Source: Gordius sp. MW1
Lineage: Eukaryota; Nematomorpha; Gordioida; Gordea; Gordiidae
Assembly: GCA_964036665.1 (NCBI GenBank)
Contig: OZ038527.1
Location: 26,081,901-26,145,900 of the forward strand
Direction of reading: 5' to 3'
Length of the DNA stretch: 64,000 bases
The position numbers were made by a program, and so were the translations under genes. Below are positions 1 through 64,000 of this stretch, piece by piece (within the stretch, counting starts at the first letter, position 1; each line of letters opens with the position of its first letter). The notes beneath the pieces were generated by a model. The model did not search any database. It saw only the letters and a list, made by a program, of their open reading frames with translations, and was not told the DNA's origin.

Positions 1-399
1 AGTATTTATCTTGTCTAAATCGTTTAACACTACCTACTACGGTGTCTAGTACGTATGCAAAAAGTGGAGGATTGGCGTCAGGTCGAAACCCTATTGAAGT
101 GGAATGCATTTTAGTAAAATTGACTAATAGCTTATGCAGCGAAAGTATTTATGAAAGATTAAGGAATGCAAAATAATGCCTGGAAAATAAATCGCTTGGT
201 AACCTCGTCCGTTTATCATGGATATTAAAAGAAAAATATTTCCGGAAATAATGAAAGTTTATGAACCTCAGATTGGTAACATGCAAAGAATCCATCGGCG
301 AACGATAAATTCAAGCAGAAATTCTCCTCACTTTTGAGTGTTTTGGGAGGAGAAGGGAACATAGACGACGTTTGAAAGATGCATATTAAACGGCGATGG
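1..399. other. Unassigned flank left of the hAT-type insertion
   Basis: No open frame or RNA gene is recognisable here. The stretch abuts the left target-site copy of the 408-6429 element, and RTE-type LINE remains resume directly right of that element at about 6438. It is therefore probably the other half of the same degraded LINE, but I could not align it to a specific domain. Confidence 0.35.
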
Positions 400-440
400 G
401 TTCTAGGTAGAGACCTGCAAAATCCATTTTTTTAAGGCCC

Positions 441-1855
441 GGTGTAATGATCTGAAACGTCGACATTTAAAAAACGCCGACGCTCAATTGAACATTCCTA
501 TTGGTTAATATGGCAATAACGCGTTATATGCCATATCACGTGATCTTCCTAAAAGCTCAATAGGCTAGTTTTGGCACAAAAACATGTATTTTTTTTGAAG
601 ACACTAAAATGACGACACAAGACTTTCAAAATATTTTAAGTAATTACTATGCATAATTATCTAAATTATAAATTAAAATTTAAAAAATCATAACAAGCTA
701 TTAATTTAGCCATTTAAGTATATTATCAAATCTTTTTTTTCACATGTATTTCATAAATTAGGTTAGATCAAGAAAATTATGAATATCAGTTTAGTCAAGC
801 TCAAACATTTGTATTTTATTCCATTTAACATATCTAATTTTGTATAAAAATGCACATAATCATTTGAAGCTTATTAAAAAATCTTTTACTTTATAGAATT
901 AGTCTAAGTTATAAACTTTACCTTAGTTTTAAGCTTATAGACAATAAAAATAATTAATAGGATAGGCTTATAAACATAGATTAGATATAATGATCATTAG
1001 CTCAAGCTCAATGAATTTAAATACTCACTCAGCTATTCCTTAGGTTATTATAAATGTACCAAATACAATATTAAGTTTATCATTTAGCTTTACCAAAATT
1101 ACAAGTAAAAGGATAGGCTTATAAACATCGATTAGATATAATGATCATTAGCTCAAGCTCAATGAATTTAAATACTCACTCAGCTATTCCTTAGGTTATT
1201 ATAAATGTACCAAATACAATATTAAGTTTGTCATTAAGCTTTACCAAAATTACAATTAAAAAAATAGGCTTATAAACATAGATTAGATATAATGATCATT
1301 AGCTCAAGCTCAATGAATTTAAATACTCACTCAGCTATTCCTTAGGTTATTATAAATGTACCAAATACAATATTAAGTTTATCATTTAGCTTTACCAAAA
1401 TTACATTTAAAAGGATAGGCTCATAAACATAGATAAGAAATAATGATCATTAGCTAAAGCTCAATGTATTTAAATACTCACTCAAATATCCTTAGACAAT
1501 TAAATGCACCAAATACAATATTGACTTTATAAATTATATCAGCTCAGGTTATAAGCTTTACCATTACCAAAATTACATTTAAAAGGAATTATAAACATAG
1601 ATCAATGATCACAGCTCAACAAAAACACATATCAAAAGAAGTAAATGCAGAGTGCTAAATATGAAAAATATTAATTACTAATATACCATGTTTGAATTAT
1701 AATCAATATTTTTTGTGAATTTTATAGGTAATTAACTAAAAACATCTGTTGATTGACGTTTGTATTAGCCCATAGCAATTTAATTTTAAATTTTAAGAAA
1801 AATTTTTGATTGGCACCTCGATTTTTTTGAGCGTCGTGGAAATGGACATTACACC
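441..1855. mobile_element. Non-autonomous inverted-repeat element with tandem core
   Basis: The ends are GGTGTAATG (441-449) and CATTACACC (1847-1855), flanked by the 5-bp direct repeat GGCCC on both sides (436-440, 1856-1860). Similarity between the ends extends inward imperfectly; both carry GACGCTCAA or its complement. It sits inside the GGCCCG-rich subterminal zone of the hAT-type element. No coding capacity is visible. The interior is AT-rich and dominated by a 150-bp tandem array. I do not recognise the superfamily; the duplication is 5 bp unless the G at the border is shared. Confidence 0.65.
960..1610. repeat. 150-bp tandem repeat, about 4 units
   Basis: Units begin near 960, 1111, 1261 and 1411, each starting with a variant of GGATAGGCTTATAAACAT. 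The first three are nearly identical over about 150 bp; the fourth is diverged and fades out near 1610. The array forms the core of the 441-1855 element. Confidence 0.85.
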
Positions 1856-2039
1856 GGCCCGAGCCTGGAATTTAAGATGAAAATAAATCAGGCCCGGCCC
1901 GGGCCCGAATTTTAGCATCTTTAGGCCCTTCCCGGAATTTTAGTAATTGCAGAAACACTTAATCAAAGCTAATTTTGGTAAAAAAAAATTTTATTAAATA
2001 ATAAAACGCACATAAAAAAAATTATAAATCGATAATAAA

Positions 2040-2245
2040 ACTATTTTGATCCAAAAAAACACCGGCATCAAAAGTTTCCGTGTTTCAATTTATCCGCTCT
2101 TCATAAATGCGGCCCGCTGACGAAAAACACTTCTCACTTGAGGCAAAAGCAGGTGTCGAAAAAAAATCTTACAAACAATAGGGCCAAGCGCTTGAAATGA
2201 CTACTGTGGTCTTTCCACCAATCCGATAATTCTATTTTTTCTCGT
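2040..2245 (-). pseudogene. hAT transposase C-terminal remnant
   Basis: Read on the minus strand, with at least two frameshifts, this encodes a tryptophan pair followed by the hydrophobic stretch and the ASSEKCFSSAGRI-type motif typical of the hAT C-terminal dimerisation region. It lies within the element bounded by hAT-type ends and 8-bp duplications, so it is most likely what is left of that element's own transposase. The catalytic domain was not found. It is clearly non-functional. Confidence 0.6.
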
Positions 2246-2519
2246 TGATCTTTACTTTGTGTTGGTGTCAACTTCATTTTCCCCTACATCTTTCCTCATA
2301 GAAGATGTTTTATGCCATATCCATTCCACAAAAATGGGCTATTGAGGATAAGAGATCTTTTTTGATTTTTGCAGGGCTTTTAAGTTTTGTTCAAAGTGGC
2401 TTGCATAGGTAATTTTTCCATTTTTCTTTTCCTGGACTTCCTTACAGCATTTATGCCTTTGGAATGAGTGTTCCATATTAAGCATTATCAAACTAACATA
2501 AATAATTTTTTTTTAAGAT

Positions 2520-5515
2520 GAAATTTATTATTGATATATATTTAAACATAATATTAAATGGTACAAATATATAATAATGATATTAAAAAAAACATTATAT
2601 GAGTAATATGTTTTCATCTTCCTCTTTTAGAAGAGGCCAGGAATCCAAAAAAGATTTGAAATTAAATTTTGCAATTAAGATGGCTATTGATTGTTTTAAT
2701 AAAAATGCGGGGGAATTTGGAGGGATCAGATCTGCCTATTTCTTTGAATAAAGCCAACGCCATTTTTCCATAGGATCCTGAACAGGAGGAAACTATTGGG
2801 ATAAAAATATTAGAGTCCAAAAGGGCCTTGTATTTTTGGAGCTTGCGTTCTTCGGGCGAGGGCCATGGGGTCATAATTAAGATTAGAGGGGGCAAATAGG
2901 TCTATGCATGTAAAATCCCACTTTAAAAGGAGGCCATTTTCCCATGGGACTAGCGATGAACCGTCAGGACGCATTCGACCTTCAAGGGCAGGATCTGAAG
3001 GTTCAAGTATGGATGGAATTTGGGCCTTTCTAATGGCTGACTGGATAATAGAATTAATTTTAGAGTGTCGCAAGTGTCTAAATTTATTAAGTCTGCAGTG
3101 TAACGGGTGGCGTGCTTCTTCATCCACAGGCAGGTTGCAATTTTTACAGGCATATGCCTTTGTGTATTTTATTCCAAGGCGTATTGCTACATTGTAGGAT
3201 AGCTCGCAATCCTCTAACATCATGTTGGAAAACCTGCTAGGAAAAGCCTCTAGCCATTCATGTCCAGATTTATCAAACACCAAAGATCTAAGGTTGTAAT
3301 GTTGTTTGGTATCGCAGCTCGAAAGGAGATAAGCAACGGAGCGCGAAACCAAACATGCATCCCAATCCTTTTGATTTGGTGTTTGTGGTGGTGAGCTTTC
3401 TGGTAGAACATTTAAATTCCAAAGTGATAGGGCCTGTATAAATGTTTCATCAAGGGGGTATGAGATTAGTTTGGCGACGATGGATTTTGAGGATAAGTGG
3501 GATGATATAAATGAAGCCAAGGATAAGGAGCTGAACGAATTCCCAGACCCCCAGATTTTGTTGGTAATGTGGTTTGTAGCCAGGTGTTAGTATCGAATAA
3601 TAAGTTCAGGGTGGATTTGATGACAGATTTTATGTGAGTTTCGAAATTATGTAAAATATGTGTATGCAAAAATGCGCTTGTTGATCGGAAGCAAAATAAT
3701 ATTTTGGCTATACTAAAGTAGTTTTTCAATATGTAAAATGCGTGATGGGCGGGCATAAGCTTAAAAATTTCATTTTTACATTTTAAATTTTTAAGGTTAT
3801 TGTCGAGATAACTTCTTAAGCATTCAGGACCGCCTATTGGAGAGCCTAGTAAAAATACCTCGTCCTTCTCGAGGCGTAGAAAAAATGCAAAGGATGGGTG
3901 GATGTCGTTGTGCTGTCAGAATAATCGCATTTTGTCGCGTTTAATGATAGGTTAAGTTTTATGTAGTATTCATTAATGATGTTAAGAGCTTTGATTAGCT
4001 CTTCCGTGGTGCCTGATAGGGTGGCATCGTCGAGATACCATACGTTTAACCTCAAATTGCATTTGTCGTTGTTTTCATCTATTAATGATTTGATGGCCAT
4101 ACAAAATAAGGGGGGGGCCAAGGGGGTTCCCCTGTTGAATGCCCTCAGCTGAATCAATGAAAAATTGTCCAAATTTTAAAATAGACGGGGTGCCATAATT
4201 TAAAAGAATATAGTTGGCACTTGGCATATTGGGGAAAAGCATCGATGAAAGTGTTAATAAAGGAATTTCTATTTAGGTTGTTAAAGGCATTTTGAAAGTC
4301 TAATTTTATAAAAGACTCGCTAGGCGGTAAATTTTCAAGGGTCAATCTAGCAGCATGCGTAGCTATTTCACAACCCCCTTTAACACCGAATCCTGATGAG
4401 GCATTAGAGATGGGGATAAATTATGCTTGATTGATTTGCATATAACTTTAGATCTGATTCTCCGGAAGACTCCACCGATGGCGATCGGTCTTAGAGTTTT
4501 GTTCTGTTTTTGAATAGCAAGTAACTTGGCCCCGAAAATTATTGGTCGTACTTCTTGAGGAATGTTGCCATTAATAATTAAATTGCAAAATTTAGTTAGT
4601 GCAACGAGCAGAATTGAAGAATTGATATTTTCAATTTTAATAAGATCTTGAAGATAAATTGGTTTGATACCATCCAAACCTGCAGCAGAGTCAATTGGAA
4701 AGGAATGGATAGCTTCACTAATTTCTGAGGATTCTAGTGTTAAGTTGGATGGCACAAGGGGGAAGCAATACTGAGACAGATGTTTTGGGTGTTTGGCAAG
4801 GAGGTGTTCATATGATTCCTGACTAGGGGTTACAATTGGATTGTTTTCCTCTAAAAGTCTCATGGCTCCTTTTATATTAAAAGAGTGAATTTTCCTGGAT
4901 ATCCTAGTTGCTGTTTGTTTTGGAGTTGATGATATTAATTTTCGTTCATCAGGTGTATAATCTGCAAGTGTATTATTAATGTCAAAATCCAATTTTCATT
5001 TTTAATTTTTTGTTATAGGTTTTTTTCCTCAGATTTGGGTGGGGCCAAAATGTGAGAAGAGAATTTGATTAATTTTCCCATGCAACAATGTTGTGTGGGT
5101 CACTTATGATAGTATTTAGCAAGTTTATTAAAAATTGTTGCCAACAAGGTCGTGCTCCTCTTGGAATTCTTGAAATTGTGGGGGTGAAGCCATGTGCCAA
5201 AAGAACTTTACTCCATGTTGAATCAGGAGGCTCATCACTGTAATAAACATTATTAGGGGTAGCTGAGAATATACTAGAGTTAGGTATAATGTCAATGTTA
5301 TTATTAGATTCAATTTCTAGTGCTGTAGAAAGACATATTATATTTGGAGGGGCCAGCTTACCAGCTGATAATTGGCCATTGGGGACAAAACAATTTTTTT
5401 TGTTCAAACAAATGTTCCTCTTACATGTAGGGCATAGAGATTTAAGTGCTACCATGGGTGTAAGGTGACAAATAAAGATTAATAAGAATTTCAAACGTGC
5501 AAGGTTGAAATTCAC
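2520..5515 (-). pseudogene. Decayed LINE ORF, R2-superclade type (reverse transcriptase + restriction-like endonuclease)
   Basis: Open pieces on the minus strand, in shifting frames, follow the domain order of the intact element at 57786-60596. The N-terminal part with a TISRIPRGAR motif is at 5069-5515. The thumb-proximal and early RT part, including AAGLDGIKPIYLQDL, is at 4363-4992. RT motif A (LDFQNAFN) is at 4154-4345. The YLDD active-site block is at 3846-4172. The CCHC knuckle and the RPD...WDFT endonuclease motif are at 2810-3520. The conserved tail is at 2662-2895. Frameshifts and small gaps separate the pieces, so no full protein can be made. It is inserted in the 408-6429 hAT-type element. 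The family is shared with copies at 12358-12706 and 35160-35450. Confidence 0.85.
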
Positions 5516-6284
5516 AGGGTATGTGTTATATTGTTATTATGCCTTTATGTAATAACATAAGTCTGTTTATTCTCATATTTAAGTGGTAAAGTAGGTTGTT
5601 ATGCAATATAAAATTTAACCCTTTAAGGTGAGATCAGGGCATAAATGAGCACAGTAAAATTTTATATTGCATAAATGAAAGATAATATGAAACATAAAAT
5701 TGTATTTATCTCAAATTTTGATAATCTGTTTTAAAAAGATTAAACCATTTATCCAGGGAAGATCAGGGTTTATTGGTATGAATACATAATTGGGTATTGC
5801 CTGAATAGCAGATGTTTTCATATTAGTTTTATTGGGATTTCATGAGATATAATTGGTATAGAAATATTGTAATTAAATATACTACTATAATAGTCTTGCT
5901 AAGAAATAATGATGAAGAAATAACTGTGATGTAAATCAATTGGGAAATATTAAAAAGTTATTTAAAGCATATTATTCTTTTAAATTAATGCAAAAATAAA
6001 GTAATTTTAGTTATACAATGGAATTATAGGATAACACATTCTTGCAAATCTTACAAAAAACAAAATCTATCACTCGTTTCTCTAAGATTTTCTTTTATTT
6101 TAAAAAATTCGTTCTAAATATTTTCAGCTATTAGCAGTAGATATTTTTTGTTCCATAATTAATTGTTTGTATATAGCATAAGCGCGAAATAAATAAATGA
6201 GTGTTTCAGATTCAATAACTTGCAATTAATATTTTGATATTTTATAAAAAAAATTTGCAACAGAATAAAAGTCTACTTAGGCTC
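5516..6284. other. AT-rich interior of the hAT-type element, no gene seen
   Basis: No coding frame, tRNA or repeat array is visible. Part may be the 5' untranslated region of the decayed LINE and part the original interior of the hAT-type element; I cannot place the border. Confidence 0.4.
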
Positions 6285-6437
6285 TTATTCCGGGCCGGGC
6301 CTATTATAAATTAGGCCCGGTCCGGCCCAAAATTTTAAAGTCTCAAAATTTAAAGCCCGAGTCCGGCACGGACCCGTCTGGGTTCGGGCTTTTCCGGGCC
6401 GGGCCTCGGGCCGCCCGTGCAGGTCTCTAGTTCTAAG

Positions 6438-7530
6438 ACAGACCAAACAATGCTTTATATAGGGAACTATGGTAGTGGAATCAATTGGTTAGAGATTTCA
6501 TTAAAAGAAAGAAAATTCTATATTTAAGGTGGCATGTTGAAGCATTATCCTAAATATAGGGAGGCAAAAAGAGCCGCAAAAAAGGACGTGTAATGGCGAA
6601 GAACGCTGTACACCGATATGGCATATAAACTCGATCATAAAGAGAGCGACAAGCTTATGTACAAATTGGCCAGGATAAGGGGGAAGAAAAGTCGCGATGT
6701 CAGAGTTTTTATAATAGTCATAAACGAGAAGGGTTAAACCTTATTTAACACGAAGGATGTGACAGAAAGGTGGAAAGCATGTTTCCAGGAACTTATGAAC
6801 ATTGCAAGGACGAAGATTTCTTTCCCGTTTTTGAGTCAAACATAAATATATTCGATATTTTTAAGAAGATTGAAGTTAGGACATAAATGACAAGAAGCAA
6901 AAGTAAAAAGCTAATAATCCAGATAATTCCTATGGAAGCATGGGTCGGATGCCGAGAATAAGGAGTCATAACCAGAAGGATTTTAATAATATATTGGTAG
7001 AAGGGCAAATTCTTAATCAATTTCAAAGGGAAAGTATACCCGCAAGATTGTGTCAAATTCAGAGGTATTAACATGGGCGTAGCCAAGTGGGGGGGGGGGG
7101 GTGTTGCAAGAAGGGGCGGCTGCCTCCCTCTAAATCTAAAATTTGTTGAAATTTATTAAAAATTATTACTAAAATTTCAAAAAATAAACATTAGCCGGCT
7201 ACGTCCATACGTATTAAGCTAACTCGCCTCTACTCTAAACTTATGGGATGGATCTTAGTAACAAGGTTGAAAAACGACGTGGAAATATCGGCTAACCAAT
7301 TCAGATTTGTAGCAAATTCACAATCGACCAGATCAAGACAAATGATGGATAAATATAGGTCAAAGAGAAGAGACCTACATATATCGACTTGGAGAAAGCT
7401 TATGACACTGTCTTTCTCATTTAATTTGATTGTGCCTTAAAAAATAAAATAACCCTGTCACATGTGCACGGCTTATGAAAAATATCTATGAAACCTCAAA
7501 TCGTGTGTAGAACGTCTTGTGGTTAATTCT
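6438..7530 (+). pseudogene. RTE-type LINE reverse transcriptase remnant
   Basis: Translation with stops and frameshifts gives, in order, an EAKRAAKKDV-like linker, YKLDHKESDKLMYKLARIR, a RWKACFQELMN block (about 6560-6800), then the RT region: RLKNDVEISANQF, a YRSKRRDLH segment and a degraded LEKAYDTV motif A (7243-7440). This order and wording match the RTE clade as I know it. The copy is interrupted by an M1 MITE (7072-7209) and its left part was split off by the hAT-type element. Confidence 0.7.
7072..7209. mobile_element. M1 MITE (CATGGGCGTAGCC ends)
   Basis: Starts CATGGGCGTAGCC, ends GGCTACGTCCATA. The flanks GGTATTAA (7064-7071) and CGTATTAA (7210-7217) match at 7 of 8 bases, consistent with an 8-bp target duplication. 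It contains a run of G after the left end and is inserted in the RTE remnant. Confidence 0.8.
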
Positions 7531-7860
7531 CAAGTTCCCCACCCCCCCCCCCCCTCTCTATATAAAATGCCGCTTGCTAGTTGCTAGCGCAGATGGTAGC
7601 GAACATTAATAGACAATTTTCTTCGAACAACCCCATCATATATATTATTTTCCCCTAGTTTCCAATAGGTATATATATATTTAGTATTGGCGTTATGCAT
7701 GTTTTATTCTGCGCGATTCGTTTATGGGAATTAGGCTTCTTATGTATTATTTAAACCGTAAGTAATCTATAAAATAAGTGAAATAAATATTTGTTGATTA
7801 TAGTAATAATGGTAAAAAAATACTCGTTTGACTTTGCAATTCATTTGGATAAAATACTAA

Positions 7861-8004
7861 TATTTTTAGGAATTTAAGTTTATTTATTTTTTTAGTAATA
7901 CAAACTTTTTATTCAATGGTATACTAAAAATTACATTTACGGCTAAAAAAGGATATAAAAACGCGTTATAACTAAACGGGTGGCCTTGATCCGTGTATTT
8001 TTTG
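7861..8004 (-). mobile_element. 3' fragment of LINE related to the 57.7-kb copy
   Basis: The segment near 7955-8002 closely matches the 3' end of the intact LINE (57760-57815), including AAAACGCG-TATAACTAAACGG and GATCCGTGTAT. A TTTATT (AATAAA on the minus strand) lies near 7907-7913. Everything 5' of this is missing, as expected for a 5'-truncated LINE insertion. Confidence 0.65.
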
Positions 8005-8105
8005 GACACAAAATAGTAGTGATATTTTAAGTTTTAAATATCGTCATAACCATAAGGTCTATTTTTATTTTTGTAATAACTTAAATTTGGGTGTAATAAA
8101 AGCAT

Positions 8106-10283
8106 CATACATACATACATACATACATACATACATACATACATACATACATACATACATACATACATACATACATACATACATACATACATACATACAT
8201 ACATACATACATACATACATACATACATACATACATACATACATACATACATACATACATACATACATACATACATACATACATACATACATACATACAT
8301 ACATACATACATACATACATACATACATACATACATACATACATACATACATACATACATACATACATACATACATACATACATACATACATACATACAT
8401 ACATACATACATACATACATACATACATACATACATACATACATACATACATACATACATACATACATACATACATACATACATACATACATACATACAT
8501 ACATACATACATACATACATACATACATACATACATACATACATACATACATACATACATACATACATACATACATACATACATACATACATACATACAT
8601 ACATACATACATACATACATACATACATACATACATACATACATACATACATACATACATACATACATACATACATACATACATACATACATACATACAT
8701 ACATACATACATACATACATACATACATACATACATACATACATACATACATACATACATACATACATACATACATACATACATACATACATACATACAT
8801 ACATACATACATACATACATACATACATACATACATACATACATACATACATACATACATACATACATACATACATACATACATACATACATACATACAT
8901 ACATACATACATACATACATACATACATACATACATACATACATACATACATACATACATACATACATACATACATACATACATACATACATACATACAT
9001 ACATACATACATACATACATACATACATACATACATACATACATACATACATACATACATACATACATACATACATACATACATACATACATACATACAT
9101 ACATACATACATACATACATACATACATACATACATACATACATACATACATACATACATACATACATACATACATACATACATACATACATACATACAT
9201 ACATACATACATACATACATACATACATACATACATACATACATACATACATACATACATACATACATACATACATACATACATACATACATACATACAT
9301 ACATACATACATACATACATACATACATACATACATACATACATACATACATACATACATACATACATACATACATACATACATACATACATACATACAT
9401 ACATACATACATACATACATACATACATACATACATACATACATACATACATACATACATACATACATACATACATACATACATACATACATACATACAT
9501 ACATACATACATACATACATACATACATACATACATACATACATACATACATACATACATACATACATACATACATACATACATACATACATACATACAT
9601 ACATACATACATACATACATACATACATACATACATACATACATACATACATACATACATACATACATACATACATACATACATACATACATACATACAT
9701 ACATACATACATACATACATACATACATACATACATACATACATACATACATACATACATACATACATACATACATACATACATACATACATACATACAT
9801 ACATACATACATACATACATACATACATACATACATACATACATACATACATACATACATACATACATACATACATACATACATACATACATACATACAT
9901 ACATACATACATACATACATACATACATACATACATACATACATACATACATACATACATACATACATACATACATACATACATACATACATACATACAT
10001 ACATACATACATACATACATACATACATACATACATACATACATACATACATACATACATACATACATACATACATACATACATACATACATACATACAT
10101 ACATACATACATACATACATACATACATACATACATACATACATACATACATACATACATACATACATACATACATACATACATACATACATACATACAT
10201 ACATACATACATACATACATACATACATACATACATACATACATACATACATACATACATACATACATACATACATACATACA
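8106..10283. repeat. Perfect (CATA)n microsatellite, about 544 copies
   Basis: An uninterrupted run of the tetranucleotide CATA (TATG on the other strand) for about 2,178 bp, with no interruption seen on reading. It has no stop codon in several frames, so it yields long apparent MYVC/IHTY reading frames that are not genes. It lies about 100 bp right of a truncated LINE end and directly left of a family C repeat fragment. Confidence 0.98.
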
Positions 10284-10304
10284 CTTTACTTAATATATAT
10301 AGAT

Positions 10305-10773
10305 ATGCTAGATGGCCGCTGCAGACCACTGGAAAAAAATGACCGCTGGCCAAAGTGTGAATCCAATGTTTTTTTGTATTTTGCCTATATATAATTATAG
10401 TCTAGTTAGCCGTCTGCTGGTCGCTAACCAATAGAAAAAATGACCACTGGCCAAAGTGTGTCGAAGATTTTATATTTTGCCCTTATATGATATTAGGCTG
10501 TTAGACCTTTTTCAAATTTCTCTAACTCCCTGCTTGACCATTGCCTCCTCCCCCTAGGCGTTCTAGACTCTTCCCCACTATCTCGCGCGAATTGCATAGC
10601 AAATATGCTACTATTATACGAAGTTTAGATGAGTTTTGTAAAAACAATACCCCAAAACTAGGCGCATGTACCAAAACAATAAAAACGAATCCCAAGTCGG
10701 ACCACCCCCAACGCCCCTTCCCCCCTCTTCCCCTACCAGGGGCAAAGCCCCTAGTTTATTTGTTTTTATTAAA
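10305..10773 (+). mobile_element. Family C composite repeat, short copy
   Basis: It begins with two core units containing GACCGCTGGCCAAAGTGTG and GACCACTGGCCAAAGTGTG (10340-10460). It continues through the family tail: a pyrimidine-rich stretch, AATTGCATAGCAAATATGCT, an ATACGAAGT segment, C-rich sequence, and a terminal hairpin AGGGGC-AAA-GCCCCT ending CTAG near 10757. The 5' head is absent. The tail hairpin differs in sequence from that of the larger copies but keeps the same shape. Confidence 0.7.
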
Positions 10774-11496
10774 TTAAAAAGAGGTAAAGCTGTTCGTTTT
10801 CACAAATCAAATTATGGGCTTATAGGTAGAACTTTGAATACGAACTAGTTCAAGTTCATAGTCATATTAAAAAAATTAGTTCAATTTCATATTTTTTCAA
10901 AAGTAGGTTCACGTTCAAGTTAGTGCTGGTAAAAACAAACTAGTTCTTATTTTGAATTTTGGAAAAATAATTAGTTCAAGTTCAGTTAAAAGTTCAATTC
11001 ATTTTTTTAGAAAACATATATTAAATTTTAATCTTTTGAGGAGTTTTTTAAAAGTGTTTTACTTGTTTCAAAATCTGGTTTTTAAATTTAAGCCAGATCC
11101 GCAATTTTATAATTAAAATTTTATGAATCGAATTTTCATGGATGATTATTAATAAAACATTGTATATTTTAACTTTACAAAAACTAACAGAGTTATTTCT
11201 CTTACGTAAATTTTTCAAATTAGAAATCGTCTTTTATAAAAACTAATTTAATAAACTTTTTTTTTCGTATACCAAAAAGCTTTATCAACAAAACCAGCTC
11301 TTCAAATATACAAATTCCCTGCAAAAAATTATTTTGGGTTGTAAATAATAACCATCCTTAATTTTTGTGATTTTTTGTTGATGTGGCCGGTTAACTTTTA
11401 CCTTTATATATAAATTTCTTTCGGCAATTTCTCTAGCTTGTTGTGTGTGAGTTTTTTGTTGGTGTGGGCGCCTAATTTTTAGGCCAAAAAGTATAT
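10774..11496. other. AT-rich intergenic sequence, no gene seen
   Basis: Between 10830 and 11010 the motif AGTTCAAGTTCA and close variants recur several times, suggesting a degraded short repeat. Otherwise I see nothing supportable. Confidence 0.4.
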
Positions 11497-11735
11497 GTTT
11501 GTCTGACTCCCTGCTTGACCATTGCCCCCTCCCACTCATAGGCATTTTTGCCCCTTCCCACCTATCTCGCCTATCATTGCATAGCAAATGTGCTGCGTTT
11601 ATACGAAGTATAGATGAGTTTTGTTACAACAATACCCCAAAACAAGGCGGGTGTACAAAAACGAAAAAACGAACTCCAAGTCGGACCCTCGGCGGGGTGT
11701 TAAGGGCGCAGCTCGAACCCTCGTTTTATATTGTA
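11497..11735 (+). mobile_element. Family C tail fragment, diverged
   Basis: It shares with 10541-10773, in order, CTGCTTGACCATTGCC, GCATAGCAAATGTGCT, TATACGAAGTATAGATGAG, the AATACCCCAAAAC segment and CCAAGTCGGACC. The terminal hairpin is degraded. The short open frames across it are by-products of the C-rich repeat. Confidence 0.65.
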
Positions 11736-11937
11736 CATTAATCTTTTTGAACTTGTCCTTTTAATGCAATACTCATCCTCCTCACTTCGGTACTTTCAAA
11801 TTAGTTACTATTTGATTTACATCATCAGCAACCGTTCTTAGTGTATTATTGGCTACCTCGATAGATATCTTTAAGAATGTCCGCCATAGTTTGAATTCCT
11901 TTACCCCTGCTAAAATCGTCATATGTCATATTATAGC

Positions 11938-12355
11938 CATAGACTAGATAGACTGATCATGCCATATGTTCCACATTGTAAATTGTGTGTCAAATCTCCA
12001 ATTTAAGACAACGATTGTTGTATTTCAATCATGTCATTCATTTTGCGCTATAAAAGTCAATTGACCTTCCTTTCCTCACTAGTTTATAAATTTGAACGAA
12101 CGTTAATAAATTAATATTATACAAAATATAGATGGCACTATATTATTAAACTAACTTTCATCACAGTCTTTACATTTTTAATTTTTATGTATTGTGTAAA
12201 TGATATTTAATTTAGAATTCTGTTTTTGATACCTATCCAATTCATTTTTTATTTATCTTTTTAATATTTAGTTCACAAAAATTCCTAACATCTATATAAT
12301 CACTACTAACTATTAAAATGGTGGAAAAAGGGGTGCACATTTTGTGTGCTGATGA
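11938..12355. mobile_element. M3 inverted-repeat element, one end lost
   Basis: The left end has CATAGACTAGATAGACTG as in the 47664 and 25604 elements. The right side (about 12315-12355) carries GGTGGAAAAAGG and GCACATTTTGTGTG, the complement of the subterminal sequence just inside the end at 25604. The right terminal repeat itself is missing, and LINE sequence begins within a few bases. Confidence 0.55.
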
Positions 12356-12357
12356 GC

Positions 12358-12706
12358 TGAGGGTCGAAAATTTAATAAATACAAAGCCCTTTTGGACTCT
12401 AACATTTTTATCCCTTTGGTTGCCTCATGTTCGGGCACCTTTGGTAAACAAGCTTTAGGTTTTTTTAAGGAGCTAGGAAGACGTTAACCTCCCTCCAAAC
12501 ATTCTATACCCTTTCTCCTTAAACAAAGACTTGGTATCCTTATAGCGAGATACAACTTTAAATCACTGGCCGACTTGTGGCCTCTTTTAGCTGATGATTT
12601 CGATGTAAACTGATTTTTATTTTTTTTTATATATTTATTTCATATCCTGTATTGTCAATATCTACGTATTTGATTCAATAAACTTTTTATATAATAAAAA
12701 AAAAGA
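12358..12706 (+). pseudogene. 5'-truncated LINE 3' end, R2-superclade type
   Basis: In the plus frame from about 12376, KYKALLDSNIFIP and a SCSG-GK motif match the conserved tail of the decayed LINE at 2662-2895, ending in a stop near 12488. A further RYNFKSLADLWP segment follows. AATAAA (about 12677) and a short A run (about 12695-12704) mark the polyadenylated 3' end. Only the last part of the ORF and the 3' UTR were inserted. Confidence 0.75.
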
Positions 12707-13836
12707 ATCTATGAAGATAGAAGGATACTTTTGAAGTTTATAGGATTTTGATAATTTACATGAGCTATAAAGGCGTGCTCCGATATAATTTAAATAATAA
12801 ATCTTTTGATAAGTTTTGTCAGAATCTTCCTTTTTGCTTTTTTAACAATTGTATTTGTCCAGTTTTAAAATATCAATTTGCACTGCGTCTCTAGGGGTTG
12901 GTATCTTAAATTAAAATTTCCAGTTTTTTTAGCTTATTACTATTATATCCTTATTCTGATGTTATGGTCAAGGTAGTTACTTATTATAACTTTCATCAAA
13001 AGGCTTCATCTATCGTTCCATTTTCTTTGTATGTTCCATTTAACTTTACTCATAAGTATATATTATATTTTAAGCGCATTAAATGGTTGACTTACTTCTT
13101 AGCAATACTAAAGGTCAAATGTATACCAAACCAACAATGGCAGAGCCAAGATTTGGATTGACGGGTAGCAAAGCTTGAAGTTGTAATAATAATTCCTATA
13201 AATTTGCTGTTACAGTGTGATCAAAAAATCGCATAGTAAGGTTAAGCACTTTCATTAACAATCGATTTAAATGCATCTAATATTAATTAATATTTTATTC
13301 TTCCTATTGTAATGCATTTGCGATTTATATAGTCATTATGTACAGGTATTTATAACAAGTATCAACGTTTGTACATTACATGTTTACATGATCAAATTAG
13401 GCACATTACAATTATAAGTTTACGAACAACATAATATGACATTACTAAGTTAAATTGGAATTAATTAACGAGGGTATTAAAATCATTAATTAGGGCATTC
13501 TGGTTGATTTTAAAGTTTAGACCTCGAATTATATATGTTAAATTATAGGTTATAAGACTATAACTTTGAGATTATTTTAATTGCACTGAAGGTTGGATGG
13601 TTAAAAAAAGTAATTGTTAATTCGTAAGACGTTCTTCGGCTTAAGTAAAACGCGCGATAGCTAAATGCCCTCAATTTTGCGTATTAGCTTATGTGTTGTA
13701 TCTTTGTTAAAATGGTGTCGATAGGTTTGTTGTGGAATGAAGTTTTAATAGTTATCACGATTCTCATCATGCAATACTTCCTTTCGCCTTCTGTTGGCTT
13801 GACTTAGCTGTGGGATGTTTTAATGACGAGTTGAAC
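12707..13836. other. Intergenic/3' flank of the calcium-channel subunit gene
   Basis: No coding frame supported. The part next to 13836 must include the 3' untranslated region of the minus-strand gene, but I did not find a convincing polyadenylation signal that fixes its end. Confidence 0.4.
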
Positions 13837-14087
13837 CTACCTACGAATTTTCATAGGTCTATTTTCGATGGCCTCTTCCGTAGTAAGAGCTCTATCATCT
13901 TTCCTCTTGTGCGAGTATATGATGAATACGAGACTAGCGGCTATGTATAAGGCAAGGGCCAGGCATGTCATGTAGAAACAGACTCCGTATCTCATGACGG
14001 CGTCTTTAGGGAAGGCGGCGGGCAAATATTTTTCTTCGTACAAATGAGACGAGATGACCATTTCGATGGTGACAAAACAATTTGCCG
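13837..14087 (-). CDS. Calcium channel gamma subunit, exon 4 (terminal)
   Basis: Acceptor TTTTAAAAG/CG; the stop codon is at 13837-13839. It encodes the rest of membrane segment 3, extracellular loop 2 ([16 protein letters not shown]), membrane segment 4 and the cytosolic tail. The in-frame ATG at 14061 is internal, not the start. Confidence 0.88.
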
Positions 14088-17000
14088 CTTTTAAAATGGT
14101 GAAAGCAAAAATACATAAAGTATAAAGCTTTTTTAAGAGATACTATTATTAATGTGACGTTAAAAGCAAAAAACTACCTTTGAAACCTCATTAATAATTT
14201 AAATGACCGTGGCCAGTTAGCTTAAATATTTTATAAACTAAATCGTTAATCGTGCTTCAAAACTGTTTCAAAAGTTTTATTATTATTTTTTTGTATTAGT
14301 ATAAAGACTAAAGAACAATTAATTATTTTAATACTATGAAACGACTAAAAAATTCTGTTTATACAATAGTTTAGTTCGATTAAAGACGTAATTATTATTT
14401 ACGAAATGATAAATTAGAAAGGACTTTAGAATTACCTTGTTTAAAGGTATATTTGAAAAAAAAAATTAAAAATTTCGTTTAAAATTCTGAAGCCATCCTT
14501 ATTACTTATTTGTTCTTTCATCTAGATTTATCAAACAGAAACAATCTAAATTGTTTTTTTTCTCTATTACCAGTACAATAAGCTAGTCAACACTACGTTG
14601 TATGAGTTTAAAGCGTTTACATTTCATAATCATTTGAAAGTTGTTGAAAAAATATCACAATCTTTATATGAAAAAAAAGTTTATTTTTTTGTCAAAAGCT
14701 TAGATTAAAGTACAAGCCATGATTTTAAATTGAAAATACAAAAAAAAATAAGGATAATTAACAAATCGATATATATAGGTTTAGAAATATAAGTATACCG
14801 GATAAAAAGTATAAGAAACCAGCTAGTCGTTTAAACATGTAACGCGGTTCAGTAAAACTGTATATAGAAAAGATGTGCGCTATCGACATTATGAAGATTG
14901 TAATTACGGCAAAGGCACCTTCAGCTCTGCTATAATCTAAATAAATCAACCATAAATTTAATTTTAAAATATGTGTAAAAAAGGATAAACTATCATCTGC
15001 TATACTAGATAAATAGTTTATTTTACGGTTTTTAATTTCTTAAATATATATATGTATATATTACGTAAGCTTGTTTCATCGGTTCTGGGATTATTTTCGA
15101 TTTCTTCTTTGGACGGAAACATAGGATGGGCATAGCAAGTAACTAAAAAATATGTAAAGAATAGAAATTTAAAACTTTTTAACAAAATAAACCTTATGTG
15201 AGTTTAAAATTGAAAACATTTTATTTTTCATGAGTGAATTTGTTTTAAATTTAATATTTTTGTAAGCCATGAATATACGGTGAAGTTAATTAAGATCATA
15301 GGCATTCAGGACCATCTACAGTATGCTGTTTGCTAAAAATCGGACAAGAAGAGTTCATAAAATCAGATAAAAAACAAGTCTAAAACTATTTTTATTAATT
15401 TATACAATTATTACAAAGATAATAATAGTAAAAAAATGTTTGCTTATCATAAAGTATATTGCATTAATTATGTATTAAAGGTAAGTGACATTTGTGTACA
15501 AATAGCAAAGCTATCATAAATTAGTTATTACGCTTTCACAATTATTGTCACATAATCATAAGCAAGAACTACTGTCTAACTCCTTCTTATAAAATGTAAG
15601 ATGAAAAGTGCTAATAAATAATTTAGTTTTTTTGAAAAAAAATCCTTTAAAATATATGTTCATAAATCCAAAATTATTTTAAAAAAAAATTTGATTATAC
15701 GTTCTTAAATTTTTGTTTGCAATAATAAAAATATACACTTCATGAGATTTATATAAAATGTGAATAACTTCATATAGGTCAACCCTAAACTTTTAAAATA
15801 AACCAATTTGATCTCATTTATGCTTTTTGACCGGTGTTCTAAAAGTTAAACATGGGCATTAAACATCACCAAAAAAGGTATTTCAAGCCACAGAGATGAG
15901 AATGACAAACTCGACCATATGAAGAAAGACTTTTTCATGACAAAAATGGGTATTCTTTGGAGTACATGACTAACGAAAAAATAGATTATGCTATGGGCAT
16001 ATACTTGGAAGGGAGACGAATGTTGTAAAAGTACTGGACATGGAGGTACTAATACTGGGGAAGAAAGGAAGGGGACGAATTCGTGTCACGTGGAAAGGGA
16101 AAGTGGACAAAGTTATGAAATCTAAGAAGATGAATTAAGACATCCAAGTTTTTTTATCTATAAATTATAGTTTAATTACCAATATAATTCTTTTAGTTAT
16201 TTTCAAAGTATATAAAATGCTCGAACTAACGGCCCGAACGGATTTTGGGACAAATAATGCATTGGACTCGGGACGATTTGAAGAAATTTTAAATGATTAA
16301 ATTTCGTTCTTTTTTCAATGTTTTAATATTTTGATATCAAAAATTAAAATAGCCCCTAAAATCTTAAAAACGGCTTAAGGTTTTAACAGCGCTCTGTAAT
16401 CCTCAGAGTTTTCAAAGTAACACACATGGGTTGGGCTGGTAGAATTATTAAATTCATGATCATGCTTATTTAAAATACGATATGCTTTAAATTTCATAAA
16501 ATATATTAAATCAAAGGATCGTGTTGATAGTAAAGTTGCCTATTAAAATAGATTTTCAGATCCCTCCATTAATTAATTTAATTCCAATAAAAGTGGCATA
16601 ATCTTTAAAGCTAACTCAAGAAAGTGTAGATAATCCACTTAAAAGGGTATATTTGAATATTTAACTCAGCTTTTAATTTATGTGGGAAAAAGCTAATGCA
16701 TAGCTGGCTACTTAACCTTTTAAAGATCGATATTAGCAACTTTAAATGCAAATTAAAATCTAGCTGGAAACATAAGTAGGGATAAAAAATAATTGTTATG
16801 TTATATAACAAACCTATGGGCGTAGTCATGATTATAACTAAAGGGGGGGGGGGGCAAAATTATTATTTTTTGAAATCTTACCCATAATCATAATAAATTT
16901 TACAGAATTTTTGGACTTAGAGAAAGCAGCCGTCCCTCCCTTCATCCCCTGGCTACGCTCATGAATAGATCCCTAAAAAATTCACTAACTAAGGATACAT

Positions 17001-20000
17001 AATTTATTTAAAATGTAAAAACTTTAATTTCCCTTTATGTATATTTCTCGTCTTTTTAACAATTTTTTTATCTTTTTTTATACAATTTAAACCTCTTTAG
17101 TCAGGATTCATATAAGGCAAAGGGGAAGTAAAATATTTTATTAATTAGTGAGACTTCAACTATAATTTGGATTAATGGGCTAGTTTTCTAAAAGAAAGCT
17201 AATGTTTTTTTATAAATTTATATATAAAAATGTATACTAGAATTGCTTTATAAACTTTAGAAAAGTTTAGTGTATGATAAAATATGTTTTTGTCTTATAT
17301 AATCAGGCAAAATTAAAATGCTAATATAGTCAATCAATACAAATGGTAAAATTGGGGAAAAATAATAAGGGATTGTCCATGATATTATGACCCAATTTAC
17401 CATTACATCCGTTCAATTAAAATTAATTGAAATCGAGCTAAAAGCAAACAAGTATAACCTTTTAGTATGCGAGATAATGCCTTTTTTACAATCAGGGCAC
17501 AACACAATCCAAGATTAAGTGCTACTCAGAACCCATTTCAAAGAATATTTTTAAAGCCATTACTGATGTTTTTCACTTTTTAAAATTGATTTTCTTTTTG
17601 CTATTTTACGTTTTTTTTAATCGAAATTGATGAGAAACTATAATTTTATCATAAGTTCGTGAATTTTGTTCATGAAAGTAGCTACTAGGGGAAGAAGAGA
17701 GGGGCAAAATTTTGTAAAATTTAATAGGATTATGGGTAAGATTTAAAAAAAATTATCATTTTGCCCCTACCTCAATCATTATTGCCCCCCCCCCTCTAGT
17801 TATAATCCTGGCTAAGCCCATGGGTTTGTTATATGACAATTAATAATTATAATTTATCGTAATTTTAATCGACATGAGACAGAAAGTAAAAATATTAATT
17901 AACCTAATTATATATCAAGTGGCCTTATCTCCATCGCCACACCCATTTCCATCCCTGTTTATAGGACTGATAAAATATCTAATTTTTATGATAGATAAAC
18001 TACCATTTTATGGATATTATAAAAACGTTGAAAAAATTTAGTAATATAATAAAAAAATAAATAGTAAAATGTTATAATTTTTTTGAAGTGCCAAATAGCT
18101 TTTATGTGCTGATTAATAAATTTTTTATATTCCCCAAATTTCCATATTTACTTAGCAATAAAATTAAATTTTTGAAGGGTGGCCAAGATAATGCAAATCT
18201 GAAATGTCAATACGTCATACTCATAAATATCCTTTATACTCGACTATTTATCAGATATCATCTGACCCAATTTGTTAATCAAATCCAAGCCAACACAAAG
18301 ATTTGAATCCTAATACATTAGATTAAAGATCTAGCCAACGGGATGGGGGGCATTGAGTGGCATTTGCCCCCCCCCCATCAATCCAAAAAGTTTTTATTTT
18401 TAATGAATTTTTTTTTTAAATAACTAAAAACTTTTTGCGCCTTCCCCTATCTCTAAAATAAAAATTAGAGTCTAATTCAGTTCCTTATACCTGTTAAAGG
18501 TGTGGGTTTGGTTTAGTCAACCTTAGGTTTTAGTCGACTAAACATCAAAGATTTTTTGGGGTCGGTTTTTCTTAATCAACCTCTAGGCTTAGTCGATATT
18601 TGAAAAACAAATTCGAGTGCAGGACTAGTCTTAATTAAACGAAAGGTCGACCAAACAAAACCCATCCGTTTTTTCGACAATAGTGTACTAACCATAAGAT
18701 GGAAAATATAAAATCTCCATAAATTGCATAGCGATTAAACGATTTTTTTACAAAAAAAACTTAAATGGGCGTAGCCAAGAGTGGATTTAGAGGGAGGCAA
18801 TAATGATTTAGGGCTGGGCAAAATGGTTTTTTGGGGTAATTTTAGCCATTATTATATTAAAACTGGATAAATTTTTGGGTTTAGAGGGGGGCAGCCGCCA
18901 CCCCCTGGTTACGCCCATGAAGTCTTATATAATATTATATAACTCAAAAACCATTTTTCCCATATCCAATATCAGCTAACAAGTATACTTATATAATCGA
19001 ACCATTACAGTCTCACGATTGGTAAATATTTATCAAAACTTATATTGATCTATTCAAATAAAATTTTTGATAATCGCGAAATCAAAATTGCTTTGAAATC
19101 ATTGCAATGGATGTTCATAATATATAATTTAATATTTAATTAATTAGTTCTCTAAAGGTTCGACGTTGACCCATATAATGACTAAAATTTTTATTACCAT
19201 TAACTAAATCATTAGACTAGATACTAAACTGCATAAACTTTATTGAAAATATTTAATATTTCGTTTAAATAATTTGTTAATATTGTTATTTATAATGATG
19301 GTTGTATTTAAAAGCGTTTTTCAAGCTAATTTTGGTTCCAGTATAAAAAAAATTGATGACCCCCTTTGCATCAAATCCCATAGGAGTTAGATTCCTAAAT
19401 TTAATTTTAAATGTGTCTATATGAATATTTTATCTTTTTGCAATTTCTATTAAGGAAAATGAATGAAAAATCGTAAAGTAATTTTTTAACAAAATATATC
19501 TAGGATGCAAACTTTAACTTAACCAAAACACATTTTTCGCAAGTTTAATTAAATAATCCCGACCAAAAAAATAGTTTATGATCAAGTTATTGGAATGACA
19601 GTTGAAACTAGTAAAAGAAATGCTTATTCCAATGCAGTGTAATCGTAAAATCAATTTCGCAAATGATGCCTAATGTAAAAGATAACCTTTGTTTTTTCTA
19701 CTACTCAATCAATATGGTTCCTAGTGGGAACAGGGGGGAAGAGGGGGGGGTGGTTAATTACAATGAGACAGCTGTTCATAACAAAGCCTCTACTCATACA
19801 TTCATACATACATTAAATACCATGGTACAGAATTCGTATGATGATGTTGAAAACCGCCGGGAAACAACCAATGATTTATAGGCTCAATTACATAACTATA
19901 AACTAAGCTAGTAACAAATAATATTTTGCTTGTTTTGTGACCATGGGGGTAGCCAGGAGTTAAAATAATGCAGAAGGGGGGGGCAATTATTATGATAATT

Positions 20001-21228
20001 ATATGAATTATAAAGGGGGGGGGGCAGGTGCCCTTTATGGGTTTACCTCCTTAGATCAATGTTGATTGCATAATTTGTTGGGGCAAAAATGTGCTCTTTT
20101 ATAGAAAAAAATTGAAATAGACATACTAAACACTGAATAACACATAATTACAATTTGGAACAAGTTAGGTTTAAAATTAAAAGCTTATTTCAATTATTTT
20201 AATTTTATTTATGTTTCGCTTGAGTATCGCGAACAATAAAATTTTTTATTACTTGGAACTAAATTAGAAGATGGAGAAGGTTACTGTTATATGTAAAATT
20301 TCTTTTTACGACATCAAAACAGATGTTTAATCGCTGATAAAGTGTGAAAAATTATAGCTAATTTCATCAAAATCGTTCTAACTAAATTCTTTTCTCGCCA
20401 TAAACTACAGTTGCTCTATTTTTTTGAAAATTTTTTAAATAAGCATAAATTTATTTTATAAATTGTAAATTTTGACAAAAATGGTAGGCTATATTTTGGG
20501 TATGCATAATTATTAGGATTAAAAGTTAATTTATAGCTAATTTTTTTTGCAAAACCCATTTTTTTGACATTTTTTTACATAAAAATACAGGGAATTAATC
20601 AAATGAACCATAAATAGTTTATTATAAATTAGGCCAGCCAATGATTGATAACTCATGAAAATTCTAACATATTACACAAGATTATAATATTAATTTCTAA
20701 AAATTCTTCCTTTTGCCCAAGCCTAAATAATCACCATTTTTGACCCACTACTGATTTATATAATTTGTTGAGCCCACAATATACGAATTATGTTCGATAT
20801 AGTTACTTATAAAAATTGTATTTTTCCCAAAGCCTTCAAACTTTAAAATACGCTATTAACAACCTTTTAGAAATCAACTACTTGTTAACTTAACAAGAAT
20901 TATAAGGTGTTTTTTCATTTTTTTTTGATTTAAATCAATTATGACAAATTAATAAATTACCTTGAGGTTTTGGTTTGGCCATCCGTGGCGAGGAGACATA
21001 GAGTGTTTGAATGCAATATTTCCATAAACCCGAATGGCTAGCTAAAAAATAATTTTGCGTCGCGTTAACGTATAAGGGTTCGGGCATCCTTAATAGAATC
21101 CAACGGCTGCAACCCACAGCTATACACATAAGTATCAAACCCAGGATCGAACCCCCGACTGTGGTCATTAGGATATTTTTCTCATTCTTTCGAATGCGTT
21201 CTTTAGCTTGTCTGGACAGGTAAGCCAT
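13837..21228 (-). CDS. Stargazin-like voltage-gated calcium channel gamma subunit (4 exons)
   Basis: A four-pass membrane protein of the PMP22/claudin/CACNG superfamily, expected in the plasma membrane as an auxiliary subunit of calcium channels or glutamate receptors. Exons: 20961-21228, 15065-15142, 14799-14936 and 13837-14087. The phases (1,1,1) match at every junction and all introns are GT-AG, giving 244 residues. Visible features are a hydrophobic segment at about 20-42, W43, N-glycosylation site NAT at 55, the GLW-x2-C signature at 67-72 with a second cysteine at C92, and hydrophobic segments near 123-143, 150-175 and 197-222. The block [17 protein letters not shown] and the SHKRK that follows the last membrane segment are typical of the family. 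The C-terminus (ENRPMKIRR) lacks a stargazin-type PDZ ligand. Intron 1 is 5.8 kb and full of MITEs. It could be another claudin-fold subgroup member, but the gamma-subunit assignment fits best. Confidence 0.85.
14799..14936 (-). CDS. Calcium channel gamma subunit, exon 3
   Basis: Acceptor TTTATTTAG, donor TCCG/GTATAC. It encodes membrane segment 2, the [13 protein letters not shown] loop and the start of membrane segment 3. Confidence 0.87.
15065..15142 (-). CDS. Calcium channel gamma subunit, exon 2
   Basis: A 78-bp exon between acceptor TTTTTTAG and donor TTAC/GTAATA. It supplies residues 90-115, the end of extracellular loop 1, including the conserved TCYAH cysteine C92. It is too short for ORF searches; phase and splice sites support it. 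Confidence 0.82.
15880..16150 (+). pseudogene. RTE-type LINE C-terminal remnant
   Basis: Located in intron 1 of the calcium-channel subunit gene, on the opposite strand. It contains remains of the RTE end region (ATGAGAATGACAAACTCGAC, then [32 protein letters not shown]). The same region occurs on the minus strand at 22935-23345. Stops and frameshifts make it non-coding. Confidence 0.65.
16815..16963. mobile_element. M1 MITE
   Basis: Starts TATGGGCGTAG, ends CTGGCTACGCTCATG, with a G run near 16844-16854. The flanks do not show a clear 8-bp duplication. Confidence 0.7.
17671..17822. mobile_element. M1 MITE, opposite orientation to the 16.8-kb copy
   Basis: Starts CATGAAAGTAGCTAC (diverged), ends CTGGCTAAGCCCATG. 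The flanks ATTTTGTT (17663-17670) and GGTTTGTT (17823-17830) match at 6 of 8. A C run lies at about 17785-17794. It and the 16815 copy form an inverted pair about 700 bp apart. Confidence 0.65.
18500..18687. mobile_element. M2 MITE (GTCGAC-containing inverted repeat)
   Basis: The left end GTTTGGTTTAGTCAACC pairs imperfectly with the right ACCAAACAAAACCCATCC. The interior has the TAGTCGACTAAAC and AAAACA-GACTAG motifs seen in all M2 copies. It lies in intron 1 of the calcium-channel subunit gene. Confidence 0.6.
18764..18919. mobile_element. M1 MITE
   Basis: Starts AATGGGCGTAGCCA, ends GGTTACGCCCATG. The flanks AAAACTTA (18756-18763) and AAGTCTTA (18920-18927) match at 6 of 8, consistent with an old 8-bp duplication. 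Confidence 0.75.
19942..20040. mobile_element. M1 MITE fragment
   Basis: The left end CATGGGGGTAGCCAGGAG and a following G run are present; the right inverted end is missing or unrecognisable. Confidence 0.45.
20961..21228 (-). CDS. Calcium channel gamma subunit, exon 1
   Basis: Starts at the ATG 21226-21228 and ends at donor CTCAAG/GTAATT. It encodes residues 1-89 plus one base: cytosolic basic N-terminus, first membrane segment and the GLWKYC motif of extracellular loop 1. Confidence 0.88.
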
Positions 21229-22930
21229 CTACTTTACAAAACGGACCACCGCTCCTTTTATTTCATTTATACCCTCTGTGGTGATGTATAAGAGCAACTT
21301 AGCTTTTGGAGTTAACTGTAGTGGCGATTCGCGAAGAGTTTAAGATAGCCGGGAGTGTAGTAATCAATTAGAGTTCGATGAATATCATGTGTCGTCAGTC
21401 ATGTCTTAGAATATTTTCATTTCTTCTTAACTGAAATTGACTACCGCAATCATGTATAATGAATGATAATTCACAAAGTTCGAAGGAGAGGGGGGGGTTT
21501 ACCAATTTAATGAATCAATGCTAATTCAAAATGGCGGGAGGGGGGTGTGGGTGAGAAGGGGAGAGTATTATACCTTATAGTTAATCTTGTTGAAAGGAAT
21601 AAGGGGACAGTTGTTCTTGACAATGGAGTTGTGATTTGTGTTCGAGATTATGGAAAGGTGTATAGACGCATACCGCCTGGGGTCGATTAGTACCCCAAAT
21701 GAGGGACCAGCCCCCTAAAAGCATAAATTGGATTCATTTTATCCGTTCCAACTGCTATAATAATTATGGAATTGCTATTGCCTAAGCGATCCCTACACCC
21801 CCAAAGGAAGGAGGCCTTTTTCTATAAATCTAGCTTTTGGGGGTGCGGTCTATTGCCCCATAGTTAGTACAACAGATCGATAATAACTCAGCCCACCCCC
21901 CCCCCCACCCTCGACCCTAGCTTTAAAAGCCCCAGCGAGCTAGATTTTATTGTATAAACAACATTGTTTATATTTCCAATAATATCATCTTACTACCCAA
22001 CAATCCAATCCTATTTTCTTTGAAGTGAGCGCGCCTGTCGGGTTTAGTAGAGTAGGAGGGAGGAAGGGAGAAGGTAAGGGGGTACCCTGTTGTAAAATAA
22101 ATAAATTGGATGGGTTTCATATATGATGGGCCAATATAACGAGATGTGTTCATTAAATTTAATTAAGGCCCACCCTCCTATTATGGTAATAAACGTGGCA
22201 GGGGGGGGGGGAGGGGGGTTGACAAGGTTGACTGTGCTTCAGACAAGATTCAATTAGGATCTTTCAAAAACACACATTTTAATCAGATAAACAGTGTGTC
22301 CATCTATGTATAGAATAGTTAGTAAGTAAGTACTATATATCTTTTGCCATTGGATTTGGAACTAGTATTTATTTATGCAATTAAATTTTTAATTTACACG
22401 GTCAATATTTACTGATTAAGTGAATTAAATTAATAAATAATATTATTATAAATATTAGCTTGTAGTCGATACTGATTCAGGTAGGGGCAATATTATAATA
22501 TGATTAACCATTTAAAAAATTAGAATGAAGAGGGGGGGGGTGGCAAGTGCCTCTCCGATCCTCTTGACTACGAATTCAAAATTCAGATGAACAAGATACT
22601 GAAATTTACACGAATAATTTAGAAATGTTTTGAAACCCTTTTTCAATTACATAATGCCTTTTTCCAACAAAAATATGAAGAAAATTATTTTAAAGATGGT
22701 TTTAGGTACTTGTAATGACGTTAAGCTTGCTTCTTCCTATGATTAATTTTTCAAAGTTTTTATAAAAATTTTCAGTTTACCTAAAATTTTATATTTTAAT
22801 CATTTATTTCTTGTAAAATAATCATTAATTTGTTGTAAAATTTTTTTACATTTTTTTATATTTTATAATCTGCAGCTCTTTCATATTATTAATTAACATA
22901 ATAGAGTTATAACTTGATTAGATGTGATAT
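21229..22930. other. 5' flank of the calcium-channel subunit gene, G/C-tract rich, no gene seen
   Basis: The part next to 21229 should hold the 5' UTR and promoter; I cannot point to a defined element. Beyond it are several long G or C runs (about 21490, 21540, 21895, 22200, 22535) of the kind found inside M1 MITEs. The full inverted ends were not recognised, so these may be worn MITE copies. Confidence 0.4.
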
Positions 22931-22934
22931 TCTT

Positions 22935-23345
22935 TTTCTTACAGTCGGTGGTTTTCTTTTCGAGTTTCTTCCGTATTGATCGGGTAAGGGTCATGTCTTG
23001 ACTAATCTTATTAGATTTCATAAATTTGTCCACTTGCCCTTTCCACGTGACGCGATGTTGTCCTCTTCCTCTCCTCCGGTACCTCCATGTCCAGTACTTT
23101 TTGAGATTTACATCATTCGTCTCCTTGCTTAGTATATGCCCATAGAACCTTAGCCCCGATTTTCGTTGATCATGTCCGCCATAGGTTGAATACCCATTTT
23201 TGTCATGAGAAAGTCTTCGTCATGTGGTCGAGTCTAGTATACCCCAAGCTCCACCGTATCATTCTCATCTCCGAGGCTTGTAAAATAACTTTTCTTCCGG
23301 GGTGTTTGTTGCCCATGTTTCACTTCCAAAGAGTTTATGTGCTTT
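22935..23345 (-). pseudogene. RTE-type LINE C-terminal remnant
   Basis: On the minus strand a YGSETWAT-like start (near 23320, slightly degraded), then EMRM-W, GVT/YTRLDH, a PMADMINENR-like block, the MGIY segment and a VTWKGQVDKF-like end appear in order across frameshifts. These are the C-terminal landmarks of RTE elements. It is non-functional. Confidence 0.7.
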
Positions 23346-23474
23346 AAATATATGTTCTAATTAAATTTTCACGAATAAACGATTTCCTTTGATTTTGTAC
23401 AAAAATAAATTTTATCCTTATCATACACAACCAAAAGTTATTTTTAATTTAAAGCCAAAGACTATTAATTTACA

Positions 23475-23656
23475 AAAGGGCGTAGCCAGGGGGGCCAGGG
23501 GGAGGCAGGGAGGGGCGCCTGCCCCCCCACTAAATTCAAAAATTCGTAAAAATTTAACACAATTATGGCTTAAATTTCAAAAAATTAGCATTCCGCCCCT
23601 GCCTAAATTATTGTTATCCCTCTCTGGTTGTGGTTTCAATCCTCACTGCGCCCATG
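23475..23656. mobile_element. M1 MITE
   Basis: Left GGGCGTAGCCAGGGGGG, right CACTGCGCCCATG, interior AAATT-CAAAAATT as in other M1 copies. Left terminal bases are altered. Confidence 0.65.
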
Positions 23657-25595
23657 ATCCTTGCGATAAGTTAATTTTAATTTTCCCATGAATTCAGTAA
23701 AATTCATTATTTTTAGAATGCAGTAATTGATAAAATCTAAAATTTTCCTCAGGTTATTATAATTAAGTTTAATAAAAGGGAAAAGAAAATGTTTATGTTC
23801 TTTTTACAATATTGCTATTTTGAGCTTAAGTCTAATTTGTACATAGAAGGGCCAAGTAGAGTGTCGAAATTAAAGTATCATGAAAATTATTTAACAGTTC
23901 ATAATGTTTTCATCGATTTTTGATTACGCTAATAATAAAAGATCCTTTTATAAAAGAAACAATTAATAGCCGCTATATTTTTTCATAACTTATATTTAAT
24001 TTATATAAAAACGATTACTAGGAACTTAGATCTTTAGGTAAGATTATACTTTTAGGGGAATTTAAAAGAGTATCAAAAATTATCAAAAATTCCTATTTGT
24101 ATAGTTAAAGATTAATAAGCTTAAATATTATATTAACTCTATCTTATAAAACGTAATGTCAAAATCTTTTGAAGAACATCAAATGCTCTTTCCTTGAAAT
24201 TTCCCTGCAAATATTCGACAGCAAACCCAGGTTGAATGCCACCAGTGAAGGGGGGGGGGGCAAGAAGGGGCAATTTTCCCTGCTAAAACATTTTTTTTAA
24301 TATATTTATTTAATTGCACAAAACCTGTTCATAAATTTGTTTTGCCTCTACCTTAGTTGAATGTATTAATTGCTATGCAATTTATAGGCTATCCGTCCGT
24401 TCTGTCCAATTTGTAATTTTAATTTAATTCTTGCTGTTGAAACTTATAATTTAAAAAAAATTGAACTTTTTATAAACGGTTCTTATTATGCATTCACAAA
24501 TAGCCTTGCTAATGACCGCTGGTTAGCATAAATATTTCGACCTCGCCCGAGCCCCAATTCCATTCATGTTTTTGTACCCGATTGACTACCTTTATATATA
24601 ATCTTTTTTGGCAACTTGTCTGAGTTGCTGCTTTATGTATATTTATATATAGTATACAGCAAGTATTTATGTATAATTGTTGCGACATAAATAATAAGCA
24701 TTTTTGAATTTTGATTTAATTAAGAATAGTAAAATTAAATGTAAGGCCAATTTAGAGGGAATAGATTTCTTTTTCAATAGGAAATTAGAAGGTTTCTTCA
24801 AGCAATTTCGTCATTTTCCCCTCCTTTTATGAATGTCGCTACGTTTTGACACCTTTTGTATGGATTCTTTAATTAAAACTGATATTGTTATAAACTAAAA
24901 ATGTTATATAACGGGCTTTTCAAGCCCTGGTTCAACGTTGTTAAATCATTAGTCTCTAGATATTAGTAATTTAAGTAATTACTAATACCATTAACCTATA
25001 ATACCTTAAAAAATGATATCCTAATTACATATTTGGCTTATATATTTTCAATCTAATTTAATGTAATGTGTTGTGTAATTTATTTGTAACATTAAATAAG
25101 GATTTTTAAAGGCCAATTACGTTTTGCTCCGCAAACTTTGAGTCCCATCAGGATTATCCACCATTTATATAAATTATTTAATAACTTTTTTATTAAATCA
25201 TCATTTAACTAATAAGTTAAATTAAATCCAATGTTATTATTTAGAAATGTGTTTAAAACACAAATTTTAAGTGCTCTACTATAAAAATTTAATAATTGTG
25301 TATTAATGTTATAAGCATAGGTGAAAATTTTTACTTAGCAACTCGTAATGTTTTAAAAAAGGGTAATTAATGCTGTTAACTAAGTCCTTGAGATTCATGT
25401 AGCTAGGAAGGCTAATATGTCATTACAAGTTTATAATCGGCTTAAAGAATATACAACAAAGGCTGAAAACACATTGACATTATTATTTTGTCACAATTTT
25501 GATCAATTATGATGGATAGATTTAATTCTCTTTTGCACATCTGTGTAAAAAACTCTTCCTCATTCCATTACGCTATCAATGTACCTTTTATGGTT
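23657..25595. other. AT-rich intergenic sequence with worn repeat fragments
   Basis: No gene seen. Around 24500-24640 lies a fragment of the second family C body type (TAATGACCGCTGGTTAGC, then TTTCGACCTCGCCCGAGCC), also present at 28600, 43540, 47040 and 62520. A G run at 24249 suggests another worn M1 copy. Confidence 0.45.
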
Positions 25596-25790
25596 ATTTT
25601 ATACATTAACTAGATAGACTGCTTATCAACGCACAAAATGTGCACACTTTTTCCACCATTTTAATGATGGCATGGTAAAGTAGTGATTACATAGAGAATT
25701 TCTATAAATTAAATAATATATTTAAAAGGTAAATATTAAAAATATAGAATTGGGTAGAGTGTATAAAACAACATTATAAAATAAATATTA

Positions 25791-27270
25791 ATTGCTATGC
25801 AATTTATGGGCTCGCTTTTGATTTTGTTTACCAATGTCTTGTCACGTCCGCGTCCGCATACACCCTGCCTATCTATTTGCATTGGGTATATTAGGTTATC
25901 GATTTTTTAAATTAATGCATAAGAAAGAGGTGCCCCACCCCTCATCTCTATCTCCCTCGCTGTGTTATTTTTTAAATTAATGCATAAGAGGTGCCCCATT
26001 GATAATATGACTTTTTGGACGTCCGCTTGTTCTATTATTGTTTCATTTTATTAATTTTATATAATAAACATAAATAAAAGTTGTTTACTTTTAATTGCTA
26101 TGCAATTTTTAACTAGTTTTGGGGTTAATATAATAAACATAAATAAAAGTTGTTTACTTTTAATTGCAATGCAATTTAACTAGTTTTTGGGTTAGAATCC
26201 CGGAGTTTTTTTTTGACTCTTATGATTGTTCTTGTTACTATCATTGATAATAAGACTTTTTGGCCGTCCGCTGGCTGCTGACCAATGAAAAAAATGACCA
26301 TTGGCCAAAATGTGAATCCGAGTTTATTTTTTCGTTTTTTTTTGACTATTATGATTGTTCCTGTTACTACCATTGCTATTATGACTTTTTGGCCGTTCGC
26401 TGGCTCCTGTCCGATGGAAAAAATGACCATTGGCTAAAATGTGAATCGAAATTATTTTTTTCGTTTTTTTTGACTATTATGATTGTTCCTGTTCCTACCA
26501 TTGCTATTATGACTTTTTGGCCGTCCGCTGGCTGCTGACCAATGGAATAAAATGACCATTGGCCAAAATGTGATTCGAAAACTTTTTTTTCGTTTTTTTT
26601 TTACTATTATGAATTTATATCCACTTTTACCGTGTCCTGGCTGCTGACTAATGGAAAAATAACCATTGGCCAAAATGTGATTTTTTTTTCGTTTTTTATT
26701 ACTCTTATGAATTTATATCCACTTTTACCGTGTGCTGGCTGCTGACCAATGGAAACAAATGACCATTGGCCAAAGTGAGCATCAAAATTTTTTTTCCGTT
26801 TTTTTTTTGGCTATAATTGACTTATAGAGTATCTGTTGGTACTGACCAATAGAGAAAAAATGACCATTGGCCAAATTTTTGATTTTTTTAATTAAAAATT
26901 GTTCAAATTCAACAAAAAATTTCTCCCAACAATTCTGCAAATTCTTAACATTGTGATGTTTTATAATATAATGTTTGTTAGACCAATAATCACTAAAGGG
27001 CATAAAAACTAATGTAATACGCAACTAGATGCAAACACTAAATCTAACCCTAACCCTTGCCTATATTACATTTTGCCTATAAATGGAAAATTTGTATAAA
27101 TAATTAATTAATCATTAGGCATTTAATACCCCCCTATAGGCATTCTCGCCCCTTCCCACCTTTCTCGCCCATAAATTGCATAGCAAATATGATACATTTA
27201 TACGAAGTACAGATGAGTCGTCCCCCCTTCCCTTCCCCTCTTCCCTTCCCACGAGGGCCGAAGGCCCGAG
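25791..27270 (+). mobile_element. Family C composite repeat, copy A
   Basis: Head ATTGCTATGCAATTTATGGG-CTCG, then CGTCCGCGTCCG. The GTGCCCCACCCCTCATCTC and AATTGCTATGCAATTTTTAACTAG segments follow. The tandem core runs about 26220-26890 (six units). The tail has CTAACCCTAACCC, CGCCCCTTCCCACC, AAATTGCATAGCAAATATG, ATACGAAGTACAGATGAG, a C/T-rich tract and the terminal hairpin GGGCC-GAA-GGCCC followed by GAGTTTT. No coding frame of its own; the open frames in the core are repeat artefacts. The layout resembles non-autonomous Helentron/pearl-type elements (inference). Confidence 0.75.
26220..26890 (+). repeat. Family C core tandem units, copy A
   Basis: Six imperfect units of about 105-130 bp, each containing GGCCGTCCGCTGGCTGCTG (or CCGTGT-CTGGCTGCTG), then GACCAATGG-AAAAAATGA-CCATTGGCC. 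This is a hairpin with an 8-bp stem, followed by a T-rich spacer with TCGTTTTTTT. Two unit subtypes alternate: one with ATGATTGTTCCTGTTACTAC, one with GAATTTATATCCACTTTTAC. Confidence 0.9.
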
Positions 27271-29690
27271 TTTTCTTTTATACGATACATATAAATTAAA
27301 AACGTAAAAACGTAAGTGATGAAAGTTTGTTTATTAATATAGCACCATCTATATTTTGAAATTAATTTATTTACCTTAGTCTAATTCATAAACTAGAGGT
27401 AAATTGCCTATTATAGCGTAAAATGACGTGGTTGAAAAGAATCGGGGTCAAAGTAGCTGAATGATGAAAAAGTAGCAGAAAAATATTTTTTTGGATTATC
27501 AATATATTAGAATTAAATCTCAAATGGGGAGGGAATTTGATGTGCAAATAACCCTAACCCTTACCTAAAACGCCAACCTAAAACACTAACCCTAACCCTC
27601 CTGAATATGTTAAGTCCTGACCAATCTTGATCAGTTCTGACCAATTTGGCTGCTATTTTGACCGGGTGCCCGTTGAAAACACCAGTTATTGTCTTCATAA
27701 TGGAGGAAAATTTGACACACAACTAACATATGGCATGAGCAGTCTATCTAGTCTATGATTTTGTAAAAACGACTAGTCTTTGACCAATATCTGTTTCATT
27801 TCATATGATCTTGTGTATATTTATTTCAAGATTTTAAAGAGTATTTTTATCATTTATTATTTTAAAAAAAATTACATATTTTGTGAAGGTGAGATAAATA
27901 AATTAAAAAATTAAGAATCGTAAATATTGGGAAACATTTCGCTATGGCTAATGAATAATATTTACAGATAGTTATGCCGATTTTCTGTCGTATAAAAAAC
28001 GATTTGTAAATTATTTGAATTTAACATAATTAAAATTGTAGTTTTAGTCTTCTTTGATTTGACCGCTTCTAGTAAATAAGCTTGCAAAGACCATTCCTAT
28101 GATAAAAAATATATTACTTACATAAATATTTATAATTGGGTTAAGGTGCAAATACATTGAATAAAATATTACTTAAGTAAATCTTATTAAATTACATTCA
28201 TACAAAACTCATCCATACTCCATGTAAACGTAGCACATTAGATATGCAATTTAAGAGAGAAAGGAGTGGGCTGTGGGAAGGAAGCACTATAGCTGGGATC
28301 AGACAAATTAAATTTAAACAGCGGTCAGTAGTATGTTGGAAAATATCAAGGCAATATCGGAATTTATCCCCGGGCCGAGGTCAGGCAAATTAAATGTGGG
28401 GCGAGTTTCAAATAGTAAGGTATATGGAATAAGGACCAAGAGTAGCAATTAAAAAAAGATTTTGGCCTCGGGCCAGAGGGTCAAGCACATTAGAAGTAAG
28501 TAACGGTCATTATTAATTTGTAGGCAATTATTTAGCTAATTTCGCAATTATCCGTTTTAAAGCAACAAGCTAGACAAGTTGTCAAATGAATTTATATTAT
28601 ATATAAGGGTAATGAGTCAGGGCACAAAATAAATAAAATTGAGCTCGAGTGAGGTCGGAAAAATTAAAGCCAACCAGCGGCCATTAGCTGGTCTATATGC
28701 CAAAGCAAAAAGTTTTTACAGAAGCATAAGTTCACAGCCACAGCCATTAACCTGTATAAGCTTCCACTGCAATTAATATTTAAAAATCACAAGTTGGACA
28801 GAAGAGGACAAGAAGGCGAAAAAATTATTTGTTTTGTTGGTGTTGTAATAAGTAAAGTTGGAAAATTAATTTAGCGCCTGTATTTTTTGCCAGACGGGCC
28901 CTAATATTGACTTCATACTTAGAATCTTAGGGATTATTAGTTTCCGAAAACAATACATAACTCTTATAGATCCTTTCGTTATATAAAAATAAAAAAAACG
29001 TATAAAATGATATAAAAAAATTCCGTTCACGACTAAAAAAAACTATAAAAATGCGCTAAAACTAAACGGAATATCTTGTGATATTGTATTACTTGCTTAT
29101 TTTATATAATGTTCATTTCATATTAATTAGATGATAGGGCTCAAATAAATTTATAACACGAGTGCTTTGTTTATTAAGCAGTTTTTTATAATGTAAGCAA
29201 GTGCAACAACAATTAGTGTTGCAGAAGAATTGAGAAAATTCTCCGACGAGATTGTAAAAAATTGACCTGATATTGAAACGAGATTTTTGATGTCGAGACG
29301 AGACGATACAAGATTTTTTCGACGAGATCTCGACTTTTTATTGATCATTAGATAGGAGTAAATTATTGTGTATTTAAATTTGCATGATTTACATTTAAAA
29401 TATAACCTATATGATTGGAATATATTTGATATTAAAAAAACACCTAAGTGTAGTATATATTAGACATTTTTGCACAAAATCACAATTTAGCATTATCAGT
29501 TTTTTTACCTAAGTATGACCCTTAGGGTATGCGAATAAATTAATAATATATTTGAAACATATTTTAGCATTATTAAATAATACAAAATTTTAGGCTTAGA
29601 GTTAGTTCTGAAAGATTAGTAAATATTACTAAAACATATTTGAATTTCCCAGTTTATCATCCTTCATAATGCATTAATTATAAATTGGTG
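27271..29690. other. Intergenic mosaic, no gene seen
   Basis: Contains CTAACCCTAACCC-like short runs near 27545-27600 (inside the M3-type element), a second-body family C fragment at about 28600-28835 (GAGGTCGGAAAAATTAAAGC, CAGCGGCCATTAGCTGGTC, ACAAGTTGGACAG), and a weak copy of the LINE 3' end at about 28975-29070 (AAAATGCGCTAAAACTAAACGG). At 29220-29340 there is a GAGAC/GACGAGA-rich patch I cannot assign. Confidence 0.45.
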
Positions 29691-29695
29691 GTTCA

Positions 29696-29840
29696 TATGG
29701 GCGTAGCCGGGGGGGGGGAATGACAAAAAAAATTAAATACAAAAACCCTTAAAAATTAAAAAAAAATATGTTCCCCCTCCCCTTCTAATTGAAGGTAAAT
29801 ACCCCCCCCCCCCCTAATCCAAAACCTGGCTACGCCCATG
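29696..29840. mobile_element. M1 MITE
   Basis: Starts TATGGGCGTAGCCGGG, ends CTGGCTACGCCCATG. The flanks GTGGTTCA (29688-29695) and GTGGTCAA (29841-29848) match at 6 of 8. G run at 29710-29718 and C run at 29802-29813. Confidence 0.78.
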
Positions 29841-30330
29841 GTGGTCAATTACTTTGAATAATTATACAAGTTAAGCTAGTGGTTAGAGATTTTTTAAGCA
29901 ATTTACCGTCATTTATGCCCGCCTAACCATTTCAAAAGTACAATTGAGAGTTTGATGGCATCCTTGTAGATTAAATCATTAGTTTTCTATAGGTATATTT
30001 ATGCTTCAACTAATCAACTTTTGCTTGTGAAAATCGTTGAATGTAAAAAATAAAAATGGTAATCTTGAAAATGCAATTATTTGTATTTGGTGCTAATTTA
30101 AAATACGTTCTCGGCCAAATATTAAACACACTCTAAGTCATGTAATTCAAAATCTGTTTAAATGTGAAGATTTTTTTTCTAACTAGCTTCTGACATATAC
30201 TTTAATAGACTCTACATTGAAGATATCATGAGCGTATCCGGGATTTGGACTAGAGAGAGGCAAAAGAAAATTAAGTGTAATAAAATGTATGGGATATTTT
30301 TTCGCTCTTCGATTAATGCTCTGGTCTCAA

Positions 30331-30400
30331 CTAGAGACCTTCCGGGCGGCCCGAGGCCCGACCTGAGGATTTTCGGGCCAGGCCCGGGCTTTAAATATCA
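30331..30400. mobile_element. End fragment of the GGCCCG-rich hAT-type family
   Basis: CTAGAGACCTTCCGGGCGGCCCGAGGCCCG resembles the terminal zone of the 408-6429 element (TAGAGACCTGCA...; right end complement CGGGCGGCCCGAGGCCCGG). A candidate far end was not found; a GGCCCGGCCC patch at 30793 may belong to it. Confidence 0.5.
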
Positions 30401-30822
30401 TAGGCTTATAATTCTCCCGGCATAATTGAGGAGCAAGTAGTCTTAAATTCTGTTAAAAGCAGTATAGCTATTATAAAGTTTTTAGATAAGATTTAATAGC
30501 ACTCACAAATGTTATTATAAAAGGTGTACATGAAGGCTCTACACTCATATTCAAATAGAATAAGATCAACAAATTGTTCAGGATCACCTTTTTCAAAAGT
30601 TTGTAGGAATGCCTGTGATGGGTAAAAGCAGATTTAAAACCGAGTTTGCATTTGGTGGTTTTACACATTGACAATTTGGAACAACATTTGGTGGTCTATA
30701 ATATCACTAAAAAAGTAAATTAAAAGTATCGGTTTTAGATAAAATTTATACGGTCTAAGTTAATTTTAGATTATAAAATAACAAATAGGTTCAGGCCCGG
30801 CCCAAGTGTTTCTTATAATAGT

Positions 30823-31073
30823 CAGGGTTTCTTTCAGAAAAAATGCTCGGGGGGGGGGGGGGTATTTCAACTTCCGGGGGGGGGGTAAAAATTTGTTTAA
30901 TTGCTAAACCATTTTGTATAATATTTACTGATTTTTATTGGTGATATAAGTGATATATAAATAGATACATACACGCATAATTATTAAATAATTTATGACT
31001 TCATGATGGAACTTGATTTCATGCTTCCTTCAATCAAAACTTTCCGGGGGGCTCCCCCCTGAAAGAAACCCTG
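30823..31073. mobile_element. hAT-type MITE with CAGGGTTTCTTTCAG ends
   Basis: Perfect 15-bp inverted ends, CAGGGTTTCTTTCAG (30823-30837) and CTGAAAGAAACCCTG (31059-31073). The flanks ATAATAGT (30815-30822) and ATTATAGT (31074-31081) match at 7 of 8. CAGGG ends with 8-bp duplications are classic for hAT MITEs. It carries two G runs inside the left end and CTCCCCCC inside the right end. 251 bp, no ORF. Confidence 0.85.
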
Positions 31074-31149
31074 ATTATAGTGTGCCGAGAAATTGTTCTC
31101 TGACTCGAAGCTATTTGATATTCGTTTCCTGGTCAGAAACAAATGTCAA

Positions 31150-31225
31150 CAGGCGCGTAGCCAGACTTTCTCAGGGGGGGGGGGGGGGGAAGCTGCCAAA
31201 TTTTTTTGACATTTTATTTCTAATT
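31150..31225. mobile_element. M1 MITE fragment
   Basis: Left end remnant CAGGCGCGTAGCCAGAC followed by a 13-nt G run; no right end recognised. Confidence 0.4.
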
Positions 31226-31431
31226 AAAAATAAATTTAAACAACCAAAAAGTCGGACTCGCTGCTGGGCCACTCGGCCAAGTGGGGCAAGCAACCATGGT
31301 AAATTAAGATTTTCAGGTAGCCCTAAGCGGACAACATAATAATGAGATTTTTTATATAGTTTACTATTTTTTTGTCACCTATAAAAATTCTAGAATTAAA
31401 TATAAGATTTTCAAAAATAAGACAAAATTAA

Positions 31432-31591
31432 CATGGGCTAAGCCAGGGGGGCCGCCCCCCCCCCTGAATGACAAAAAAAAATTTCAATGCAAAAACCCTT
31501 CAAAATTAAAATTTTATATGTTTTGCCCCTCCCTAATTGAACTTTTGAAAGTTTCGCCCCCCCCCAAATCCAAAACCTGGCTACGCCCATG
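31432..31591. mobile_element. M1 MITE with perfect target duplication
   Basis: Starts CATGGGCTAAGCCAGG, ends CCTGGCTACGCCCATG. Flanked on both sides by AAAATTAA (31424-31431 and 31592-31599), an exact 8-bp direct repeat. With the 51012 copy it defines the family borders and the hAT-like duplication length. Confidence 0.9.
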
Positions 31592-31599
31592 AAAATTAA

Positions 31600-33016
31600 T
31601 GCTTGAAATTTAAAATCGTCATTTTGGGCCCGGCAGTTCGGATTCGGACAGCATTAGTGAATTGGGCAATTAAAGGGTTTTGTTTTGGCTGGCCTTGGCG
31701 GGCAATTTAGTTATCAAACCGTGATGGGTTCTAGCAGAATTTAGGCAAATAGGATAAATGATAAAGGTAATAATTTTGTATAGAATGAGGAAATTTATAA
31801 TAAATAGTCATTTCATTTGCCCAGCGATTGTCATTTAAAAATTTCACTTGAAGGAGCTATAATTCGTTAATATTGCAAATTGATTTCATCGATGTCTTGA
31901 CAACCTATTTTTTAACTAAGCTTTTAATCTCGTGATTATGGAAAAACTAGGATCATTGATGCATGTGGATGTGGTGTTAATAAGACAAAAAAATGTGGTT
32001 AAAGCTTTTTGTCAAACATTTAATATACAAATAAATAGGATTCTTTTTATTTATAAGTGAGTCCTTTATCTGACTTTATATACTCATTTAATACTTTATT
32101 TATATCAATATTTTTAATTTTTGCTACGGGGATGGGGGAGGCCCTTGGCTACCCCACTCATTGTTTACAATTATAGGTGTCTGTATCTTTAAACAAAAGA
32201 GATTATTAATCAGGGGTTTAAAAAAAAAATATATATAGGATAGATAATCATAATTAATATTTATTTTGATAATTAATGATTATTTATGGATATGCATATG
32301 TTTGCTCCATAAAAAATAAACCATGATTATAACAATTAAAATATATAGGAAATTAATTACTATATTAAACATAATTGCTTAGTTAGCCACTTTCTTAGGT
32401 GGTCTCATGTTTTCACGGGAAATAAATGTTCAATTAAGTTTTTTTTTCATAGCAGTTTTCACAATCATATTCTAAAATTTTACAATGCATTTTGTCAAAA
32501 ATTAACATAAAAAAATTAAATTATATTTCCAGGTTTCATAAGTGTTTTAAAGTCTTTGAAGCAACTAAACTATAATATTTTAACACATTTAAATCAAAAA
32601 ACTTTTAAAATTTTTGCCAAGGTGGGGCCTTATTGTCACTGAATATTAACCTCGAAGAATGTTTGCTGGACCAAGCTTGGTGATATTCGAAATTGTACGA
32701 TTGAGTGAGTTTTTTTTTATTTTCAACCTTTGTAGATTCATTTTTATGATATTTAAAAATTTGTCTTGAGTAACAATGACTTGCAAAACCAACGACTTTT
32801 GTTAAAAAAAACCTAAGCTGGTTAATTATCTAATAGAGATTTGAAACTATGAACTTCGACAAAATTTCACAAAACATGGAATTAAGTATTGCTTTTACTT
32901 ATATTACTCATATTACGGGTATAATTTCCAGTAATACATACATACATAAGTTTGAAAAACATCTATCGAATAAAATCATATTAATATATAAAGTTATTTT
33001 AACAAATGATCAACAT
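31600..33016. other. AT-rich intergenic sequence, no gene seen
   Basis: I found no coding frame, inverted ends or tandem array that I can support. Short G-rich motifs near 31625 and 32130 are unassigned. Confidence 0.4.
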
Positions 33017-33098
33017 GACGAGGTGGCCGAGTGGTTAAGGCGATGGACTGCTAATCCATTGGGATTTTCCCGCGTGGGTTCGAATCCCATCCTCGTCG
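33017..33098 (+). tRNA. tRNA-Ser (anticodon GCT)
   Basis: 82-nt cloverleaf with a long variable arm typical of serine tRNAs. The acceptor stem GACGAGG (33017-33023) pairs fully with CCTCGTC (33091-33097), discriminator G. The anticodon stem is ATGGA/TCCAT with loop CTGCTAA (33048-33054) and anticodon GCT at 33050-33052, reading AGC/AGU. The A box is TGGCCGAGTGG and the B box GGTTCGAATCC. A Pol III terminator (TTTTATTTTTTTT) follows within 10 bases. No CCA is encoded, as expected for a eukaryotic nuclear gene. It appears functional. Confidence 0.97.
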
Positions 33099-33490
33099 AA
33101 TATTTTATTTTTTTTAATTTCTATATAAACAATAGAAATTACGAACTTTTGCGTAACATTATCATAGACAACGAAATATTGCATATTAAATTTACAATAG
33201 CCGTCATTGGATAATTCACGGGACGGAATTTAAAACACAAAATTGAATTTATACAGCCGGGCTCTATGTTTTTATTCTTACTCGTCCGGGTCCAATATGC
33301 TTATTTTTGGCCGACTCGAGCCCGGCTCGAGTTTAAAAAAAGTATTTAGTCAATTTTTAAATTTAAGGGGATAAGTTTGGAATAATCCAATTTCTCTTGC
33401 TACACAACTTGGTTAAATAGTTTAATAACTTAAAACTTAACTTATTAATAATAACTTTAATTTACCAAGATTAATAATACGAAAAGTTAA
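33099..33490. other. Intergenic; possible GGCTCGAG-rich repeat scrap
   Basis: A GC patch at about 33255-33335 (CAGCCGGGCTC, CGAGCCCGGCTCGAG) resembles the GGCCCG subterminal zones of the hAT-type family but lacks ends. Otherwise nothing supportable. Confidence 0.35.
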
Positions 33491-34870
33491 ATTATTATGC
33501 TATGCAATTTATGGGCTCGTTTTTTGGTGTCCGTCCGTTGTCCGTTGTCCGTTGTCCGTTACCCTCCCTATCTATTTGCATTAGGTATATTAGGTTATCG
33601 CTTTTTTAAATTAATGCATGAGAAAGAGGTGCCCCACCCCTCATCTCTATCTCCCTCGCTGTGTTATTTTTTAAATTAATGCATAAGAGGTGCCCCACCC
33701 CTCATCTCTATCTCCCTCGGTGTGTTATATATAAGATTTGTTAAATTATCTATTATATAATAAACATAGATAAAAGTTGTTTACTTTTAATGCTATGCAA
33801 TTTAACTAGTTATATAATAAACATAAATAAAAGTTGTTTACTTTTTAATTGCTATGCAATTCAACTAGTTTTGGGGTTAAAATCCCGGAGTTTTTTTGAC
33901 TCTTATGTTTGTTCTTGTTACTATCATTGATAATAAGAATTTTTGGCCGTGCGCTGGCTGCTGACCAATGAAAAAAATGACCATTGGCCAAAATGTGAAT
34001 CGAAATTATTTTTTTCGTTTTTTTTTGACTATTATGATTGTTCCTGTTCCTACCATTGCTATTATGACTTTTTGGCCGTCCGCTGGCTGCTGACCAATGG
34101 AATAAAATGACCATTGGCCAAAATGTGATTCGAAAACTTTTTTTTCGTTTTTTTTTGACTATTATGAATTTATATCCACTTTTACCGTGTCCTGGCTGCT
34201 GACCAATGAAAAAAAATGACCATTGGCCAAAATGCGATTCTAAAATTTTTTTTTCCATTTTTTTTACTCTTATGAATTTATATCCACATTTACCGTGTGC
34301 TGGCTGCTGACCAATGGAAAAAAATGACCATTGGCCAAAGTGAGCATCAAAATTTTTTTTTCCGTTTTTTTGACTATCATTGACTTATAGAGTATCTGTT
34401 GGTACTGACCAATAGAGAAAAAGTGATCATTGGCCTAATTTTTGATTTTTTTAATTAAAAATTGTTCAAATTCAACAAAAAATTTCTCCCAACAATTCTG
34501 CAAATTCTTAACATTGTGTTGTTTTATAATATAATGTTTGTTAGACCCATAATCACTAAAGGCCATAAAAACTAATGTAATACGCAACTAGATGCAAACA
34601 CTAAATCTAACCCTTGCCTATACATTTTGCCTATATTACATTTTGCCTATATTACATTTTGCCTATAAATGGAAAATTTGTATAAATAATTAATTAATTA
34701 TTAGGCATTTAATACCCCCCTATAGGCATTCTCGCCCCTTCCCACCTTTCTCGCCCATAAATTGCATAGCAAATATGATACATTTATACGAAGTACAGAT
34801 GAGTCGTCCCCCCTTCCCTTCCCCTCTTCCCTTCCCTTCTCCCCCTTCCCACGAGGGCCGAAGCCCCGAG
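33491..34870 (+). mobile_element. Family C composite repeat, copy B
   Basis: Same order of parts as copy A: head with TGCTATGCAATTTATGGG-CTCG and repeated GTCCGTTGTCC (33500-33560), GTGCCCCACCCCTCATCTC twice, AATTGCTATGCAATTCAACTAG, tandem core (about 33900-34440, five to six units), then the tail with GCCTATATTACATTTT repeats and terminal hairpin GGGCC-GAA-GCCCC. The tail (34445-34870) is nearly identical to those of copies A and C, which suggests recent amplification. Confidence 0.78.
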
Positions 34871-35159
34871 TTTTATTTTATTTTCAAATTCCTAATAGCC
34901 ACTAAGTACATATATAATAATACGAAAATAAAATGGGGTACATTAAAAAATAGACAAGGGGCGGGGCAGGAGAGATTAACAATATTAGATAAGCTGATAA
35001 ATGTTGTCATAGGTTTAATTCAAGCCGAGCTCTCACCTCGGGTCTGACTTTTCCATCAAGCCAACCCCAGCCAACCGAAATATATTTGTATGTGCTGGGC
35101 TCTAGGGGGGTTGGATTGAAGGGGCGGGGGTAGTGGTTTTTATTGTTTTTTTTGAGATA

Positions 35160-35450
35160 AAGTTAGTTTATTGATATATTTCTAATAAAGATATGTAAAA
35201 AAAAGCATTTTATGAGTAATATGTCTTCATCTTCCTTTAGAAGAGGTCAGGAATCCTAAGAAGATTTGAAATTAAATTTTGCAATTAAGCTAGCTATTGA
35301 TTGTTTCAATAAAAATGAGGGGGATATTTAGAGGGAGGGGATCGCCTGCCTATTTCTTTGAATAAAGCCAACGCCATTTTTCCATAGGATCCTGAACAGG
35401 AGAAAACACTATTGGGATAAAAATACTAGAGTCCAAGAGGGCCTTGTTCG
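35160..35450 (-). pseudogene. 5'-truncated LINE fragment, R2-superclade type
   Basis: Nearly identical to 2530-2830 of the decayed LINE: the AAGAGGTCAGGAATCC, GCAATTAAGC-AGCTATTGATTG, TTCTTTGAATAAAGCCAACG and TAGGATCCTGAACAGGAG landmarks occur in the same order. On the minus strand it encodes the conserved C-terminal tail (ALLDSSIFIPIV). It is cut at its inner end by an M2 MITE. Confidence 0.8.
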
Positions 35451-35451
35451 T

Positions 35452-35650
35452 AGTGTTGTAAAAACGGCTGGGTGGTTTTGTTTGGTCGATTTTTGGTTTT
35501 AGTCGACTAAATATAAACATACCAGCCCAAGAAATGTTTGGTCTATTCATGCGACTAGGAAAAACAGACTAAAAACATTTGGTCTGTTTATGTTTTGTCG
35601 ACTAAAACCTAAGGCCGACCAAAAAAACCACCCAACCGTTTTCATATTAC
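35452..35650. mobile_element. M2 MITE
   Basis: Starts AGTGTTGTAAAAACGGCTGG-GTGGTTTTGTTTGGTCGA; the right side ends ACCACCCAACCGTTTTCATATTAC, slightly worn. Central TTTAGTCGACTAAA motifs occur twice. Confidence 0.7.
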
Positions 35651-35802
35651 CAATAAGAAGTCAGTAATGCTATTATGCTATGTATAACAACTTATATTTA
35701 AGTCTTCGTGAATTTGACTATATTCTTAATTTCAATTCTTCATTAAATAAAAGAAGTTTCTTTTCTATATTATAATAGTTTGGCATAACCCATAAGTTTT
35801 GG

Positions 35803-35964
35803 CGTGGGCGTAGCCAGGATTGGATTTAGAGGGGGCAACAAGGATTAAGGGAGGGGCAAAATGATTTCATTAAATTTTAGCCATTATCATATCAAAATGT
35901 AAAAGGATTTTTGGATTTAGAGGGGGGCAGATGCCCCTCCCTGACACCCCCTGGCTACGCCCAT
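35803..35964. mobile_element. M1 MITE
   Basis: Starts CGTGGGCGTAGCCAGG, ends CTGGCTACGCCCATG. Interior typical of M1 (GGATTTAGAGGGGG near both ends in opposite sense). No clear duplication. Confidence 0.75.
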
Positions 35965-36043
35965 GATATAAGGCGGTAACCTCATTTAAAAGCACATTTG
36001 AATTAAATTTTTAAATTATACCTTTACCGTTATTTAAGACATA

Positions 36044-36967
36044 GGGGAGACCGGGGCTAGTCGTAGCCCGGGGTTACTATTATCTTTGTAATTATTATTA
36101 AAAATAATAATGATACATGATTAAAATTTAAACCATATGTGTATGTTTTCATAAGGTATAAGTAAAAAAAATTTTGTTTGAAAAATATAATTTAGTTTTT
36201 TTAGAAGAAAAACGATTTTTCGGGGCTATTAGTAGCCTTGACAAATTTTGTATTTTGCACATAAAATTTTTTTGGCTTTATATTTTGGACTAATTTAAGT
36301 TTTATCTTATAAAGGGATATTTTTTATATAAAAACCGCTTAATGATTAAATTTTTATTCGCAATATAACATGTTTAATTATCAATTGTTAATAAAAATAG
36401 GGGTCGGGGCTAGTCGGAGAGGGGCTTGTTATAGCCATTTTTCATTGAGCCTTACAAATGACAAAATTTAAAACACAAAAATCTTGTTAATAATTCAACT
36501 TAGTGTAATTTAGAATAGATATAGACTATAATTATATTTTAAAAAACGACTAAAAGTTTTTTTACATTGCAGAATCTGTCTTTTAAGTATACTTGAGTCA
36601 GATTGTCTTCTTGGCCCTTTTTTATTTTTAAAATACAATCATATTACATTTAAATATTCTATGTTTTTTATAATGTAACAATATTTTTATTGATTTGAGT
36701 TAGCATACACCATTAAGAAGTCAAAACGTCAGGGTTAATCTATCCCCTGAACATAGCTATAACTAACCCACGGCACTTTTGAAATTTCTAGGATTTTTGA
36801 TTTTTTTAAACTCAATTTATGAAAAAAACTATAAGCACTTTTTTCTCAATTTTTTTTCGTATAGTTGAAATAGACTATAAAAATGTATTCCAATAAAAAA
36901 ATTATAAAAAATTTATAAATTTTTTTTAAAACGTGATTTAATTATTTATGGCCATCCCGGTCTCCCC
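36044..36967. mobile_element. Inverted-repeat element with GGGGAGACCGGG ends
   Basis: Perfect 12-bp inverted ends, GGGGAGACCGGG (36044-36055) and CCCGGTCTCCCC (36956-36967). The immediately flanking dinucleotide is TA on both sides, compatible with a Tc1/mariner-type TA duplication, although two bases are weak evidence. GGGGCTAGTCG recurs inside (36410). The interior is AT-rich and non-coding, so the element is non-autonomous. Confidence 0.7.
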
Positions 36968-37169
36968 TAACCCTAAAATTTCGTAAACATTCAACAAACC
37001 CTTATTTATTATTATTTTCTCTCAAAAGTATTTTAAGACACCAAATAAATTTTGTCAATATTTATCTAAACTTATGAATCAAATATTGAATTCATATTAA
37101 AAACTATAAAAGCATATGAAAAACTATAGAACATTTTTTAACTTCAACTATCCATAAATAATTTATAAT

Positions 37170-37300
37170 AGTGTTGTAAAAACGGCTAGGTTTTGTTTGG
37201 TCGACCTTTGGCTTGGGCTGTTTTTTTCTTAGTCGACCTTTCGGCTTAGTCGAAATTTGAAAAACAGACTAGAGTCGAACCCAGCCGTTTTGACAACACT
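37170..37300. mobile_element. M2 MITE
   Basis: Starts AGTGTTGTAAAAACGGCTAG, ends CCAGCCGTTTTGACAACACT, with GTTTGGTCGACC inside the left end. 131 bp. Confidence 0.78.
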
Positions 37301-38705
37301 ATTCATACCTATAAAAACTTTGACATATTAACCGCGTGTTTCAATCCGTTAGAATGAGAATGCGCTAGTATCGTGATGTGTGAAATTAATACACATTAAA
37401 AATATATCTGAACGTTTATTTATATATATGTGTATTTGAAAAATATATTTTTTGTTATACATAAAATTACCAAAAAATTAATCAATATCTCACTCACCCC
37501 CTATATTAATAAAATATAATCATGTCTTATTCATAAAATTTATATTTAATATATCTGTAAATAAATTATTACGAAATTCTATTAAAATCGTAAAAAAATC
37601 AACATGGAAAACGGAAGTTGAATTAGGCTGGCTATCTTGAAAATGATTTTTCCAAATTTTTAACAACACTATATTTAAATTCAAAAATAAAACTGATTGC
37701 TTCCACGCTGGTAGAAATAGTTGCAAATGCTGCTCCTTTAATTATGACACTAAAAATTCCACCAAATTAATTTTAACTTTATCGGTGAAATCTCAAAGTG
37801 CCATTACTAAGAAGTCAGCTGATTTCCGGCAAAAGTTCACCATTATTGAGGGGGAAAAACACCTAAATAACATCACTACACCCATCTATATAGTATTTTA
37901 TTTTAGAAGAGCAAAAAACATACCTGATAATCTAAAAGTTCCGAATCAAAGGCTCCAATAAATTTATGAAATTTATGACACTATCTCACGTTATTGACCG
38001 AAAAAAATGTATGGACAAAATTAAACCTAGCAAACAGAAATTAGCTACAACATAAGTATATATATATAGTGTCGGGGGGGGGGGTAGATGATTCCCTAAT
38101 TCCCTTTTAAACTCCATTTAAATCACATCATAATCCTCTAATTATCCTTTTCAACATAGTTCCAGCAGAACTCATAATATGCTATTCCAGGTAAACACAG
38201 GATTATATGTGACCAGAATAATCTCTATCTCTCTTGCAATTGAGTAGATTTGCATTGTACACAATGAAGTTTTTCATTCATTCCACCACGTCTAATTCTC
38301 TTGCATAAGTATTAAGTTTTTTACTCACGTAAGTCCTCAATAGAAACCCATTGTCTGTTTTACGGAAACATAGGGGGGGGGGGTTACTTTACCCTATATA
38401 AGTTATTTGCCTCTCCCCCACCCCCCACTTGCCCATCTAGGATTTAGTGATACCCCTCTTTAATTAAAGTCTTTGTAAACTTAAAGGAGCATGACACTAA
38501 TTCGTTAGTCTTCTTTTTATCTCGGGCTTTGGTATAAAGCTTAATGATACATGTCACGTAAACATAGGTTGAGGATTTGGATTCAATGGGAATACCTATT
38601 GTTGTCATTTTGTCACGATTTTGATACAAAATTAGTTTCATAAAAAGCACGGGCGTTTTGGATGCCTTATTAATAAGGGGGGAAGGAGGGGGGGGGGGGG
38701 GTTGG
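37301..38705. other. Intergenic sequence, no gene seen
   Basis: Three long G runs (about 38075, 38373, 38690) stand out. Those at 38373 and 38400 (C-rich CCCCACCCCCC) may be the two sides of a worn MITE, but no inverted ends are readable. Confidence 0.4.
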
Positions 38706-38713
38706 AGTCTATA

Positions 38714-39737
38714 TAGAGAACTGCAAACTTTTTTCAACCCGAAGTTTTTTAACCCGAACCCGAAAGTATTTTAAATTTTTCAACTTGAACCCGACCCGAA
38801 AGCATTTCAAAATTTTTGACCTGAACCCGACCCGGCCCGAAAGCTTTTAAATAAATTTAACCGAATCCCTTCCGAACGTGTTTTGGCATCCAACGCGAGA
38901 GTAAGAAAATTGTGGTGTGCATGGGCGTAGCCTAGGGGTGACAGGGATGGGCGGCTGTCCCCCTCTAAATCTAAAAAATCGTAGATATTTTATCAAATTA
39001 TGGCTAAAATTTAAAAAATAGTTATTTTGCCACTCCCTTAATCATTATTGCCCCTCTCTAATTTCAATCCTGGCCACGCCCATGACCATGAGGGTGTTTA
39101 AAATTTAATTGACAAATTAAAGTGCGATTTATGAAACTAATTGATACCACAGATTTTGAGTACTAAATTTATTTGAATGATTTATTATCGAGATATATAA
39201 ATATGATAGCATCTACTATATCGGGTCGCATTTAATTTGAAATATATAGTTTTGCAAATGAATCTTTTTAATAAATTTAAACTTACTTTTATTTGTTTTA
39301 TGAATATATATTTATGTAGTTTAAATTAAAAATGAACTACCACCACTTTAATACAATTCAAAAATATTATTTTGTTGATGTATTTTATCTTTCGCGAGTC
39401 AATTTTTAAATTTGCGTCCAAATTAAAACAATCAGATTTAAAAAAACCAAAGGAATTTAATTAACTCAATAAATAATCTTCAATTAAACATTTCAATATT
39501 AATTAAAAAATATTATACATAATAGCATGCATTTAAAAGGTAGGTCCCGTGTATTTTACAATGTAAAATTCATAACCTTTGACCCGACACTTTAAATCCA
39601 ACCCGACTCAACCCGAAAGCATATTAAAATCTTCAACCCGAACCCGACCCGAAAGCATTTTAAAATTTTCAACCCGAACCCGACCCGATGTCGGGTCCTT
39701 TCCGGGTCGGGTTTCGGGTCACCCGTGCAGTTCTCTA
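38714..39737. mobile_element. hAT-type non-autonomous element with CCCGAA-rich ends
   Basis: Ends TAGAGAACTGCA (38714-38725) and TGCAGTTCTCTA (39726-39737), perfect inverted repeats differing at one base from those of the 408-6429 element. Flanks AGTCTATA (38706-38713) and AGTCCATA (39738-39745) match at 7 of 8. Subterminal zones consist of AACCCGAACCCGACCCGAAAGC repeats on the left (38740-38870) and right (39590-39720). An M1 MITE is nested at 38920-39084. No transposase seen. Confidence 0.83.
38920..39084. mobile_element. M1 MITE nested in a hAT-type element
   Basis: Starts CATGGGCGTAGCCTAGG, ends CTGGCCACGCCCATG. It interrupts the interior just inside the left CCCGAA zone. Confidence 0.75.
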
Positions 39738-39959
39738 AGTCCATATAGTTTAATTGCAAATTTGGCTTAAAAGTCCTCTTTATTATTCTCATCCCTTTGA
39801 CAAATTCTTTTGAAATATAGCCTCCGGTTATTGGACTTAGTTAATTCAAAAAATGATAATTTTGTCAGAAAAGTTGTAAAATAACGGTTTTATGAAAACC
39901 ACTTAAGAAGTAATATTTTTATTTGAACATCATTTCAAGAATATAGCAGTGTCGCTAAG

Positions 39960-40090
39960 CATAGGCGTAGCCAGGGGGTGTCAGGGCGGCTGCCCCCCCC
40001 CCTAAAAATCCTCAAATTCTTCAAAATTCAATATAATTATGACTAAAATTACCAAAAATTATCATATTTTCCCTCTTGGCTTACAATAAA
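39960..40090. mobile_element. M1 MITE, right end worn
   Basis: Starts CATAGGCGTAGCCAGGGGG, contains GGCTGCCCCCCCC and the usual AAATTCTTCAAAATTCAATA stretch; the right end is reduced to CTCTTGGCTTAC. Confidence 0.55.
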
Positions 40091-40381
40091 AGAGAGACCC
40101 TTTTTGACCCAGGCTGAAAGAAAGCATGGTAGATATATCTAAATTTGAAAAACATTTTTCATGGGTTCTTTGTTTTTATTATAAAATTATCATTTGAAAC
40201 TCATAAACAAATTATTTGAAATCATCCTATTTCTAATAGAAATCGTTATTAATGAATGTTTTACGTGAGAAAAATGCCGCCGTTTAGCCTCTTTTATTTA
40301 ATGACCATTTGCTATCAGTATATTTTCCACGAATTTAATTTAAAATTACAAAAAAGATGCCAAAAAAGTTAATTATATTTT

Positions 40382-42141
40382 TAATTGCTATGCAATTTAT
40401 GGGCTCGTTTTTTGTTGTCCGTCCGTCCGTTGTCTGTCCGTTACCCTCCCTATCTATTTGTATTGGGTATATTAGGTTATCGCTTTTTTAAATTAATGCA
40501 TGAGAAAGAGGTGCCCCACCCCTCATCTCTATCTCCCTCGCTGTGTTATTTTTTAAATGAATGCATAAGAGGTGCCCCACCCCTCATCTCTATCTCCCTC
40601 GGTGTGTTATATTATATATAAGATTTGTTAAATTATCTATTATATAATAAACATAGATAAAAGTTGTTTACTTTTAATGCTATGCAATTTAACTAGTTAT
40701 ATAATAAACATAAATAAAAGTTGTTTACTTTTTAATTGCTATGCAATTTAACTAGTTTTGGGGTTAGAATCCCGTAGTTTTTTTGACTCTTATGATTGTT
40801 CTTGTTACTATCATTGATAATAAGAATTTTTGGCCGTCCGCTGGCTGCTGACGAATGAAAAAATGACCATTTGCCAAAATGTGAATCGAAATTATTTTTT
40901 TCGTTTTTTTTTGACTATTATGATTGTTCCTGTTTCTACCATTGCTATTATGACTTTTTGGCCGTCCGCTGGCTGCTGACCAATGTTATATAATAGACAT
41001 AAATAAAAGTTGTTTACTTTTAATTGCTATGCAATTTAACTAGTTTTTGGGTTAGAATCCAGGAGTTTTTTTTTACTCTTATGATTGTTCTTGTTACTAT
41101 CATTGATAATAAGACTTTTTGGCCGTCCGTTGGCTGCTGACCAATGAAAAAAATGACCATTGGCCAAAATGTGAATCCGAGTTTATTTTTTCGTTTTTTT
41201 TTACTATTATGATTGTTCCTGTTACTACCATTGCTATTATGACTTTTTGGCCGTCCGCTGGCTCCTGACCGATGGAAAAAATGACCATTGGCCAAAATGT
41301 GAATCGAAATTATTTTTTTCGTTTTTTTTTTACTATTATGATTGTTCCTGTTCCTACCATTGCTATTATGACTTTTTGGCCGTCCGCTGGCTGCTGACCA
41401 ATGGAATAAAATGACCATTGGCCAAAATGTGATTCGAAAACTTTTTTTTCGTTTTTTTTTGACTATTATGAATTTATATCCACTTTTACCGTGTCCTGGC
41501 TGCTGACCAATGGAAAAAATGACCATTGGCCAAAATGTGATTCGAAAATTTTTTTTTCGTTTTTTTTACTCTTATGAATTTATATCCACTTTTACCGTGT
41601 GCTGGCTGACCAATGGAAAAAAATGACCATTGGCCAAAGTGAGCATCAAAATTTTTTTTCCGTTTTTTTTTGCTATCATTGACTTATAGAGTATCTGTTA
41701 GTACTGACCAATAGAGAAAAAGTGACCATTGGCCAAATTTTTGATTTTTTTAATTAAAAATTGTTCAAATTCAACAAAAAATTTCTCCCAACAATTCTGC
41801 AAATTCTTAACATTGTGTTGTTTTATAATATAATGTTTGTTAGACCCATAATCACTAAAGGCCATAAAAACTAATGTAATACGCAACTAGATGCAAACAC
41901 TAAATCTAACCCTAACCCTTGCCTATATTACATTTTGCCTATAATGGAAAATTTGTATAAATAATTAATTAATCATTAGGCATTTAATACCCCCCCTATA
42001 GGCATTCTCGCCCCTTCCCACCTTTCTCGCCCATAAATTGCATAGCAAATATGATACATTTATACGAAGTACAGATGAGTCGTCCCCCCTTCCCCTCTTC
42101 CCTTCCCTTCTCCCCCTTCCCACGAGGGCCGAAGGCCCGAG
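40382..42141 (+). mobile_element. Family C composite repeat, copy C
   Basis: Head TAATTGCTATGCAATTTATGGG-CTCG with GTCCGTCCGTCCG. GTGCCCCACCCCTCATCTC occurs twice. The core (about 40790-41740) has about eight units. A block carrying AATTGCTATGCAATTTAAC and AGTTTTTGGGTTAGAATCC has been duplicated into the core (about 40985-41070), giving a higher-order repeat. The tail ends in hairpin GGGCC-GAA-GGCCC then GAGTTTT. No own ORF. Confidence 0.8.
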
Positions 42142-42719
42142 TTTTAATTGCTTATCAAAAATATATATAAAACAGAACCCAACTTACGAATATAAAATAA
42201 GAACTGTAAGTGATGATAATAAACATTAACCAATAGTAGTAATCTGCCAACGATCGGTGATATTACCATAATAAATTTATTAAATTTTATCATAAAAGAT
42301 AATAAAATTTGATCTCATCTTCTTAACCTTAGTTATTTTTTAAGCTTTCTTCTTTGTTTATACCATTTAAACACATTTAGAAACCAACAAAAATTGCTGG
42401 AAAAATGGTCATTGCTTCGGCTAAAAATCAATTATATTGATAAATTTTATTAGATATTTTAAAATGTTTGATGAGCTCAATTCCAACGCAAAATAATAAA
42501 TTGTTTTGAAAACACAAACGCTCACATAATTTATTTTACGCATAAACATTTGTATAAATATAATTTTAAATTATATCACTAAAAAATAAATGGATTTTGT
42601 GATGGGTGTTTATCTATATATAAATGTCATAAACATATATATTGAATGTAAGGGGGTAGGCGTAGAGGCGAATTTTTTTGACATCACGCTATAAAACTAA
42701 CTCATGTGACATGTAAAAG

Positions 42720-42867
42720 ATAAGGGAGTTGCCAGGGGTGGCAGGGAGGGGCAGCTGCCCCCTCTAAATCCAAAAATTATTCAAAAATTTAATAGAAATT
42801 ATGGCTAAAATAACTAAAAATTATCATTTTGCCCCCCCCCCTAAATTCAATCCTGGCTACGCCCATG
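42720..42867. mobile_element. M1 MITE, left end worn
   Basis: Left AAGGGAGTTGCCAGGGGTGG, right CTGGCTACGCCCATG, C run at 42832-42841. Confidence 0.65.
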
Positions 42868-42873
42868 TGAAGC

Positions 42874-43076
42874 TATTGTTGCCAAAACGGCTGGATTTTG
42901 CTTGGTCGACCTTTGGTGTTAGTCGACTAAATTTAGAAAAAACAAAGGATTTATGGTCTGCTTTTCTTAGTCGACCTCTAGGCTTAGTAAAAATTTGAAA
43001 AACGACCCGAGTCGACGGTTTGTGTTAGTTGAACCATAGGTCGACCAAACATAACCCAGCCGTTTTATCCACACTA
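42874..43076. mobile_element. M2 MITE
   Basis: Left TTGTTGCCAAAACGGCTGGA-TTTTGCTTGGTCGACC, right GGTCGACCAAACATAACCCA-GCCGTTTTATCCACACTA. It lies seven bases from the preceding M1 copy. Confidence 0.72.
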
Positions 43077-43534
43077 TGTGCAGCCTTCTTCTATAATTAA
43101 AGCTCCTCAATCTATGTTAAATTAAAAGACTAACAAAATCACAAAATTGAATCGGATATTATATAAATAATAAAATTAATAAAATAACTTAACTTCGAGA
43201 AATCTAATAATATTATAGCTAGTGCGGTAAATAAAAATTAAAAAAATTCAACCACTTTGCCTACCCCTACAGCGCCTGTTTCTATGAAACCAGTGTATAA
43301 TAAATGAATGAGAGGGATATTATAAATATAACATTTAGCGTAATTATTTGTGTGTGGATGTGTATGTAATGTATGTAAATAAGTAATTGTGCAGCTCTGA
43401 GACGATAGATAACGTAATGTAGATGTTTATTTCATTTTCCACCAATTTTTATGCTTGATACCCCATTGCCTATATAAAACAAATTAAAGCATTAGATAAT
43501 TAAATATACATTTATAATCAGTCTGGCACAACAA

Positions 43535-43742
43535 CAATAATGGATATTGGGGTCGGGCGAGTCGAAATAATTAAAGCCAACCAGCGGTCATAAGCTAGTC
43601 TATTTGCAAAAACGAATTAAAAGTTTTTTACAGAACCATAAGTCCACAGCCACAAAAAATCTCCACGGCGGGTATGCAAAAATTACATGTTGGACAACGG
43701 ACGGACAACCAAAAGCGAGCCCATAATTTGCATAGCACTTAA
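43535..43742 (-). mobile_element. Family C second-body fragment
   Basis: Right end AACCAAAAGCGAGCCCATAA then TTTGCATAGCA, the complement of the family C head. Inward are GGACAACGGACGG, AAAATTACATGTTGGACAAC, CAGAACCATAAGTCCACAGC and CCAACCAGCGGTCATAAGC. The same body occurs at about 28600, 47040 and 62520. Confidence 0.65.
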
Positions 43743-43887
43743 TAGTGTACAACAAATGGCTAGGTCTCTCTTGATGTCAAAGAGCATGGTGACGGTCACG
43801 ATTATTATACTTTTTGTTGGTTAAAAAGATTATTTTTGTGATAGTGAAAGTTACGGATATAAGGGCAATTCAAAAAAGGCATATTGG

Positions 43888-63018
<19,131 letters not shown>

Positions 63019-64000
63019 AGATTGGTCGAACGGAGGGGAAATCTGATTGGTTGAGTGAGATGTATAAATTTTAATAAGTACGAGTCGTCATCATCATAAT
63101 TCATAGTATAAAATTGACATTTATCCCGAAAATAATTTAAAATTTCAAAAAATTTTATAACAAATATCTATGTCACATTTTAAAAATAAAATTAAACAAA
63201 AATATGGTTTACTAATTTTTTTGATCAACTAAATAATATTTTAAATCGCTATTTATACTCAACAGCCAGCTGGTTTGCGATAAAAATGCACGCAAACAAA
63301 CTTGTTCATCAATGGTTTTTCGATATAAAACACAGAAAATTGCATGGTTTAAAATTAATAAATATTTAAATAATTGCCCAACTTTAAAAAATAAAAAATG
63401 TAGTAAATTTGGATGTAATAAAATCGAGCGCTAACTTTATTCGCGGGATGCATGTCTCTATTCAGACCAAAATAGTTGGAACTGGATAATACGTCGAGGA
63501 GATAATATATAATAATAACAATGGTGGAATCCAACAAAAAAATATATATTATTATCTTTTCAAGGTTACCAAAAAACTGAGGTGTTGATCAATAATTTCT
63601 CTACAAAGTGGCCCTCTACCCCCTTCCCACCCCTGACTCCCCGCCCGATGCTTAATTCAGTTAAGCTCGTGAAGGCGATTCGTATAAAACCAAATTAAAT
63701 TCATAAAATATAGTTACAAATAAAAAATTTCAAACAAAATATCTAGTTTTTTAAAGCGGAAAATTATATTTTTAAAAAAAAGGGGGCCTATTCGACTTTT
63801 GAGAAATGGCTACCTTGGTGGGGGGGGGGGGGGAGGCTTAGGGGGGATGAATCCAAAAATCAATAAAATTGCTTTCACCTATATTGAGGTAAATGGTTTT
63901 CAACACTAGATTTTTAAAGAAGAGTAATTATATAAAAAAAAGGCAATTTTATTTTATTGTCATATCTACAATTGTGAATATACACATATATTATCCATTG
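63019..64000. other. Upstream flank of AMP deaminase; no further gene seen
   Basis: The coding frame of exon 1 stays open upstream for several tens of bases, so 5' UTR or more coding sequence begins here. A 14-nt G run at about 63819-63833 resembles worn M1 copies. No promoter element can be assigned by eye. Confidence 0.4.

Follow-up and report, generated by a model that had tools for sequence, protein, structure and literature searches.

It is very probable that the repeat at positions 25790-27270 of the window (the whole stretch of 64,000 nucleotides that was analysed, C1:26081901-26145900 in the 211.8-Mb, 12-contig assembly of Gordius sp. MW1) is a copy of a high-copy family of non-autonomous Helentrons (HINEs), here named family C, which is moved in trans by Helentron proteins. 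Since family C combines subterminal inverted repeats, a GTCC-type microsatellite, a tandem core, a 3' hairpin, insertion into T runs without duplication and the presence of a Helentron with a matching 5' end, it fits the DINE-1/HINE/pearl group, and the likeness of layout to these elements that a preliminary description had proposed is supported by its inverted repeats, core, hairpin and T-run insertion. The class is already well described, to judge from the available text of two sources (PMC4067079, PMC7492417), so family C is a new family of a known class and the earlier expectation of a poorly described system had to be given up. What is new is family C itself, its connection within a single genome to a Helentron that has the same 5' start, and the probable derivation of its core from a leader; any novelty of kind may be limited to the core and modules, which are set apart from the named families by description. 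Family C adds no new transposition mechanism. Because a likely source of the core, in a Helentron leader, and a Helentron with the same 5' start occur together here, it becomes possible to test where HINE cores come from.

Abundance of family C and its copies in the window

Each copy starts T|AATTGCTATGCAATTTATGGGC and ends at the hairpin CGAGGGCCGAAGGCCCGAG|T. Between these borders the order of modules is a 20-bp head TTGCTATGCAATTTATGGGC, a GTCC-type microsatellite in some copies, a pyrimidine block, units of 57-69 bp and the tandem core, and 3' of the core come a single-copy right module, the head again as its reverse complement, a C/T-rich stretch and finally the hairpin. Across the 211.8-Mb genome there are 11,677 exact matches to the 20-bp head (reversed control 0), which rules out chance for family C; the pattern also catches the 3' inverted copy, so the elements are fewer than 11,677. 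The exact tail GAGGGCCGAAGGCCCGAGT is found 3,673 times genome-wide (reversed control 0) and the short motif TTGCATAGCAA 24,447 times (reversed control 27). With up to one mismatch, TTGCATAGCAA occurs 30 times in the window, where 2.33 are expected and 0 of 100 shuffles reach 30, and all four window copies have it in the head, the mid-block and the tail region. The recurrence of a palindromic motif at these three places, as claimed from the letters alone, therefore stands, but the palindrome is not a perfect one, the motif reading TTGC-ATA-GCAA with the complement TTGCTATGCAA. Among the matches listed in a literature search with TTGCTATGCAA, none looked related by its title or the start of its abstract. 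Compared in pairs over their last 340 bp, 22 collected copies are 96.7% identical at the median (231 pairs, range 64-100%), and by these sequences family C appears to be a young-looking and very abundant HINE family.

The four window copies share head, pyrimidine block, mid-block, core and hairpin, in accordance with the common layout proposed earlier for at least three full copies and an inverted copy D. Their size is about 1.4-3.3 kb and, themselves included, they match 8,476 of the 64,000 window bases at E <= 1e-10. The named copy (plus strand) begins at 25790 with AATTGC and finishes with its hairpin at 27270, so that the previous borders (25791 to 27270) were right within 1-2 bp. Its 5' border (25788-25791), determined with the empty-site alignment, reads TT|AA before the subterminal repeat, with a T run common to host and element, and the 5' subterminal inverted repeat, internally near-palindromic, occupies 25792-25811. 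It is followed by the pyrimidine-rich block at 25910-25999, with two GAGGTGCCCCA motifs 61 bp apart (TRF calls a 61-bp unit in copies 2, 3 and D), and by the mid-block at 26056-26194 (TRF 26059-26194), where two 69-bp units bear TTGC[T/A]ATGCAA; other copies have a 57-bp class. The tandem core (26205-26875, called by TRF) has six inverted-CCAAT units with a spacing of 98-129 bp. The single-copy right module (26890-27166) precedes the 3' subterminal inverted repeat GCCCATAAATTGCATAGCAA at 27167-27186, which is the reverse complement of the head, the inverted pair being exact over 20 bp in this copy. The C/T-rich stretch (27215-27251, TRF 27221-27250) and the terminal hairpin (27252-27270) complete the element.

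Comparison of the window copies placed the second full copy at 33495-34870 and the third at 40383-42141, both on the plus strand and both with a GTCC microsatellite (33529-33557 and 40414-40439, respectively), which is 8 bp long in D and forms no run in the named copy. Copy D (53912-57168, minus strand; TRF and alignment) has nine core units in its main array plus one at 54375-54402, six mid-block motifs and its own divergent tail type, in which a stretch of 180 bp is doubled. The near-identity of tails asserted in the preliminary description thus holds for the three plus-strand copies, whose last 340 bp match those of the remaining 21 collected copies at medians of 97.7, 97.1 and 98.4%, but not for D (67.1%). 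The four copies contain one ORF of at least 150 aa (168 aa, 41020-41526, minus strand, through the tandem core), which we judge to be repeat-derived, and family C is accordingly judged to lack coding capacity, as is required of HINEs.

Several other features of the window were observed. Inside copy D, at 54500-54560 (minus strand), a tRNA-like stretch GGTTATAGCGCCGGCTTGTGAACTGG...GGTTCAAGTC was seen by eye adjoining a T-rich repeat, and it is possibly a SINE; it was not called by ARAGORN or Rfam, whose sole call in the window is a tRNA-Ser at 33016-33099. A perfect (CATA)n array of 544 units (8106-10283) stops about 35 bp before decayed core-like and tail-like fragments of a related element (10318-10634). 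Beyond copy D, an ORF of 936 aa at 57789-60596 (minus strand) encodes a reverse transcriptase (RVT_1, E 5.7e-23), and its C-terminal CxxC-H-C and PDG...WDF stretch, seen by eye, resembles a restriction-like endonuclease of R2-type LINEs. Smaller ORFs at 2810-3520 and 4363-4992 (minus strand) look by eye like fragments of its relatives, and neither had a Pfam match.

Borders, target sites and other element classes

Borders were collected from the window and from 20 fetched loci (L039-L058, chosen for holding heads), which gave 41 heads and 25 tails. TT stands directly 5' of AATTGC in 39 of the 41 heads, with each T position occupied in 40/41, and the two heads without TT are those of L043 and window copy 2 (head mutated). 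The tails read CGAGGGCCGAAGGCCCGAG or near variants, and the base after the hairpin is T in 25/25. Pairing of a head with a following hairpin resulted in 22 copies with a length of 1,123-3,257 bp, and the 3' inverted repeat was found in all of them (at most two mismatches allowed), starting 100-124 bp from the end in 20/22 and 137 and 160 bp from it in the other two; the gap from the repeat to the end equals 80-104 bp in 20/22 copies. Subterminal inverted repeats of at least 11 bp, identical within the family, and T-rich or TT insertion without duplication, both of which characterise HINEs, are present in family C.

When the T's were stripped from the flanks of the 22 copies, matches were 0/22 at 2, 3, 5, 6 and 8 bp and 1/22 at 4 bp (shuffled mean 0.61; shuffled means over all lengths 0.05-0.99). 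With the T's kept there were 18/22 matches of 2 bp (shuffled 18.25), which is because of the T's, and 2/22 of 5 bp (shuffled 1.02). There is no target duplication above chance beyond the T runs in 22 copies. The exact borders and the insertion without duplication that had been anticipated were therefore both observed, and of the outcomes named beforehand as contrary to a rolling-circle element, target-site duplications and an absent border, neither appeared.

An older repeat surrounds the copy at 25790, and two paralogues of this repeat lack the element, one in the window (12046-12338, minus strand; the joined flanks align at 73% over the junction) and one in L041. Both align at 73-74% straight over the junction. 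Since these paralogues read ATATCATTT, with no TT at the junction, the TT target is not seen for this copy. The L045 copy sits in another repeat, whose uninterrupted form, searched as a gapped pattern, has 1,737 genome sites. The filled site of the 25790 copy has five extra T's, only T's being extra, and that of L045 has approximately four more T's than the listed uninterrupted forms, the empty sites in both cases being paralogous, not orthologous, and the junction counts being accurate to within a few bases. For Helentrons, the available text of PMC4067079 likewise reports additional T's in varying numbers.

The 20-bp inverted repeat towards both ends and the lack of a protein could also be expected of a MITE or another relic of a cut-and-paste DNA transposon with inverted repeats, and DINE-1 itself was formerly called a MITE (PMC2374699, as far as its available text goes). 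We give this explanation a minimal chance, as the 3' inverted repeat is not terminal, the two ends are otherwise unlike, and target duplication was not above chance in 22 copies, nor seen at the two empty sites; the terminal inverted repeats with target-site duplication that define a MITE are not what family C displays. It is scarcely credible that family C is a dispersed satellite whose ends are accidental flanks. The core is indeed tandem and a large part of most copies, with array steps mostly of 97-131 bp, but the same two ends bound the core arrays in 22/22 paired copies (since both ends were needed for pairing, the count tells only that copies of this form are common), the tails are 96.7% identical at the median and the host junctions are sharp.

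Canonical Helitrons begin with 5' TC, end with 3' CTRR and insert between A and T. They are abundant in this genome (Rep motif GLPHAH), with 714 first-look candidates for PF14214 (Helitron_like_N), of which 150 were scored and 150/150 match at E <= 0.001. One of them (C6:4548734-4553056; L059, L030 and L060) has a Rep-helicase frame of 1,441 codons, uninterrupted from stop to stop, with a TCTATATATATAAAA stretch upstream, and therefore open canonical frames coexist with Helentrons in the genome. That family C is a non-autonomous derivative of these Helitrons is nevertheless highly improbable, because it ends in T|AATTGC and CCCGAG|T, has no TC start and no CTRR end, and is sited at T runs, and because the matching head accompanies a Rep of the GSPHAH type. 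Neither head nor tail of family C was present in any of 30 canonical Rep loci (L009-L038) with 1.5 kb on each side, a flank too short for most element ends. Canonical Helitrons were also rejected as helpers, the four copies having short BLAST matches in L013 and L038 only of the 30 loci, to the mid-block and to an inserted stretch inside D, not to the ends or the core. No frame with RGSPHxH was found in the 30 Rep loci and 18 more Rep domain pieces (L064-L081), where RGLPHxH is common.

The internal mid-block motifs were considered as alternative 5' ends and rejected, as 49 of 52 mid-type motifs (20 loci and window) have mid-block upstream, and none of the other three is a clear case, one being nested within a mid-block (L053) and two lying in similar, diverged surroundings in L050. 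In the L053 example (L053:1326-3152) a family C copy is inserted at an internal TTAATTGCTATGCAATT motif of another copy's mid-block, which is one case and perhaps a targeting of the family's own motif. In L043, also a single example, a head is fused to mid-block sequence.

The candidate helper and the tandem core

In Rep motif 2, Helentrons have S where Helitrons have L, and an (F/Y)xR signature is also diagnostic, according to the available text of PMC4067079. A DNA pattern for the Helentron form of motif 2 has 22 genome sites (reversed control 0), namely 15 with QHRGSPHAH, one with QKRGSPHAH, one with QHRGRPHAH and five with a stop at that codon, so that GSPHAH is present in 16/22. One site was fetched per type, L083 (Helentron alpha) and L082 (Helentron beta); FKRIEFQHRGSPHAH occurs in both, and alpha has both Rep diagnostics given in that source. 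The open pieces of L083 match in Pfam DUF6570 (E 1.1e-17), Rep (6.2e-11 and 1.6e-6, in two pieces) and PIF1 (1e-25), and its RPA70-like OB folds match PF16900 (5e-11) and PDB chains of RPA70 (about 1e-14). This protein set is the one described for mite Helentrons (PMC4067079, available text). The endonuclease-like region matches Pfam Exo_endo_phos at 7.2e-4 in L082 and 0.038 in L083, both below the cut-off, and a comparison of the L083 piece with the PDB found no relative. By eye, this stretch of L083 holds what we take to be a GDFN motif.

Alpha starts TATT|AATTGCTATGCAATTTATGGG at 466-490 of L083, and 21 bp of this are identical to the 5' start of family C; the two heads part directly after GGG, with CTCG in family C versus TTTTATTAC in alpha. 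The alpha head as a 28-mer, with its own next bases, has 12 genome sites. An exact 27-mer of the alpha Rep has an alpha head upstream in the same orientation at 4/4 sites (3,442, 3,442, 6,618 and 4,953 bp), two of these pairs being arms of one palindrome and not independent. The Rep/helicase with the same ends that the preliminary description proposed to look for has a candidate in alpha as regards the 5' start, the 3' side lying outside the parts read: the read parts of alpha contain no family C tail, and the match of ends is established on the 5' side only. A 3' partner of alpha was also searched through a GGGTT repeat variant, and none was near the 4 of 12 alpha heads covered by 100 listed of 212 sites (C1 to early C5). 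Helentron beta was rejected as a carrier, with no head or tail in 9.9 kb. The L083 copy is probably not active, since its reading frame is interrupted, leaving several open pieces, and since it is part of a palindrome. Judging by the shared start, alpha or a relative of it likely moves family C; given the divergence of the heads and no family C tail in the parts read, the actual helper may be a cousin of alpha.

The alpha copy appears as a palindrome of about 23.4 kb (C2:7806571-7829976; L083 and L084) with the heads outermost and the tails of the two arms meeting in the middle. The central 1.6 kb that was read shows 97.7% identity between the arms, no family C 3' end was seen there, and the outer parts are compared only by their equal head-to-Rep distance (3,442 bp). 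An inverted-dimer by-product of replication is a possible explanation of this palindrome. Two more convergent inverted pairs of Helentron-like sequence are at C8:31247559/31256935 and C2:14212332/14213079. At the far end of alpha, 220 codons are open at L084:118-777; this frame includes a CxxC..H..C stretch (CNGCRRWHNPPLC) and has no Pfam match at E <= 1.

To hypothesize on the mechanism, we infer from the class that family C transposes by rolling circle, and each copy would keep only what a Helentron Rep/helicase/endonuclease needs in cis, which is a 5' end with the subterminal inverted repeat and a 3' end with its inverted copy, the C/T-rich stretch and the terminal GC hairpin. A Helentron protein encoded elsewhere would nick the 5' end, a single strand would be peeled off as it is copied by helicase and host synthesis, copying would end at the 3' hairpin, and the freed strand would be joined into a T run without target duplication. 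When the last 28 nt are folded alone, the terminal hairpin is the optimal structure (-5.2 kcal/mol, z -2.07); in the fold of the 116-nt tail its stem is replaced by pairing with the C/T stretch.

A hairpin can likewise be read in the core units, as was noted at the outset, but in four folds its advantage over shuffled sequences was only moderate (z -0.90 to -2.63). Of 152 core units, the 3' arm CCATTGG is intact in 142 and the 5' arm CCAATGG in 62, compensatory double changes number 0, and the mean of 6.257 pairs is that of shuffled pairings (6.254); as a conserved structure the core hairpin was therefore rejected. Since one arm alone is conserved and no compensatory change is seen, the hairpin structure is probably not what matters, and these alignments suggest that the structure is probably unselected, one arm being kept as a linear motif.

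The 22 paired copies have arrays of 2 to 7 called core units. In BLAST against three loci, core units of the named copy match the 5' leader of alpha (L083:1383-1430) over 48 bp at 77-83% (best E 8.1e-9), and for family C core units in general the identity to the 48-bp leader stretch is 77-85% (best E 7.6e-9, likewise in a search of three loci). A 30-mer from this core-like stretch has 12 genome sites. Seven of the 12 alpha heads, among them all four that accompany a Rep, have such sites downstream (9 sites, the nearest at 894-1,229 bp), and the remaining 3 sites lie elsewhere. Because the 30-mer lies downstream of alpha heads, the core-like unit belongs to the leader of the helper, and the simplest reading that these sequences suggest is an origin of the family C core by amplification of helper leader sequence; the reverse direction, capture of a HINE unit by alpha, is possible. 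A further step, which we consider rather unlikely, is that the helper-derived core, with its inverted CCAAT boxes and one strongly conserved arm, is no neutral filler and was amplified since extra copies of it and of the subterminal motif in the mid-block help a HINE to compete for Helentron protein or for transcription or strand opening. If this is true, the "satellite" cores of HINEs are selected replication or promoter modules captured from the helper.

Comparison with known Helentron-derived families

The comparisons below are with the families as described in the available text of the cited sources. HINE-Mo and Helentron-Mo of a mite (Thomas et al. 2014, PMC4067079) resemble family C in that their subterminal inverted repeats are palindromic and lie 2-4 nt from the 5' end, and also in a 3' palindrome, T-rich insertion without duplication and optional tandem repeats; the mite helper encodes a Rep/helicase/endonuclease and an RPA70 gene, and alpha has Rep, helicase, an endonuclease-like region and RPA70-like OB folds. 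The subterminal repeats are 20 bp in family C versus 12-15 bp in the mite HINE, and the gap from the 3' repeat to the end is 80-104 bp (20/22) versus 38-60 bp (PMC4067079), the longer gap being due to the C/T stretch. Family C further differs from the mite HINE in that its hairpin is at the very end and its mid-block repeats the subterminal motif one to several times.

Cg_HINE of the oyster and bivalve Pearl elements (PMC7492417) share with family C a GTCC/GTCY microsatellite after the 5' repeat, a satellite-like central array, a 3' subterminal repeat with a palindrome, and oligo-T insertion with no target duplication. In that source, as far as its available text goes, no autonomous partner is linked to the oyster HINE, whereas the genome of family C has a 5'-matching Helentron; the two are likened by description. 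DINE-1 (INE-1) of Drosophila has subterminal repeats that, in the available description, are not themselves palindromic, as well as a conserved core and an extra inverted repeat (PMC4067079), and it resembles family C in its subterminal inverted repeats, 3' stem-loop, microsatellite, TT target and very high copy number (PMC4067079, PMC2374699).
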